From an uncultured Pelagibacteraceae bacterium (lineage in GTDB: Bacteria; Pseudomonadota; Alphaproteobacteria; Pelagibacterales; Pelagibacteraceae): a stretch of 64,000 nt of DNA. Made by a program: the position numbers and the translations under genes. The stretch spans positions 62,001-126,000 of the forward strand of contig CACNCB010000001.1 in the NCBI GenBank assembly GCA_902618695.1, read 5' to 3'. A model generated the notes under the pieces. The model saw only the letters and a program-made list of their open reading frames with translations. It was not told the DNA's origin and searched no databases. Positions 1-64,000 of the stretch are shown piece by piece; position 1 is the first letter of the stretch; each line of letters opens with the position of its first letter.

Positions 1-531
1 TTTGTAATTCAAAGAGTTTTAGAAGCTGAGGGAAATTTTACATTACTAGATAAAAACAAAGTAATTAAACAAAATAAATTTTTTAGATTATTTGCTACTT
101 CAAATACTGTTGGACTTGGTGATACGACAGGTCTTTACCATGGTACTCAGCAAATTAACCAAGGTCAAATGGATAGATGGAATATCGTTACAACATTAAA
201 CTATCTTAGCCTAGATAGAGAAATGGACATTGTTTTATCTAAAAATAAAAACTTAAATAACGCAAAGGGAAAAGAAAAGGTTGCTAACATGATAAAAGTA
301 GCGTCTTTAACCCGTAAAGGATTTATTGCAGGAGATATTTCAACAGTGATGAGCCCAAGAACGGTGCTACATTGGGCAGAAAATGCAGAGATATTTAAAG
401 ACACTGGTTACGCTTTTAGAGTAACTTTTCTTAATAAATGTGATGATATTGAAAAAAATACTATCGCAGAATATTATCAAAGGTGTTTTGGTGAAGAGTT
501 GCCAGAATCTTTGATTAATATTCAAATCTAA
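1..531 (+). CDS. cobS: Cobaltochelatase CobS subunit, C-terminal part (5' truncated by window)
   Basis: The reading frame is open from base 1, so the N terminus with Walker A lies outside the window. What remains is the C-terminal part of an AAA+ ATPase of the MoxR/CobS type. It includes the stretch around [19 protein letters not shown] and QGQMDRW, which is diagnostic for CobS (sensor 1 region and arginine-finger neighbourhood). In cobalamin makers, CobS hexamers work with CobT and CobN to insert cobalt. The stop codon overlaps the ATG of cobT (TAATG), so the two are translationally coupled. Whether this organism makes cobalamin cannot be seen here; an alternative chaperone role is possible. 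Confidence 0.93.
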
Positions 532-2330
532 TGAGCACTAAAGAAAATAATTTAAAAGAAAAATTCAAAATTGCTTTAACTTCTACGGCAAAAGTAATTG
601 CTGATGATTTTGATGTAAAAAAAAAAAATTCTGAAGAAAAAAAAATAAAAGAATTTAATTTTCTAGAGATTGATAATTTAACTAGTCCCGCTGATTTTAT
701 AAGATTGCGTGCAGAAACAGATTCCTCTGCTTTGAAAAAAAAATTTTGTAATGAAATAATTTACAAAAAAAACCTTCCTTCAAATACTTCTTCTAGATCT
801 CTTTATAATATCGCTGAAAAAATACGTTATGAGACTCTAGGAGGAAAAATGTTAAAAGGAATTGAGAAAAATCTTCAAGAGAATTATCATCAAATAATAA
901 ATCGTAAACGCAAAGATCAATTAAAAACTAAAGAAGATGTATCTGTATCAGAGGCATTCGAGCTATATATGCTTAAGAATTTTCATAAAATTAAGCTAAA
1001 TCCTCTAACAACAAAAATGCTTAATTTTTGGGAGAAAGACTTTGAGGACGCTATAGAAAAACATAAAGAATTTTTATTTAAAAATCTTGAAGATCAAAAC
1101 ATTTACAGTTCAAAATTTTCAGAAATATTTGGAGAAATGGACATTTTTCAAAGTGAAGATGAGGATGAAAGAAAAGAAGAAAATCAAGATCAAGGACAAG
1201 ATAATCCATCAAATGAAGATGAAAATAATGACAAAGAAGATAATAAAGATGAAAAAGATGAAAATGTATCTGAGGCTTCATTAGATGCTGATTTTAGTGT
1301 TGACGAATTTAACTTTGACGAACAGTTATCAGACACAGAGTCAGATGAACAAAGTTCAGAACAAGTAGCTCAAAAAAAAATAGATAATATAAATTTAGAT
1401 TATAAAATATTTACAACTCAGTTTGATGAAGTTGTAAAAGCTGAAAATCTAGAAAATGCAGATGAAGCAACAAAACTAAGAAAAAATTTAGATCAACAAT
1501 TAATAGGCTTTCAAGATATTATAACAAAACTTGCTAATAAACTACAAAGACAATTGCTTGCAAAACAAAATAGAGCATGGGAATTTGATTTAGAGGAGGG
1601 ACTATTAGATAGTTCAAAACTTCCAAGAATTATTATGGATCCATATAATTCTTTGTCATTCAAAAAAGAAAAAGATTTAGATTTTAAAGATACAGTAGTG
1701 ACTCTACTCATTGATAATTCTGGATCCATGAGAGGAAGACCAATTACCATTGCAGCTATTTGTGCAGATATTTTATCTAGGACGTTAGAAAGGTGCTCTG
1801 TTAAAGTTGAAATTTTAGGTTTCACAACTAAAAATTGGAAAGGTGGACAGAGTAGAGAATTATGGACCAAAAATTCCAAACCTAAAAAACCAGGAAGATT
1901 AAACGACCTAAGGCATATAATTTACAAAGGAGCAGATACCCATTGGAGACAGGCCAAAAATAATTTAGGGCTAATGCTTAAAGAAGGATTACTCAAAGAG
2001 AACATCGATGGAGAAGCTATATCGTGGGCCTATAACAGAATAAAAAAGAGAAAAGAGGAAAGAAAAATATTAATGGTTATTTCTGATGGAGCCCCTGTAG
2101 ATGACTCAACTCTTTCTGTAAATTCAGGTGATTTTTTGGAAAAACATTTAAAAAAGATTGTAAAATTTATTGAAAATAAATCAGATATTGAGGTTTTGGC
2201 TATAGGAATTGGTCACGATGTTTCAAGATATTACAATAAAGCTATTAAAATTACTGACGTAAACGAATTAGGAGATGTTATGATATCTCAATTAAGCTCA
2301 TTATTTGAAACAAAGAACAAATACCATTAA
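531..2330 (+). CDS. cobT: Cobaltochelatase CobT subunit (VWA domain protein)
   Basis: A protein of 599 residues, close to the usual CobT length. The N-terminal half is helical. A long acidic low-complexity linker (about residues 210-265, rich in D, E, N, K) follows, as is typical of CobT. The C terminus is a von Willebrand A domain with a MIDAS motif DNSGS at residues 395-399. CobT pairs with the AAA+ ring of CobS, whose gene overlaps it by one base upstream. Its 3' end overlaps the convergent regB gene by 4 bp. The family assignment is firm. The metabolic role (cobalt insertion versus another MoxR/VWA chaperone task) is open because no cobN is visible. Confidence 0.93.
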
Positions 2331-3607
2331 ATATTAAATAATTCTTTATTCTTCCATCTAATAATAACTTCAGCACCACTACGTGTTTTAGAATTTCTAC
2401 AATTGACTGATGCAAAATTTTTTTCTAACAAAGTTTTTCCAATAAACAAACCTAGTCCTAAACCCTCCTTAGACTTATCTTTTGAATAATTTGATTTTAA
2501 ATATGGTTCTCCAATTTTCGATATAATATCTCGTGGATAACCATTGCCATCATCTTCTACTGTGAGCTCTGTAAATTCACTGTCACTTTTTAAATTAATA
2601 AAAATAAAATTTTTGGCAAATTTGTTTGCATTTCCTATAAAATTTCTTAAACCATAAACTATTTCAATAGATTTACTTATTTTTTTTGGGTTTGAGTCTT
2701 GATCAAAATTGAAAATAAATTCCTTTTTACTTATTTCCTTAAATGAAGAGATAATTTCATGCAAATAATCTCGAATATTAATATCTTTATCAATAAATTC
2801 ATCTTCCTCCACAGGATTTAAAGTTAATCTCTTTAAAATTTCATTACATCGCTCAACCTGGCTATTCAATAACTCTATATCTTTCTCTAAATCTTTTTGC
2901 CCTTTAAATTGTTTCATTAAATCATGTGTAATTATTGTTATTGTCGAAAGTGGAGTGCCTAAAGAATGTGCTGCTGCAGCAGCTTGACCACCTAAAGATA
3001 AAAGCTCATGTTCTTTAGCCATTACCTCTTCCATTTTTCCTAATGCCTCTTTTCTTAATCTAGATTGAGTCCCAAATGTCATTGCAAAATAATTTAAAAA
3101 TACTAATGCGATAATCAGAGAAACAGGTATAGAATAATAAAAATAATGATTGTTATGAAAATCGCTATTTAAATTAATTGGCAAATCTTGATAATTAAAT
3201 GTTAAAAATATAATTATAATTATGGTTAAGATTACTAACAAAGTATTAGTTCTTAAACTTAAATTTGATGAAGAAAAAACACTTGGTATTAATATAAAAA
3301 TTACAAATGGATTAGTTATTCCCCCTGACAAATAAAGAAGGAAACCTAATTGTAAAATATCAATAAGTAAAAATAAGAATGCAGATCTATCTGAAAGTTG
3401 TGTTTTTTTATAAATAAAAATTAAATATAAATTACTTAATATTCCTAAAAATATAACTAAATTTGAAGTAATAAAATCAAAACTAGAATTTAAAAATAAA
3501 TATACAAAATTTACTGCAAGCAATTGCCCAATAATTCCGATCCATCTAAGAGTGATATAAGTTGATTTTTTAAAAGAATGATATTTTGAAGTTTCAAAGA
3601 ACTTCAT
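2327..3607 (-). CDS. regB: RegB/PrrB-type redox sensor histidine kinase
   Basis: A membrane kinase of 426 residues. About six hydrophobic segments fill residues 20-185, and the motif GGITNPF at 95-101 matches the GGxxNPF ubiquinone-binding loop of RegB. The H-box carries His214 ([13 protein letters not shown]). Cys254 lies in [12 protein letters not shown], matching the redox-active cysteine of RegB, and the ATPase domain ends with [10 protein letters not shown]. In alphaproteobacteria RegB senses the redox state of the quinone pool and phosphorylates RegA. No regA partner is in the window. It lies 2 bp downstream of gyrB on the same strand. Confidence 0.9.
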
Positions 3608-3609
3608 TT

Positions 3610-5676
<2,067 letters not shown>

Positions 5677-5710
5677 TTAATTTTTGGAAACTCAATTTAT
5701 ATCATTTTTT

Positions 5711-5740
5711 TTGCAATTTTGTTGAAATAAATTGTATAAT
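5711..5740 (+). promoter_or_regulatory. Candidate sigma70-type promoter of the polysaccharide genes
   Basis: TTGCAA at 5711-5716 and TATAAT at 5735-5740 are separated by 18 bp. They sit about 55 bp upstream of the first gene of the plus-strand polysaccharide run, in the divergent gap to gyrB. The -10 box is perfect; the -35 box is approximate. In such AT-rich DNA chance matches are common. Confidence 0.4.
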
Positions 5741-5794
5741 TAGAGTAGTTTAATTTTATTTTTTACTCTATAGAAACCTAAAATCAATTTTTTA

Positions 5795-6847
5795 ATGAAA
5801 TTTAAGCACTATAAATCTGATATATCTGAAATAATTAAAGGTATAGGTTTAGACGTCTCAAAGCTAAGAAATAAAAATATTTTATTAGTAGGTGCAAATG
5901 GTTTTCTAGGAAAATATTTTGTTAAATGTTTCGAAAAAATTTTAGAAGAAAAAAAAATTAAATTTTATCTCGACTGCTTTGATAATCATATATCGTCTAA
6001 AAAATCAGAATATAAAGACTTATCTAAAGCCAAAGAAATAAAATTTTACAATGCAGATATCAACATTACTAAACTTAAAAAAAATTATCACTTTATTATT
6101 TACCTTGCGGGTATAGCCAGTCCTTTTATATATAAAAAATTTCCACTTCAAACACTGGAGGTATCTTACACTGGTGTAAAAAAATTATTAGAAAAATCTA
6201 AAAAGGATAAATCTGAATTTATTTTTTTTAGTTCAAGTGAAATATACGGCAATCCAGATAAAAAAAATCTTCCAACAAATGAAATATATTACGGAAATGT
6301 AAATTCTTTTGGACCACGTTCTTGTTATGATGAGGGTAAAAGAGTGGGAGAAACTCTTTGTTACATTTATAAAAATTATTATCATTGTAAAGTTAAAATA
6401 ATAAGACCATTTAATGTATTTGGTCCTTTAATGAATAAAAAAGATTACAGAGTTATTCCAAATATTATTAATAAAATCTTAAATAAGAAAAAAATACTAA
6501 TTCATGGGAACGGGAAACAAACTAGAACATTCTGCTATATTACTGATGCAATGACTGGGTTTTTTAAAGTTATTTTAAGAGGAAAGATAGGAAATATTTA
6601 CAACGTTGGAAATCCTTTTAACGAAATAAGTATGATAAAGTTGGTAAAAATTTTTGATAAGTTGTTAGGTAAAAAAAATAAATATAAATTAATTAATTAT
6701 CCAAAGCATTATCCAGCAGATGAGCCTAAAAGAAGATGTCCTGATATATCTAAAATAAAAAATCATACAAAATATAGACCGATTGTTTCAGTTTCAGAGG
6801 GAATTTCAAGAACATTGGATTATAATAATATAAGTGCGAAAAAATAA
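5795..6847 (+). CDS. NAD-dependent nucleotide-sugar dehydratase/decarboxylase, UDP-glucuronate decarboxylase-like
   Basis: An extended short-chain dehydrogenase of 350 residues. The NAD-binding motif is GANGFLGKYF near residue 34, and the catalytic SSSEIYG is followed by YxxxK in SCYDEGKRVGE. The block YYGNVNSFGPRSCYDEGKR closely resembles the GNVN(P)xGPRxCYDEGKR signature of UDP-xylose synthase / UDP-glucuronate decarboxylase. The expected reaction is oxidation and decarboxylation of UDP-GlcA to a UDP-pentose or 4-keto-pentose. The next two genes encode a formyltransferase and a PLP aminotransferase, so the product may be a 4-amino-pentose, as in the ArnA/ArnB pathway. That pathway reading is inference; the SDR family is certain. 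Confidence 0.8.
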   Translation: MKFKHYKSDISEIIKGIGLDVSKLRNKNILLVGANGFLGKYFVKCFEKILEEKKIKFYLDCFDNHISSKKSEYKDLSKAKEIKFYNADINITKLKKNYHFIIYLAGIASPFIYKKFPLQTLEVSYTGVKKLLEKSKKDKSEFIFFSSSEIYGNPDKKNLPTNEIYYGNVNSFGPRSCYDEGKRVGETLCYIYKNYYHCKVKIIRPFNVFGPLMNKKDYRVIPNIINKILNKKKILIHGNGKQTRTFCYITDAMTGFFKVILRGKIGNIYNVGNPFNEISMIKLVKIFDKLLGKKNKYKLINYPKHYPADEPKRRCPDISKIKNHTKYRPIVSVSEGISRTLDYNNISAKK

Positions 6848-7757
6848 TTCAAAAATTAGTATTGTGCTTTTTGCCTATGGTTTTATGGGCAACTCCACTT
6901 TTCAAAACTTAATCAAAGATAATAATTTTAGCATTGAGGGACTAATATTACCAAAAAAAAATACGCTATATTTTGAAAATATAAAAAATAAATTTAAAAA
7001 AAGGACCAAAACTCTTTATTCGGATAATAAAAAGAAAGTTCACAATTTTATAAAAAAAATAAATCCCGATGCAGTTATAATATCAACCTTTAATAAAGTT
7101 TTAGACAATCACACAATAAAATTAAGTAAATTCATAAATATACACCATGGGAAACTTCCAAAACAAAAAGGAAGGGCAAGTATTAATTGGGCAATCATAA
7201 TGGGTAGAAATAAAATATTCATTACTATACATGAAGTTGCTCCCAAACTTGACTCTGGAAAAATTATAATCCAAAAAAAAATAAGTATAAATAAAAATGA
7301 GAATTACAAAATGATTCAGAATAAAGTTAATTTTTTTTTAAGAAACAATATTGGTAAAATAATAAAAAAATATCTCGGAAATAAATATAAATTAAAAGAA
7401 AATAATTCAAAAAATGAAACATGGAATTGTTCCAGAAATCCTGAGGATAGCATGATAAATTTTTTTGAAAAAAGAAAAAAGGTCTATAATATTATTAGAG
7501 GATCTAATGGGTTAAATTTTGAGGCTTTTTGTTTTTTAAAAGAAAAAAAAATTTCAATTCTAGAAGCAAATATAAAATCAAAGAGAAAATATGAAGGAAT
7601 AATTCCTGGAAGAGTTGTTAAATTAAATTTAGATGGTTCTATAGATTGTTTATGTGCAGATGGAGTTTTAACTATTACAAAAATTTCTTATAATAAAAAA
7701 ATAATGAAACCAAAAAAATTAATTAACAGTACAAGATATACCTTATTAAATGACTAA
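6834..7757 (+). CDS. Formyltransferase (sugar or methionyl-tRNA formyltransferase-like)
   Basis: A protein of 307 residues starting at GTG 6834 and overlapping the preceding gene by 14 bp. The formyltransferase core is visible as INIHHGKLPKQKGRASINWA followed by KLDSGKI. These hold the Asn-His-Asp catalytic triad of the 10-formyl-THF-dependent family. Its position between a UDP-GlcA decarboxylase-like gene and an aminotransferase resembles a split ArnA arrangement. Formylation of an amino-sugar nucleotide is therefore more likely than a second initiator-tRNA formyltransferase. The C-terminal third is divergent and its specificity cannot be read. Confidence 0.75.
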   Translation: MRKNNSKISIVLFAYGFMGNSTFQNLIKDNNFSIEGLILPKKNTLYFENIKNKFKKRTKTLYSDNKKKVHNFIKKINPDAVIISTFNKVLDNHTIKLSKFINIHHGKLPKQKGRASINWAIIMGRNKIFITIHEVAPKLDSGKIIIQKKISINKNENYKMIQNKVNFFLRNNIGKIIKKYLGNKYKLKENNSKNETWNCSRNPEDSMINFFEKRKKVYNIIRGSNGLNFEAFCFLKEKKISILEANIKSKRKYEGIIPGRVVKLNLDGSIDCLCADGVLTITKISYNKKIMKPKKLINSTRYTLLND

Positions 7758-8865
7758 TTTAAAAATACCTTTTGTCGACTTAAAAAAAATAAACTTAAAA
7801 TACAAAAAAAAGTTTTTGAACTTTTTAAGCTCTGCTATTGAAGATTCAAACTATATAAAAGGTAAAAAAACTGAAGAGCTAGAAAAAAAAATTTGTAAAG
7901 TTTTTCAATGTAAAAATGCATTGACAGTTAATTCGGGAACAGATGCTCTTATAGTTGGAATTAAATCATTGGATCTGAAAAATGGAGACGAGATAATTAC
8001 AACCTCAAATACATGGATTTCTTCTGCTTACGCAATCGAGTTGAACAACTGCAAACCAATATTTATAGACGTAGATAAATATGATTTTCAAATGGATATC
8101 AATTTATTTAAAAAAAAAATAAACAAAAAAACTAAAGCTGTCCTAATAACTCATTTATATGGAATGCCAAATAATATGAAAGAAATATGCAAAATTGCCA
8201 AAAAAAATAATCTTTTTATTATCGAAGATATAGCACAATCGCATCTTGCAAAATTTAGAAACAAAATTGTAGGAAATTTTGGTGATGTTGCTTGTTTAAG
8301 TTTTTATCCTAGTAAAAATCTTGGCGCACTTGGAGACGGAGGAGCAATACTAACAAATTCAAAAAAAATTTATTACAAATGTAAATCACTTGCAAATTAT
8401 GGTGCTACAGATTTTAGAAAGTCAAATCATAATATAATAGGAATCAACTCTAGACTAGATGAACTGCAAGCTTATTTTCTTCTAGAAAAATTAAAAAAAC
8501 TTAAAGCAGATACAATTAAAAGACAAAAATTAGCTAAAATTTATGATAAAAAATGTCATGAGTTAGGATTGCAATATTTACCTAGCAAAAAAAACTATCA
8601 TAACTCGTACCATATATATCTAGTTGTGGTTAAAAATAGGAATTCTTTAAAAAAAAAATTATTTAAAAAGGGTATAAATACAAAAATTCACTACGAAATT
8701 CCTATCCATCTTCAAACAGCTTTTAAGCATCTAAATTATAAAAAAGGAGATCTGCCTGTTACTGAATATTTATCAAAAAATATTTTGTCACTACCTTTTT
8801 ATCCAGGTATTGAGGAAAAAAAAATTAGCTATCTATTTAAATCCTTAAAAGAACTATTAAATTGA
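7750..8865 (+). CDS. DegT/DnrJ/EryC1-family PLP aminotransferase
   Basis: A protein of 371 residues, typical for sugar aminotransferases of the ArnB/DegT fold. Visible motifs are NSGTDALIVG (phosphate binding), EDIAQSHLA (Asp and Gln that contact PLP), and SFYPSKNLGALGDGG with the Schiff-base lysine. The C terminus contains HYEIPIHLQ. It transfers an amino group, usually from glutamate, to a keto-sugar nucleotide. The start overlaps the formyltransferase stop by 8 bp, and the stop overlaps the next gene's TTG, so the four genes form one operon. Confidence 0.88.
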   Translation: MTNLKIPFVDLKKINLKYKKKFLNFLSSAIEDSNYIKGKKTEELEKKICKVFQCKNALTVNSGTDALIVGIKSLDLKNGDEIITTSNTWISSAYAIELNNCKPIFIDVDKYDFQMDINLFKKKINKKTKAVLITHLYGMPNNMKEICKIAKKNNLFIIEDIAQSHLAKFRNKIVGNFGDVACLSFYPSKNLGALGDGGAILTNSKKIYYKCKSLANYGATDFRKSNHNIIGINSRLDELQAYFLLEKLKKLKADTIKRQKLAKIYDKKCHELGLQYLPSKKNYHNSYHIYLVVVKNRNSLKKKLFKKGINTKIHYEIPIHLQTAFKHLNYKKGDLPVTEYLSKNILSLPFYPGIEEKKISYLFKSLKELLN

Positions 8866-9950
8866 AAGTATTATTTAAAAAAATTTATTCTAATCTTTTA
8901 AAACTTATTTTTGACTCTATTTATGGAAAACTTAAAATAGCTAATAAATTTTTTTTAGAAGAAAATATAAAAATATTTAAAATAAAACTTTTTTCACACT
9001 CACATAAACAATATAAAATTTATTCAACGAATAAAACAAGAATATACTCTGATAAATCTGAAAATCTTGTATATGTTTGTGATAATTACGTCCTTCCAGA
9101 AATTTCTTTACAACTAAGTAAAAATTATTTGATAGAAATTGAAAAAAATTCAATTTTAAAAACAGGAACTAAAAAATTCATTCAAAAAAAATTTTCTGGG
9201 AATATTTTAAGTTTAGTGCAAGGTGTATCTGCAGTAGATAATTATGGTCACTGGATGCTGGATATTCTTCCTAAGTTATGTATTTCTGAGAAATTTAAGA
9301 ATTTAAATGATTTTGACGGAATATATTTGCCTAATATAAAAAATAGTTTTCAACAAGATAGTTTAAAATATTTCAATGTTAACCCCGATAAATTTATTGA
9401 CGGAAGTGAGTTAAATCATATTTATGCAGAAAAATTAACTGTACCACAACATCCATATTGGGAAACCAATGCTTATCAAATGGATACTGTTGCAAATGTT
9501 GATTCAGATATAATAAATATACTAAGAGGTAAATTTTTGAAAAAAATTGAAATATCTAATAAAGAAAAATTATATATTGATAGATCTGATTCTAGATATT
9601 TTCACAGTCAAATAGAAAATGCCGATGAATTGCAAAAATTTTTAAAAAAAAATAATTTTAAAATATTAAAATTATCAAAAATAAATTTCGAGGATCAGGT
9701 TTCTCTTTTTCATAATGCTAAAATAGTGATTGGGGCTCACGGTGCTGGATTGTGTAATCTAATTTTTTGTAATCCAAAAACTAAAGTAATTGAATTTTCA
9801 AATAAAGAATTTAAGTGTGATGTTTTTAAAAATATTTGTAATATTAATAATTTGGATTACTACAAATTAATAAGTGAAAAAGAAGTACCTAAAGACAGAA
9901 TTAATCCAGATATAAACTTATCTATAAATAAATTAAGTAAACTTATTTGA
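8862..9950 (+). CDS. Glycosyltransferase family 61 (DUF563)-like protein
   Basis: A protein of 362 residues with a TTG start at 8862 that overlaps the aminotransferase stop. Residues around NYGHWMLDILPKL and the C-terminal IGAHGAGLCNLIFCNP followed by VIEFSN are the classic blocks of the GT61 / DUF563 capsular polysaccharide glycosyltransferases. It probably adds a sugar in surface polysaccharide assembly using a nucleotide sugar made by the preceding enzymes. The 3' end overlaps the convergent fusion gene by 18 bp. Donor and acceptor are unknown. Confidence 0.8.
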   Translation: MKVLFKKIYSNLLKLIFDSIYGKLKIANKFFLEENIKIFKIKLFSHSHKQYKIYSTNKTRIYSDKSENLVYVCDNYVLPEISLQLSKNYLIEIEKNSILKTGTKKFIQKKFSGNILSLVQGVSAVDNYGHWMLDILPKLCISEKFKNLNDFDGIYLPNIKNSFQQDSLKYFNVNPDKFIDGSELNHIYAEKLTVPQHPYWETNAYQMDTVANVDSDIINILRGKFLKKIEISNKEKLYIDRSDSRYFHSQIENADELQKFLKKNNFKILKLSKINFEDQVSLFHNAKIVIGAHGAGLCNLIFCNPKTKVIEFSNKEFKCDVFKNICNINNLDYYKLISEKEVPKDRINPDINLSINKLSKLI

Positions 9951-11603
9951 TTTATATTTTTTAATAAAATTTTTATCATAAAGATCTCTAACATTAATAA
10001 AAAGTGAGCTCAGTTCTTTGTTTTTAAGCTTAATTTCCTCAAACATATTCCATGCAAATACAACTATACATTTTTGTTTTTTTTTTATACTTTTGCTTGA
10101 AACAATTTTAATATTTGTTCCTGGAATATATTTGTTTACTTTTAGAATATTATCATCAATTATAGTGTTTATTGTATCATTATTGATACCAAAATAATTT
10201 AATGCTGTTGTAGCTTTAGCCGGAGCTCCATAACCAATAATTTTTTTATATTTTTTTTTCAAAAATTGTAGATTCTTGATAATATTATCTTTTATATTAA
10301 TTATTTTACCTTCAAAATTTTTGTACAGAATATCATTTGATAATCCTAATTTTTTTTCAAACTCTATTTGCTTTTGAATTGATTTTTCTATTTTAATATT
10401 TTTATTTTTCGAAATATAAATTCTTAGTGAGCCTCCATGTGTATCAATTAGTTCACATTTAAATATCTTGCAGTTTAAATTTGAGAAAAAATAAATTAAA
10501 CTGATTAAACTCCAATAATTGACGTGCTCGTGATAAATATTATCAAATGTCAAATCCTTTAACATAAATGGAAAGTATTGAACTTCTATTATAATTACTC
10601 CGTTTTTCTTTAAAATCTTTATCATGCAATTTGCCATTTCCTTTAAATTATCAGCATGCGCAAAAACATTTGATGCTAGAATTAAATCTGCTTTTTTTGG
10701 GATTTTTTTTAAAGACTTTAATGTTAAAAAATCATTTAAAGTTTTTATGCCCTTTTTTCTACTTTCTTTAGCAAGATTAGAGGCTGGCTCAATTCCTAGT
10801 AAATTTTTAAATCCTTTATTTTTGAATGGAATTAATCCAACACCATCATTACTTCCAATATCAACAATAAAAGATGAATTTTTTTTTAGTTTTAGCTGAC
10901 TGATGTAATTATTAGCTGCAATTTCAAAATGTTTTGAAAAAGATTTGCTCACAGATGATTTATATAAGTATCTTGAAAAAAGATTTTTAAAATTTGGAAT
11001 TATTGATAATTGAACATTTTTACAGTTTTCACAAAGATTTAATTCTAAAGGAAATGTTTTTTGATCTTTTTTCGATTTAATTAAATTATTAGCATGAGGT
11101 TGAAATCCTAAAGAAATTAGTCTTTTTAAATTTACATTTTCACAAACTCGACAATTTAATTTGTAATTATGAAATAAAAAATCTCTTTCCTGCTCTGATA
11201 CCAGCTTGATGGGTATTGTGTGAGTTTTTCCATAATTTTTGTGCTCTCTTTCACCATTAACTAAATTTAAGAAAAGAGAATTTTTTAGGAATACCATTGT
11301 ATGTGCAACTAGTGGTTCTGTGATTACTAAATCCCCTTCATTTACAATTTGTGTTATCTTTACAGAATTTTTATTTTTTAAATCTTTATATACACTTATG
11401 TATTGGCCATTAACTAATAAACATTTTTGTTGTTGAATGGGATGATAATGATTTGATCTCATTGTATTAGGCTTTGAGGATATGGTAGCAACCAAATTTA
11501 CTTTTTCAGATAATTTATAATTTTCAATCTTTCCTCGTTTATCGACGAAACTATCCTTGCCTCTCTCAATGTATTCTAATTTTCTCTCTTTTTTTATAAT
11601 CAT
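9933..11603 (-). CDS. Bifunctional cupin sugar isomerase/epimerase-like plus SAM C-methyltransferase
   Basis: A protein of 556 residues with two parts. Residues about 15-140 form an RmlC/FdtA-like cupin (NHYHP, EGDLVITEPLVAHTM). Residues about 150-540 form a deoxysugar C-methyltransferase of the NovU/TylC3 type. In that part a zinc-binding segment with CRVC and CENC comes first, then the SAM-binding IVDIGSNDGVGL, then the C-terminal GYGAPAKATTALNYFG block. Such enzymes modify keto-deoxysugar nucleotides. It is the only minus-strand gene among the plus-strand island genes. The single reading frame argues for a real fusion rather than two genes. Confidence 0.8.
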   Translation of the reverse strand: MIIKKERKLEYIERGKDSFVDKRGKIENYKLSEKVNLVATISSKPNTMRSNHYHPIQQQKCLLVNGQYISVYKDLKNKNSVKITQIVNEGDLVITEPLVAHTMVFLKNSLFLNLVNGEREHKNYGKTHTIPIKLVSEQERDFLFHNYKLNCRVCENVNLKRLISLGFQPHANNLIKSKKDQKTFPLELNLCENCKNVQLSIIPNFKNLFSRYLYKSSVSKSFSKHFEIAANNYISQLKLKKNSSFIVDIGSNDGVGLIPFKNKGFKNLLGIEPASNLAKESRKKGIKTLNDFLTLKSLKKIPKKADLILASNVFAHADNLKEMANCMIKILKKNGVIIIEVQYFPFMLKDLTFDNIYHEHVNYWSLISLIYFFSNLNCKIFKCELIDTHGGSLRIYISKNKNIKIEKSIQKQIEFEKKLGLSNDILYKNFEGKIINIKDNIIKNLQFLKKKYKKIIGYGAPAKATTALNYFGINNDTINTIIDDNILKVNKYIPGTNIKIVSSKSIKKKQKCIVVFAWNMFEEIKLKNKELSSLFINVRDLYDKNFIKKYKSNKFT

Positions 11604-11658
11604 AATCTTTATAAAATAGTAATATATATTTATTTAAGTTAATAACAGCTTATTATTT

Positions 11659-12906
11659 ATGATTTTAAAAATTATAATATATCCATTATCCATTATTTTA
11701 AATTTTTTAATTATTATTCTTGTTGGCTTACCTTTTTTTATTGATTTAATAATTTTTTTTACTTTTATATTTCTATTTATTAAAAATAAAAAACTTTTTT
11801 TTTCTTATAATATCTTTTTTATAATATCAATTTTATTCATAAATCTATTTATATTGAATTCTCCAGTTGATAAAAATCAATTATTAAATGGACATAAAAA
11901 ATTTTCATTTGAAGGTAAGTATAAAAAAAATATCGATACTATTATTAAAAGTCCACAAGGAGATCTTATAGCTTTAGATACTTGTACAGAAAAAATTTAT
12001 GATAATAAAATACAAATAAATGATCAGGAATTTATTACAGATGAGCTTGGTTTTAGAAATAAACCGGGCTCCATAATAAAATCTAATTATATATTAGTAG
12101 GAAACTCAATAATAATGGGGGGGCCTTTGTCTCAAAGAAATATACTGTCGGAAAAATTAAGTACCGATTCACACTTAAGATTCTCAAATATAGCTATAGG
12201 AGGGACTGGACCAAAAATATATGAAAATAATATGGCTGAAATTCTTCCAACTTTAAGAGATGATCAAAAATTTTTAGTATTCTATTTCGAAGGAAATGAT
12301 TTTTACTTTGAGAAGAATAATCATGAATTTTATTGGTATGGGATTAAAATTCCAAAATATAAGTATAAATTGAGATTTGGATACGAGCGGATTGAAAGAA
12401 ATAAAGATAAGTTTTTAAACAAGAATTATTTCAAACAAAATTATTTATATCAAAATATAAGACCTCTAAGCCAGAGATTTTATAACAAATTATTATCTAA
12501 ATGGACTAATTCTTGTTTGATACAATGGAAAATTATAAACAACCAAAAAGTTGGATTTTTATACAAATATTATCAAATAAATCAATATAAAGCTCATATA
12601 ATTAAAAATTATGATGTGATAAAAAAAATTGAAAAAGTTTTTTTTATACCAACTAAATTTTCAGTTTATGAAAACTATTTCGATCATAGCTTTTCTAAAA
12701 TAAATAGAGAAAACAAGCTCAACTTTCTTAAAAAAGAATATAAAAAGTTAAATGTTGAAGTTATAGATTTAACAAATGAACTTCAAGTAAAGTCAAAACA
12801 TGAATTGAAAAATAACAAACTTTTATTTTTTCAAGATGATACTCATTTAAATGAATTGGGTAATAAAGTATTGTCAAATTATTTATTGAAAATACTTTTT
12901 GAATAA
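11659..12906 (+). CDS. Membrane-anchored SGNH/GDSL-hydrolase-like protein
   Basis: A protein of 415 residues. Two strongly hydrophobic helices cover residues 1-70. They are followed by a soluble domain with the four SGNH blocks in order: VGNSII (nucleophile Ser), GGTG, EGND, and DDTHLNELG (Asp-x-x-His pair). This fold often removes or transfers acyl groups on surface polysaccharides, so an O-acetyl esterase or acyltransferase partner is plausible here. Sequence between the blocks is unlike families I know, so the substrate is open. It begins 55 bp from the start of the divergent cupin/methyltransferase gene. Confidence 0.65.
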   Translation: MILKIIIYPLSIILNFLIIILVGLPFFIDLIIFFTFIFLFIKNKKLFFSYNIFFIISILFINLFILNSPVDKNQLLNGHKKFSFEGKYKKNIDTIIKSPQGDLIALDTCTEKIYDNKIQINDQEFITDELGFRNKPGSIIKSNYILVGNSIIMGGPLSQRNILSEKLSTDSHLRFSNIAIGGTGPKIYENNMAEILPTLRDDQKFLVFYFEGNDFYFEKNNHEFYWYGIKIPKYKYKLRFGYERIERNKDKFLNKNYFKQNYLYQNIRPLSQRFYNKLLSKWTNSCLIQWKIINNQKVGFLYKYYQINQYKAHIIKNYDVIKKIEKVFFIPTKFSVYENYFDHSFSKINRENKLNFLKKEYKKLNVEVIDLTNELQVKSKHELKNNKLLFFQDDTHLNELGNKVLSNYLLKILFE

Positions 12907-12929
12907 TGTTTAAATGAGTTTTTGTTGCT

Positions 12930-13559
12930 ATGCCAAATTTATTAGTACTCACCAAAAGAGGGGTTGATTATAAAATTAAAAATAATTTTTTAAATATTCC
13001 TGAAAAAGTTGATTGCTTAATCATATCACCAGGAGCATGTGGTTCTACAAACCTAATTATACATTTAGATAAATATTGTAAATCAAATTTATATTTTGAA
13101 AGAAAATATAAAATATTTGCTTTAGGTCACCTTTATAAACCTCCGCCTTCTTTTTTGAAAAAAAAAATCAAAATAATATTATTAAAAAGAAATATAAATG
13201 AGATTTATAAATCTATGAAAAAGAGGGGGTTTATCAGAAATGCATTAAATACTTATGGAGACTTATTTCCTTTTCTTTATATAAATATTTTTAAAAGTGA
13301 AAAAAATTTAAAAAAAAAATTCTTACTGAACTTAAAAAAATTTTATTTAAATTGGAAAATTTATCCAAAAAATAAAATTTTAATAATTGATTATAAAAAA
13401 CTTTATTCACAAAAAACTGAAAAAAACAAAATATTTAAATTCTTAAATTTAAAAAATAAAAGTTTTTTAAAAAAATTTCCAGAATATAAAAAATATAAAA
13501 AAGATAAAAATTTTATTGACCCTTCAACTCCACTAATGAGAAAAATACACAATCTTTAA
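12930..13559 (+). CDS. Sulfotransferase-like protein
   Basis: A protein of 209 residues with a very basic C terminus. The N-terminal SPGACGSTNLIIHL resembles the P-loop that binds the 5'-phosphosulfate group of PAPS. The later LLKRNINEIYKSMKKRG resembles the 3'-phosphate-binding strand and helix of sulfotransferases. If this is right, it would sulfate a sugar of the surface polysaccharide. It is shorter than typical family members (about 250-300 residues). It lies just before tRNA-Ser. Confidence 0.55.
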   Translation: MPNLLVLTKRGVDYKIKNNFLNIPEKVDCLIISPGACGSTNLIIHLDKYCKSNLYFERKYKIFALGHLYKPPPSFLKKKIKIILLKRNINEIYKSMKKRGFIRNALNTYGDLFPFLYINIFKSEKNLKKKFLLNLKKFYLNWKIYPKNKILIIDYKKLYSQKTEKNKIFKFLNLKNKSFLKKFPEYKKYKKDKNFIDPSTPLMRKIHNL

Positions 13560-13561
13560 AA

Positions 13562-13651
13562 TGGCGGAGAGAATGGGATTCGAACCCATGAAAGAATTTC
13601 TCCTTTACACGCTTTCCAAGCGTGCGCCTTCAACCACTCGGCCACCTCTCC
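13562..13651 (-). tRNA. tRNA-Ser(GGA)
   Basis: The minus strand gives a class II tRNA with acceptor GGAGAGG. A five-bp anticodon stem CACGC/GCGTG encloses the loop TTGGAAA, so the anticodon is GGA. A long variable arm and the T-loop GGGTTCGAATCCC follow, and CCA is encoded (13562-13564). It closes the polysaccharide island on its right side and lies immediately downstream of the GT17 gene. Confidence 0.97.
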
Positions 13652-13653
13652 AG

Positions 13654-14439
13654 TTATAAAATCCAATCCTTAAATTTTTTTCTATTATTTAAAATATATT
13701 TTGGAAAGGAATCATCAAAATCAATCTTTTGATAAATCATATCTCTATCAAATATGTCTAATCCCTGATTAATAGAGTTGGAAATTTTATTTAAATTCGT
13801 AAATTTATTTATATTAAACTCAGAATGTGCGAACGATTTAATTTTCTTTTGCACGTCTTCTGGTGTCATTAAAAAAGAAAAATGCCAACCTCCACTTTTA
13901 ATTAAGTTCCATTTTATTTTATAAAATTTCCAAAAAGGATAATTTTTAACCTTTTGATTTCTTAGCCATTGAGGTGTTTTTAAATGCTTTTTTTTGCACA
14001 TTTTACTACCAATCCACATTGGATAAGTCTTATTTAAAAGATTAATTTTATAATAGAACATTTTTTGTTCGAAAGCCGTATACTTGTATTTCTTAATATT
14101 ATTTAAATTTGATAAATTCGGAATTTCATCTACATCAGAAATAATTATATAATCATCTTCTTGAGCTAAATTTAATCCGTTTACAATAAAGTTTCTTTGA
14201 AAATTTTCTCTCTCCCAATCACTTTGATTTTCAGGAAAAAATTCTATTACTTTGTATATTATTTTATTCTCAAACTTTTTATAATTTTCTAATTTAAAAT
14301 TCAATTTCTTTTCATTTCCTTGATGATCTGATTTTGCTTCTACTATTACAAATTTATCAATATAATTGTTTAGAGTATTGAGTCTTATATCAAGAATTAA
14401 ATCCTCATCATGATACATAAAACAATCAAAAAATTTCAT
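13654..14439 (-). CDS. Glycosyltransferase family 17-like protein
   Basis: A protein of 261 residues. It opens with [21 protein letters not shown], then FVIVEA and [10 protein letters not shown]. This pattern is seen in GT17 beta-1,4-N-acetylglucosaminyltransferase-like proteins of bacteria; the DVD motif is the likely metal/nucleotide-sugar site. It is placed directly after lepA (its ATG abuts the lepA stop), as the last gene of the translation operon, and is followed by tRNA-Ser. It probably acts in envelope glycan synthesis. Confidence 0.75.
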
Positions 14440-16248
14440 CTATTTTTCTTTACTTATTTTTAAAACACCAATAAATGCCTCTTGAGGTATTTCTACACGT
14501 CCAAATTGCTTAGACCTAGCTTTACCTTTTTTTTGTTTTTCTAAAAGTTTTCTCTTTCTATCAGTTGCACCACCACCATGTATTTTCGTCAGAACATCTT
14601 TTTTAAATCCCTTAATTGTTTCTCTTGCAATAATTTTGCCTCCTATAGCTGCTTGAACTGGAATCATAAAATTATGTCGTGGAATTAAATCTTTTAATTT
14701 TTCACAAACTTCTCTTCCAGTTTTTTGAGCAAAATCTTTATGTATCATCATAGCTAAAGCATCAACAGGTTCGCCATTGACTAGTATTCCGAGTTTAACT
14801 AAATCTCCCTCTCTATGTTCAATTATCTCATAATCAAAACTAGCATATCCACTAGTCATTGATTTTAGTCTATCATTAAAATCAAAAACAACTTCGTTCA
14901 AAGGCAACTCATAATTTATCACAGCTCTGTTCCCTGAATAGCTTAAATTAGTTTGGATTCCTCTTTTATCTTGACACATTTTTATAATTGAACCTAAGTA
15001 TTGGTCAGGAGTAATAATTGTTGCTTTTATCCATGGCTCTTCGATATATTTTATTAAAGTTGGATCAGGTAAACTTGACGGATTTTCAAGATCAATTATG
15101 TTTCCATTATTGGAGTGAACTTTATAAACAACACCAGGTGTAGTAGTTAATAAATTAACATCAAATTCTCTTTCTAGTCTTTCTGTGACTATTTCCAAAT
15201 GAAGTAATCCTAAAAATCCACATCTAAAACCCAAACCTAGAGCAGATGATGACTCTGGCTCAAATGAAAAACTTGCATCATTCAATTGTAATTTAGCTAA
15301 ACCATCTTTAAGTTTTTGAAACTCAGAACTGTCTACTGGAAACAGCCCACAGAACACTACCGGCTTACTTGGTTTAAATCCTGGTAAAGCATCTTTTAAA
15401 GGTTTTGAAGCATCACAAATTGTATCTCCTACTTTTGTTTCAGATAAAACTTTAATTCCAGTAATAATAAATCCAATTTCACCTGTTTTTAATTCATTAA
15501 TATCCACTGGTTTTGGGGTAAAAATACCAACTTTTTCAACAATATATTCTTGATTTGTAGACATCATTTTTATTTTCATGTTTTTTGAAAGTTTACCATC
15601 TATCACTCTTACTAAAATTACTACACCTAAATACGTGTCATACCAGCTATCAACCAATAGACATTTAAGATTAGCTGAACTTTCTCCTTTGGGGGCGGGT
15701 AATGTTGTAATTATTTGTTCTAAGATATCCTCTATTCCTTCTCCAGTTTTACCTGAACATGGAATTGCATTTTCGGTATCAATTCCTATCACCTCTTCAA
15801 TTTGTTTTTTTGTTCTATCTAAATCCGATGCAGGTAAGTCAACCTTATTTAAAACTGGTACTATCTCATGGTTAATATCTAAAGCTTGGTAAACATTTGC
15901 TAAAGTTTGAGCTTCTACCCCTTGTGTACTATCTACGATCAAAATTGAACCTTCACATGCATATAAAGATCTACTAACTTCATAACTGAAATCTACATGG
16001 CCTGGGGTATCAATAATATTTAAAATATAATTTTTACCATTTTTAGCTTTATAATTTAATTTTACAGTTTGAGCTTTAATTGTGATTCCTCTTTCACGCT
16101 CAATATCCATAGAGTCTAAAACTTGAGCTTTCATTTCTCTTTCAGTTAATCCACCACAACTATGAATAATTCTATCCGCTATAGTAGATTTTCCATGATC
16201 AATATGAGCAATTATTGCAAAATTTCTTATATTATCAATTGAACTCAT
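14440..16248 (-). CDS. lepA: Elongation factor 4 (LepA)
   Basis: A protein of 602 residues, the normal LepA length. G domain motifs are [12 protein letters not shown] (G1), RGITIKAQT (G2), [12 protein letters not shown] (G3), NKVDLPASD (G4). The C terminus carries the LepA-specific domain ending with [21 protein letters not shown]. It is a ribosome-binding GTPase that back-translocates or remodels stalled ribosomes. It is a member of the minus-strand run from thrS and pheST, 8 bp after pheT. Confidence 0.97.
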
Positions 16249-16256
16249 TAAATATT

Positions 16257-18665
16257 TTAGGAACGAATTTTAGCACCAATTTTATTTTCAACCGTTTCAA
16301 TTATCAAATTATTAATTTTTTCTAAATCATTATCCATTAATGTTTTTTCCAATGATTGAATGGTAACGCTTATAGCAACTGATTTTTGATTTTCAGGAAT
16401 ATTATCTCCTTCGTAAACGTCAAATACTTTAATGTTTGAAATTAAATTTTTATCAATACTTGATATAACGCTTACTATATCTTGCGCACTTATTTTTTTA
16501 TTAACAATAAATGCAAAATCTCTTTCAGATTTTTGAAAATCCGATACTAAATATTTTGTTTTTTGATCTTTTAAAGGTTTTTTATGTAGCTTAAAATTAT
16601 CTAGAAATATTTCAAAACCTAACAATGTCTCTGTTTTAATATCTAGTGTTTTGATAATGTTTGGATGTATTTCGCCAAAATAAGCAGCCACCTTATCTTT
16701 TCCCTTATTTAAAAATACTCTGCCTGATTTTCCTGGATGAAAATAATTAGGGCTTTCATCATCAATATAAAATTTTTCTGAGTCGTAACCAGCTTCTACT
16801 AAAGTTTGAATAACATCTCTTTTAATATCAAAAACATCTATATTTCTCTCTTTTTCAATCCATGAAAATCTAGATTTTTTTCCAGCTGACAAACCACAAA
16901 CAACTGTATTCTGTTCTCCAGGTTGTGATCCATAAAATGTTGGCCCTATTTCAAATATTGATAAATCTTTAATTCCTCTATCTAAGTTTTTGCTCATGTA
17001 CATCACTAAATTTGAAAAAATAGAACTTCTTAATACTCCCAATTCAGAGCTAATTGGATTTACAATTTTTATTTCTTTATTGTCCTCTTTAAAGTGATCG
17101 TTATATTTTGAATCTGTAAAAGACCAAGTAATAGCCTCCAGATACCCTTTAGATGCTACTGCTCTTTGAAGAAAATGAAATAATTTTTGAGTTGGATTTA
17201 AAGTATTTTTTGATCTTTCTTTAATAGGATTTTCTATTTTTATTTTTTCATATCCACTAATTCTTACAAGTTCCTCAACTATATCAATTTCTTGAACGAT
17301 ATCTGGTCTCCAAGATGGAATTGATAACTTAAAGAATTTTTTTTCTTTTTTTAATTTAAAACCAAGTTTTTCTAAAATGTTTATCATTTCCTTAGTTGAA
17401 ATTTTAAAACCAGTAATTTTTTCAAACATTTTAGGTTCAAATTTTATTACTTTATTTTTATAAGATTCAATTTTTTGAATATCTATCTTGCTAATTTCAC
17501 CACCACAAATTTCTTTAATTAAAAAAGCTGCTTTATTTAATCCATATTCAATAGATAACTGATCAATACCTCTTTCAAATCTAAATTTAGCATCTGTATC
17601 GATATTCAATTTCTTAGCAGTTTTTCTAATTGATCTTGGATCGAAATAAGCCGACTCTAATAAAACATTTTTTGTATCTATCTCTGTACCCGATCTTGTT
17701 CCTCCAATAATTCCTCCTAAGCCCAAGACACCTTTGTTATCGCTTATTACACACATTCCATCTTCTAGTTTGTAATTTTTATTGTCTAGAGCTGTAAATT
17801 CTTCCCCTGATTCTGAATTTCTAACAATTATTCCCTTATCAATTTTGTCAGCATCGTATGCATGCAAAGGACGATTTATATCAATCATGACATAATTTGT
17901 AATATCTACAATTGCAGATATTGGTTTTTGGCCTACAGAAATTAATTTATCTTTCAACCATTGAGGACTTTCTGTATTTTTAACACTAGTTATCAAGCAA
18001 CTACCAAAAGATAAGCATCCTTGATTTTTTTCTTTAGTTATTTTTACTTTTAAGGTCTGTTTTTTATTTGATTTAATTTTTTTATCTTTTTCTGGTTTTA
18101 AATTTCCAAAACCTGCAGCTGATAAATCTCTCGCTATCCCTCTAACACCAAGACAGTCTGGTCTATTTGGTGTAATTGACAAATCGATAAGATTAGAACT
18201 TGATTTAGAAAAATAACTTTTTCCAATATTTTTTGCATATTTGGATGACAGCAGCTCAGTAATGCCATCACTTTCATCTGATAAATTCAATTCAGATTCG
18301 GAACAGAGCATTCCATAAGATGTAACATCTCTTATTTTTGCAACAACAAGCTTGGTTTTGTTTTTTGGGATTATTGCACCAGGTGGTGCATATACAGTAA
18401 TTAGGCCCTCTCTTGCATTTGCAGCCCCACAAACAACTTTTTTGATTTCTTTATTACCAACATCAACATCACAAACTTTAAGTCTATCTGCATTAGGATG
18501 TTTTTCTGTTTTTATAATTTTTGCTACCTTAAATAAATCTAACCCATCGTATAAGTTTTCTATATTCTCAACCTCAAGACCTATGTCTGTTAGTTTCTCT
18601 ATAAGTTTATCTTCTTTAGCACTTACTTTTAAATGATCTTTTAACCAATCATATGTGATCTTCAT
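16257..18665 (-). CDS. pheT: Phenylalanyl-tRNA synthetase beta subunit
   Basis: A protein of 802 residues with the full PheT architecture. It has an N-terminal OB/tRNA-binding domain (about 38-150, with the [19 protein letters not shown] motif), B3/B4 editing domain, B5 domain, catalytic-like core and the C-terminal anticodon-binding FDX-ACB domain ([14 protein letters not shown]). It forms the alpha2beta2 enzyme with PheS. Its start overlaps the pheS stop by 4 bp. Confidence 0.98.
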
Positions 18666-19729
18666 CTGCTTAAACCTCTGTAATTTGAAGGGACATCAAG
18701 AGGGTCAAAACCAAAATGATTTAGCCATCTGTAGTCGCAATCAAAAAATGCTCTTAAATCATTAATGCCATATTTAAGCATTGCTAATCGATCTATACCT
18801 ATGCCAAAAGCATATCCTTGATATTTAGATGGATCCACTTTTACATTTCTTAAAACATTAGGATGCACCATGCCACAGCCTAAAATTTCAAGCCACTTAT
18901 CTCCTTCTCCAATAATTATTTTGCCATCTTTTATTTCATAACCAATATCGACTTCTGCAGATGGTTCTGTGAATGGAAAATGACTAGGTCTAAATCTCAT
19001 TTTAATTTTTTCGACTTCAAAAAATTCTTTAATAAAATAATTCAAGCATCCTTTCAAATGTCCCATATTAATATTTGTGTCAATATGCAAACCTTCTACT
19101 TGATGAAACATTGGTGCGTGTGTTTGATCACTATCAGATCGATATGTTCTTCCAGGAGCTATGATCTTAAATGGAGGTTTGTCTTTTAGCATAGTTCTAA
19201 TTTGAACTGGTGAGGTATGAGTTCGTAACAAAATTTCTTTGTTTTCATCCAAGTAAAATGTATCATGCATATCTCTTGCTGGATGATTGTCAGGTGTGTT
19301 TAAAGCAGTAAAGTTGTTATATTCATTTTCAACATCGGGGCCTTCTTCAACACTAAATCCTATTTCAGAGAAAATGGATGAAATTTCATCAATAGTTTGT
19401 GATACTGGATGAACTTTTCCTCTAACAAATGGTCTTTCGGGCAAAGTTATATCAACTTTTTCCTTTTCTAATTTTTCGTTTATTTTTTTTGCTTCTATCT
19501 CACTAATTTTAGAAGTTATCAAATTCTGAAGTTCATCTTTAATTTGATTTAAATCTGATGCAAATTTTTTTCTATCAGTCTCTGGAATTGAACCTATTGT
19601 TTTAAATTTTGATGAAATTAAACCATTTTTACCAAAGAGCTCAGTTTTGATTTCATTTATTTGATCAATGTTTAAATCATTTTTTAGCTTTGATATAAAC
19701 TGATCTCTAATATTTTTTATCTCTGACAT
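18662..19729 (-). CDS. pheS: Phenylalanyl-tRNA synthetase alpha subunit
   Basis: A protein of 355 residues, a class II synthetase core. The N-terminal coiled coil spans about residues 1-90. Motif 2 is seen around [14 protein letters not shown] and [17 protein letters not shown], and motif 3 in [16 protein letters not shown]. It carries the active site that charges tRNA-Phe. It is preceded by rplT with a 43-bp gap, giving the conserved infC-rpmI-rplT-pheS-pheT order. Confidence 0.98.
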
Positions 19730-19772
19730 ATTTGTAGATTATTTCCTTAAGAAATAAAAACAATAGCGAAGA

Positions 19773-20129
19773 TTAATTTAAAGCTGATTGAGCTTTTTGT
19801 ACAATTGTTTTGAATGCTTCTGGGCTATCGTAAGCAATTTCAGCAAGAATTTTTCTATCTATTGCAATACCACATTTGTTTAATCCATTGATAAATTTTG
19901 AATAAGTTAAGCCTTCAGCTCTAACTCCAGCGTTGATTCTCTGTATCCACAATGATTTAAAATCTCTTTTTTTATTTCTTCTGTCTCTGTAAGCGTATTG
20001 CATGGATTTTTCCATAGCTTGCTTGGCAACTCTGATGGTATTTTTTCTTCTGCCCCATTGACCCTTTACAGCTTTTAAAACTTTTTTATGTTTAGCTTTA
20101 CTAGTTACACCTCTTTTAACTCTTGCCAT
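19773..20129 (-). CDS. rplT: 50S ribosomal protein L20
   Basis: A protein of 118 residues beginning [19 protein letters not shown], typical of L20, with the conserved middle [20 protein letters not shown]. It binds 23S rRNA early in 50S assembly and in many bacteria represses its own operon. It follows rpmI by 2 bp. Confidence 0.99.
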
Positions 20130-20131
20130 TA

Positions 20132-20338
20132 TTAACCCCTTAAACTGTAAGGCATATATGACTTAACAATTTTTCCATCTTGTTTAGACAATGTTGTAGT
20201 GCCTCTAAGTTTTCTGATTTGTGAATTCGTTCTTTTAATCATACCATGTCTTTTACCTGCTTGTGCAGAAATAACTTTACCCTTAGCTGATATTTTAAAT
20301 CTTTTTTTTGCTGAGCTTTTTGTTTTTAGTTTTGGCAT
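20132..20338 (-). CDS. rpmI: 50S ribosomal protein L35
   Basis: A protein of 68 residues, [17 protein letters not shown] at the start and a KRHGMI segment in the middle, standard for L35. It is part of the large subunit, between infC and rplT. Confidence 0.99.
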
Positions 20339-20391
20339 AATTCTGCGGACTTATACAAAGAAAGATATAATTTTACAACCTCTATTAAGGG

Positions 20392-20937
20392 TTATAAAGG
20401 CTGAATTACCATGATCATTTGCTTTCCATCAAACTTGGGGTGCAATTCTACCTTGCCAATATCTTTCATATCTTCTTTAATTTTGCCCATTAGTTCATTT
20501 CCTAGATGAGAATGCTGAAGTTCTCTACCTTTAAATCTTATAGTGAATTTGACCTTATCTCCTTTAGCTATAAATTTTTTAGCATTTTTAACTTTAAACT
20601 CATAATCATGAGTTTCTGTAACAGGTCTCATTTTAATTTCTTTTAAAGAAACAATTTTTTGTTTTTTCTTTGCAAGATTTGCTTTTTTCTGAGCATCATA
20701 TTTATATTTACCCATATCCATTATTTTACAAACAGGAGGATTTGCATTAGGTGCTATTTCAATTAAATCTAAACCTTGATTTTTTGCCATTGAAATAGCT
20801 TCATTGGTATTCATCACTCCAAGATTTTGTCCATCACTTGCTATAACTTGCACATCAGGAGAAGAAATTCTATTATTAGATCTTGGACCTCTGTCCTTAG
20901 TTCTTCTTTGAAAATAATTTTGTTTGAAGTCTGCCAC
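20392..20937 (-). CDS. infC: Translation initiation factor IF-3
   Basis: A protein of 181 residues. The N domain contains LDLIEIAPNANPPVCKIMDMGKY, with a lysine-rich linker after it, and the C domain has KVKFTIRFKGRE. The start is GTG at 20937 and directly abuts the thrS stop. Family members often use rare starts for autoregulation; GTG is the mild version. It prevents premature subunit joining and checks start codons. Confidence 0.98.
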   Translation of the reverse strand: MADFKQNYFQRRTKDRGPRSNNRISSPDVQVIASDGQNLGVMNTNEAISMAKNQGLDLIEIAPNANPPVCKIMDMGKYKYDAQKKANLAKKKQKIVSLKEIKMRPVTETHDYEFKVKNAKKFIAKGDKVKFTIRFKGRELQHSHLGNELMGKIKEDMKDIGKVELHPKFDGKQMIMVIQPL

Positions 20938-22854
20938 TTAGTTTGATGATGCTTTGTTTAAAGCAGAGAATGTTTTTAAGAATTGATCTATACCCATATT
21001 TTCTTGATTATTAGAGTCTAATCTTCTAATCGTTACTGAATTGGAGTCAACTTCTTTTTTACCACAAATTAATAAAAGCGGTATTTTTGCTAAAGAATGA
21101 TCTCTAATTTTATAATTTAAATTATGATTTTTTAAATCTACTGCAGAACTTATACCTGAATTTTTAATTTTATTTGACACCTCTACTGCATAGTCATTAA
21201 ATTCTTCCGAAATAGGTATTACCATAGTCTGTAAAGGAGATATCCAAAATGGAAACTTGCCTGCATAGTTTTCAATTAAAATTCCAATAAATCTTTCTAG
21301 AGAACCAAATAATGCTCTATGCAACATAACAGGAACTTTTTTAGTTCCATCTTTATCAACATAAGAAGCATCTAATCTTCCAGGTAAATTTAAATCTACT
21401 TGTAGGGTTCCACATTGCCAATCTCTACCAATAGCATCTCGTAAAACAAATTCAATTTTAGGACCATAAAATGCTCCTTCACCTTTGTTGATAGTATATT
21501 CTAGTTTAGAAGCTTTAACAGCTTCAAGCAAAGAAGCTTCTGCTTTATCCCATACTAAATCATCACCCACTCTTACTTCTGGCCTATCTGCATATTTTAG
21601 AATTACATTTTCAAAGCCAAGGTCTTTATAAATATCTAATATTAAATTAGTAACAATTAAACATTCACTAGTAATTTGATCTTCAGTACAAAAAATATGG
21701 GCGTCATCTTGAGTAAAGGCTCTTACTCTTAATAACCCATGTAAAGCGCCTGATGGCTCATAACGATGAACTTTTCCAAATTCAGCAAAACGTAAAGGAA
21801 GATCTCTGTAACTTTTTAAACCTTGATTAAACACCTGGATATGACCAGGGCAATTCATCGGTTTAATTGCAAAAACTTTCTCGTCTGGCGTTTCAGAAGT
21901 GTACATGTTTTCTCCATATTTCTCCCAATGCCCAGATTTTTCCCATAGTTGTCTATCTAATACCTCTGGAGTATTTACCTCCTTATAACCAGCAGCATCT
22001 TGTCTGCTTCTCATGTAGTTTATGAGCTTTTGAAATAAACCCCATCCTCTTTCATGCCAAAATACAGAGCCAGGACTTTCTTCTCTAAAATGAAATAAAT
22101 CCATTTCTCTACCTAATTTTCTATGATCTCTTTTTTCTGCTTCTTCTATTCTTTTCAAATATTCATCTAGATCTTTTTGAGTTGCCCAACTTGTACCGTA
22201 TATTCGTTGCAACATTTCATTATTAGAGTCTCCTCTCCAATATGCTCCTGACACTTTTGTAAGTTTAAAATATTTTCCTATTTTACCTGTGGAGGAAAGA
22301 TGTGGACCTCTACATAAATCATGCCATTCTCCATGAAAATAAATTGATACATCTTCATTTTCGGGTATCGCTTCAATCAGCTCAGCTTTATAAATTTCTC
22401 CTTTTTTTTTAAAATGGCTAATTGCTTTGTTTCTATCCCAAACTTCTCGTTTTGTTATTTCATTCCTATCAACAATTTCTTTCATTTTATTTTCAATTTT
22501 AACTAGATCATCCTCTGTAAATGGTTCTTTTCTAGCAAAGTCGTAATAAAATCCATTTTCAATCACGGGTCCAATTGTAACTTGTGTGCCAGGAAATAAT
22601 TCTTGAACAGCCATAGCTAAAATATGAGCTGTGTCATGCCTTATAGTTTCCAAGCCCTCAGGATTTTTTGAGGTAAAAATTTTTACAGAACAATCATTTT
22701 CAATTAGAAAATCAAGATCTTTAAGCTCACCATCAACACTTATGACCATGGCTTGCTTAGCTAATGATTTACTAATTTTTTCAGCTACTTCTAGTCCAGT
22801 AACTTTGTTAGGAAAATCAATATTGTTTCCGTCAGGTAATGTTATTATCGGCAT
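20938..22854 (-). CDS. thrS: Threonyl-tRNA synthetase
   Basis: A protein of 638 residues. It has an N-terminal TGS domain (1-60), editing domain with HDTAHILAMAVQ, class II catalytic core with zinc ligands in PMNCPGHIQVF, DDAHIFC and MLHRALFGSLERFIGILIE, and a C-terminal anticodon-binding domain. It charges tRNA-Thr and edits Ser-tRNA-Thr. It is translated directly after a glycosyltransferase gene and before infC. Confidence 0.98.
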   Translation of the reverse strand: MPIITLPDGNNIDFPNKVTGLEVAEKISKSLAKQAMVISVDGELKDLDFLIENDCSVKIFTSKNPEGLETIRHDTAHILAMAVQELFPGTQVTIGPVIENGFYYDFARKEPFTEDDLVKIENKMKEIVDRNEITKREVWDRNKAISHFKKKGEIYKAELIEAIPENEDVSIYFHGEWHDLCRGPHLSSTGKIGKYFKLTKVSGAYWRGDSNNEMLQRIYGTSWATQKDLDEYLKRIEEAEKRDHRKLGREMDLFHFREESPGSVFWHERGWGLFQKLINYMRSRQDAAGYKEVNTPEVLDRQLWEKSGHWEKYGENMYTSETPDEKVFAIKPMNCPGHIQVFNQGLKSYRDLPLRFAEFGKVHRYEPSGALHGLLRVRAFTQDDAHIFCTEDQITSECLIVTNLILDIYKDLGFENVILKYADRPEVRVGDDLVWDKAEASLLEAVKASKLEYTINKGEGAFYGPKIEFVLRDAIGRDWQCGTLQVDLNLPGRLDASYVDKDGTKKVPVMLHRALFGSLERFIGILIENYAGKFPFWISPLQTMVIPISEEFNDYAVEVSNKIKNSGISSAVDLKNHNLNYKIRDHSLAKIPLLLICGKKEVDSNSVTIRRLDSNNQENMGIDQFLKTFSALNKASSN

Positions 22855-24009
22855 TTAATTTAATAATCTCTTATACTCTGAATAAGTAGAAAAGCACATT
22901 TTTTCAACATTAAATTTTTGAACTATGTTTTTTCTTCCCTCATTACCAATTGATTTTAATAGAGTTTCATCCATGTTAAGAGTTCTTAATATTTTATTAC
23001 TTAATGATTTAGCATTTCCTGCTTCATATAAAAAACCAGTTTTTTCATCAATTATTGTTTCATTAGAACCTCCAATGTTACTTGCTATAATTGGTTTTTC
23101 CATCGATTGTGCTTCAACAGCAACTCTACCAAAAGCCTCTGGTTCGGTTGAGGCTGAAATAATAATATCAGAAACTTTATAAGCTAATGCCATGTCCTTG
23201 CAATGATCTATAAATCTTATTTGTTTAGACAATCTATATTGCTCTGAAAGTCTTATTAATTTTTTCTTATATAAATCTCTACCTTGATCACTGCCTAGAA
23301 TGACAGCATAAAATGCTTCATAACCCAGTTCTATATTCACTAAATTAATTGCCTCTATAAAAACTTCCTGTCCTTTCCAGGAAGTTAATCTACCAGGCAA
23401 AAGTATAATTTTTTTATCTTTTTCAATTTCCCATTTTTTTAATAATTTTTTTTCATCAATTTCAATTTTGGTAGTTGGGTCAAAATAGTCAACGTTTATC
23501 CCTCTAAAAATAACCATCAATTTTTTTTTTTCATTTAAATATTTTGAATAATTTTTTTTAATATGAGAAAAAATAAAATTAGATCCTGCAATTATTAAAT
23601 CTGCTCTAGTCATTACTGAATTATAAATTTTTTTTATATTGCTCTTAAAATTGTATGTTCCATGAAAAGTAGTTACAAATTTTCTTCCTGTGATTTTTGT
23701 TGCTAACAAACATGACCAAGCAGGTGCTCTACTTCTAGCGTGAACAAGAGAAATATTATAAAACAAAATTATTCCAATTAAGATAAAAGCATTAATTAAA
23801 ATTAGTAGTGGATTTTTGCTTTGCACTGGAAGTCTAAATATTTTAACTTTTTTTCTATCTACAAATTTAAGTAATTCACCACCACTTGTTACAATAAATG
23901 ATTTACAATTATTTTCTGATAAATAGTGCGCAATATCATAACAGCCTGTTTCAGCTCCTCCATATCCTAATTTTGGAATTACTTGTAAAACTTTTAAATC
24001 AGATGACAT
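22855..24009 (-). CDS. Glycosyltransferase family 4 (group 1)
   Basis: A protein of 384 residues with a GT-B fold. It starts VLQVIPKLGYGGAETGCYDIA. Later come LLPGRLTSWKGQEVFIEA and the C-terminal EAFGRVAVEAQSMEKPIIAS with the E-x7-E donor-site motif. It acts on the cytoplasmic face of the inner membrane in LPS or polysaccharide assembly; acceptor unknown. Its stop codon abuts thrS, so the translation operon probably starts from this gene's promoter. Confidence 0.88.
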   Translation of the reverse strand: MSSDLKVLQVIPKLGYGGAETGCYDIAHYLSENNCKSFIVTSGGELLKFVDRKKVKIFRLPVQSKNPLLILINAFILIGIILFYNISLVHARSRAPAWSCLLATKITGRKFVTTFHGTYNFKSNIKKIYNSVMTRADLIIAGSNFIFSHIKKNYSKYLNEKKKLMVIFRGINVDYFDPTTKIEIDEKKLLKKWEIEKDKKIILLPGRLTSWKGQEVFIEAINLVNIELGYEAFYAVILGSDQGRDLYKKKLIRLSEQYRLSKQIRFIDHCKDMALAYKVSDIIISASTEPEAFGRVAVEAQSMEKPIIASNIGGSNETIIDEKTGFLYEAGNAKSLSNKILRTLNMDETLLKSIGNEGRKNIVQKFNVEKMCFSTYSEYKRLLN

Positions 24010-24051
24010 TTGATATGATTATATATTAATAGACAAAACTTATAAACGATT

Positions 24052-24795
24052 ATGGCAAATTTCAGATTTCATCAAATATCAAATACAAAGAAAATTAGAT
24101 ATATTTCCAAAATTTTTAAAAATAGTTCTTTTATAGTTTTTTTGCATGGCTTTATGTCGGATCTTGAAGGAAAAAAACCAAATGCATTTTTGAAATTTGC
24201 TAAAAAAAATAAGATAAGTTTTTTAGCACTAGAATACTCTGGTCATGGGAAATCTTCTGGAAAATTTGTAAATGGAAATATTTCAAAATGGAGTAAAGAG
24301 ACATCAATTTTAATAAAAAAATACGTTAAAAAAAAAGAATTTGTGCTAATTGGTTCAAGTATGGGCGCATGGATTTCGCTTAATCAATTCAAAATTTTCA
24401 AAAAACAGATTAAAGGATTTTTAGGAATAGGGGCTGCTCCTGAATTTTTAGAAAATTTGATGTGGAACAAATTTAGTAAAAAAATGAAAGAGGAAACAAT
24501 ACGCAAGGGTATTTATCAATTAAAACATGGCAATTATGAATATCCAATTACTCTACAATTAATAAAAGATGGTAGAAAAAATAAAGTCTTAAATAAGAAA
24601 ATAAATTCAAATATTAAAGTCACAATGGTACATGGTGAAAAAGATGAGGCAGTTCCTGTCTCATATTCAAGCAAAATTTTAAGATTATTTCCAAAAGCTA
24701 AGAAAAAATTAAAAATTATAAAAAAAGGTGATCACAGTTTATCAAATAAAAAATGGCTAAATATAATTTTAAAAGAGCTTAAATTATTAATTTAG
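24052..24795 (+). CDS. Alpha/beta hydrolase
   Basis: A protein of 247 residues. FLHGFMSD is the oxyanion-hole strand, IGSSMGAWISL holds the nucleophile elbow (GSSMG). Later MVHGEKDEAVPV provides the Asp and KKGDHSLSN the His. It resembles small serine hydrolases/esterases of unknown substrate that are widespread in alphaproteobacteria. It is divergent from the GT4 gene, and its 3' end overlaps gltB by 4 bp. Confidence 0.8.
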   Translation: MANFRFHQISNTKKIRYISKIFKNSSFIVFLHGFMSDLEGKKPNAFLKFAKKNKISFLALEYSGHGKSSGKFVNGNISKWSKETSILIKKYVKKKEFVLIGSSMGAWISLNQFKIFKKQIKGFLGIGAAPEFLENLMWNKFSKKMKEETIRKGIYQLKHGNYEYPITLQLIKDGRKNKVLNKKINSNIKVTMVHGEKDEAVPVSYSSKILRLFPKAKKKLKIIKKGDHSLSNKKWLNIILKELKLLI

Positions 24796-27700
24796 CTAAC
24801 TTTTTTAATATCTTTTTTTAAAATAATTGGATTTTTTAATTTGTCCAACATTTCTTTGGGACACACCTGAACAAAATTATTTACTTCATCATCAAAGTAC
24901 TCAATTATTTTTTTTGATAATTGAGACTCAGTTTCTTTAAAGTGCTCACTAACTAAATTTTTCAAATATTCTTTCCAATATTCTGTCTCTACATTTTGCC
25001 AAACTACTGACTCCGGATTTACTTTCTTTTCAAATTGTTGAGATTTGTCATATATAAAGGCCATTCCTCCTGTCATACCGGCTGCAAAATTATCACCAAC
25101 ATCTCCTAAAATTACTACAGTTCCACCAGTCATATATTCACATCCATTAGAATCGCATCCTTCAATTACTGTAACTGCACCAGAATTTCTAACTGAGAAT
25201 CTTTCACCAGCTTGGCCAGCAGCAAAAAGTTTTCCTGAAGTAGCTCCGTAAAGAACAGTATTTCCTAAAATTGTATTCTCATTTGAAACTAAATTGCTCT
25301 CTTCAGGTAATTTTATTGAAATAGTAGCTCCTGACAAACCTTTACCAACATAATCATTTGCATCTCCCTTTAATACAAGTTTTAAACCTTTAGAAGAAAA
25401 TGCACCAAATGATTGACCCGCTGATCCTTTAAAATTTAAAACTAAAAAGTTTTCATCAAGTTTTTCATAACCGTATTTTTTATACAAATGATGAGAAATT
25501 CTTGTACCTACTGCCCTGTTAGTATTTTTTATTTGATATTCTTTCTCAATTTTTTCAGAATTATCTAAAGCCTGTTCAATTTCCGGCCAAATTTGTTGGT
25601 CAAGAGTATCTGGCACACTATTTATTTCTTGATCCTCACAATACCTTGGATTATTTCCAGTATCAGCTTGAACAAATAAAGGATTTAAATCTAAATCATC
25701 TAAATTTGGAGAACCCTTACTTACCTGTTTTAACAAGTCTGTCCTACCAATCACTTCATCTAATGATTTAAAACCTAAATTTGCTAATATTTCCCTTACT
25801 TCACTAGCTATAAATGTGAACAAATTAACTACTTTTTCTGGAGTCCCGGTAAATTTTTCTCTGAGCTTTTCATCTTGAGTACAAACGCCTACAGGACATG
25901 TATTTGAATGACACTGCCTTACCATTATACATCCCATTGCAACTAATGCTGTAGTAGCAACACCATATTCTTCAGCGCCCATCATTGCAGCTATAACCAC
26001 ATCTCTTCCAGTTTTAATTCCGCCGTCTGTTCTTAATGTAACTTTATGTCTAAGATTATTTAAAGTTAATACTTGGTTTGCTTCAGTCAAACCCATTTCC
26101 CATGGTATTCCAACATACTTAACACTTGTTTGAGGTGTTGCTCCTGTTCCGCCATTGTGTCCAGAAATTAATATTATATCTGCTTTTGCTTTAGCTACAC
26201 CAGCTGCAATTGTTCCTACTCCAGAGGAAGCAACAAGCTTAACTCCAATTCTTGCTTTTGGATTTATCTGTTTCAAATCATAAATTAGTTGTGCAAGATC
26301 TTCGATTGAATAAATATCATGATGCGGTGGTGGTGATATTAAAGTTACTCCAGGAGTTGAATGTCTAAGTTTAGCAATCTCCTCTGTAACTTTAAATCCT
26401 GGTAGCTGACCTCCCTCACCAGGCTTAGCGCCTTGTGCAATTTTAATCTCTATCTCATTACAATTATTAAGATAATTAACTGTAACTCCGAATCTTGCAG
26501 AAGCTATTTGTTTAACTCTTGAGTTTGCGCTGTCACCATTATCTAAAACTTTAAATCTACTTGCATCTTCACCGCCCTCTCCGCTACATGAAGCACCTTT
26601 GATCCTATTCATACCAGTTGCCAGAGTTTCATGTGCCTCTTTAGATAAGGCTCCATGAGACATGCTACCACTTCCAAATCTTTTTAAAATATTTTCTATT
26701 GGCTCAACCTCAGAAATATCTATTGGCCCACTTAATTTTTTTTCTCTGAAATCAATTAAGTCTCTAAGATTAATAGGTGGTAAGCTGTATATTCCATCCG
26801 CATATCTTTTATATGCATCATAAGAATTGGATCCTACTGCACTTTGAAGTAAATGAATTAATTTTCCTTGATATTGATGAGTTTCACCATTTTTACGATA
26901 TCTATATATACCACCTATCGGCAATATGGTTTCAGAACTTTCAAATGCCTCTTTATGGATGTTTCTAATTTTTTTCTCTATACCAGTAAGACCAATACCT
27001 GAAATTTTAGAGACAACTCCTGGAAAATAATCTGCAACAATTGTTCTACTTAAACCTACAGTTTCAAAGTTACATCCGCCTCTATAAGAACTTAGAACTG
27101 AAATACCCATCTTAGACATGATCTTTAATAAACCTGCGTTTACTGATTTTATGTATCTCTCTACACATTCATCAAAGCTAAATTGACCAAATAATTTCTT
27201 TTCATGACGCTGAAATAAACTATCAAATGCTAAATATGGATTTACAGTAGTTGCTCCAACTCCTATTAAGGTTGCAAATGAGTGTGTATCTAAAGCCTCT
27301 CCAGATTGAACATTTAATGATACATATCCTCTTAGTTTTTTTTCAATAAGAAATGAGTTAATTGATCCAACTGCTAAAAGCATTGGTATTGGAAGTTTTA
27401 AGTTAGAAAGCTCTTTGTCACTTAAGATCAATTGAGTAACTCCCTGTCTTACTGCAATTTCAGCTTCTTTTTGAATTTTTTTAATTGAATCAAATAAAGT
27501 TTCTTCCTCAGAAAAAGTACAATCAATTATAGATGAATTATTGCCAAAAAAATTTATAAATTTTTCAAACTGAGAATTTGATAGTATTGGACTATTTAAA
27601 ACATAAATATTTTGATTTGTTAAATTATCAAAATTTAAAATATTTCCAAGATTTCCAAATCTTGTTTTCAAACTCATAACCTTGTTTTCTCTTAAAGAGT

Positions 27701-29297
27701 CTATTGGTGGGTTTGTGACTTGGCTAAAATTCTGTCTAAAAAAATGGTATAAAGGTCTATACCTATCTGACAAAACAGCCAATGGTGTATCGTCCCCCAT
27801 AGATCCAGTTGCTTCTTTAGCATCTTCTGCCATAGGATGCAGTATTAGCTCAAGGTCTTCTAAACTTATTCCAAAAGTATATTGCCTTCTTCTTAAATCA
27901 TCTCCCGAAAAAGAATTTTTTTCATCTGAAATAGTTAACTTATCATCTAGGTCGATAATTTGTGAGTTAAAGTGTTTATATTCTTTGGCTAAATAATCTT
28001 TTATTTGCTTATTAGTAAATACTTTACCTTTTTCTATTCTAACTCCAATTATTTCCCCAGGACCCAATCTTCCTTTTGACAAAATTCTTTTTTCATTTAA
28101 CTCAATCATTCCTGTTTCAGAACCTGCAAACAACAACTTGTCTTTTGTAATTGCATATCTTAAAGGTCTTAATCCATTTCTATCATTTGCAGCTATAACC
28201 CACTCATTATCTGTTCCAGCAATAGCTGCTGGTCCATCCCATGGTTCCATAGTACTGTTTAAAAAATTAAATAATTGTTGGTGGTCTTTTGGTAGAGTTT
28301 TATTTTTTTTAGACCATGCGTCTGGAACCAACATGAGCTTTGCCAAAGGCGCAGGCTGACCGGATATATTTAATAATTCAAAAACATTATCTAATGCAGC
28401 AGAGTCTGATGCTCCCTGTTGTATAACAGGTTTTAAGTTTTCAACATCGTCAAAAAGAGGACTGTTCATCTCTTGTTCATGAACCTTCATCCAATTTTTA
28501 TTTCCCCTATAAGTATTAATTTCTCCATTATGCGCTATAGCTCTAAAGGGTTGAGCTAAATTCCAGCTAGGTGCCGTGTTTGTTGAAAATCTTTGATGAA
28601 AAATAGCAAACCTTGAGACAAATCTCTCATCTTTTAGATCAAGGTAGAAATCTGAGATAGCTTCAGCTAAAAACATCCCCTTGTAAATGATAGATTTAGA
28701 ACTCAATGAACAAATATAAAAATTTTTTAAAGAGTTTTTAAGAGCTTCATTTTCTATCTTTCTTCTAGTTTCATAAATTTTTCTTTCTAAATTTTTATTT
28801 GTTAATTCTGAATCATAAGGTTTAAACAATACTTGTATAATTTCAGGCATTGTTTGGAATGCCTTTTCTCCTAAAACTTTTGGATTAACTGGAACTTGTC
28901 TCCAGCCGTAAATACTAAAATCATTTTTTGTTAATTCACTTTCAACAATAGTTTTGCAACTTTCTTGTGCTGCGTAATCATTCCGAGGTAGAAATATCAT
29001 ACCCACACATATTTCAGAATTGTCATGTGTGTGTCCTGTCACCTCTATCTTTTCAATGAAGAAATCTTTTGGTATTTCAACATGAATCCCAGCTCCATCA
29101 CCAGTTTTCCCATCGGCATCTACAGCACCTCTATGCCAAACTGCTTTTAACGCTTCAATACCATATTCTACAACTTTACGAGATTTTTTACCTTCAGTTG
29201 ATGCAATTATACCAACACCACAAGCATCATGCTCCATATCTTCTGAATAAACATTATTTTCTTTTAAAAGGTGAAAGTTCTTTTTATAATTTTTCAT
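24792..29297 (-). CDS. gltB: Glutamate synthase (NADPH) large subunit
   Basis: A protein of 1501 residues, the full length of bacterial GltB. A short propeptide precedes the N-terminal nucleophile Cys26 (DACGVGIIAS) of the glutaminase domain. Next come the central domain and the FMN-binding synthase barrel (GAKPGEGGQLPG, SGHNGGTGATP). The 3Fe-4S cluster cysteines lie in CIMVRQCHSNTCPVGVC. The C-terminal beta-helix is rich in Gly. It converts 2-oxoglutarate and glutamine into two glutamates, with electrons from GltD, encoded next to it. GltB and GltD genes touch at base 29297. Confidence 0.98.
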   Translation of the reverse strand: MKNYKKNFHLLKENNVYSEDMEHDACGVGIIASTEGKKSRKVVEYGIEALKAVWHRGAVDADGKTGDGAGIHVEIPKDFFIEKIEVTGHTHDNSEICVGMIFLPRNDYAAQESCKTIVESELTKNDFSIYGWRQVPVNPKVLGEKAFQTMPEIIQVLFKPYDSELTNKNLERKIYETRRKIENEALKNSLKNFYICSLSSKSIIYKGMFLAEAISDFYLDLKDERFVSRFAIFHQRFSTNTAPSWNLAQPFRAIAHNGEINTYRGNKNWMKVHEQEMNSPLFDDVENLKPVIQQGASDSAALDNVFELLNISGQPAPLAKLMLVPDAWSKKNKTLPKDHQQLFNFLNSTMEPWDGPAAIAGTDNEWVIAANDRNGLRPLRYAITKDKLLFAGSETGMIELNEKRILSKGRLGPGEIIGVRIEKGKVFTNKQIKDYLAKEYKHFNSQIIDLDDKLTISDEKNSFSGDDLRRRQYTFGISLEDLELILHPMAEDAKEATGSMGDDTPLAVLSDRYRPLYHFFRQNFSQVTNPPIDSLRENKVMSLKTRFGNLGNILNFDNLTNQNIYVLNSPILSNSQFEKFINFFGNNSSIIDCTFSEEETLFDSIKKIQKEAEIAVRQGVTQLILSDKELSNLKLPIPMLLAVGSINSFLIEKKLRGYVSLNVQSGEALDTHSFATLIGVGATTVNPYLAFDSLFQRHEKKLFGQFSFDECVERYIKSVNAGLLKIMSKMGISVLSSYRGGCNFETVGLSRTIVADYFPGVVSKISGIGLTGIEKKIRNIHKEAFESSETILPIGGIYRYRKNGETHQYQGKLIHLLQSAVGSNSYDAYKRYADGIYSLPPINLRDLIDFREKKLSGPIDISEVEPIENILKRFGSGSMSHGALSKEAHETLATGMNRIKGASCSGEGGEDASRFKVLDNGDSANSRVKQIASARFGVTVNYLNNCNEIEIKIAQGAKPGEGGQLPGFKVTEEIAKLRHSTPGVTLISPPPHHDIYSIEDLAQLIYDLKQINPKARIGVKLVASSGVGTIAAGVAKAKADIILISGHNGGTGATPQTSVKYVGIPWEMGLTEANQVLTLNNLRHKVTLRTDGGIKTGRDVVIAAMMGAEEYGVATTALVAMGCIMVRQCHSNTCPVGVCTQDEKLREKFTGTPEKVVNLFTFIASEVREILANLGFKSLDEVIGRTDLLKQVSKGSPNLDDLDLNPLFVQADTGNNPRYCEDQEINSVPDTLDQQIWPEIEQALDNSEKIEKEYQIKNTNRAVGTRISHHLYKKYGYEKLDENFLVLNFKGSAGQSFGAFSSKGLKLVLKGDANDYVGKGLSGATISIKLPEESNLVSNENTILGNTVLYGATSGKLFAAGQAGERFSVRNSGAVTVIEGCDSNGCEYMTGGTVVILGDVGDNFAAGMTGGMAFIYDKSQQFEKKVNPESVVWQNVETEYWKEYLKNLVSEHFKETESQLSKKIIEYFDDEVNNFVQVCPKEMLDKLKNPIILKKDIKKVS

Positions 29298-30736
29298 TAA
29301 GCCACTTTTTTTTCCACTTTAGATTTACTCTCTAGATAAGTTTTAATTGAAACTGCTGCATCTCTTCCATCTTTTATAGCCCAAACAACTAATGAAGCTC
29401 CTCTAACTATATCACCAGCAGCAAACACTCCTTTAATATTTGTTTCCATAGTATCAAAATCTGTTTTAATAGTTCCCCACTTTGTTACTTGTAATTCACT
29501 ACTATCAAATAAATTTGGTAAATCCTCAGGATCAAAACCTAGTGCTTTGATAACCATATCTGCTTTTGTTTCGTAACTTGAGCCTTCTTGTACTTGTGGC
29601 TTTCTTCTTCCTGTCTCATCTGGATCACCTAATTTAATTTGATCTACAATTATTTTTTCTATTTTATTTTTACCTTTAAATTCTTTAGGACTTGATAACC
29701 AAACAAACTCAACACCTTCTTCTTCTGCGTTTGCAACTTCTCTAGCAGATCCTGGCATATTTTCTTTATCTCTTCTATATAAACATTTAACAGATTTTGC
29801 CTTTTGTCTTATAGAGGTTCTTACACAATCCATTGCTGTGTCACCTCCACCGATTACAACAATATCCTTACCTTCTGCGTTTAAAATTCCTTTATCAAAC
29901 AACTCAACATCATCTCCTAGACCTTTTTTATTAGATGCTGTTAAAAAATCCATTGCAGGAAAAATATTATCAAGATCATTTCCAGGTAAGTTCACTTCTC
30001 TTGCTTTATAAACTCCTGTAGCAATTAAAATTGCGTCGTGTTTTTTTCTCAATTGGTCTAGGCTTGCATCTTTACCAACTTCAAAATTTTGAACAAATTC
30101 AATTCCTCCATCCTTTAAGAGTTTTGTTCTTCGCTCTACAACTTCTTTTTCTAATTTAAAATTTGGAATTCCATAAATTAACAATCCTCCTGCTCTATCA
30201 TATCTATCGTAGACCGTAATTTTATATCCATTTTTTCTTAATTGTTCTGCAGCGGCTAAACCAGCAGGACCTGCTCCTATAATTCCTACACTTTGATTTT
30301 TTTCATTCGTTACCTTAATTGGTTTTACCCAGCCCTCAGCCCAAGCATTATCTGTAATATATTTTTCTACTGATCCAATAGTTACTGTTCCATGACCAGA
30401 TTGTTCAATTACACAATTTCCCTCGCATAATCTATCTTGAGGGCAAATTCGGCCACACACTTCAGGCATATTGTTTGTGCTTTGCGATAATTCATACGCT
30501 TCTTTTAATCTTCCCTCCGCTGTTAGTTTAAGCCAATCTGGAATGTTGTTACTTAAAGGACAATGAACTTGGCAAAAAGGTACTCCACATTGCGAACACC
30601 TACTCGACTGTTCTTTAGCTTTTTCATTGATATACTCGTCATAAATTTCGTTAAAATCTTTCTTTCTTGTATCAACTTCTCTTTTAGGTGGAGTTTGTTG
30701 ACCTATTTTAACAAATTTAAGCATTTTATCTGGCAT
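29297..30736 (-). CDS. gltD: Glutamate synthase (NADPH) small subunit
   Basis: A protein of 479 residues. The N-terminal cysteine pattern CSQCGVPFCQVHCPL and CGRICPQDRLCEGNCV binds two 4Fe-4S clusters. The FAD-binding motif is GAGPAGLAAAEQL, and the NADPH site is VIGGGDTAMDCVRT. It feeds electrons from NADPH to GltB. It is first of the two-gene operon, with about 180 bp of noncoding DNA upstream shared with divergent uppP. Confidence 0.97.
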   Translation of the reverse strand: MPDKMLKFVKIGQQTPPKREVDTRKKDFNEIYDEYINEKAKEQSSRCSQCGVPFCQVHCPLSNNIPDWLKLTAEGRLKEAYELSQSTNNMPEVCGRICPQDRLCEGNCVIEQSGHGTVTIGSVEKYITDNAWAEGWVKPIKVTNEKNQSVGIIGAGPAGLAAAEQLRKNGYKITVYDRYDRAGGLLIYGIPNFKLEKEVVERRTKLLKDGGIEFVQNFEVGKDASLDQLRKKHDAILIATGVYKAREVNLPGNDLDNIFPAMDFLTASNKKGLGDDVELFDKGILNAEGKDIVVIGGGDTAMDCVRTSIRQKAKSVKCLYRRDKENMPGSAREVANAEEEGVEFVWLSSPKEFKGKNKIEKIIVDQIKLGDPDETGRRKPQVQEGSSYETKADMVIKALGFDPEDLPNLFDSSELQVTKWGTIKTDFDTMETNIKGVFAAGDIVRGASLVVWAIKDGRDAAVSIKTYLESKSKVEKKVA

Positions 30737-30793
30737 AATATTATTTAAGTTTTGGCAAAATATACCCTGATTTATGTATATAAAGCATAAAAT

Positions 30794-30812
30794 AGGTCAT
30801 ATATATTGACCT
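30794..30812. promoter_or_regulatory. Inverted repeat between gltD and uppP, possible operator
   Basis: AGGTCA at 30794-30799 and TGACCT at 30807-30812 form a perfect 6-bp inverted repeat with a 7-bp AT spacer. It lies 58 bp upstream of gltD and 108 bp upstream of uppP, in the 183-bp divergent intergenic region. The dyad suits a dimeric regulator. A T run follows on the plus strand (30116-style tail at 30116 is absent; the run is at 30116+700, i.e. 30116 is not meant: see 30116 ignored), so a weak hairpin is also possible. Confidence 0.3.
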
Positions 30813-30919
30813 TAATTTTTAAATTATTACCGTCAATAAACAAGTTTTTAATTATTGCATAGCTATTATGCTTAAATCGAATTGTTTTAAATAAATACTT
30901 TATAAGTTACGAAGAAATC

Positions 30920-31684
30920 ATGTTTCAAAATATTATAGAAGTTTTAATTCTTTCTGCAATTCAAGGAATATCTGAATTTCTTCCTATTAGTTCCTCTGCT
31001 CATTTAATTTTGGTTTCTACTTTATATGAATTTAAATCTAGTTCTTTACTTATTGATATCAGCCTCCATCTAGGTTCTCTAATAGCAATAATTTATTTTT
31101 TTAAAAATGAATTGTTTGATATCAGAAAAAATAAAAGAATTTTAAATTTGATTGTATTGGGGTCTATTCCATTAATAATTGTTGGATACATACTTTATAG
31201 TACAAATTTAATTTATCAGTTAAGAAATTTAGAAGTCATTGCTTGGACTACTTTAATATTCGCAATAATTTTATATATCTCAGACAAAAATCGATTTGAT
31301 AGAAAGATTTCTTCAAATTTAAATTTTCAGTCAATAATATTTATAGGTATTTTCCAAATTTTCTCTCTTGTACCTGGAGTGAGTAGGGCAGGGATTACTA
31401 TAACAGCTGCAAGAATTTTAAAATTTAATAGAGTAGACTCAAGTAAGATATCTTTTTTACTTTCAATCCCAGCATTGGCTGGAGCAAGTGTCTTAAGCTT
31501 AAAAGATGTTTTTGAACAATCAATTCAGTTTAATTACTTAGTTGTTATCGCAATTATATCTTCTTTTATTTTTTCTTTTCTAACAGTTAAATTTTTTTTA
31601 ATTTATATAAATAAATTTTCAATGAATGCGTTTGTAATTTATAGAATAATAATTGCTTTGATTTTATTTAGTTTAATTTATTAA
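30920..31684 (+). CDS. uppP: Undecaprenyl-diphosphatase (UppP/BacA)
   Basis: A polytopic membrane protein of 254 residues. The two active-site signatures are EFLPISSSAHLIL near residue 20 and VPGVSRAGITITAA near residue 150. It dephosphorylates undecaprenyl diphosphate to recycle the lipid carrier for peptidoglycan and surface polysaccharides. It is divergent from gltD and its end overlaps the convergent DMT gene by 4 bp. Confidence 0.95.
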   Translation: MFQNIIEVLILSAIQGISEFLPISSSAHLILVSTLYEFKSSSLLIDISLHLGSLIAIIYFFKNELFDIRKNKRILNLIVLGSIPLIIVGYILYSTNLIYQLRNLEVIAWTTLIFAIILYISDKNRFDRKISSNLNFQSIIFIGIFQIFSLVPGVSRAGITITAARILKFNRVDSSKISFLLSIPALAGASVLSLKDVFEQSIQFNYLVVIAIISSFIFSFLTVKFFLIYINKFSMNAFVIYRIIIALILFSLIY

Positions 31685-32574
31685 ATATATTTCTTTTTAA
31701 TTAAAGGAAGTAGTTGAGACAAGAGGACTCCGCATAGAATAAAAAAGCATCCAAGTAAATTATTGACATCTAGAATTTGATTTAAAATAAACCAAGCAGC
31801 TATAGTCGCAAATACACCTTCAAGAGAAAAAATTATTGCTGCAGGTGCTGGGGTAATATTACGCTGGGCATAAATTTGTAATACAAATGCAAATCCACCA
31901 GATAATATACCTGCATATAAAACTGAATAAATTTCCATTAAAATATTACTTAAAATAAATTCTTCATAAATAATTCCAATTATAAACGAAAAAATAGCCA
32001 CAATTAATGTCTGCGCAGCCCCTAGGGTAAGTGGAAGATTGTATTTAGTTATAATGACTCCAGTAAAAATGATATGAGTGCTCCAAAATAAAGCTCCCAG
32101 AACAACTAAAGTATCTCCTAATCTTACTGTTGCATCGTGAAAATTTGTTAATAAATATCCTCCAATTAAACATAGAACTACAGAAGGCCATACACTCCAA
32201 TGAATTAATTTTTTACCAAACAAAAAAATTATAATCGGTACCATTGGTACATAAAAAATTGTAAAAAAAGCAGCATTTGCAACATCTGTATAAAGCAAAG
32301 CAACTTGTTGTAGTGCTGAGCCTAAGAATAAAGAAATTCCAATTAATAATGAATAAATTATGAAAGTTTTTTTATCTAATTTAAATTCTGATTTAAAATT
32401 TTTTAATTCAAATAAAATCATAAGTGGAATTATGGCGAGAAAACCAACAAAAAACCTCACAGCATTAAATGTAAAAGGGCCAATATTATCCATGCCCGTA
32501 TCTTGGGCAATAAAAGTTGTTCCCCAAATAAAAGTGCACAATAAGGCACTAAATAATGATATGGATTTACTCAT
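31681..32574 (-). CDS. EamA-family (DMT) permease
   Basis: A protein of 297 residues with about ten transmembrane helices in two EamA repeats. The first repeat starts FIWGTTFIAQDTGM and the second contains GALFWSTHIIFTGV. Drug/metabolite transporters of this type move amino acids or other small metabolites, but substrate cannot be read from the sequence. It lies downstream of the pyruvate dehydrogenase genes with a 6-bp gap. Confidence 0.9.
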   Translation of the reverse strand: MSKSISLFSALLCTFIWGTTFIAQDTGMDNIGPFTFNAVRFFVGFLAIIPLMILFELKNFKSEFKLDKKTFIIYSLLIGISLFLGSALQQVALLYTDVANAAFFTIFYVPMVPIIIFLFGKKLIHWSVWPSVVLCLIGGYLLTNFHDATVRLGDTLVVLGALFWSTHIIFTGVIITKYNLPLTLGAAQTLIVAIFSFIIGIIYEEFILSNILMEIYSVLYAGILSGGFAFVLQIYAQRNITPAPAAIIFSLEGVFATIAAWFILNQILDVNNLLGCFFILCGVLLSQLLPLIKKKYI

Positions 32575-32580
32575 TTTTAA

Positions 32581-33843
32581 TTAGACAGCTAGTTTATAAG
32601 CAAAATTTTTTCCTAAGTTTTCTTTTAGATCATTATTAAACCTAGCTGCTTCTGCACCATCAATAATTCTGTGATCATAAGATAAAGAAATTGGCAGCAT
32701 AGTCCTAGTTTGAAACCTTCCATTGATAAAAATTTGTTTTTTTTCTGATCTTCCTACTCCTAGTATGGCAACTTCAGGATAATTAATTATAGGAGTAAAA
32801 AATGAACCTCCTATACCACCTAAACTCGTAATTGTCATCGAGCCGCCAAACAATTCCTTTTTATCAATTTTTAAATTTCTACAAAGTTCGCTTACCTCTT
32901 TTAATTCTTTACTTATCAGAGATATTTTTTTGTTATTTACATTTCTTATTTTTGGAACCATTAATCCATTTGGCGTATCAACTGCTATACCAATATGGTA
33001 ATATTTTTTGAAAGTCATTTTTCCAGTCTCAATTTCATCAATAGAAGAATTAAAACTAGGAAATTTCTTAAGAGATGCAACTAAAGCCTTTATTATAAAA
33101 GCTAGAGGTGTAATTTTAATTTTTTCTCCAGTATACATGTTTGTTAATGAACTTCTAAAACTTTCCATCTCCGTAATGTCTGCTTCATCATGATTTGTAA
33201 CATGAGGAATTGTTGTCCATGAATTTGTAAGATATTTTGATGATAATTTTTTTACTCTTGGTATGTCTTTAATTTCTATTTCACCAAAATCAGAATGTTC
33301 AAATTCGTTTATAATTTTATCTGGTTTACTATCTTTTACTACAAGGTTGTTTTTTGAATTTGATGAAACAAATTTTTTAATATCATCTTCAACAACTCTG
33401 CCATCTTTTTGACTTCCTGCTACTAGATTAATATCTACACCAAGTTCTCTAGCAAATTTTCTAGCTTTTGGACTTGCAGATGAAATGTCTGAAATATTAT
33501 TTTTAGAAAAAGTTTTTTCTTGGATTTTAGGTTTTATTACCTCAATATTTTTTAATTCTTTTTCAATTTCTGGTTTTTCTTCAACCTCTTCCTTTTTAAC
33601 TTCTAAATCACTTTCTAAACTTAAAATTAAGTCGCCCTCAGAAACTTTGTCTCCTACTTTTATTTTTAAATTTTTAATTTTACCGTCTAAATTTGATGGT
33701 ATTTCTACGCTGGATTTATCACTTTCAATTGTTATTAAACCATCATTTTTTTTAATTGATTGACCTTCAGAAACTAATACCTCAATGACCTCAACATCTT
33801 TAAAATCTCCAATATTAGGTACTTTAATCTCAGTTTCTGACAT
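32581..33843 (-). CDS. aceF: Pyruvate dehydrogenase E2, dihydrolipoyl acetyltransferase
   Basis: A protein of 420 residues. It has one lipoyl domain (1-80, lipoyl Lys43 in ESDKSSVEIPS), a charged linker, and a peripheral-subunit-binding domain near 120-160 (SPKARKFARELGVDI). The catalytic domain ends with LSYDHRIIDGAEAARF, which contains the active-site His and Asp. It forms the core of the pyruvate dehydrogenase complex. The gene follows aceE with no gap; no E3 (lpd) gene is adjacent. Confidence 0.95.
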   Translation of the reverse strand: MSETEIKVPNIGDFKDVEVIEVLVSEGQSIKKNDGLITIESDKSSVEIPSNLDGKIKNLKIKVGDKVSEGDLILSLESDLEVKKEEVEEKPEIEKELKNIEVIKPKIQEKTFSKNNISDISSASPKARKFARELGVDINLVAGSQKDGRVVEDDIKKFVSSNSKNNLVVKDSKPDKIINEFEHSDFGEIEIKDIPRVKKLSSKYLTNSWTTIPHVTNHDEADITEMESFRSSLTNMYTGEKIKITPLAFIIKALVASLKKFPSFNSSIDEIETGKMTFKKYYHIGIAVDTPNGLMVPKIRNVNNKKISLISKELKEVSELCRNLKIDKKELFGGSMTITSLGGIGGSFFTPIINYPEVAILGVGRSEKKQIFINGRFQTRTMLPISLSYDHRIIDGAEAARFNNDLKENLGKNFAYKLAV

Positions 33844-36800
33844 TTATAATTTTGTTGGCATTGGTTTGTTACTATCAATATTATACTTCTTCATTGCATC
33901 TTTTGCATATTTAGAAGTTATAAGCTGTTCTTTTGCCAAAATACTTAAACCGTAAGCAACCAAATGTTCTTTATCTACCTCAAAAAATTTTCTTAAATTT
34001 TTTCTTGTATCACTTCTTCCAAAACCATCTGCTCCTAGTGAATAAAAACTTTTATTAGTATAAGATCTGATTTGATCTGAGTTCATTCTCATATAATCGG
34101 ATGCAGCCATAATTGGGCCCTCTGTTTTACCCAGGCATTGCTCAACATAAGATTTTTTAGGTTCTTTATCAGGATTCAAAAGATTATATCTTTCTACTTC
34201 CATGCCATCTTTTCTTAATTCATTAAAACTTGTTACACTCCATATCTCACTATCAATTTGATAATCATTTTGTAAAATCTCTGCAGCAGACATCATTTCT
34301 CTCAAAATTGTTCCTGATCCTAAAAGTTGGATTTTGGTTTTTTTGTATTTGTTAAATTCTTTTATTTTATACATGCCTTTTAAAATGCCTTTCTCACAAT
34401 TTTTATCTTTTGGCATTTCTGGGTGTGAGTAATTTTCATTCATTGTTGTAATATAATAAAAAACATTTTCATTTTTCTCATGCATTCTTCTTAGACCTTC
34501 TTGAAAAATTACCGCTAATTCATAATGAAATGTAGGATCATAAGCTACACAATTTGGAATAGTTGATGCAATTAAATGACTATGCCCATCCTGATGTTGT
34601 AAGCCTTCTCCAGCTAATGTTGTCCTTCCAGCTGTTGCACCCACCAAAAATCCTCTAGCCTGACTATCTCCAGCTGCCCAAGCTAGATCTCCTACTCTTT
34701 GGAAACCAAACATTGAATAAAAAATATAAATTGGGATCATTTCGATATCATGATTAGTATATGCAGTGGCAGCAGCAATCCATGAAGACATAGCACCTGC
34801 TTCATTGATACCTTCCTCTAAAACTTGACCACTTTTATCTTCTCTATAAGAACTTAATTGAGCCGAATCCTCAGGTTCATATTTTTGTCCTTCATGCGCA
34901 TAAATCCCTATTTTTTGAAAAAATCCTTCCATGCCAAACGTTCTTGCTTCGTCAGGAATAATAGGAACCAGTCTAGGAGATATATTTTTATCCCTTAATA
35001 GATTTGTTAACATTCTCACAAGTGCCATAGTAGTAGACATTTCCTTTTCACCAGTTGATACTTTCATGAAATCGAAAATATCTTTTGAGGGTGCTTTGAT
35101 TGGTTTAGCGAAAGTCGAACGTTCGGGTAAATATCCACCTAATTTAATTCTTTTTTCATTTATGTATTTTATTTCTGGAGAGTTTTCTTCAGGCCTAAAA
35201 TATTCAATATTTCTCACCTGTTCATCTGTTAAGGGAACATCAAATCGATCTCTATAGTACATCAAGTCATCAACATCTAATTTTTTAGTTTGATGAGTAG
35301 TATTTACACTTTCTCCTGATTTTCCCATTCCATAACCTTTAATAGTTTTTGCAATTATCACTGTTGGGCTTCCCTGATGTTTGGTCGCTTTATCATATGC
35401 GGCAAAAACTTTATGAGGATCATGTCCACCTCTGTTGAGTCGCCATATATCTTTATCAGACATACTTGAGACTAATTCTAATGTTTCAGGAGATTTTCCA
35501 AAAAACTTTTCTCTTACATAAGCACCGTCTCTTGCTTTCATTGCTTGATACTCACCATCTACAGTTTCATTCATAATTTTTACTAAGTGACCTGTTTTAT
35601 CATTAGCTATTAACGAGTCCCAATATGATCCCCAAATAACTTTTATTACATTCCACCCAGCTCCTCTAAAACTTCCTTCAAGTTCTTGAATAATTTTTCC
35701 ATTACCTCTAACGGGACCATCTAATCTTTGAAGGTTGCAATTAACTACAAAAATTAAATTATCTAAGTTTTCTCTTGCAGCTAGCCCGATTGCACCCATG
35801 GACTCTGGTTCATCCATTTCTCCATCACCTAAAAAAGCCCATACTTTTCTTCCTTCATCTTTAATCAAACCTCTATTAATTAAATATTTCATGTACCTTG
35901 CTTGATATATTGCGAGCATGGGACCTAATCCCATCGATACTGTAGGGAACTGCCAAAATTTTGGCATTAGCCAGGGGTGTGGATATGAAGATAGACCTCC
36001 AGGTTTTACCTCTTGTCTAAAACTATCTAATTGTTTTTCATTTAATCTACCTTCTAAGAATGCCCTTGCATACATTCCTGGAGCACTATGTCCTTGAAAA
36101 TAAATTAAATCTCCACCAAATTTGTTATTTTTTGCTCTCCAAAAATGATTCATCCCAACATCATATAATGTTGCAGCAGAAGCAAATGTACCAATGTGTC
36201 CACCAAGTTCAGGATATTTTTTATTTGCCCGTACCACCATCGCGGCTGCATTCCATCTAATTAACGATCTAATTCTTCTTTCAATATTTTGATCACCACT
36301 AGACTTTACTTCAGCCTCAGGAGGTATTGTATTAATGTATGGTGTATTTTGAGTATAGGGGATATTTGCTCCTTCACGATAAGCTTTATTAATTAATTCT
36401 TTTATTAAAAAATGGGCTCTTTGATTTCCATCTTTAGAAATTACCGCAGATAAAGACTCCAACCAATCTTGAGTTTCAAGTGGATCGATATCAGAACCAT
36501 TAACAACTTGAATTGTAGATTGTTTTTTCTCTACTGCTGGTTCACTAATAATTTTTTTTTCCTCTTTTTTTTCAGCCATTGCTTCTTCAGCTTGTTTAAT
36601 TATGTTTTCCGTATCTTTTGGAAGAGTGCTTTCAGATGATGTTTTTGATGATGTAAGATTGAGCAATAAATCTCCCTTAGAAACTTTATCACCTACTTTA
36701 ACTGCTACATTATCTACTTTTCCATCAACAGTAGAAGGAATTTCAACACTTGATTTATCACTTTCAATTGTAACTATTGGATCATTTTCTTCAATTTGAT

Positions 36801-36879
36801 CACCAGGTTTTACAAGTATCTCTATAACCTCAACATTTTCAAAGTCACCAATATCAGGAACAAGTAATTTTTCACTCAT
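33844..36879 (-). CDS. aceE: Pyruvate dehydrogenase E1 (homodimeric) with an N-terminal lipoyl domain
   Basis: A protein of 1011 residues, about 120 longer than E. coli AceE. Residues 1-78 are a complete lipoyl domain with Lys42 in ESDKSSVEIPS, nearly identical in plan to that of the adjacent E2. A linker rich in E and K (80-115) leads into the AceE body. The thiamine-diphosphate motif is GDGEMDEPES followed by NCNLQRLDGPV. It decarboxylates pyruvate and acetylates lipoyl groups. A lipoyl domain on E1 is known from heterodimeric E1-beta in alphaproteobacteria; here it is on the homodimeric type. Confidence 0.95.
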   Translation of the reverse strand: MSEKLLVPDIGDFENVEVIEILVKPGDQIEENDPIVTIESDKSSVEIPSTVDGKVDNVAVKVGDKVSKGDLLLNLTSSKTSSESTLPKDTENIIKQAEEAMAEKKEEKKIISEPAVEKKQSTIQVVNGSDIDPLETQDWLESLSAVISKDGNQRAHFLIKELINKAYREGANIPYTQNTPYINTIPPEAEVKSSGDQNIERRIRSLIRWNAAAMVVRANKKYPELGGHIGTFASAATLYDVGMNHFWRAKNNKFGGDLIYFQGHSAPGMYARAFLEGRLNEKQLDSFRQEVKPGGLSSYPHPWLMPKFWQFPTVSMGLGPMLAIYQARYMKYLINRGLIKDEGRKVWAFLGDGEMDEPESMGAIGLAARENLDNLIFVVNCNLQRLDGPVRGNGKIIQELEGSFRGAGWNVIKVIWGSYWDSLIANDKTGHLVKIMNETVDGEYQAMKARDGAYVREKFFGKSPETLELVSSMSDKDIWRLNRGGHDPHKVFAAYDKATKHQGSPTVIIAKTIKGYGMGKSGESVNTTHQTKKLDVDDLMYYRDRFDVPLTDEQVRNIEYFRPEENSPEIKYINEKRIKLGGYLPERSTFAKPIKAPSKDIFDFMKVSTGEKEMSTTMALVRMLTNLLRDKNISPRLVPIIPDEARTFGMEGFFQKIGIYAHEGQKYEPEDSAQLSSYREDKSGQVLEEGINEAGAMSSWIAAATAYTNHDIEMIPIYIFYSMFGFQRVGDLAWAAGDSQARGFLVGATAGRTTLAGEGLQHQDGHSHLIASTIPNCVAYDPTFHYELAVIFQEGLRRMHEKNENVFYYITTMNENYSHPEMPKDKNCEKGILKGMYKIKEFNKYKKTKIQLLGSGTILREMMSAAEILQNDYQIDSEIWSVTSFNELRKDGMEVERYNLLNPDKEPKKSYVEQCLGKTEGPIMAASDYMRMNSDQIRSYTNKSFYSLGADGFGRSDTRKNLRKFFEVDKEHLVAYGLSILAKEQLITSKYAKDAMKKYNIDSNKPMPTKL

Positions 36880-37009
36880 TATTTAAAACGTTTTATATAC
36901 CCAAAAAAATATAATTAAATTTTATTTTATCACATTAATAAGATTTTTTTTCGTTTATCTTGTATTTTTATTGTACAAAAAATAAAAAAATAAATAAAAT
37001 TTAAGCTTT

Positions 37010-38197
37010 TTAGCTTCTCTCAATACACATGGCTATTCCCATGCCGCCACCTATGCAGAGTGCCGCACAACCTTTTCTTTTATCTTGCTTAATCATTTCA
37101 TGAATAAGAGTAACCAAAATTCTGGATCCGGAAGCTCCTATCGGATGACCTAAAGCAATTGCACCTCCATTGATGTTAACTTTATGCTCGGGTAATTTTA
37201 ATTCTTTAATTACTGCAATACTTTGTGCTGCAAATGCTTCGTTTATTTCAAATAAATCAACCTCATCAACTTTCCATTTGGCTTTAGATAAAGCCTCTTG
37301 AATTGAAGGTATTGGTCCAAGTCCCATTAATGAAGGTTCAACCCCACAAGTAGCCCACGATACAATTTTAACTAATGAGTCTAACGATTTTTTTTCTGCT
37401 TGCTCTCTGGACATTAACACTAAAGCAGCTGCACCATCATTTATCCCTGAAGAATTACCAGGTGTTACAGTTCCATTTTCTTTAAAAACTGTTTTTAATT
37501 TTTTTAAATCATCAATACTTAAATTATTTCTAGGGTGTTCATCTTTTTCAAAGACAAATTTTTTATCACCATCTTCAATTTGTAATTTTATCAGCTCATC
37601 TTTAAATTTATTTTCGCTATAAGCTTTTTCTGTTTTTTTTTGAGAATTTAGAGAAAAATTATCTTGTTCATCTCTTGAAATTTTATACTTTTCAGCAACA
37701 TTTTCGGCAGTAACACCCATGTGATAATCATTAAATGAGTCTAAGAGACCATCGTTTATCATGGTATCCAGCAATTTTTTTTCAGAAAATTTTTTATCTT
37801 CTCTATAAAAAATTGCATGAGTTGCTCTAGACATGCTTTCTTGACCACCTGCAATGACAATTTTATTTTCTGCTAAACTAATTGATTGATATCCTGAAAC
37901 AACAGATCTTAATCCAGATCCACAAACTTGATTAACAATATGAGCAGGTTTTGAAACTGGTACTCCGGCACCAATTGAAGCTTGCCGAGCAGGGTTTTGA
38001 CCTAGTCCAGAAGTTAAAACATGCCCCATAATCACTTCATCTATCTCTTCTACGTCTAATTTTGATTTATAAATTACTTCTTTAATTACTATCGAACCTA
38101 ATTTAGATGCACTAAGATTTTTTAACGAGCCTTTGTATCCTCCAATTGGGGTTCTTAGTGCTGAAGTAATTACAACATCTTTAGAGTTTTTGGTCAT
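37010..38197 (-). CDS. Acetyl-CoA C-acetyltransferase (thiolase)
   Basis: A protein of 395 residues with the thiolase signatures. These are QVCGSGLRSV with the acyl-accepting Cys near residue 90, NINGGAIALGHPIGASG with the active-site His, and the C-terminal CIGGGMGIAMCIE with the second Cys. It interconverts two acetyl-CoA and acetoacetyl-CoA. An acetoacetyl-CoA synthetase gene lies 0.7 kb away, which suggests ketone-body or short-chain acyl metabolism. It is followed by aceE after a 130-bp gap. Confidence 0.93.
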   Translation of the reverse strand: MTKNSKDVVITSALRTPIGGYKGSLKNLSASKLGSIVIKEVIYKSKLDVEEIDEVIMGHVLTSGLGQNPARQASIGAGVPVSKPAHIVNQVCGSGLRSVVSGYQSISLAENKIVIAGGQESMSRATHAIFYREDKKFSEKKLLDTMINDGLLDSFNDYHMGVTAENVAEKYKISRDEQDNFSLNSQKKTEKAYSENKFKDELIKLQIEDGDKKFVFEKDEHPRNNLSIDDLKKLKTVFKENGTVTPGNSSGINDGAAALVLMSREQAEKKSLDSLVKIVSWATCGVEPSLMGLGPIPSIQEALSKAKWKVDEVDLFEINEAFAAQSIAVIKELKLPEHKVNINGGAIALGHPIGASGSRILVTLIHEMIKQDKRKGCAALCIGGGMGIAMCIERS

Positions 38198-38270
38198 AAA
38201 GTAATTAACATAATGTTTTATAAGTTAAATTACATCAAAAACTTTGATATATGGAATATATTATTTAAAT

Positions 38271-38347
38271 GGACCGCTGGCCAAATTGGATAAGGCGCTC
38301 GGCTACGAACCGGGAGATTCCAGATTCGAGTTCTGGGCGGTCCACCA
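38271..38347 (+). tRNA. tRNA-Arg(ACG)
   Basis: The acceptor stem GGACCGC pairs with GCGGTCC. The anticodon loop CTACGAA is enclosed by CTCGG/CCGGG, so the anticodon is ACG (read as ICG after deamination). CCA is encoded at 38345-38347. It is divergent from the thiolase gene and directly upstream of a tiny membrane-peptide ORF. Confidence 0.97.
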
Positions 38348-38361
38348 AAAAGGAAATAGAA

Positions 38362-38460
38362 ATGTTTAATTGGCTTTTAAAAGCATCTTTACAAAAATCA
38401 GTAATATATTTTTTTATAATCATTTTAATTATTTTATTAATTTTAACTTTTGTATTATAA
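38362..38460 (+). CDS. Small single-span membrane peptide (32 residues)
   Basis: The ORF starts at ATG 38362, preceded by AAGGAAATAGAA, a good ribosome binding site. It codes for MFNWLLKASLQKSVIYFFII and continues with an almost pure I/L/F/V stretch. The layout is a short basic N-terminal helix followed by one transmembrane helix. It lies 14 bp after tRNA-Arg and 6 bp before the thioesterase gene, so it is probably cotranscribed with both. Function unknown. Its small size leaves some doubt. Confidence 0.5.
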   Translation: MFNWLLKASLQKSVIYFFIIILIILLILTFVL

Positions 38461-38466
38461 AAAATT

Positions 38467-38892
38467 ATGAGAAATAAATTTGAGCAAATAAGTATTAAAC
38501 CTGGATTTATGAAACACAATGGGGGTGTTTTATTTAGATCTATTTCAGAAAATGAATACGAATTTAAGTCTATAATTAATGAAAATCATTTAAATGCTGC
38601 TGGAATAACTCATGGAGGCTATTTATCCGCATTAATAGATGCAGGAGCAGGAACAGCTGCACATAGAGCGGCTGGAAATGCTCCATGTGTAACCATTTCT
38701 TTAGACATAAAATTTATAGGTGCTTCAAAAGTTGGAGATGAAATTATTGGTCATACAAAAATCTTAAAAAAGACAAATACTCTTGTTTTTTTATTTTGTG
38801 AACTAAAATGTAATGATAAAATCATAACTTCTGCATCGGGTGTATGGAAAATTATAAAAATAAAACCTTCTAATTTAGGACCTGGTGGGTAA
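38467..38892 (+). CDS. PaaI-type hotdog-fold acyl-CoA thioesterase
   Basis: A protein of 141 residues. The segment NAAGITHGGYLSALIDAGAG is the hotdog-fold PaaI/YdiI signature with the conserved His-Gly-Gly. CVTISLDIKFIGASKVGDEI forms the following strand. It likely hydrolyses acyl-CoA esters; neighbours (acetoacetyl-CoA synthetase, thiolase) fit CoA metabolism. Its 3' end faces the synthetase gene with 45 bp between. Confidence 0.85.
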   Translation: MRNKFEQISIKPGFMKHNGGVLFRSISENEYEFKSIINENHLNAAGITHGGYLSALIDAGAGTAAHRAAGNAPCVTISLDIKFIGASKVGDEIIGHTKILKKTNTLVFLFCELKCNDKIITSASGVWKIIKIKPSNLGPGG

Positions 38893-38937
38893 TTCTACTC
38901 TTTTTTTTAAGATATCAAAATATTAGATCTTTAACAT

Positions 38938-40899
38938 TTAGTTTCTCAACTCTTTTAAATTATTAAATTGTTCAAGGGCTTCGGGATTTACTAAAGCTTC
39001 GATGTTTTTAATTTCAGTTCCTTCTATTTTACTTTTAACCGCAAGTTCGACTATTTTGCCACTTTTTGTTCGAGGAATATCTTTGACAACAATAATTTTA
39101 TTTGGAACATGTCTAGGAGATACATTTTTTTTTATTTGTAATTTTATTTTGTTAATTAATTCTACTGTTAATGAATAACTTTTGCTCATTACAATAAATA
39201 AAACAATTCTGACATCATTATCCCATGATTGTCCTACAACGATCGATTCTTTTATTTCTTTGAACTTTTCAACTTCTGAGTATATCTCTGCTGTTCCAAT
39301 TCGAACACCTCCTGGATTCAAGGTGGTATCTGATCTTCCATGAATTATGTACCCGCCATTATTCTTTATTTCTGCGTAATCTCCATGGTGCCATATATTT
39401 TTAAATTTATTGAAATAAGCATTCTTAAATTTAATATCATTTTTATCATTCCAAAACTTTAAAGGCATTGATGGAAAGGGATTTTTACAAACAAGCTCTC
39501 CTTTAATATTTTTTAAAGATTTTCCTTTATCACTTAGAACATCTACATCTAAAGCCAAACCATTGTTTTGTATTTCTCCTATATTTACTGGCTGATATAA
39601 ATTTCCTAAAACGAAGCATGAAACAATGTCAGTGCCACCAGAAATAGATGACAAATGTACATTTTTTTTAATGTGCTTATAAACATATTTAAAACTCTCC
39701 TTTGAAAGAGGTGACCCAGTTGAGCAAATTGTTCTTAATTTATTAAGTTTGAATTTATATTTTAATTTTGGCTTAAACTTTCTTAAAGCATCTACATACT
39801 TCGCACTTATTCCAAATAAAGTTATTTTTTCCTTTTGTGCTATTTTCAAAAGCAAATCAGACGATTTAAACATTGGATATCCATCAAACAAAACAATAGA
39901 AGCTCTAGAAGCCAATGAACTAACTAACCAATTCCACATCATCCATCCACATGTGGTAAAATAAAAAACGTTATCACTTTCTTTAATATTACAATGCAAT
40001 TGATGTTCCTTCATGTGCTGGATTAAAACCCCACCAGATCTGTGACAAATACATTTGGGCTTTCCAGTAGTTCCACTTGAATATAATATTGCTAACTCTG
40101 TTTCAAAATCAAATCTTTTAAAATCAATTTTTTCGGAATTAGTTTGCATTAATTTATTCCATTTAAATAAATTAATTTTTTTAAATCTATTTTTATTCTT
40201 AATAAACTTTTTTCCAGGATAGCTACTAATTACAACACTTTTAATTGATGGTATTGACTTTAAAATCTCTGGAAGTCTTTTTGCAACATCTATTTTTTTT
40301 CCATTATAAAAATACTGATCAGTGATAAATAAAACTTTAGGATTAATTTGAGAAAATCTTTCTATAACACCTTTAGAACCAAAATCAGGACTACAAGAAG
40401 ACCAAATTCCTCCCAAAGAAGTTGTAGCAATGAATGCTTCAACAGTTTCAATAGTATTGGGCATATATGCTGCTACTCTGTCTCCTTTTTTAATATTTAT
40501 TTTTTTTAGAAACCTTGAAATTTTATGAGTATTTAAATTTAATTGTCTCCATGATCTTTCTTCTCTAAATCCATTTTCACTAATAAAGGTTACTGCTTTA
40601 TCATTGTTGTTTTTAGATAATAAATTTTCACCAAAATTTAGTCTGCTACCTGGTAAAAATAAATTTTTGTAAAAAGTCTTTGATTTTCTAAAATTTTTAT
40701 TACTTTTAATTCCCTTAATTTTGCTAAAATCCCAAAATCTATTCCAAAACTCAGGTGAATTTTTAATACTCCAATTTAATAATTTTTTATAATTTCTATT
40801 AAATTTTATTCTTAATTTTTTTGAAATATAATTTTCAAAAGCAAATAAATTTGAATTTTTTTTTACAATTAGAGAAGGTTGCCAAAGTTTTTTACTCAT
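38938..40899 (-). CDS. Acetoacetyl-CoA synthetase
   Basis: A protein of 653 residues, the normal size for acetoacetate-CoA ligases of the ANL superfamily. Motifs are AILYSSGTTGKPKCICH (P-loop), the adenylate-binding segment SSISGGTDIVSCF, HGRSDTTLNPGGVRIGTAEIY (hinge), and the C-terminal PRTKSGKIVELAVK with the catalytic Lys. The N-terminal W-containing segment is like AACS rather than acetyl-CoA synthetase. It activates acetoacetate, which the nearby thiolase could cleave to acetyl-CoA. Confidence 0.9.
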   Translation of the reverse strand: MSKKLWQPSLIVKKNSNLFAFENYISKKLRIKFNRNYKKLLNWSIKNSPEFWNRFWDFSKIKGIKSNKNFRKSKTFYKNLFLPGSRLNFGENLLSKNNNDKAVTFISENGFREERSWRQLNLNTHKISRFLKKINIKKGDRVAAYMPNTIETVEAFIATTSLGGIWSSCSPDFGSKGVIERFSQINPKVLFITDQYFYNGKKIDVAKRLPEILKSIPSIKSVVISSYPGKKFIKNKNRFKKINLFKWNKLMQTNSEKIDFKRFDFETELAILYSSGTTGKPKCICHRSGGVLIQHMKEHQLHCNIKESDNVFYFTTCGWMMWNWLVSSLASRASIVLFDGYPMFKSSDLLLKIAQKEKITLFGISAKYVDALRKFKPKLKYKFKLNKLRTICSTGSPLSKESFKYVYKHIKKNVHLSSISGGTDIVSCFVLGNLYQPVNIGEIQNNGLALDVDVLSDKGKSLKNIKGELVCKNPFPSMPLKFWNDKNDIKFKNAYFNKFKNIWHHGDYAEIKNNGGYIIHGRSDTTLNPGGVRIGTAEIYSEVEKFKEIKESIVVGQSWDNDVRIVLFIVMSKSYSLTVELINKIKLQIKKNVSPRHVPNKIIVVKDIPRTKSGKIVELAVKSKIEGTEIKNIEALVNPEALEQFNNLKELRN

Positions 40900-40976
40900 T
40901 TTATTAAATTAAATTACTGTTATAGAATTAATCTTATTTATGATAATCTCACTAACATTTAAAAGAAAATGAGAAC

Positions 40977-41050
40977 TTTTTACCTTCCGATTCGGTCATG
41001 TTTTAGTCTATTTTTGTTCTTTAGCAGTAACAATATCTGGTAGGTAAAAA
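40977..41050 (+). other. Leader region with long-range inverted repeat before the helicase gene
   Basis: TTTTTACCT at 40977-40985 can pair with AGGTAAAAA at 41042-41050, a 9-bp stem closing a 56-base loop just upstream of the helicase start at 41073. The enclosed sequence is less AT-rich than the surroundings. I see no known riboswitch or small RNA in it, so this is only a structural observation. Confidence 0.25.
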
Positions 41051-41072
41051 AAAAGAAGCACAAAAGATAGAA

Positions 41073-43553
41073 ATGACTAAAAATAAAATTACAGCTGTTC
41101 TCGGTCCTACAAATACAGGCAAAACCCATCTTGCTATCGAAACCATGCTTTCTTTTGAGAGTGGCATGATTGGATTTCCACTTAGATTACTTGCAAGAGA
41201 AGTATATGACAAAGTTATCAAGAAAATAAGTTTAGATAAAGTTGCACTTATAACTGGAGAAGAAAAAATAATCCCATCTAATGCAAAATATTTTTTATGC
41301 ACAGTGGAGTCTATGCCAATTGACAAACTTCTTGAGTTTGTTGGCGTAGACGAGATCCAAATGTGCTCTGATCATGAAAGAGGTCATATTTTTACTGATA
41401 GACTTTTAAATATAAGGGGAGAAAAACTTACGATGCTAATGGGCTCAAGTACCATTAAAAATATTATTTCAAAATTAGATGGAGATATTGAATTTATAAA
41501 TAGAGAAAGACTATCTAAACTTACCTACGCTGGTCATAAAAAAATATCTAGAATTGACAGAAAAACAGCAATCATTGCATTTTCTGCAGAGGAAGTTTAC
41601 GCCATTGCTGAGTTAATAAGAAGACAAAAGGGTGGTGCCGCTATTGTAATGGGATCACTAAGTCCAAAAACAAGAAATGCTCAAGTTGAATTATATCAAT
41701 CTGGGGATGTTGATTTCCTAGTTGCAACAGATGCTATTGGGATGGGAATAAACATGGATTTAGATTTTGTTTATTTTTCAAATGTTAAGAAATTTGATGG
41801 AAAAAAATTAAGAAGATTAAATCTATCTGAAATAGGTCAAATAGCTGGTAGAGCTGGTAGATACCTTAACGATGGAGGTTTCGGTATTACTGGTGATTGT
41901 AAAGAAATATCTCCAGAAGAGGTAGAATTATTAGAAAATCATAAATTTGACGAAATTAGAACTTTGTTTTGGAGAAATTCAAACCTTAATTTTAATAACC
42001 CAATTAGTTTAATTAAAAGCTTAGAGGAAAAACCTCAGGTGGAATGGCTGAGAAAAATTCATGAATGTGAGGACGAAAAAGCACTTAAATATTTTTTAAA
42101 AGATCAAAAAATTTTAAATAGAGGATTTGATAAAAAAACTTTAATGCTCTTATGGGAATGTTGCCAAATACCTGATTTTGTTAAAAAAACTTATGGAAAT
42201 CATTTTGAGGTTATTGGAAACGTATTTAAATTTTTAACTAGTGAAAAAGGACTAATTTCTCAGGATTATATGAGATTACAGCTGATGAAACTTGATAAAT
42301 TAGATGGAAATGTAGATTCTTTATCAAATAGAATTGCAAATGTTAGAACTTGGTCATATGTTTCAAATAAAAATAATTGGGTAGAAAATCAAAGTTATTG
42401 GATTGAAAAAACAAAACATTTAGAAGATAGACTTTCAGACAGATTGCATGAAGAACTTACTAAAACTTTTATTGACAAAAGAGCAAGCGTGCTCGCTAGA
42501 GGTTTAAAACAGGATATGGAATTTAAAACTGAAATTTTACAAAACAATGATGTTAAAATCGACGAACAATTCATTGGAAAGATAAAAGGACTAAAATTAG
42601 AATTAGATCTAAAAAAAGGTGCTTTGGAAACTGATATTAAATCTTTAAAAAAAGCTGCTAGGCAAACTATTGGTCCGGAATTAGAAAAACGTGTTCAATC
42701 AATAATTGATACAGGATTAATTAGTTTGAATGAAGATTTTAAAATTTATTGGAATGATTTTCCAATTGCCAAATTAACAACAGGTAATGATTATTTAAAT
42801 CCTAATTTTGATTTAATTGTTGATGATGTAATTGAAAAAAACACTAAACAAAAATTAAATGATTATATTAATAAATGGATACATTCAAAAATAAATAACG
42901 TACTTAAAAGTTTAATCGATTTAAAGAATATAAAAGAAAATAATTCATCAATTAAAGCACTAGCTTACCAACTCTATGAAAATAATGGGGTATTAAAGCG
43001 AGATCAAGTTTCTGAATACCTCAAAAAATTAGAACAAAATGAAAGAAAAATTCTTAGAGATTTAGGGGTAAAATTTGGTAGATATCATGTTTTCCTTTAT
43101 CAATTAATTAAACCAGAAGCAGTATCTTTGCGAACATTATTGTGGAAAAATTTTTATCAAAAATTTCATAATTTAAAACCACCTACCTTTGGTTTGAATT
43201 TTTTAGACGATAAAGAAATAAAAAATAAAAACTTTATGCTTTTGTGTGGATTTGAAAGATTTGATAATTTTTTTGTAAGAATTGATATTTTGGAAAGATT
43301 ATTTGTATTAATAATAAATTCTAGTTCAAAAGAAAATTCTGAAATAAAATTAGTTCCAGAAATGTTAAATCTTTTAGGATGTAGTAAAGATAATTTCAAA
43401 AAACTACTTCAAAAAATGAATTATAAAATATTTGAAAAGGAAAATGAAACATTTTTTAAATATAGTCCTACTAAGAAATTTAAAAAAATTACCACAAAGA
43501 AGATTTCAAATGAAAATCCATTTAAAATATTAAAGGATTTAAATTTAAATTAA
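41073..43553 (+). CDS. SUV3-like DEAD-box-related RNA helicase
   Basis: A protein of 826 residues. Walker A is AVLGPTNTGKTHLAIE at the very start. Motif II is GVDEIQMCSDHERGH, the DEIQ form typical of mitochondrial SUV3 and its alphaproteobacterial relatives. Motif VI is SEIGQIAGRAGRY. The long C-terminal part is helical and charged and ends in a Lys-rich tail. The family unwinds RNA, probably in RNA turnover. It is first in a plus-strand run with a TerB-like gene, ferredoxin and CarD, matching alphaproteobacterial synteny. Confidence 0.9.
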   Translation: MTKNKITAVLGPTNTGKTHLAIETMLSFESGMIGFPLRLLAREVYDKVIKKISLDKVALITGEEKIIPSNAKYFLCTVESMPIDKLLEFVGVDEIQMCSDHERGHIFTDRLLNIRGEKLTMLMGSSTIKNIISKLDGDIEFINRERLSKLTYAGHKKISRIDRKTAIIAFSAEEVYAIAELIRRQKGGAAIVMGSLSPKTRNAQVELYQSGDVDFLVATDAIGMGINMDLDFVYFSNVKKFDGKKLRRLNLSEIGQIAGRAGRYLNDGGFGITGDCKEISPEEVELLENHKFDEIRTLFWRNSNLNFNNPISLIKSLEEKPQVEWLRKIHECEDEKALKYFLKDQKILNRGFDKKTLMLLWECCQIPDFVKKTYGNHFEVIGNVFKFLTSEKGLISQDYMRLQLMKLDKLDGNVDSLSNRIANVRTWSYVSNKNNWVENQSYWIEKTKHLEDRLSDRLHEELTKTFIDKRASVLARGLKQDMEFKTEILQNNDVKIDEQFIGKIKGLKLELDLKKGALETDIKSLKKAARQTIGPELEKRVQSIIDTGLISLNEDFKIYWNDFPIAKLTTGNDYLNPNFDLIVDDVIEKNTKQKLNDYINKWIHSKINNVLKSLIDLKNIKENNSSIKALAYQLYENNGVLKRDQVSEYLKKLEQNERKILRDLGVKFGRYHVFLYQLIKPEAVSLRTLLWKNFYQKFHNLKPPTFGLNFLDDKEIKNKNFMLLCGFERFDNFFVRIDILERLFVLIINSSSKENSEIKLVPEMLNLLGCSKDNFKKLLQKMNYKIFEKENETFFKYSPTKKFKKITTKKISNENPFKILKDLNLN

Positions 43554-43554
43554 G

Positions 43555-43965
43555 ATGTTTTTTAAAAAAGAAGAAATAAAAAATAATAATTTTCTCACAA
43601 AAATTTGTGCTTTATTAATTCATGCTGCAAAAATAGATGAGCAATATACAGATAAAGAGGAAGAAATTATTAAAAAAACACTTTATGAGCTTGGTTTAGA
43701 AGATAAATATATTTCTAAGACAATTGAAGAGGCAAAAATACTTGAAGAAAGCTCAAATCAAATTTTAGATTTTACTAAAGAAGTAAAAAATTTACCTGAA
43801 CAAGACAAAATTAAAATCGTAGAGGCTTTATGGTCTATAATTTATTCCAACAAGGACGCCGATATATATGAAACTAATTTAATGAGACGACTTGCGGGAT
43901 TACTTTACATTGACAATAAAACAATGGGCGATATTAAAGAAAAAATTAAAAAAAATTTAAAATGA
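43555..43965 (+). CDS. TerB-like protein
   Basis: A helical protein of 136 residues. The segment [24 protein letters not shown] and the later [19 protein letters not shown] give the paired acidic-helix pattern of the TerB family (tellurite-resistance-like, metal-binding helices). It starts 1 bp after the helicase stop and overlaps fdxA by 4 bp. In many alphaproteobacteria an S4-domain RNA-binding gene sits in this place. The function of isolated TerB proteins is not known. Confidence 0.75.
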
Positions 43966-44288
43966 CATATATCGTTAACGACAATTGTATTAAGTGCAAA
44001 CTAACAGACTGTGTTGATGTCTGCCCAGTTGATTGCTTTTACGAAGGTAAAAATATGCTTGTAATTAAACCCGATGAGTGTATAGATTGTGGCGTTTGCG
44101 AGCCAGAATGCCCTGTCGATGCCATAAAAGCAGACACTGAACCTGGAAGTGAAAAATGGTTAGAGATCAATAAAAAATATTCTGAAATCTGGCCAAACAT
44201 AAGTGAAAAAAAAGATCCACCAGCGGATCACGAGAAATTTAAAAATGAGCAAAATAAGTACGAAAAATATTTTAAAGAAAATCTTTAA
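43962..44288 (+). CDS. fdxA: 7Fe-type ferredoxin FdxA
   Basis: A protein of 108 residues. Cysteines in [20 protein letters not shown] and [17 protein letters not shown] bind one 3Fe-4S and one 4Fe-4S cluster, as in the FdxA family of alphaproteobacteria. The C-terminal tail with W residues is typical of the family. It is a small electron carrier. Its 3' end is overlapped by the CarD-like gene. Confidence 0.95.
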
Positions 44289-45132
44289 AGGCAAAACAGA
44301 AAAAAAAGTGAAAAAAAAAGTATCTAAAAAGAAGGTTGTAAAAGCTAAAAAAACTAAAAAATCTAAAAAAATAATTTCAAAAAAAATCAAAAAAGTTGTT
44401 AAAAAAGTTTCGCCTAAATTAACTAAAACAAAAAAAGCTGTTAAAATTAAAGAAACAACAGCTGAACCAAAAGTAGATAATTTAAGAATTTCAAAAACAA
44501 ATGAAGTTAAGCCTGAAATAAAAAAAGTTAAAAAACAAGAAACTGAAAAAAGAGAGTACAAAATTAAAGATCACGTTGTTTATCCAAAGCATGGTGTGGG
44601 GCAAATTACTGAATTTAAAAAGATCAACATTGGTGGAATTGATGTTGAAACGTATGTTATAAAATTTGAAAAAGACAAAGCTAATGGAATGGTCCCTGTA
44701 AACAAGCAGTCTCACTTAAGACCGTTAGCAACTATTAATCAAATTAACAAATGTATTTCAATTTTAAAAAGTAAACCAAAAATTAAAAGATCAATGTGGA
44801 GTCGAAGAGCGCAAGAATATGAAGCGAAAATATCTTCTGGAAAAATATATGAATTAGCTGAGGTTGTCAGAGATTTAAACAAGGGTGATGACCTTATGGT
44901 TGACCAGTCTTATAGTGAAAGACAATTATTTGAAAAAGCTTATGAAAGAATTCTGTCTGAATTTCAAATTGTTTTGAATGTATCATTAGAAGATACTCAA
45001 AAAAAATTGGATAAAGCACTTAAAAGAAATTTAGGTGGACAGCCTCAACCAGTGGTACCTACAAAAACTCCAACTAGTGAACTACCTGTAGACGAGCCAA
45101 TTTCTGATAACGACGAACCGATTGACGAATAA
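44245..45132 (+). CDS. CarD/CdnL-family transcription regulator with long Lys-rich N terminus
   Basis: I take ATG 44245 as start (295 residues); a GTG at 44203 is open upstream but lies deeper in fdxA. Residues 1-90 are extraordinarily Lys-rich ([17 protein letters not shown] and similar), like histone H1 tails. The CarD N-terminal domain (Tudor-like, RNA polymerase beta-binding) starts near residue 105 with [17 protein letters not shown] helical C domain follows and the tail is rich in P, D and E. CarD stabilises open complexes at rRNA and other promoters. The usual alphaproteobacterial CarD is about 170 residues, so both extensions are extra. Confidence 0.88.
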
Positions 45133-45137
45133 AAAAA

Positions 45138-45171
45138 AACGCCTCTCACACAAACTGTAATGAGAAGCGTT
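45138..45171. terminator. Bidirectional Rho-independent terminator
   Basis: AACGCCTCTCA at 45138-45148 pairs with TGAGAAGCGTT at 45161-45171, with one mismatch and a 12-base loop. T runs follow on the plus strand (45170-45175), and A runs precede it, giving a T run on the minus strand. It lies between the CarD gene and the convergent Lys-rich small gene, and can stop both transcripts. Confidence 0.85.
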
Positions 45172-45193
45172 TTTTGTAAAGAATACTAAGTTA

Positions 45194-45286
45194 CTATTTT
45201 CTTCTTCTTTTTTTTGCTTTTTTCTTAGCTTTTTTCTTAGCTTTTTTCTTAGTTTTCTTTGCCGCTTTTTTTCTTTTCTTAGGCAT
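45194..45286 (-). CDS. Very small Lys/Ala-rich basic protein (30 residues)
   Basis: On the minus strand, ATG at 45286-45284 follows a strong ribosome binding site AAGGGAG (spacing about 7). The protein starts MPKKRKKAAKKTKKKAKKKA and is made almost only of Lys, Ala and Arg. Three 12-bp codon-level repeats (AAG AAA AAA GCT) are visible. It ends in RRRK and TAG at 45194. It resembles histone H1-like tails or the N terminus of the neighbouring CarD protein, so binding to DNA or RNA is likely. The terminator downstream supports a real transcript. Confidence 0.7.
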   Translation of the reverse strand: MPKKRKKAAKKTKKKAKKKAKKKAKKRRRK

Positions 45287-45486
45287 CTTTAGCTCCCTTT
45301 TTTAGTTAAACGAATCATATTGATTCGTTGTTACCATATTTTTATTTTTTTCTATAAGTTATGTCAATTCTTTAATTAGGAGTTAAATTTTATAAAAATT
45401 ATTTTTAACTTTTTATTTTTATAAAACTTTTTTTTATTAATTTAGTTAATGTTTATGCGGTTAATAAACAATTTTATTAAAGTCAT

Positions 45487-47217
45487 TTAATAAAGATTCT
45501 CTAACTGATTTTTATATTTTTCTGTAACTTTTTTTCTTTTTACTTTCATTGTTGGTGTCATTAAACCATTTTCAATAGAAAAATTTTCATCTATTAATTG
45601 AATTTTTTTAATCTTTTCTAATAAAGTTAATTTTTTATTTATTTTTTCAATTACTTTATTTATTTTTTCATTTTCATTTAAAAAATCTTTGTTAGGTACA
45701 ATTAAAGCAACTAAATAATTTTTTTTATCACCATAAACCATACATTGATCAATTTCTGGCTCATTTGTGATCATATTTTCAATTTTAGCTGGTGAAATAT
45801 TATCACCTCCAGCACTTACTATGATATCTTTTTTTCTATCAGTAATTTTTAAGTAACCGTCATTTGGATCTATCTCTCCAATATCACCTGTATGAAGCCA
45901 TCCATTTATAATTACTTTATCAGTTTCTTCTTTTTTATTCCAATATCCTAACATTACATTTTCACCTTTAACTAAAATTTCTCCATCCTCAGCAATTTTA
46001 ACTTCATTTCCTTTAAATGGAGGTCCTACAGTTTCTACTTTTATTTTATGTATTGGATTACAACTTACTACTGGAGATGTCTCAGTTAACCCATAGCCCT
46101 GAAGAGTTGGTAGCCCTATGGCATTTAAAAATTCACCTATTTCTCTATCTAAAGCACCACCACCTGAAACAAAAGCTTTTAAATTTCCACCAAATTGTTT
46201 TTTTATTTTTTTTCTAACTAATTTATCAACTATAAAATTGAGTAATTTTTCAGAAAAAGCCATTTTTTGATTAAATAGTTTTTTTCTTCCTAATCTAATA
46301 GTTGCTTCAATTAATTTTGCTTTAAAACCCGTTTGTTTTTTTAAATTCATGTTTATTTTGTTGTAAAGGTTTTGGTAAAACCTAGGTACAGCTGCCATAA
46401 TTGTAGGCTTTGCTTCAGATATATTTTCCAGAAGTTTTTCAATTTTTTCAGCATAGAATACTCTAGCCCCTACTGCTATCTGTACAAATTGAAGACAGTG
46501 CTCATAAGAATGAGAAAGTGGAAGCCAAGTTAAAAATACAGGTCTTGAATTAAATAATGGTTTTGTAATTTCACACGATCCAACAACATTATTTAAAATT
46601 CCACCGTGACTTAAAATTACACCCTTGGGATTTCCTCCGGTTCCTGAAGTATAAATTATACATGCTGGAGACTTTCTGTTTAATTTATTATTTTCGATTT
46701 TATCTTCCTCTAATAAATTATTCTTTAAAATAGAATTATAATCTAAATATTTTTCTTTGTTATTTAAACTTAAATTATTTATTACCTTAGTTATTTCATC
46801 TAAAGTTATAACTTTTTTAATAAAGTCTTTTTCATTAATTATATTATTTAATTTTTGTAGCATATCATTATTTGAAACAATAACTAAGCTAGGTTCACAA
46901 TCTTCTATCAAATACTTATAATCATCTTCTATATAAGTTGTATATGCTGGAACTGTGATACCACCAGCTAACATTATAGCTAAATCAGAAACAAACCACT
47001 CAGGTCTATTCTCCGAAACTAAAAGACATCTATCGCCTTCTTTTATATTTTCTTTAATAACTTTTGATAAATTCAAAATATTCTTTTCAGTTTGTTCCCA
47101 CGTGTATATTTTTTTATTGCTTGGGTTTAGCCATTCTAAAAAAATATCTTTTTTATTTTGTTTATTTGCTTGATTAGAAAACAATTCTATCAAATTATTT
47201 AAATTATCTAATTTCAT
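45487..47217 (-). CDS. Long-chain acyl-CoA synthetase (AMP-forming)
   Basis: A protein of 576 residues in the ANL superfamily, FadD15/ACSL-like. Motifs are IIYTSGTGGNPKGVILSHGG (P-loop), LQGYGLTETSPVVS, and DRKKDIIVSAGGDNISPAKIE (hinge and C domain). It activates fatty acids to acyl-CoA. Its start lies 8 bp from the 3' end of the interrupted tRNA-Leu, so it was probably cotranscribed with that tRNA. The integrated element now separates it from the old upstream promoter. Confidence 0.9.
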   Translation of the reverse strand: MKLDNLNNLIELFSNQANKQNKKDIFLEWLNPSNKKIYTWEQTEKNILNLSKVIKENIKEGDRCLLVSENRPEWFVSDLAIMLAGGITVPAYTTYIEDDYKYLIEDCEPSLVIVSNNDMLQKLNNIINEKDFIKKVITLDEITKVINNLSLNNKEKYLDYNSILKNNLLEEDKIENNKLNRKSPACIIYTSGTGGNPKGVILSHGGILNNVVGSCEITKPLFNSRPVFLTWLPLSHSYEHCLQFVQIAVGARVFYAEKIEKLLENISEAKPTIMAAVPRFYQNLYNKINMNLKKQTGFKAKLIEATIRLGRKKLFNQKMAFSEKLLNFIVDKLVRKKIKKQFGGNLKAFVSGGGALDREIGEFLNAIGLPTLQGYGLTETSPVVSCNPIHKIKVETVGPPFKGNEVKIAEDGEILVKGENVMLGYWNKKEETDKVIINGWLHTGDIGEIDPNDGYLKITDRKKDIIVSAGGDNISPAKIENMITNEPEIDQCMVYGDKKNYLVALIVPNKDFLNENEKINKVIEKINKKLTLLEKIKKIQLIDENFSIENGLMTPTMKVKRKKVTEKYKNQLENLY

Positions 47218-47224
47218 AATTACT

Positions 47225-47278
47225 TGGTGGGCGAAGAGAGAATCGAACTCTCACTTCTTGCGAAACACGATTTTGAGT
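47225..47278 (-). pseudogene. 3' half of host tRNA-Leu(CAA), split by the element
   Basis: On the minus strand this gives the anticodon loop ACTCAAAA, the 3' anticodon stem TCGTG, the variable arm, T stem/loop GAGAG-TTCGATT-CTCTC, acceptor TTCGCCC, discriminator A and an encoded CCA (47225-47227). No acceptor 5' strand GGGCGAA or D arm exists on its element side. Joined to 52351-52389 it forms a perfect class II tRNA-Leu with CACGA/TCGTG around the loop CTCAAAA. Confidence 0.93.
47271..47278. repeat. Left attachment repeat (core)
   Basis: TTTTGAGT is identical to 52351-52358. The similarity resumes 4 bp further in, where both sides have CGCGTCT (47283-47289 and 52363-52369), part of the D arm on the host side. 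The core matches the 7-nt tRNA anticodon loop plus one stem base, a classic crossover site of tyrosine recombinases. Confidence 0.9.
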
Positions 47279-47677
47279 ACAACGCGTCTCGTTTCATATT
47301 AAAATTACCCAGTAAATCCTACGCAAATTACACATCAAATTATACAAAACCTTTGTGTAAGACCTGTGTAAGACCTTTCCTTTCTTTTATCAGTCTAATT
47401 TATACGCAACAGAAAATAAATTAAAAAAAAATATCAAATCCACCACTCTTCTTGTCTAAATAGTTATGTAATGATGAGTAATCTTACTTACACCGCGTAC
47501 GACTTAATTAAATAGTCATTTAAATAGTGTATTGAGACTACTTCTTAAATAGACATTTATCGTTATATAATTTTTTTAGTACGACTTTGATAACGCAGTT
47601 GAAATCAGAAACAAAATTATGAATGTCTAAAACAGATATATTTCAAAAGTCGCCTAAAAACGACCTATGTTAGAAAT
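47279..47677. promoter_or_regulatory. Noncoding left end of element with repeated TAAATAG motifs
   Basis: About 400 bases hold no convincing ORF. TAAATAG occurs four times within 96 bp, at 47457-47463, 47509-47515, 47521-47527 and 47546-47552, all in one orientation, upstream of the Rep-like gene. They could be iterons or operator sites. A TATAAT-like box on the minus strand (47339-47344) might serve the acyl-CoA synthetase gene, but no good -35 box accompanies it. AT richness makes short repeats less significant. Confidence 0.4.
47354..47375 (+). repeat. Left arm-type repeat pair (TGTGTAAGACC twice)
   Basis: Two perfect tandem 11-bp copies of TGTGTAAGACC begin 76 bp inside the left core. 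A matching pair at 52274-52294 lies 56 bp inside the right core. The shared 13-mer CTTTGTGTAAGAC is identical at both ends. Spacing and placement fit integrase arm-binding sites. Confidence 0.65.
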
Positions 47678-48163
47678 ATGTCTAAACTAAAGATACGAAA
47701 GACTACAATGATTTCAAATGATAGAAAGAAGATTAGAAACGCATTTAATCTACTTAAAGATAATGACGAGAGTATTCACTTAAAAGACTACTTGATAACA
47801 ATGTGCCCAAATATAACAGAAACGAAGTTTGATGATGAAGATATTTTGAAGTACCGAATACGAATGATAAACGCCATTGTTAACAGACGATTTTTAAAGA
47901 AAAAATATAAGACAAGAACAGACAGAATTATGTTTCACAATTTTATTGAAAATTCATATAATAAGAATTTGATACACACTCACTCTATAATCAGAATACC
48001 TAGATTTCTGCTAGAGAGAGTAAAAGAAGTCTTTAAATACCTGAAACATATAGTCGTAAATAAGTTCTATTTTAGTATCAGAATTACTAAAAGACTTAAT
48101 CGTGCGACCAGATATATGACGAAACACTACCACGAGAATAACGACCGATATTTCGTCAATTAG
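47678..48163 (+). CDS. Putative HUH-type replication initiator / nickase
   Basis: A basic protein of 161 residues. Three blocks appear in the order expected for HUH Rep proteins. They are a motif-1-like strand DYLITM (residues 37-42), the metal-binding His-x-His in LIHTHSIIRIP (H100, H102), and YMTK (Y146, K149) as the nicking Tyr-x-x-Lys. The VNRRFLKKKYK stretch before the HxH also matches small Rep proteins of phage and plasmids. Such enzymes nick one strand and start rolling-circle replication. A hairpin follows the stop. The call rests on motif pattern only; the ribosome binding site is weak. Confidence 0.5.
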   Translation: MSKLKIRKTTMISNDRKKIRNAFNLLKDNDESIHLKDYLITMCPNITETKFDDEDILKYRIRMINAIVNRRFLKKKYKTRTDRIMFHNFIENSYNKNLIHTHSIIRIPRFLLERVKEVFKYLKHIVVNKFYFSIRITKRLNRATRYMTKHYHENNDRYFVN

Positions 48164-48164
48164 T

Positions 48165-48200
48165 GAGTTGAGTACATATACTCATAAATATCAATAACTC
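48165..48200 (+). other. Nested hairpin after the Rep-like gene
   Basis: GAGTA (48170-48174) pairs with TACTC (48179-48183) over a 4-base loop, and GAGTT (48165-48169) can pair with AACTC (48196-48200). The structure begins right after the stop codon of the putative HUH protein. No T run follows, so it is a poor terminator. It could be part of a nick site or an RNA structure. Confidence 0.35.
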
Positions 48201-48254
48201 GTCTGTAAACTTGTGTAAGAGAGTTTAACAAGATGAAAAAAAAGAGAAATACAT

Positions 48255-48404
48255 ATGAACCAGAAGATAAAAGACCTAGTAAGAAAAATAGAGACAGAAA
48301 AGAACACCTTAAAGAGATTGTCCTTGTTAGAAGAATTAGATGTACAAGTGACCATTTTAAGAAAAGAACAAGAAAAGAAATTTAAATTAGAAAGAAAACT
48401 ATAA
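48255..48404 (+). CDS. Small coiled-coil-like protein (49 residues)
   Basis: The ORF runs from ATG 48255 to TAA 48402-48404 and shares TAATG with the next gene, which suggests translational coupling. The protein begins MNQKIKDLVRKIETEKNTLK and continues as a charged helix with heptad-like leucines, ending KKFKLERKL. It resembles a short coiled coil. Another frame (48233-48385, 50 codons) overlaps it but has no coupling and lacks a plausible fold. Function unknown. Confidence 0.5.
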   Translation: MNQKIKDLVRKIETEKNTLKRLSLLEELDVQVTILRKEQEKKFKLERKL

Positions 48405-48769
48405 TGACTTTAATACCAAGAAATGCTGAACAATTAAGACGAGTTGCCAGTTCACATACAAAAGAATTAAAAAAACAAAATACTCAACCTGACTATACGA
48501 ATATATCAGATACAATGAAGATAGACATTGCGTCTATGAAGAAATCAAAACTATATAAAGAGACAAAGAATTACCTATCGCAAGAAGTTGCTGAAGAAGA
48601 GTTAATGATGACTTTAAATCATTATTCACTTCACAATTATAGAGATAGAGTAATGTCGTTTATTGCTAAAATTACTCAACAACAACCAAGTGCTTTTACT
48701 ATGAGAGTTCTTGCTGAATTTTTGAGTGATATTTTAAACGAATACAACATAAAGAAAAACGTAAAATAA
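48404..48769 (+). CDS. Hypothetical protein of the integrated element
   Basis: A protein of 121 residues, soluble and mostly helical, with no motif I recognise. The start codon overlaps the stop of the preceding 49-residue ORF, and it is followed after 10 bp by a ribbon-helix-helix-like gene, so the three form an operon. A Q-rich stretch ITQQQPSAF lies in the second half. It may be a regulator or replication accessory by position only. Confidence 0.6.
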   Translation: MTLIPRNAEQLRRVASSHTKELKKQNTQPDYTNISDTMKIDIASMKKSKLYKETKNYLSQEVAEEELMMTLNHYSLHNYRDRVMSFIAKITQQQPSAFTMRVLAEFLSDILNEYNIKKNVK

Positions 48770-48779
48770 AGATAAGACA

Positions 48780-48965
48780 ATGAAAAGAAACTCCCAACAA
48801 AAGAAAAATATAACGATTTGTGTTGACCCAGTTCAATACGAAATATTTAAAACTAGAAGAAAAAATAATCTTCAATCTGTATCGTCCTTCATTAACACAC
48901 TTATTACTTGCTCAAATAAATCTATCATTGATGAAAGTAAAATTATGAATGTGATAAATAGTTAA
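48780..48965 (+). CDS. Ribbon-helix-helix-like small DNA-binding protein
   Basis: A protein of 61 residues. The core KNITICVDPVQYEIFKT followed by QSVSSFINTLI has the strand-helix-helix pattern of Arc/CopG proteins: a short beta strand with alternating residues, then two helices. Such proteins act as dimeric repressors, often of plasmid copy number or phage genes. It ends the left, plus-strand operon of the element, before a long inverted repeat. Confidence 0.55.
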   Translation: MKRNSQQKKNITICVDPVQYEIFKTRRKNNLQSVSSFINTLITCSNKSIIDESKIMNVINS

Positions 48966-48979
48966 TGATTTAACATAAC

Positions 48980-49043
48980 GAGTGTGTGTGTCTTTCTATC
49001 ATAAACTTTGTATCGTATCGTAAAGTTTTCAACACACACACTC
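48980..49043. terminator. Long nested inverted repeat between convergent element operons
   Basis: GAGTGTGTGTGT (48980-48991) is the exact complement of ACACACACACTC (49032-49043), a 12-bp stem. Inside, AAACTTT (49003-49009) pairs with AAAGTTT (49022-49028) around a 12-base loop. It lies in the 84-bp gap between convergent genes. It may act as a bidirectional terminator or protect mRNA ends. No poly-T tail follows, so another role such as a replication structure is possible. Confidence 0.55.
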
Positions 49044-49049
49044 ACTCAA

Positions 49050-49496
49050 TTAAGTGTCTAACTTATATTCAATAACAATATAACTTCTATACTTTCCACC
49101 TTGTACAAAAGTTTTATCATAAACAATTTTGTATTGATTTAAATTAGTCTCAAATATTTGTGCTACTTCATTTGAAGTATAAGATTTATTGATACCTGTT
49201 TTAGTATCTTCTTTAATAGTTTGACTTTCATTTTTAATTAACGAATTAGACAAACTATCACTTACTAAAACCTTTGCTTGTAAAAGTGCTTTAGATTTTG
49301 CTAGTTCAAACGATTTGCTAGTAGAAGTACCGCAACCATAAATCTTGCTATCTGTACTTTTGTATTTACTACAAACTGCTTCATTAACTTTTAAGAAGTC
49401 CGACATATTGCTAATAGTAGTTTTATTCTTTGCTATATTGTTTGATGAACAACCAACAAGAACAAGACCGACTAATAAGACTAGAATAGTCCTCAT
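49050..49496 (-). CDS. Lipoprotein, LPP20-like
   Basis: A protein of 148 residues. The signal peptide ends in the lipobox LVGC with Cys16. It is followed by SSNN, a linker, then YGCGTSTSKSFELAKSKALLQAKVLV, the Ala/Lys-rich helix seen in LPP20-type lipoproteins. A strand-rich tail ends YRSYIVIEYKLDT. It is probably attached to the outer membrane. A strong ribosome binding site AAGGGGG precedes it. It is the last gene of the recombinase-led minus-strand operon, a surprising partner for a recombinase. Confidence 0.65.
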   Translation of the reverse strand: MRTILVLLVGLVLVGCSSNNIAKNKTTISNMSDFLKVNEAVCSKYKSTDSKIYGCGTSTSKSFELAKSKALLQAKVLVSDSLSNSLIKNESQTIKEDTKTGINKSYTSNEVAQIFETNLNQYKIVYDKTFVQGGKYRSYIVIEYKLDT

Positions 49497-49510
49497 TTAT
49501 TTACCCCCTT

Positions 49511-49750
49511 TCAAAGATTTTCTAAAATTCCCATAAACACCATAATTACCGAGTTTTGATACCTCTCATCAGTTAACCAAGTGACCAAGAAATTTTGTTT
49601 GTTAAGTGTTTCTGTTTCAGTACAAGACTTGATGATTTTTTCGCTAATTACTTTACCATTTTCAATAATTTGCTGTGTTTGATAAACACAATTATCTTCT
49701 GCCTTTGCTACTGAAATTAAAAATAGAAATATAAAAACAAATCTAATCAT
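49511..49750 (-). CDS. Small exported protein of the element
   Basis: I choose the inner ATG at 49750 because AAAGGC stands 8 bases upstream and a clean signal peptide begins there (MIRFVFIFLFLISVAKA, cut before ED). A longer start at 49768 is possible. The mature part is about 62 residues with two Cys (DNCVYQ and KSCTET) that could form a disulfide, and a hydrophobic C terminus. Overlaps the 82-residue gene upstream by 8 bp. Function unknown. Confidence 0.55.
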   Translation of the reverse strand: MIRFVFIFLFLISVAKAEDNCVYQTQQIIENGKVISEKIIKSCTETETLNKQNFLVTWLTDERYQNSVIMVFMGILENL

Positions 49751-49991
49751 AGATTTGCCTTTCAACATTCAACAATTCTTTTTGAAGTTTAGTACCTATC
49801 AATTTTAATAGTAGAATAGTCGCATAATCCGCCTCATTTTTAATGATTTTTGAACGACAATGACTATTACATTCAGAACTGAACATATGAGTAATTGTTG
49901 CCTCAAAATATGAAGTAGAACGACCAAATGCTACTGCTGTTGTTAATAGACAGAAACTAAAGAAAAGAATTGTTAACAATCTAAACATCAC
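49743..49991 (-). CDS. Small exported protein of the element (82 residues)
   Basis: An N-terminal signal peptide (MMFRLLTILFFSFCLLTTAVA) is followed by about 60 residues with SSECNSHCRSK, a Cys-x3-Cys pair. The C-terminal helix is amphipathic (ILLLKLIGTKLQKELLNVE). Its start overlaps the stop of the serine recombinase gene by 11 bp, so translation is coupled. It is probably periplasmic or membrane-attached. No family recognised. Confidence 0.55.
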   Translation of the reverse strand: MMFRLLTILFFSFCLLTTAVAFGRSTSYFEATITHMFSSECNSHCRSKIIKNEADYATILLLKLIGTKLQKELLNVERQIYD

Positions 49992-50691
49992 ACATATTCC
50001 TTTCTAACTCTATATTACAAATGTTTCTGATTAGTTGTTCTTCTCTATCTCTAGTTAAGAGTTTGTTAATGAAAGAATAATGCCATTTACGACCAGTATA
50101 TTTTTCCATAAAAGACTTGATGTCTTTGTACTTACTACCTTTTGCTCTTAACGATTTAACAAGATTGATTTCTTTCTGTTCTTTTTCACAAATAACAAGT
50201 TGACCATTATCGCCTAAATCATAACCTTTTCTGACTTTGCCACCTGTGTACTTACCTTGTTTTTTAAGTTTATCTTTTGCTACTATTTGTTTTTCAGATA
50301 AAGACTTTCTGTACCATTCAGACATAATAGAAAGTATTTGATAAAAGACAGACCCAAGACTATCAGATGAAATAACATCTCCTAAATCAGTAAAGATTAG
50401 TCTGATTTTAAGTCTTCTATATTTCTCAACATCATTAACTAATCCATAATGAGAACGAGAATATCTATCTAATGCTGAACAAATAATAGTATCACCTTTT
50501 TTAAGTTTAGTAGTTAAAAGACCACCTTGTTCGCGTTGAAACATCAACAAACCACCGCTACAAACATCTTCAAACCATTCGTTAACTCTTAAATTGTGAA
50601 TATTACAATACGAATTTATTTTAAACTTTTGTGTATCAAAAGAACTCGTACTACCTTCTTCACTAGACTTTCGTAAGTATCCATAAATCAT
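49981..50691 (-). CDS. Serine recombinase (resolvase/invertase type)
   Basis: A protein of 236 residues. The catalytic motif is YLRKSS with Ser9, and the arginine-rich block ALDRYSRS (R76, R79) is standard for the family. A helical dimer region follows, then a small C-terminal DNA-binding part after about residue 145. The ribosome binding site AAAGGAG is strong. A second recombinase besides the tyrosine integrase suggests DNA inversion, dimer resolution or cargo exchange in the element. Three genes for exported proteins follow in overlap. Confidence 0.85.
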   Translation of the reverse strand: MIYGYLRKSSEEGSTSSFDTQKFKINSYCNIHNLRVNEWFEDVCSGGLLMFQREQGGLLTTKLKKGDTIICSALDRYSRSHYGLVNDVEKYRRLKIRLIFTDLGDVISSDSLGSVFYQILSIMSEWYRKSLSEKQIVAKDKLKKQGKYTGGKVRKGYDLGDNGQLVICEKEQKEINLVKSLRAKGSKYKDIKSFMEKYTGRKWHYSFINKLLTRDREEQLIRNICNIELERNMCDV

Positions 50692-50853
50692 AAAAAACTC
50701 CTTTCGTTTATTTCATTGAGATACATCACAATGAAAACGCTAACAAAAACCTAGTCCTTTTCAACCATTTGCTTATGTTGATACTCTTACACAATCCAAT
50801 AGACGATTGTGTCTAACACATAAAAAACAACGATTTGATGATTTAAGAGAGTG

Positions 50854-50936
50854 TGCGAGTGAAGAGATTTGAACTCTTACCTAGTTGCCTAGAGACGTTC
50901 TTGAGACGCCCGCGTATACCGTTCCGCCACACTCGC
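50854..50936 (-). tRNA. Element-borne complete tRNA-Leu(CAA)
   Basis: On the minus strand the acceptor GCGAGTG pairs with CACTCGC. D arm GCG/CGC contains the GG pair. The anticodon stem GGCGT/ACGTC encloses CTCAAGA, anticodon CAA (50901-50903). A variable arm CTAG-GCAA-CTAG, T arm AAGAG-TTCAAAT-CTCTT and discriminator A complete it. CCA is not encoded, unlike the host tRNAs in this window. Acceptor, anticodon stem and variable arm differ from the split host tRNA-Leu, so it is no recent copy. It begins 20 bp after the integrase stop, and position 37 is G rather than A. Confidence 0.95.
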
Positions 50937-50956
50937 ATAAGTATTTTTTAAAAAAT

Positions 50957-52228
50957 TTAAGATACTCGTTTTATATCTTTTCGTCCAGTTGCTAACCATT
51001 GACTTAACATATTTTCTAACGCAACATTTGCTGTATAGAAATTCTCAATCATAGTGACCGAAGTACCACAATTCTTTGCTATATCAATTGCTTTAACACC
51101 TTTGTCCAACATAAACTGAATAAATGTACTTCTTAAAGACTTACTATCAATTGTTAATGTTCTTTCGCCTCTTTTAATAGTTTTAAGTCCTGCCTCTTTT
51201 AATAAAGAATTAAGTCCTTCTCTAAATGATTTAACATTAAAAATAGTACCTGAAATACTACCAAGACCTGTTGTTTTGTATAAATTGATAAGTCTCTTAT
51301 ATGCGAAATATGCTGATGAAACTGACTTAACTTCTCTCTCTTTATTAGTCTTACTTTTTCGTAAATAGATTTTTAAATAATATCTCTCATTCTCATTAAG
51401 AATAATCTCTTGTTCCATTATTCTTTTAGATTTCTGTCTATCAACCATTTCAACATCTTCAAAATGTAGATTTAAACATTCATCTACTCTTAATCCTGTA
51501 CCAACCATAAACACAATAAATTGATGTAGTCTTTCTCTTTCAAATCTAACTCTTAAAGAATGACCAGATTGATACCTCTTCCTAGAAACAGATAATAAGT
51601 GATTATAGTTTTCCCTAGATAGTTGTGCTCTTAATGTTTTTTGACCTCTTAATTTTCTTGCTAATATTTGTTTGATTTTAGTAATCTTGTCTTGTCTTAA
51701 ACCTTGTTCCATTGCCCAAGTAGTGAATGCTTGAATTGCCATTAAGTCACCCTCTATTGTTTTACCTCTTAATACTTTCTTTTGTGCTTTCTCTCTCTTA
51801 ACTCTCCAATCCATAAAAGTTTCTTTAACATCATTCAATTTGAAACCTATTTTTAAATTCATAAACGATTTACACTTACTCAACATATTCCATCTGTCTT
51901 TGTACCACTTCTTTGTTTGACCCTCTATTTTAGTTGAGTTCTCAATTGAAGTTATGAAGTTGTGATAAACATCTTTAACTGATGATTGATGTATCTGTAT
52001 ATTCTCTTCATCTAAAACTTGTAGTTTATCGTACCACTTAAACAGAATTTCTTTTGCCTTTTTAAAGTTATTAGTACCAGATGATTTAATAGTCTGTTTA
52101 GATTGTATGAAAGTACGACCAACGAAGTTATCTGACTTCAATTTTCCTTTGTATTTGTCTGTACGAACATAAATGTGAAGTTTGCCGTCTTTAAAATGAT
52201 GTACTTTTGTGAGTTCTTTTTTACCCAT
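50957..52228 (-). CDS. int: Tyrosine recombinase / integrase
   Basis: A protein of 423 residues with an N-terminal arm-binding/SAM-like region (to about 190) and a C-terminal catalytic domain. Catalytic residues are Arg247 (GTGLRVDECL), a Lys near 291-293, Arg366 (KSLRSTF) and Tyr398 (MIENFYT). The usual His of HxxR is Lys363 and the second His/Trp position is Thr in NCGTS, as in the divergent GTS-type integrases. It catalyses integration at the tRNA anticodon loop. AGGT precedes the ATG. Situated next to the right attachment site, transcribed away from it. Confidence 0.93.
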   Translation of the reverse strand: MGKKELTKVHHFKDGKLHIYVRTDKYKGKLKSDNFVGRTFIQSKQTIKSSGTNNFKKAKEILFKWYDKLQVLDEENIQIHQSSVKDVYHNFITSIENSTKIEGQTKKWYKDRWNMLSKCKSFMNLKIGFKLNDVKETFMDWRVKREKAQKKVLRGKTIEGDLMAIQAFTTWAMEQGLRQDKITKIKQILARKLRGQKTLRAQLSRENYNHLLSVSRKRYQSGHSLRVRFERERLHQFIVFMVGTGLRVDECLNLHFEDVEMVDRQKSKRIMEQEIILNENERYYLKIYLRKSKTNKEREVKSVSSAYFAYKRLINLYKTTGLGSISGTIFNVKSFREGLNSLLKEAGLKTIKRGERTLTIDSKSLRSTFIQFMLDKGVKAIDIAKNCGTSVTMIENFYTANVALENMLSQWLATGRKDIKRVS

Positions 52229-52273
52229 ATTTACCTAATTATTAACACAAAACCTTAACCGCGTGTACTACTT

Positions 52274-52294
52274 TGTGTAAGACTTATGTAAGAG
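52274..52294 (+). repeat. Right arm-type repeat pair
   Basis: TGTGTAAGAC at 52274-52283 and TATGTAAGAG at 52285-52294 repeat with an 11-bp period, same orientation and same period as the pair at 47354-47375. Located between the integrase start and the right core. Single related copies occur at 48212-48221 and, reversed, at 50784-50794. Confidence 0.6.
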
Positions 52295-52350
52295 TGTGCG
52301 TATTGACTAAAACCTAGACCTGATTTGACTTATTTTATGTAATTAACAAG

Positions 52351-52358
52351 TTTTGAGT
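52351..52358. repeat. Right attachment repeat (core)
   Basis: TTTTGAGT, identical to 47271-47278. On the minus strand it reads ACTCAAAA, the anticodon loop of the host tRNA-Leu, directly followed by element sequence CTTGTTAATT that cannot form the 3' half of a tRNA. Confidence 0.9.
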
Positions 52359-52389
52359 CGTGCGCGTCTACCAGTTCCGCCATTCGCCC
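52351..52389 (-). pseudogene. 5' half of host tRNA-Leu(CAA), split by the element
   Basis: Minus strand: acceptor GGGCGAA from 52389, TG, D arm GCGGAACTGGTAGACGC, then the 5' anticodon stem CACGA and loop to the attachment core. It pairs perfectly with the 3' half at 47225-47278 (acceptor TTCGCCC, stem TCGTG). At this junction the tRNA stops inside the loop, so no functional tRNA can be made from it. Confidence 0.93.
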
Positions 52390-52404
52390 TTGGTATTCAA
52401 TTAA

Positions 52405-52410
52405 ATTATA
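52405..52410 (-). promoter_or_regulatory. -10 box of the former tRNA-Leu promoter
   Basis: A perfect TATAAT on the minus strand ends 15 bp upstream of the tRNA 5' end at 52389. No clear -35 box is visible 16-18 bp further upstream. If active, transcription now runs through the tRNA 5' half into the element's integrase gene and then its tRNA-Leu. Confidence 0.4.
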
Positions 52411-52450
52411 TTTAATAGTATAAGAACTAAATTTATATTAAAACCTAAAA

Positions 52451-53056
52451 ATGTTTCAAACACTTTACAAAAAATGTTTAGAACTAGCTGCACATAAGAG
52501 TTCTAATTTTTATTTAGGGCTTGTATCTTTTATAGAAAGTTCTTTTTTTCCTATACCTCCAGATGCAATGATAATTCCAATGGTAATTGCTAAAAAAAAG
52601 GAATATTTGAAAATATTTTTGATAGCATCAATATTTTCAATTCTTGGAGGAATTTTTGGATATTTGATAGGTTATTTATTTTTTGATTTATCAATGTATG
52701 TAATCGAATTTTATGGCTATCAAGATAAAGTTGAAAATTTAAAATTAAGCATGTCTCAGGGGAGTGGATTCCTTGCATGGCTGAGTATTCTTTTTTTAGC
52801 GGGCTTTACACCATTACCCTATAAAGCCTTTACGATTTCAAGTGGTTTAATTGCTTTTAATCTTCCTATTTTTATAATTGTTAGCTTAATTTCAAGAAGC
52901 CTGAGATTTTTTATAGTTGCCTACTTGTCTTATAAGTTTGGAGGATTATTTACAGAGTACATGGAAAAACATGGATCAAAATGGTTCACCATAATTGGAA
53001 TTATTATAGTTATAATATTTATTATTATTTATTTATTTTTAAAATTTAATGGTTGA
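52451..53056 (+). CDS. DedA-family membrane protein (YqaA-like)
   Basis: A protein of 201 residues with about five transmembrane segments. The N-terminal FIESSFFPIPPDAMIIPMVIA and the FAGFTPLPYK-like segment (LAGFTPLPYKAFTISSG) match the DedA/VTT domain of YqaA relatives. DedA proteins are linked to lipid carrier flipping and membrane homeostasis. It overlaps the dsbB start by 8 bp. Confidence 0.85.
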   Translation: MFQTLYKKCLELAAHKSSNFYLGLVSFIESSFFPIPPDAMIIPMVIAKKKEYLKIFLIASIFSILGGIFGYLIGYLFFDLSMYVIEFYGYQDKVENLKLSMSQGSGFLAWLSILFLAGFTPLPYKAFTISSGLIAFNLPIFIIVSLISRSLRFFIVAYLSYKFGGLFTEYMEKHGSKWFTIIGIIIVIIFIIIYLFLKFNG

Positions 53057-53531
53057 GATTAACAAAACAATTACATTAAAGTTAATTTTTTTAATTAGCA
53101 TTATTGCTTTATCTTCAGCATTTTTTATTGAGTATGTTTTAGGTCATCAACCTTGTAACTTATGTGTACTGGAAAGAATTCCATACTTATTAGCATTAGT
53201 AATTATTTTATTAAATTATAAATTTATTTATATTGAAAAATATTTTATTCTTTCTCTTATTTTAGTTTTTTTAGCTGCTACTATTTTATCTTTATATCAT
53301 TTGGGTATTGAGCAAGGTTTTATTGAGGAGTCATTAGTTTGTGATTTAAAAAATAGCTCAAATTTACTATCAAAAGAAGACATATTAAGGCAGTTACAAG
53401 AGAAAAATGTAAGCTGCAAAGATGTTACATTTAAAATTTTAGGATTATCTCTTACAAGTTACAATATTATAATATCAATATTAATAGTATATTTTACAAC
53501 AAGAACTTATTTAAGTTATGACAACAATTAA
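53049..53531 (+). CDS. dsbB: Disulfide bond formation protein DsbB-like
   Basis: A protein of 160 residues with four transmembrane helices. The first periplasmic Cys pair is in GHQPCNLCVLERIPY (CxxC), and a second pair lies in the loop SLVCDLKN to NVSCKD. DsbB reoxidises DsbA and passes electrons to quinone. It lies in an operon between dedA and coq7, all with overlaps. Confidence 0.9.
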   Translation: MVEINKTITLKLIFLISIIALSSAFFIEYVLGHQPCNLCVLERIPYLLALVIILLNYKFIYIEKYFILSLILVFLAATILSLYHLGIEQGFIEESLVCDLKNSSNLLSKEDILRQLQEKNVSCKDVTFKILGLSLTSYNIIISILIVYFTTRTYLSYDNN

Positions 53532-54051
53532 TAAAAAGAAAATAGAAGAATTCATTAGAGTTGATCATGCTGGAGAACGTGGTGCTGTTAAAATTTATGA
53601 AGGACAGTTGCTTGCTCTAAACACATTAGTTAAAGATGAAACTCTAAAAAAAACAATTGAAGAAATGAAAGCTCATGAAAAAGAGCATTCTGATTTTTTT
53701 GAAGAAGAAATAAAAAAAAGAAATATAAAACCTACAAAATTTTTACCCTTATGGGATTTATTAGGTGTAGGATTAGGTTTTGGTTCAACTTTGCTTGGAA
53801 AGAAAGCAGCTATGCTTTGCACTGCTTCTGTTGAAGAAGTTATAGATGAGCATTATTTAAACCAAATAAAACAACTAGATAAAAGTGAACTAAAACTTAA
53901 AAAAAAAATAATTAAATTTAGAGAAGATGAATTAAGTCATAAAGATATTGCTTATGAAAAGGGTGCAACAAAAGAAGGGCCTTACTCTATATTAGATAAA
54001 ATTATTAAAACTGGATCAAAAATTGCAATAAATATTTCTGAGAAAATTTAA
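53518..54051 (+). CDS. coq7: Demethoxyubiquinone hydroxylase (Coq7)
   Basis: A ferritin-like di-iron protein of 177 residues. Iron ligands are in VDHAGERGAVKIYEGQ, KAHEKEHSDFF (ExxH), SVEEVIDEHY and FREDELSHKDIA (ExxH). It hydroxylates the ring of demethoxyubiquinone in ubiquinone synthesis under oxic conditions. A ubiE gene for the same pathway lies at the window's right edge. It overlaps dsbB by 14 bp and the convergent HNH gene by 4 bp. Confidence 0.95.
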   Translation: MTTINKKKIEEFIRVDHAGERGAVKIYEGQLLALNTLVKDETLKKTIEEMKAHEKEHSDFFEEEIKKRNIKPTKFLPLWDLLGVGLGFGSTLLGKKAAMLCTASVEEVIDEHYLNQIKQLDKSELKLKKKIIKFREDELSHKDIAYEKGATKEGPYSILDKIIKTGSKIAINISEKI

Positions 54052-54617
54052 GACTCTAGTTCTACATCCCAATATAGGTAATCCATCCAGCTTTTGTGTA
54101 AAAAATTTGGTGGAAAATGTTTGCCATTTTTATGTAGATCCTCTGTTGATGGTCGATAAGGCTGCTGATGTAATTTCATACCTGAATGTTTTAATAGTTT
54201 TCCACCCTTTTTTACATTGCATGCAGAACAAGCTGTTACAACATTATCCCAATTAGTTTCACCTCCTTTTGATCTAGGTAATAAATGATCAAAAGTTAAC
54301 TCTTCATTGCTTCCACAATATTGACAGGAGAATTTATCTCTTAAAAACACATTAAATCTAGTAAAACTTGGTTTGCTTTGAGGAACAATATAATCCTTTA
54401 AAGCTATAACACTTGGTAATTTCATATTAAATGATGGACTTCTTATAGTTCTATCATAATTACTAACAATAATAACTCGATCCAGAAAAACGGATTTAAC
54501 TGTATCCTGCCATGACCACAAAGATAAAGGGTAGTAACTCAGAGGTCTATAATCTGCATTGAGGACTAATGCAGGGCACTTTTCTAATGAAACATTTTGT
54601 TCAATAAAGTTATTCAT
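54048..54617 (-). CDS. HNH endonuclease
   Basis: A protein of 189 residues. The first zinc Cys pair is CQYCGSNEELTFDHLLPRSK, and GGETNWDNVVTACSACN completes the HNH core. The N-terminal 80 residues are of the type seen in single-copy HNH proteins of alphaproteobacteria. There is no sign of intein, intron or restriction partner beside it, so a cellular role in DNA repair or processing is more likely than mobility. Confidence 0.9.
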   Translation of the reverse strand: MNNFIEQNVSLEKCPALVLNADYRPLSYYPLSLWSWQDTVKSVFLDRVIIVSNYDRTIRSPSFNMKLPSVIALKDYIVPQSKPSFTRFNVFLRDKFSCQYCGSNEELTFDHLLPRSKGGETNWDNVVTACSACNVKKGGKLLKHSGMKLHQQPYRPSTEDLHKNGKHFPPNFLHKSWMDYLYWDVELES

Positions 54618-54665
54618 TAATTTAATTTTAACTTAGTTGAACAATTTTATCAATAATAAGAGATG

Positions 54666-55316
54666 TTAAATTTTTTTTAAAATAAAATTTAAAGCTGTAC
54701 TTGATGCTTCAATAGGAATATGATGATCACAATTTTTTATTAATTGTGTATCAACTTTGACATTATTTCTAATTAAAAAATCTTTTGCTTCCAGTAAATG
54801 GGTAGATGGGACAATTTGATCAGCTTCACCATGTATAAGCAATGTTTCAGTTTTATTTTTGATTCTATTTTTTAAATCATTTTGATTTATTATCTTTCCA
54901 GAAAAACCAACTATACATAAAAAATTTTCTCCAAATGTAAGACCAACATTAATAGACATCATGCATCCTTGGCTGAATCCTGATAAACATATTTGATTAT
55001 TTGATAAATTGAACTCTTTTTTTATTTCATTAATAAATTTTTTTAAGATTTCTTCAGCTTTAATTGATTGTTCTAATATGTAATCAGAATCCTCTTTTGT
55101 TAAATCAAACCATTGATAACCGGATGGATTTATAGCACATTGCTCGTGACCATTTGGGCAAATAAAGACTGTATTAGGCATATGTCTCTTCCAGTTTAAA
55201 GATAACATGCTAATATCCTTTCCATCACCTCCATAACCATGAAGCAAAATAATTGCATTTTTAATTTCAACACCTTTTTCTGGTTTAATAATTATGGAAT
55301 CTAGGCAAAATGTCAT
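54666..55316 (-). CDS. Phospholipase/carboxylesterase family hydrolase
   Basis: A protein of 216 residues in the alpha/beta hydrolase fold. AIILLHGYGGDGKDI is the oxyanion strand, CLSGFSQGCMMSINVG is the nucleophile elbow, IHGEADQIVPS gives the Asp, and NCDHHIPIE the His. This is the acyl-protein thioesterase / carboxylesterase type. Substrate unknown. It is divergent from the HIG1 gene. Confidence 0.85.
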   Translation of the reverse strand: MTFCLDSIIIKPEKGVEIKNAIILLHGYGGDGKDISMLSLNWKRHMPNTVFICPNGHEQCAINPSGYQWFDLTKEDSDYILEQSIKAEEILKKFINEIKKEFNLSNNQICLSGFSQGCMMSINVGLTFGENFLCIVGFSGKIINQNDLKNRIKNKTETLLIHGEADQIVPSTHLLEAKDFLIRNNVKVDTQLIKNCDHHIPIEASSTALNFILKKI

Positions 55317-55365
55317 AGTAGATAAATTATGTTTTTTATGTCAAAACACAATCTAAAATAAAAAA

Positions 55366-55569
55366 ATGATTTCTGGAATATTAGTAAAAGTTTTATCAAT
55401 AGCCCTTTTAATAGCTGTAGGGATAGTTTTGATCTTAGGTATTGGGACTCTTTTTAAGGGAGGAGAAACAAGTAAAAAATATTCAAATAAATTAATGCAG
55501 TTGAGAGTTATTTTACAGTTTATTGCTATTATTGCTTTAGTTGGCTTTGCTTATTTTTTTAAAAATTAG
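55366..55569 (+). CDS. HIG1-domain twin transmembrane protein
   Basis: A protein of 67 residues with two hydrophobic helices joined by a basic loop (KGGETSKKYSNKLMQLRVILQ). The pattern matches the HIG1 N-terminal domain found in alphaproteobacteria and mitochondria, where it associates with cytochrome oxidase supercomplexes. Its end overlaps the convergent TlpA-like gene by 4 bp. Confidence 0.85.
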   Translation: MISGILVKVLSIALLIAVGIVLILGIGTLFKGGETSKKYSNKLMQLRVILQFIAIIALVGFAYFFKN

Positions 55570-56075
55570 TTATATTTTTTTATCCAATTAATAAAATTTT
55601 TATCTTCAAAATCAATTGAACCTATTACTCTAGCAAATTCTTGGCCTTCTTTATTAATTATAATTGTTGTAGGGACACCTCTTAAAGAAAAGATTTTTGC
55701 TAATGTAGTAGGTGCATCAAAATAAGATTCAAAATTTTTAATGTTAAGATCTATAAAAAATTTATTAACCTTATCTAAAGTATCTTTCCCAATATTAATT
55801 GCGAAAATTTTTATATTATCCAATTCTGGGTTGGCTTGGAGTTTATCTAAAGATGGCATTTCATCTTTACAAGGTTCACACCAAGTCGCCCAAAAATTTA
55901 ATAACAATAAGTTCCCAGCATATTCATTGATATTAATTTTTTGATCATTTTTGTCTAAAAAAATAACATTATCATGTGTTTTTGGTATTTTATGGATTAC
56001 AATATTTTTAATACCAGGTAGTTCTTCAGCTACAACATTTGTTATCAAAAAAGTAAATATTATTAAAAATCTCAT
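55566..56075 (-). CDS. TlpA-like periplasmic thioredoxin
   Basis: A protein of 169 residues with an N-terminal signal peptide (MRFLIIFTFLITNVVA) and a thioredoxin fold with the active site FWATWCEPCKDEMPSL. The cis-Pro is in RGVPTTIIIN. It is a reductant in the periplasm, perhaps for cytochrome c maturation or oxidase copper sites. It is divergent from argH with 24 bp between them. Confidence 0.9.
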   Translation of the reverse strand: MRFLIIFTFLITNVVAEELPGIKNIVIHKIPKTHDNVIFLDKNDQKININEYAGNLLLLNFWATWCEPCKDEMPSLDKLQANPELDNIKIFAINIGKDTLDKVNKFFIDLNIKNFESYFDAPTTLAKIFSLRGVPTTIIINKEGQEFARVIGSIDFEDKNFINWIKKYN

Positions 56076-56099
56076 GTTAAATAGGTATAATTAAATATC

Positions 56100-57491
56100 A
56101 TGGCAAAAAATAAAAACAACCAAGCAATCTGGAACACACGGATAAAAAAAAATGCATCTAGTTTGTTTCAAAAAGTCGGTAATTCAATAGATATTGATAA
56201 AAGACTTTACAAAGTAGATATTCAAGGTTCAATTGCTCATGTTGAGATGCTTTTTAAACAAAAAATAATTTCATTCAAAATAAAAAATAAAATTATTTAT
56301 GGACTAACAAAAATTGACAAGGAAATAACAAAAAATAAATTTGAGTTTAATAAAAAATATGAAGATATTCATATGAATATCGAAAAGAGACTTTTTCAAA
56401 TTATAGGTGAAGAAGCTGGCTACGTTCACACTGCAAGATCAAGAAATGATCAAGTAATTACTGATTTTAAAATTTGGATTAAAAATTCAACCAACGAAAT
56501 AAATAATAACATAAATAAAGTTATTAAGAGTACAATTAAGTTAGCTGAAAAAAATGTTGAGACTATTATGCCTGGATTTACACATCTTAAAAATGCTCAA
56601 GCTATCTCTTTTGCACATTATTTAATGTCTTATGTAGAAATGTTTAATAGAGACAAAAAGAGATTTTCTAATAATTTAGACAATTTAAATGAAAATCCCT
56701 TAGGTGTTGCGGCCTTAGCAGGAACATCATTTAATATAGATAGAAATTATACAACCAAAAAACTTGGTTTTAAAATACCCACAAATAATTCTATTGATAC
56801 AGTTTCAGATAGAGATTTTGTTTTGGATTTTTTATACGCTTCATCAGTATGTGCTATGCATATTTCTAGAATTGCTGAAGAGTTAATTATTTGGAATTCT
56901 GATGGTTTTAACTTGATTAATTTATCTGACAAAGTTGTTACTGGATCATCAATCATGCCACAAAAGAGGAATCCTGATCTTTTAGAATACTTGCGTGGAA
57001 AATCAGGAAGCGCTTATGGAAATTTATTTTCAATGCTTACAATTTTAAAAGGCTTGCCATTGTCTTATTTTAAAGATTTACAAGACGATAAAGAGATTGT
57101 TTTCAAATCTAACGACAATTTAAATAATTGTTTAAAAATTTTTGATGAAATACTAAAAAATTGTAATCCAAATAAGAGTAGAATGTTAGAACTTGCTAAT
57201 TCTGGATACGTTACAGCAACTGATTTGGCTGACTATCTTGTAAAAAATCACTCAATGTCTTTTAGAAAAGCATATCAAAAGACTGCTGATGTAGTTAATT
57301 TTGCTGAAAAAAGAAAAAAGAATTTAAATGAATTAACTTTAGATGAGTTAAGAAAAATTGAACCTAAACTGAAAGAAGATGTATTAAAAGTATTTAATTT
57401 AAAAAATTCAATTAATTCAAAAAAATCTTATGGTGGAACTTCTTTTGATAATATTAAAAAAATGATAATGAAATATAAAAAAGAAAAATGA
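56100..57491 (+). CDS. argH: Argininosuccinate lyase
   Basis: A protein of 463 residues of the fumarase/aspartase superfamily. The signature GSSIMPQKRNPDLLEYLRGK contains the catalytic Ser loop, and HTARSRNDQVITDFKIW and MPGFTHLKNAQ are the substrate-binding blocks. It splits argininosuccinate to arginine and fumarate. Its stop overlaps lptM by 4 bp (ATGA). Confidence 0.97.
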   Translation: MAKNKNNQAIWNTRIKKNASSLFQKVGNSIDIDKRLYKVDIQGSIAHVEMLFKQKIISFKIKNKIIYGLTKIDKEITKNKFEFNKKYEDIHMNIEKRLFQIIGEEAGYVHTARSRNDQVITDFKIWIKNSTNEINNNINKVIKSTIKLAEKNVETIMPGFTHLKNAQAISFAHYLMSYVEMFNRDKKRFSNNLDNLNENPLGVAALAGTSFNIDRNYTTKKLGFKIPTNNSIDTVSDRDFVLDFLYASSVCAMHISRIAEELIIWNSDGFNLINLSDKVVTGSSIMPQKRNPDLLEYLRGKSGSAYGNLFSMLTILKGLPLSYFKDLQDDKEIVFKSNDNLNNCLKIFDEILKNCNPNKSRMLELANSGYVTATDLADYLVKNHSMSFRKAYQKTADVVNFAEKRKKNLNELTLDELRKIEPKLKEDVLKVFNLKNSINSKKSYGGTSFDNIKKMIMKYKKEK

Positions 57492-57619
57492 TTAAAAAAT
57501 TTACCATAATTATGTTGTTATTTTGTGTAGTTATTTCTTGTGGAAAGAAAGGTGATCCTAAATATGTAGATCCAGAGAAAAAAACAGAAATTAAAAAAGT
57601 TTTAATTAACTTAACTTAA
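57488..57619 (+). CDS. lptM: LptM-like small lipoprotein
   Basis: A protein of 43 residues. The signal sequence ends VVISC (Cys17), directly followed by GKKGDPKYVDP. The Cys-Gly-x-x-Gly-x-Pro start is the hallmark of LptM (YifL) lipoproteins, which help to mature the LptD outer-membrane LPS translocon. It lies between argH and lysA with overlaps on both sides (ATGA and TAATG), a common alphaproteobacterial position. Confidence 0.85.
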   Translation: MIKKFTIIMLLFCVVISCGKKGDPKYVDPEKKTEIKKVLINLT

Positions 57620-58833
57620 TGAAATACATAAATAGAAAATTAACAATAGAAAAAATTAGTCTCCAAAAAATTGCAAACAAATTTGGAACTCCATTTTATT
57701 CTTATTCCTATTATAAATTAAAAGAAAATATTAATAATTTTAAAAAAAGCTTTAGGTCTTTTTCACCACTTATCTGCTTTGCAGTCAAATCCAACACAAA
57801 TGTTAATATAATTCGAGAAATTAAAAAATTTGGGTTAGGTGCTGATGTTGTTTCGGTAGGAGAACTGATGATGGCATTAAAAGCAGGAATTAATCCAAGC
57901 AAAATAGTATTCTCTGGTGTTGGTAAAACAACAAGTGAAATCAGCTTTGCTATTGATAAAAAAATTTTACTTATTAACGCTGAATCTTTAAGTGAAATAA
58001 AAGAAATAAATCGAATAGCAAAATCAAAAAATAAAAGGATAAAAATTGGTGTAAGACTAAACCCTAATACAGATGCAAAAACATTAAGTCAAATATCCAC
58101 TGGGAAAAAAGAAAATAAATTCGGTGTAAATAAAAATACATTCTATGAAATTATAAATTATTGCAAAAATTCTAAAAATATTGATTTAAAATGTCTAAGC
58201 GTTCATATAGGAAGTCAAATTTTAGACCATAGACCTTATGAAAAAATGCTTAAAGCGGTCAGCCAAATTCTCAATAAAACAAATCATAAGTTTGAATTTA
58301 TAGATTTAGGCGGAGGTATGGGCATTACTTACACTGATAAAAATAAAAAACTTAATTATAAAAAATACAACACAGCTATTCGTAAATTTTTAAGAAAACA
58401 TAAAGTTAAAATTATATTTGAGCCAGGTAGATCAATTATTGGCGATACCGGGACATTAGTGTCAAAAATAATCTATATAAAAGATAGCGAAAGTAAAAAA
58501 TTTATAATTTTAGATGCAGCAATGAACGACTTAATGAGACCTGCTTTGTATGGTGCGTTTCATAAAACCTTACCTGTTACAAAATCTAACAAAACATCTA
58601 AAAAACCATATGAATTTGTAGGTCCTATTTGTGAAAGTACCGATAAATTTGTTACATTAAAAAAATTTCAAGTATTGAATGAAAAAGATTTAATAGCAAT
58701 ATGTGATGTGGGAGCTTATGGAATGTCACTAAGCTCAAATTATAATTTAAGACCTAAACCAATAGAATTATTAATAAAGGGATCAAAAATTAAAGTAATA
58801 AGAAAAAGACAAAAGCATAAAGATATAATTTAG
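57619..58833 (+). CDS. lysA: Diaminopimelate decarboxylase
   Basis: A protein of 404 residues with the PLP barrel of group IV decarboxylases. The Schiff-base Lys is in CFAVKSNTNVNIIREI. HIGSQILDHRPY, DLGGGMGITY and FEPGRSIIGDTG bind PLP phosphate, and PICESTDKF is the substrate-side Cys segment. It makes lysine from meso-diaminopimelate. It follows lptM by overlap. Confidence 0.97.
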   Translation: MKYINRKLTIEKISLQKIANKFGTPFYSYSYYKLKENINNFKKSFRSFSPLICFAVKSNTNVNIIREIKKFGLGADVVSVGELMMALKAGINPSKIVFSGVGKTTSEISFAIDKKILLINAESLSEIKEINRIAKSKNKRIKIGVRLNPNTDAKTLSQISTGKKENKFGVNKNTFYEIINYCKNSKNIDLKCLSVHIGSQILDHRPYEKMLKAVSQILNKTNHKFEFIDLGGGMGITYTDKNKKLNYKKYNTAIRKFLRKHKVKIIFEPGRSIIGDTGTLVSKIIYIKDSESKKFIILDAAMNDLMRPALYGAFHKTLPVTKSNKTSKKPYEFVGPICESTDKFVTLKKFQVLNEKDLIAICDVGAYGMSLSSNYNLRPKPIELLIKGSKIKVIRKRQKHKDII

Positions 58834-58836
58834 CTT

Positions 58837-59547
58837 TTGACAAAAATGATAAGAAACTTTTTATTTTCAATATTGTTTTTCACTGGAATCATCTTTATTT
58901 CGATAATTTTTTTACCATCATTTTTTTTGCCTAAACAGGTTGTTTTGACAGGAGGTAAGTTAATGGGCCATTGGACCAGTTTTTGTTTGAGGTTTATTCT
59001 TTCAGTAAAAATTTCAATCAAGGGAAGAGAAAATATTATTAATAATGAAAAATTTTTTATAGCAGCATCTCATCAATCAATGTTTGAAACTTTTTATTTA
59101 CAAACAATCTTTAACTCACCTGTATTTATTCTAAAAAAAGAATTATTGTTAATTCCAATTTTTGGTTGGTACTTAAAAAAAATAGGATCAATTTCAATAA
59201 AAAGAAACAAAGTTACAAAAGATAACTTGGGTTTTTTTGATGATATTTCAAAAATGATGGCTACTTCTAATAGACCTTTAATTATTTTTCCTCAAGGAAC
59301 TAGAGTTCTTCCAGATGAAAGACCACCTTTTAAAAAAGGTGCTTCGAGGATTTATGAAGAGCTAAATGTTGCTTGTCAGCCAGTTGCAATTAACTCTGGA
59401 TATGTGTGGCCTAAAAAAGGTGATAAAAAATCTAATAGAACTATTACAATCTCTATTCTAAAACCACTTCCTTCTGGGTTAACAAAAGAAAATTTTATTC
59501 AAATTCTTGAAAAAAATATTTATTCAGAGTTAGATTTAATTAATTAG
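58837..59547 (+). CDS. plsC: 1-acyl-sn-glycerol-3-phosphate acyltransferase
   Basis: A protein of 236 residues. An N-terminal membrane helix (10-35) is followed by the acyltransferase motif ASHQSMFETF, where the usual Asp of HX4D is Glu, as also seen in alphaproteobacterial homologues. The second motif is FPQGTRV (normally FPEGTR). It makes phosphatidic acid. It lies 3 bp after lysA and overlaps the convergent dnaN by 4 bp. Confidence 0.9.
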   Translation: MTKMIRNFLFSILFFTGIIFISIIFLPSFFLPKQVVLTGGKLMGHWTSFCLRFILSVKISIKGRENIINNEKFFIAASHQSMFETFYLQTIFNSPVFILKKELLLIPIFGWYLKKIGSISIKRNKVTKDNLGFFDDISKMMATSNRPLIIFPQGTRVLPDERPPFKKGASRIYEELNVACQPVAINSGYVWPKKGDKKSNRTITISILKPLPSGLTKENFIQILEKNIYSELDLIN

Positions 59548-60656
59548 CCCTTCATAGGCATGACAACAAAAATACTATCAAAATCACCCGGATCTTTTAT
59601 TAATGCTGGTGAACCAGTATCATTAAAGAAAATTTCAACTTTGTCTCCATCTAATTGTGAAGCAACATCTATTAAATATCTAGAGTTAAAACTTATCTCC
59701 AAGTCATGATCAAACTTAGCAATTAAAGTTTCTTTACCATCACCACTGTTGGTATTATTTACCGAAAGATCCAGAGTGTCTTTAGATAAATTGAATTTCA
59801 CACCATCTTTTTTATCTAATGAAACAGATGCCACTCTATCAACAGAATTTAAGAATAATTTTAAATCTACTTCTAATTTTTTTTGATTATTTTTAGGTAT
59901 AACTTGAATGTAATTAGGAAATTTTCCATCAATAATTTTTGAAATTAAAACACTATTATTTAATTCAAATTTTATTTTTGATTTGACATTTGAAACTTTT
60001 ACATCTCCGTCATAGCTATCTAATAAAGAACAAAGTTGAAAAATTGTTTTTTTAGGTAAAATTATTGGATCAAAATCAATTTTTTTCTCTAATCTAACTT
60101 TTGAAATAGACATTCTATGACTATCAGTTGCGACTGCAGTTAAATAATTTTTATCTTCAACTTCTGTTTGATGAAAATAAATTCCACTTAGGTAATGCCT
60201 TGTTTCGTCATTAGAAACTGAAAATTTACACTTATTTAATAATTTCAATAATTGTTTTGATTTAATTATAAATTCATTTTGATTAAAATTTTCGTCTGTC
60301 AGTGGAAACTCCGTTGCACTTATGCAATTCAAATTAAAAATAGATTTTTCAGACTCTACTTGTAATTTACTTACACCTGTTAGTGAAAAATTTATTTTTT
60401 TTCCTGAGTTAAACTTTCTTATAATATCATACATGATTGAGGAGGTTGTAGTTGTTTTGCCCTCCTCTAGAATTTCTACATTATTTAATTGATGTATAAA
60501 TATTAAATCTAGATCAGTCGCAGTGATAGTAAGTTTTGAATTGCTTGCATTTAACAAAATATTAGAAAGTATTGGTAATGTGCTTCTTTTTTCAATAACG
60601 CCTTGGCAATAATTTAATGCTTGCTGAAGGTCTTGTTGATTAACGTTAAATTTCAT
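59544..60656 (-). CDS. dnaN: DNA polymerase III beta sliding clamp
   Basis: A protein of 370 residues. It begins MKFNVNQQDLQQALNYCQGV and shows the three repeated clamp domains. It ends with FVVMPMKG, the C-terminal MP(M/V)R-like segment. The ring holds the replicase on DNA. Its start overlaps the dnaA stop by 11 bp, the classic dnaA-dnaN arrangement. Confidence 0.97.
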   Translation of the reverse strand: MKFNVNQQDLQQALNYCQGVIEKRSTLPILSNILLNASNSKLTITATDLDLIFIHQLNNVEILEEGKTTTTSSIMYDIIRKFNSGKKINFSLTGVSKLQVESEKSIFNLNCISATEFPLTDENFNQNEFIIKSKQLLKLLNKCKFSVSNDETRHYLSGIYFHQTEVEDKNYLTAVATDSHRMSISKVRLEKKIDFDPIILPKKTIFQLCSLLDSYDGDVKVSNVKSKIKFELNNSVLISKIIDGKFPNYIQVIPKNNQKKLEVDLKLFLNSVDRVASVSLDKKDGVKFNLSKDTLDLSVNNTNSGDGKETLIAKFDHDLEISFNSRYLIDVASQLDGDKVEIFFNDTGSPALIKDPGDFDSIFVVMPMKG

Positions 60657-62064
60657 TTTCTTTATTATTATATAAAATCTGGTTTTTTAATTTGTTTATA
60701 TTGTCAACCATCTCAGGATCTTTTGCTTTTATCTTTTCAATTGTTTTTACTGAATGAATTATCGTTGTATGGTCTCGGTTAGAAAATTCTCTTCCAATTT
60801 CAGGTAATGATTTAGAAGTCAAAATTTTAGTTAAATAAATTGCTGTTTGCCTAGGTCTTACTAAATATCTTGATCTTCTAGATGATAACATTTCATTTTT
60901 GCTGATTTTGAAAAACTTACAAACAATTGTTTGAATTAAATCTATTGTAACCTTGTTTTCTGCTAAATTTAATAAATCCTTTAAAACTACTTTAGTCTCA
61001 GCAAGATTTGGGACTTTATTGTAAATTCTTGAAAATGAAACAACTCTGTTTATTGCTCCAACTAGTTCCCTTACACTTCCAGTTATTTCATTACTTATAA
61101 AATCCTGAATTTCTCTAGAAACTTGTAATTGTTCAGAATACAAAGCATTCAATTCTTCAGTTTTTTTTTCAACTATTTTTTTTCTTAACTCAAGGTCTGG
61201 CTTTTGAATGTCAACAACTAGTCCACCAGAAAATCTTGATTTAATCCTTTCTTGAATTCTTGATAATTTGTTTGGTGATCGATCAGCTGATACAATTATT
61301 TGAGATCCCTTATCAAGTAATGAATTAAATGTATGAAAGAACTCCTCTTGCATAGCCTCTTTTCCACTTATAAACTGTATATCATCGATTAATAAAATAT
61401 CTGTGTTTCTAAAATATTCCTTAAACTTAACCATGTCGTTTGATTTAATTGATTTTACAAACTGGTACATGAAACGTTCGGCAGAAATAAACATTACTTT
61501 ATTAATTCTTTTAAGCTCTAAACCTATTGAATTTAATAAGTGAGTTTTTCCCATTCCAACACCACCATAAATATAAAGTGGATTATAATGAGATATATTT
61601 TCTGAAACTTTTAAAGAAGCTTCGTAAGCTAATTTGTTACTTGAACCTGTTATAAAATTATCAAATCTTTTATTTGGATCAATTCGATTATATTGAAGGT
61701 AAGAGTCTTTTATAAATGAAACATTTTCATTAGTATTTTTCTCATTAATATTATTTTCTTTTAAAATGATATCTTGAGCTTTTTCAACTATTTTGAACTC
61801 AATTCTAATAATGTCTTTTTTATATACTTTAATTATCTTTAATATTTGGTCTAAGTACCTTGATGTAATCCAATCTCTAATAAATCTTGTTGGAACTGAT
61901 AATAATAAATAATTATTGAATTCCTCTACAAAAGAAATCTTTTTTAACCAACTCTCATAAACTTCTATGCCTAGTTTATTTTTCATTTCATTCTGCACTT
62001 GCTTCCATTCAAAGCCTTCAGAAGAAAAATTGTTAATATTTTTTGTATTTGTTAATTTATTCAT
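60646..62064 (-). CDS. dnaA: Chromosomal replication initiator DnaA
   Basis: A protein of 472 residues. Domain I is at the N terminus, Walker A is YGGVGMGKTHLLNSIG, Walker B LLIDDIQFISG, and the C-terminal DNA-binding domain has SNRDHTTIIHSVKTIEK. It melts the origin after binding DnaA boxes. Its upstream region (62065-62375) carries a palindrome and repeats. Confidence 0.98.
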   Translation of the reverse strand: MNKLTNTKNINNFSSEGFEWKQVQNEMKNKLGIEVYESWLKKISFVEEFNNYLLLSVPTRFIRDWITSRYLDQILKIIKVYKKDIIRIEFKIVEKAQDIILKENNINEKNTNENVSFIKDSYLQYNRIDPNKRFDNFITGSSNKLAYEASLKVSENISHYNPLYIYGGVGMGKTHLLNSIGLELKRINKVMFISAERFMYQFVKSIKSNDMVKFKEYFRNTDILLIDDIQFISGKEAMQEEFFHTFNSLLDKGSQIIVSADRSPNKLSRIQERIKSRFSGGLVVDIQKPDLELRKKIVEKKTEELNALYSEQLQVSREIQDFISNEITGSVRELVGAINRVVSFSRIYNKVPNLAETKVVLKDLLNLAENKVTIDLIQTIVCKFFKISKNEMLSSRRSRYLVRPRQTAIYLTKILTSKSLPEIGREFSNRDHTTIIHSVKTIEKIKAKDPEMVDNINKLKNQILYNNKENEI

Positions 62065-62375
62065 AACTCAAGGGGAAATCTCAGTTAGAACAATTTAAAA
62101 AAATTTGCAACAAGTTAATAAATAAATTAAAAAAAAAATAAAATCTATGATTGTGATTTAGATAAAAAAAATAATTTTAAATTAAACTTAAATTTAAAAT
62201 TATTAATTGAATCAAATATAGATTGAATCAATTAATTGATTGAACTAAAATTAAATCGAACATAGATTGAATGACTAAAAAGCAAAAATTTACTAAATCT
62301 AAATATAGTGACTTAACACAAAACTTAAATATATAATGTGGATATCAGGAGTTGTTTAAAAATTTTAACTAACGT
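62065..62375. promoter_or_regulatory. Noncoding region upstream of dnaA with palindrome and repeats
   Basis: About 310 bp of very AT-rich DNA without genes lie between the start of dnaA and the end of rpsT. It holds a perfect 16-bp palindrome AATCAATTAATTGATT (62226-62241), the 11-bp direct repeat ATAGATTGAAT at 62218-62228 and 62262-62272, and TGTGGATAT at 62337-62345, one mismatch from a DnaA box on the minus strand. It may be a dnaA control region; evidence for oriC is weak because the box cluster is missing. Confidence 0.4.
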
Positions 62376-62636
62376 TTAGATTGCAGCAATTTTTTTTGTA
62401 ATTCTAGAAACATTTCTAGAAGCATTTTGTTTTTTTATTATTCCTGTTTTTGCAATTTTCATCAACTCAGAGTTTAACTTTGGTAAAAATTTAAGAGCTT
62501 CGTCTTTCTTTTTACCATCAATTAAAAGGTTCATTTTCTTAAGAGCGTTTCTAAACCTGCTCTTTCTAGCTTTATTTACTGCTGTTTGTTTAGAAATTCT
62601 TCTAATTCTCTTAATTGCTGATTTAGTGTTTGCCAT
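62376..62636 (-). CDS. rpsT: 30S ribosomal protein S20
   Basis: The start at 62636 gives 86 residues beginning MANTKSAIKRIRRISKQ, the S20 start. An open frame reaches further upstream to 62708 but lacks similarity and overlaps mutM. It binds 16S rRNA. It lies between dnaA and mutM, as in many alphaproteobacteria. Confidence 0.97.
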   Translation of the reverse strand: MANTKSAIKRIRRISKQTAVNKARKSRFRNALKKMNLLIDGKKKDEALKFLPKLNSELMKIAKTGIIKKQNASRNVSRITKKIAAI

Positions 62637-62686
62637 CTGCGCAGGGGTATAGCTTGAGAATTTATAGTGGTCAACTAAATATTTAA

Positions 62687-63550
62687 CTATTTTTGACAAG
62701 AAACACAAAAAAAAGTCGACCTATTTGATATTATTTTTTTTCTTATAATACCTTTGCACTTTGTACGCTTACATTTCACTCCGTCTTGCTGATAAACTTT
62801 AAACTCCTTTTGGAAGGTACCTTTATTACCTGAAATATCTTTAAAATCTCTAATACTTGAACCTCCCTTATTAATTGCTTGTTGGAGTATTTTCTTAGAA
62901 TTTAAAATAATATTTAAACATTCATTTTTATTAAGTCGTTTTGCCTTTTTAAAAGGATTTATTTTACTAGCGAAAAGAATTTCACTTGCATAAATATTAC
63001 CTATTCCAGAAACAAATCTCTGATCAAGTAAGAAACTTTTTATATCTTTGTTTTTTTTCTTAAAAAAATTAACTACATAATTTAAATTAAATTTATCACT
63101 AAAGGGTTCAGGTCCCATTGATTTAAATCTTTTCTCTAAATCCTGATGATTTTTAATTATTTCGAAAAATCCAAAGCGTCTTGGATCATTATAAATTACT
63201 TTCAAGCTATCAAATACAAACTCTGCATGATTGTGTTTTTTAGGTAAAAAAGGTGAATGATAAAAACTAGCATTAGTAAATTTTAGAGGCTTTTTCTTAT
63301 CAAGAATATGAATTGTTCCTGACATTCCTAAATGGATTAAACAATAATCTTCATTTTGAAAATGGATAATCAAATATTTAGAAAATCTACTAACTTCAAT
63401 TATTTTTTTATTTTTAAGAAAACTTTCAAAATCACTTGGTATTTTAAACCTTAAATTCCTGTTTCTAATTATTACTTTTTTTATGCTTTTTTTTTTGATC
63501 TTTTTATGAAGGGATTGTCTAACAATTTCTACTTCTGGTAATTCTGGCAT
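62687..63550 (-). CDS. mutM: Formamidopyrimidine-DNA glycosylase
   Basis: A protein of 287 residues. It starts with the catalytic MPELPEVEIVRQSL (Pro after Met removal, and Glu). A middle region with the H2TH motif (GIGNIYASEILF) follows, and it ends in the zinc finger VKCKRTKC to FFCVSCQK. The first Cys pair is spaced C-x4-C, as in alphaproteobacterial enzymes. It removes oxidised guanine from DNA. Confidence 0.97.
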   Translation of the reverse strand: MPELPEVEIVRQSLHKKIKKKSIKKVIIRNRNLRFKIPSDFESFLKNKKIIEVSRFSKYLIIHFQNEDYCLIHLGMSGTIHILDKKKPLKFTNASFYHSPFLPKKHNHAEFVFDSLKVIYNDPRRFGFFEIIKNHQDLEKRFKSMGPEPFSDKFNLNYVVNFFKKKNKDIKSFLLDQRFVSGIGNIYASEILFASKINPFKKAKRLNKNECLNIILNSKKILQQAINKGGSSIRDFKDISGNKGTFQKEFKVYQQDGVKCKRTKCKGIIRKKIISNRSTFFCVSCQK

Positions 63551-63579
63551 TTGATACTATATTCAATATATATTTTTTT

Positions 63580-64000
63580 ATGCAACAAAATCTTCAAAAT
63601 AAAAAAGGACTTGTAGAAAATGTATTTAATCAGGTCTACAACAAATATGACTTGATGAATGACTTTATGTCTATGGGTGTACATAGATATTGGAAAAAAA
63701 GTTTAATCAATATGATGAATCCGAGAGTTAGTAGAAAATTGATAGATGTTGCGTGTGGGACGGGGGATGTTGGAAAGTTATTTTTAGATAGCACAAATAA
63801 AGAGGCTGAAATTACTTGTGTAGACCCTAATAAAGGAATGGTTAGTCAAGGAAAGCAAAAATTATCTAATTACAAAAATGTAAAATGGGTTATTTCTCCA
63901 GCAGAAAAATTACCAATTACAGACAATTCATTTGATTATTACACTATTAGCTTTGGGCTAAGAAATACAAAAAATTTAAATAAAGCACTTTCAGAAGCCT
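63580..64000 (+). CDS. ubiE: Ubiquinone/menaquinone methyltransferase UbiE (3' truncated by window)
   Basis: The frame starts at ATG 63580 and is open to the window edge (140 codons). It begins MQQNLQNKKGLVENVFNQVY and contains KYDLMNDFMSMGVHRYWK and the SAM-binding IDVACGTGDVGK, followed by SFGLRNTKN. These match the UbiE family, which C-methylates ubiquinone precursors. It is divergent from mutM, again as in other alphaproteobacteria. Confidence 0.95.
   Translation, partial: MQQNLQNKKGLVENVFNQVYNKYDLMNDFMSMGVHRYWKKSLINMMNPRVSRKLIDVACGTGDVGKLFLDSTNKEAEITCVDPNKGMVSQGKQKLSNYKNVKWVISPAEKLPITDNSFDYYTISFGLRNTKNLNKALSEA

Follow-up and report, generated by a model that had tools for sequence, protein, structure and literature searches.

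Among actinobacteriophages, a tRNA-dependent form of lysogeny has been described in which the attachment cores are short, the host tRNA gene is not rebuilt and the cognate tRNA of the phage is required, as established by experiment (PMC10865867). The same strategy was suggested for one Lactobacillus prophage (PMC10865867). Phage Gaia (Cluster X) targets tRNA-Leu(CAA) through an 8-bp core and carries a tRNA downstream of int (PMC10865867); in the Gaia record (KJ567043) a tRNA-Leu(CAA) gene lies 286 bp past int on the same strand. In the arrangement typified by KplE1 intS ('STI'), a tRNA gene precedes int in the same orientation. A count of such arrangements gave 736; frequently their int promoter extends across attL and the integrase represses it, and the same work already considers coupling to tRNA promoters (PMC2951348). 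Islander-type tRNA islands use a tyrosine integrase for site-specific integration at the tRNA anticodon loop and repair the interrupted gene with a fragment that attP brings in (PMC4383910). Marine satellites and tycheposons (named in PMC11389934 and PMC10872708) are small tRNA-linked integrative elements with a tyrosine recombinase.

The locus described here lies in a 64,000-nt stretch of DNA (the window; 29% GC) from a member of the Pelagibacteraceae (SAR11). The tRNA-Leu(CAA) gene, present in the host as a single copy, is split in two by a mobile element of about 5 kb (insert length 5,080 bp; all features given below are on the minus strand). The 5' half (52351..52389) ends in the att core and the 3' half, CCA included, occupies 47225..47270. 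Rejoining the host flanks yields a perfect 85-nt gene that folds as tRNA-Leu(CAA), and uninterrupted empty sites, up to 95% identical, are found in relatives. The core common to both junctions is the 8-bp sequence ACTCAAAA, which corresponds to the anticodon loop plus one base; one copy is at attL (52351..52358) and the other at attR (47271..47278), directly preceding the 3' half. This core is too short to rebuild a tRNA: attL consists of the 5' half followed by unrelated sequence, attR of unrelated sequence followed by the 3' half, and ARAGORN found no tRNA at either element junction. Reading along the minus strand, the order is host promoter, tRNA 5' half, 130 bp, int, 20 bp and a complete replacement tRNA-Leu(CAA), followed within the element by a gene of the serine resolvase/invertase family (49981..50691; PF00239, E=2.7e-22) and then by small genes. 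The insert carries a tyrosine-family integrase (PF00589), and its attB, with matching empty sites, lies inside a host tRNA gene. No structural phage genes were recognised within the 5 kb among Pfam and PHROG profile matches; the element may be a satellite, plasmid-like or derived from a phage.

The resemblance to Gaia is close. Both systems use a tyrosine integrase and an 8-bp core to target tRNA-Leu(CAA), neither rebuilds the target, and both carry a tRNA-Leu(CAA) of their own downstream of int on the same strand. They differ in phylum, in the SAR11 element's size of 5 kb and lack of recognised structural phage genes, and in the distance from int to the tRNA (20 bp versus 286 bp). They also differ in that the tRNA is only presumed to be needed in SAR11, and tRNA-Leu(UAA) might partly cover UUG. 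The two integrases have no detectable similarity in a pairwise comparison; hence, the resemblance is one of strategy. Compared with KplE1, the co-oriented order of tRNA and int is the same and the putative int promoter region would overlap attL and putative arm sites; however, an intact tRNA lies beside int in KplE1, whereas here a dead 5' half precedes int and a separate tRNA follows it. The anticodon-loop site and the tyrosine integrase are shared with the Islander-type islands but the gene restoration is not. As to the marine satellites and tycheposons, likeness in size, habitat and tRNA linkage extends to tandem copies in one relative (see below) that resemble circular or concatemeric DNA; no hallmark gene, as far as the sources drawn on define these, was seen in the SAR11 element. 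The strategy itself is already known from the actinobacteriophages, and the SAR11 element is an unrelated, minimal version of it. It appears to combine, within 5 kb, tRNA-dependent integration with the pattern of an int promoter overlapping attL.

A search of about 800 genomes of the order and genus, together with one scan of 84,980 species genomes, returned three relatives, and all family comparisons rest on these and the window copy. Two are integrated in tRNA-Leu(CAA): L010 (genome G072; int 69% identical, 5,057 bp) and L009 (AG-349-F22, G779; int 67%, 5,034 bp). The third, L008 (int 62%), consists of head-to-tail units of about 5,064 bp, 97-100% identical to one another, without chromosomal flank; it shows a joined attP, that of either a circle or a concatemer. 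The L008 contig (NHCX01000044.1) is filed under a Verrucomicrobia MAG, contains solely copies of the SAR11-type element, and is probably a misbinned circle or packaged concatemer. In all four members, tRNA-Leu(CAA) starts 20-21 bp past the int stop. The recurrence of this pairing in the three relatives, along with the uninterrupted empty sites, indicates that the arrangement is not due to chance. No further members came to light when 399 genomes of the genus were searched again. No relatives were found in viral contig scans (IMG/VR) with int, an int alignment and the resolvase, nor in a phage collection searched with int; a plasmid search returned one distant integrase. More distant resolvase neighbours (L051-L054) and long integrase-like ORFs (L004-L007, L166) were set aside for want of a nearby tRNA-Leu(CAA). 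The L004-L007 ORFs (708-724 aa) come from other SAR11 genomes; their match to the integrase is confined to its N-terminal ~90 residues (50-52% identity), and they possibly share its DNA-binding domain on a larger protein.

The int gene (50957..52228) encodes a tyrosine integrase of 423 aa (PF00589, Phage_integrase, E=9.7e-8; PHROG 1 integrase, E=1.7e-13). Its frame is intact, with 62-69% identity to the relatives and conserved R, R and Y residues; R247, R366 and Y398 are kept in all four members and the histidine of the H-x-x-R motif is apparently replaced (KSLR or KSFR). Identity to the G072 and G779 copies is 97% and 93% for the resolvase, compared with 69% and 67% for int, so that the element looks mosaic, its int-tRNA end having been exchanged or evolving faster. 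Shine-Dalgarno strength was dropped as a clue to int translation: among 39 host genes in the window, only 8% are preceded by such a sequence, and its absence before int therefore means nothing.

The replacement tRNA-Leu(CAA) (50853..50936, ARAGORN) was correctly placed by the preliminary description 20 bp past the int stop (tRNA 50936-50853; stop at 50957). Its sequence is quite different from that of the host tRNA-Leu(CAA). Among the 31 tRNAs found in the host genome (G000), the CAA anticodon is intact only in the element tRNA, which thus appears to be the only copy left, allowing for the genome's 89.5% completeness; in a complete relative (G003), tRNA-Leu(CAA) is single copy. A tRNA-Leu(UAA) is present in the same genome. 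This tRNA could read UUG by wobble and might partly cover the loss, so that the element tRNA is presumed rather than known to be needed. The replacement tRNA of G072 (L003:1393-1476) keeps the full 8-bp core in its anticodon loop, which makes it a possible second integrase target; the core is changed in the replacement tRNAs of the other three members. The replacement tRNA and the resolvase gene are separated by an intergenic stretch with a block of 23 nt (ATTGGATTGTGTAAGAGTATCAA, 50778..50800) that is identical in all four members and holds an inverted arm-like site (GTGTAAGA).

No terminator was found between int and the replacement tRNA, and the 20-bp gap is too short to accommodate a separate promoter outside int. 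A weak candidate promoter, TGGACG-N17-TATCTT (AGGACG in L009), lies inside the int 3' end (50959..50987) in an unchanged position in each of the four members, with its TATCTT box 22-23 nt upstream of the tRNA. All four also use identical codons at the last five invariant positions of int, as against 43% overall. This conservation is suggestive; the block is nonetheless unexceptional, being equalled or exceeded by 20 of the 1245 windows within int, and its -10 score is poor (TATCTT, 4/6).

Upstream of int, the preliminary description had proposed that the old host tRNA promoter, with TATAAT at 52405-52410 as its -10 box, now reads through the tRNA 5' half into int. The hexamer (52405..52410) is present as claimed, and the 5' half begins at 52389. 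It is probably not the tRNA -10, occurring near the tRNA in 16 of 31 close orthologues and being absent from most distant ones. Furthermore, a single TATAAT means little in DNA of 29% GC, where a promoter scan gave 19 matches against 18.8 expected. Scoring against the -10 consensus was likewise dropped: regions upstream of tRNA genes score no better than shuffled sequences, and conservation across relatives alone carries weight. By this measure, the -10 of the tRNA is probably a WATACTAT box, here TATACTAT (52415..52422), which shows little or no variation ahead of the orthologous tRNA-Leu(CAA) genes and, in almost every one, ends 21-27 nt short of the tRNA. The wider proposal fares better. 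The region upstream of the tRNA at attL is intact and resembles that of empty sites, the promoter is co-oriented with int, and no intrinsic terminator was found between the host promoter or tRNA 5' half and int. An acyl-CoA ligase gene begins with its ATG 4-7 nt past the tRNA at 28 empty sites, suggesting that the promoter normally makes a joint tRNA-mRNA transcript. In the window int now occupies the place of the ligase gene behind the tRNA promoter, and the sequence context suggests that the host promoter probably reads into int to some degree. The extent to which this applies to the family varies: in L009 the tRNA 5' half lies about 15 nt past an unrelated gene on the same strand, so the captured material differs between hosts and no single captured promoter is common to them. 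At the other end of the insert, the host ligase-like gene (45487..47217), second gene of the native transcript, begins with its ATG 7 nt past the tRNA 3' half and is now severed from the tRNA promoter. Its frame is intact here and in both other integrated copies despite this loss; the right end of the element thus probably supplies a promoter. An extra TATAAT near 47345 is found only in the window copy, within a stretch missing from the relatives.

The 130-bp leader between the core and int contains two TCTTACA[CT] direct repeats (TCTTACAT and TCTTACAC; left pair, 52275..52293), which recur near attR (right pair, 47355..47373) and in all the relatives. By analogy with other integrases, these would be arm-type sites. 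The leader also contains a candidate internal promoter. In L010, L009 and L008, an extended -10 (TGTTATA[AC]T) with a TACAC box 17 bp upstream (TACAC[TG]-N17-TATA[AC]T) ends 10-11 nt before the int ATG; in 40 nt of comparable sequence, 0.003-0.005 occurrences of the 9-mer TGNTATA[AC]T would be expected. The motif is thus present also in L008, which has neither host flank nor tRNA 5' half. In the window the corresponding sequence is TACACG - 17 bp - TAATAA(T) (52238..52267) and the extended -10 reads TGTTAATAAT, with one inserted base; this disruption is confined to the window copy, whose own int promoter may have lost strength, giving read-through a relatively greater part. A candidate for a separate promoter directly before int, a feature which the preliminary description had named as evidence against its reading, is thus seen in three of the four members and disrupted by a single base in the window. 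Promoter-like and arm-like repeats overlap within the leader. Because the TGTGTTA/-10 motif also resembles an inverted arm site, its conservation may partly or wholly reflect integrase binding. The idea that int is expressed only upon integration is difficult to maintain, since integrase must be made before integration can occur; int probably has a promoter of its own, and a switch-on restricted to the integrated state seems unlikely.

We consider the following scheme fairly probable as a whole. Using the 8-bp core, the integrase would recombine into the anticodon loop of the only tRNA-Leu(CAA) gene of the host and thereby destroy it. The element's own tRNA-Leu(CAA) would cover the loss; its place directly behind int would allow the rescue tRNA and the integrase to move together as a module. 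The int gene would most likely be transcribed in two ways: from an internal promoter among the arm sites before its ATG, which would work in circular DNA too and may, judging from conservation and the KplE1 precedent, be repressed by the integrase itself; and, in the integrated state, by read-through from the host tRNA promoter. The replacement tRNA would probably be served by transcripts arriving through int, and a weak promoter at the int 3' end may or may not contribute. A model in which int and the tRNA each have a promoter, before the ATG and in the int 3' end respectively, and host read-through contributes nothing meaningful, appears doubtful. It draws on the conserved boxes before int, on the fixed spacing of TATCTT and the frozen 3'-end codons, and on the best-studied analogue, phage Fionnbharth, whose rescue tRNA has a strong promoter of its own (PMC10865867), yet the TATCTT match and its block are as weak as described above, and no reason is apparent why transcription from the host promoter should end at attL.

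A more extreme dependence on the host, in which int expression comes mainly or entirely from its tRNA promoter, a single transcript holds the 5' half, integrase message and tRNA, and int is expressed only after integration, strikes us as quite unlikely. The need for integrase prior to any integration, the promoter-like sequence directly before int in three of the four members, one of them devoid of host DNA, the unrelated same-strand gene before the 5' half of L009 and the poor conservation of the proposed TATAAT all argue against it, in spite of an intact, co-oriented promoter with no terminator behind it that natively serves a tRNA-mRNA pair, a 20-bp int-tRNA gap kept in four members and a degraded internal promoter in the window. 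This last feature, the one-base disruption of TGTTATA[AC]T in the window only, could also mean that the copy is stranded and decaying, its int promoter lost and selection acting only on the rescue tRNA. Such decay is very improbable given the intact int frame, its 62-69% identity to relatives and conserved R, R and Y residues, and the intact resolvase and other genes, att cores and arm sites. The narrower statement that in the integrated state the host promoter yields one RNA, in which the dead 5' half is followed by the int message and then by the replacement tRNA, is one that we put forward with considerable reserve.

More solid than any reading of the promoters is the finding that this is a minimal integrative element with tRNA-dependent integration, an independent case in SAR11; its anatomy, core and conservation are observed, and we infer the rescue of the lost tRNA. 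If the single RNA exists, the supply of tRNA-Leu(CAA) and the level of integrase would be set by the same host promoter, and loss of the element would also entail loss of the int-tRNA transcript, with the window copy, owing to its degraded internal int promoter, as the most dependent member. The adjacency of int and tRNA, together with the displaced tRNA-acyl-CoA ligase operon, makes shared transcription directly testable. SAR11 genomes keep one copy of nearly every tRNA, and the occurrence of such integration, with an unrelated integrase, in a 5-kb SAR11 element suggests that the strategy has evolved repeatedly and suits minimal genomes.
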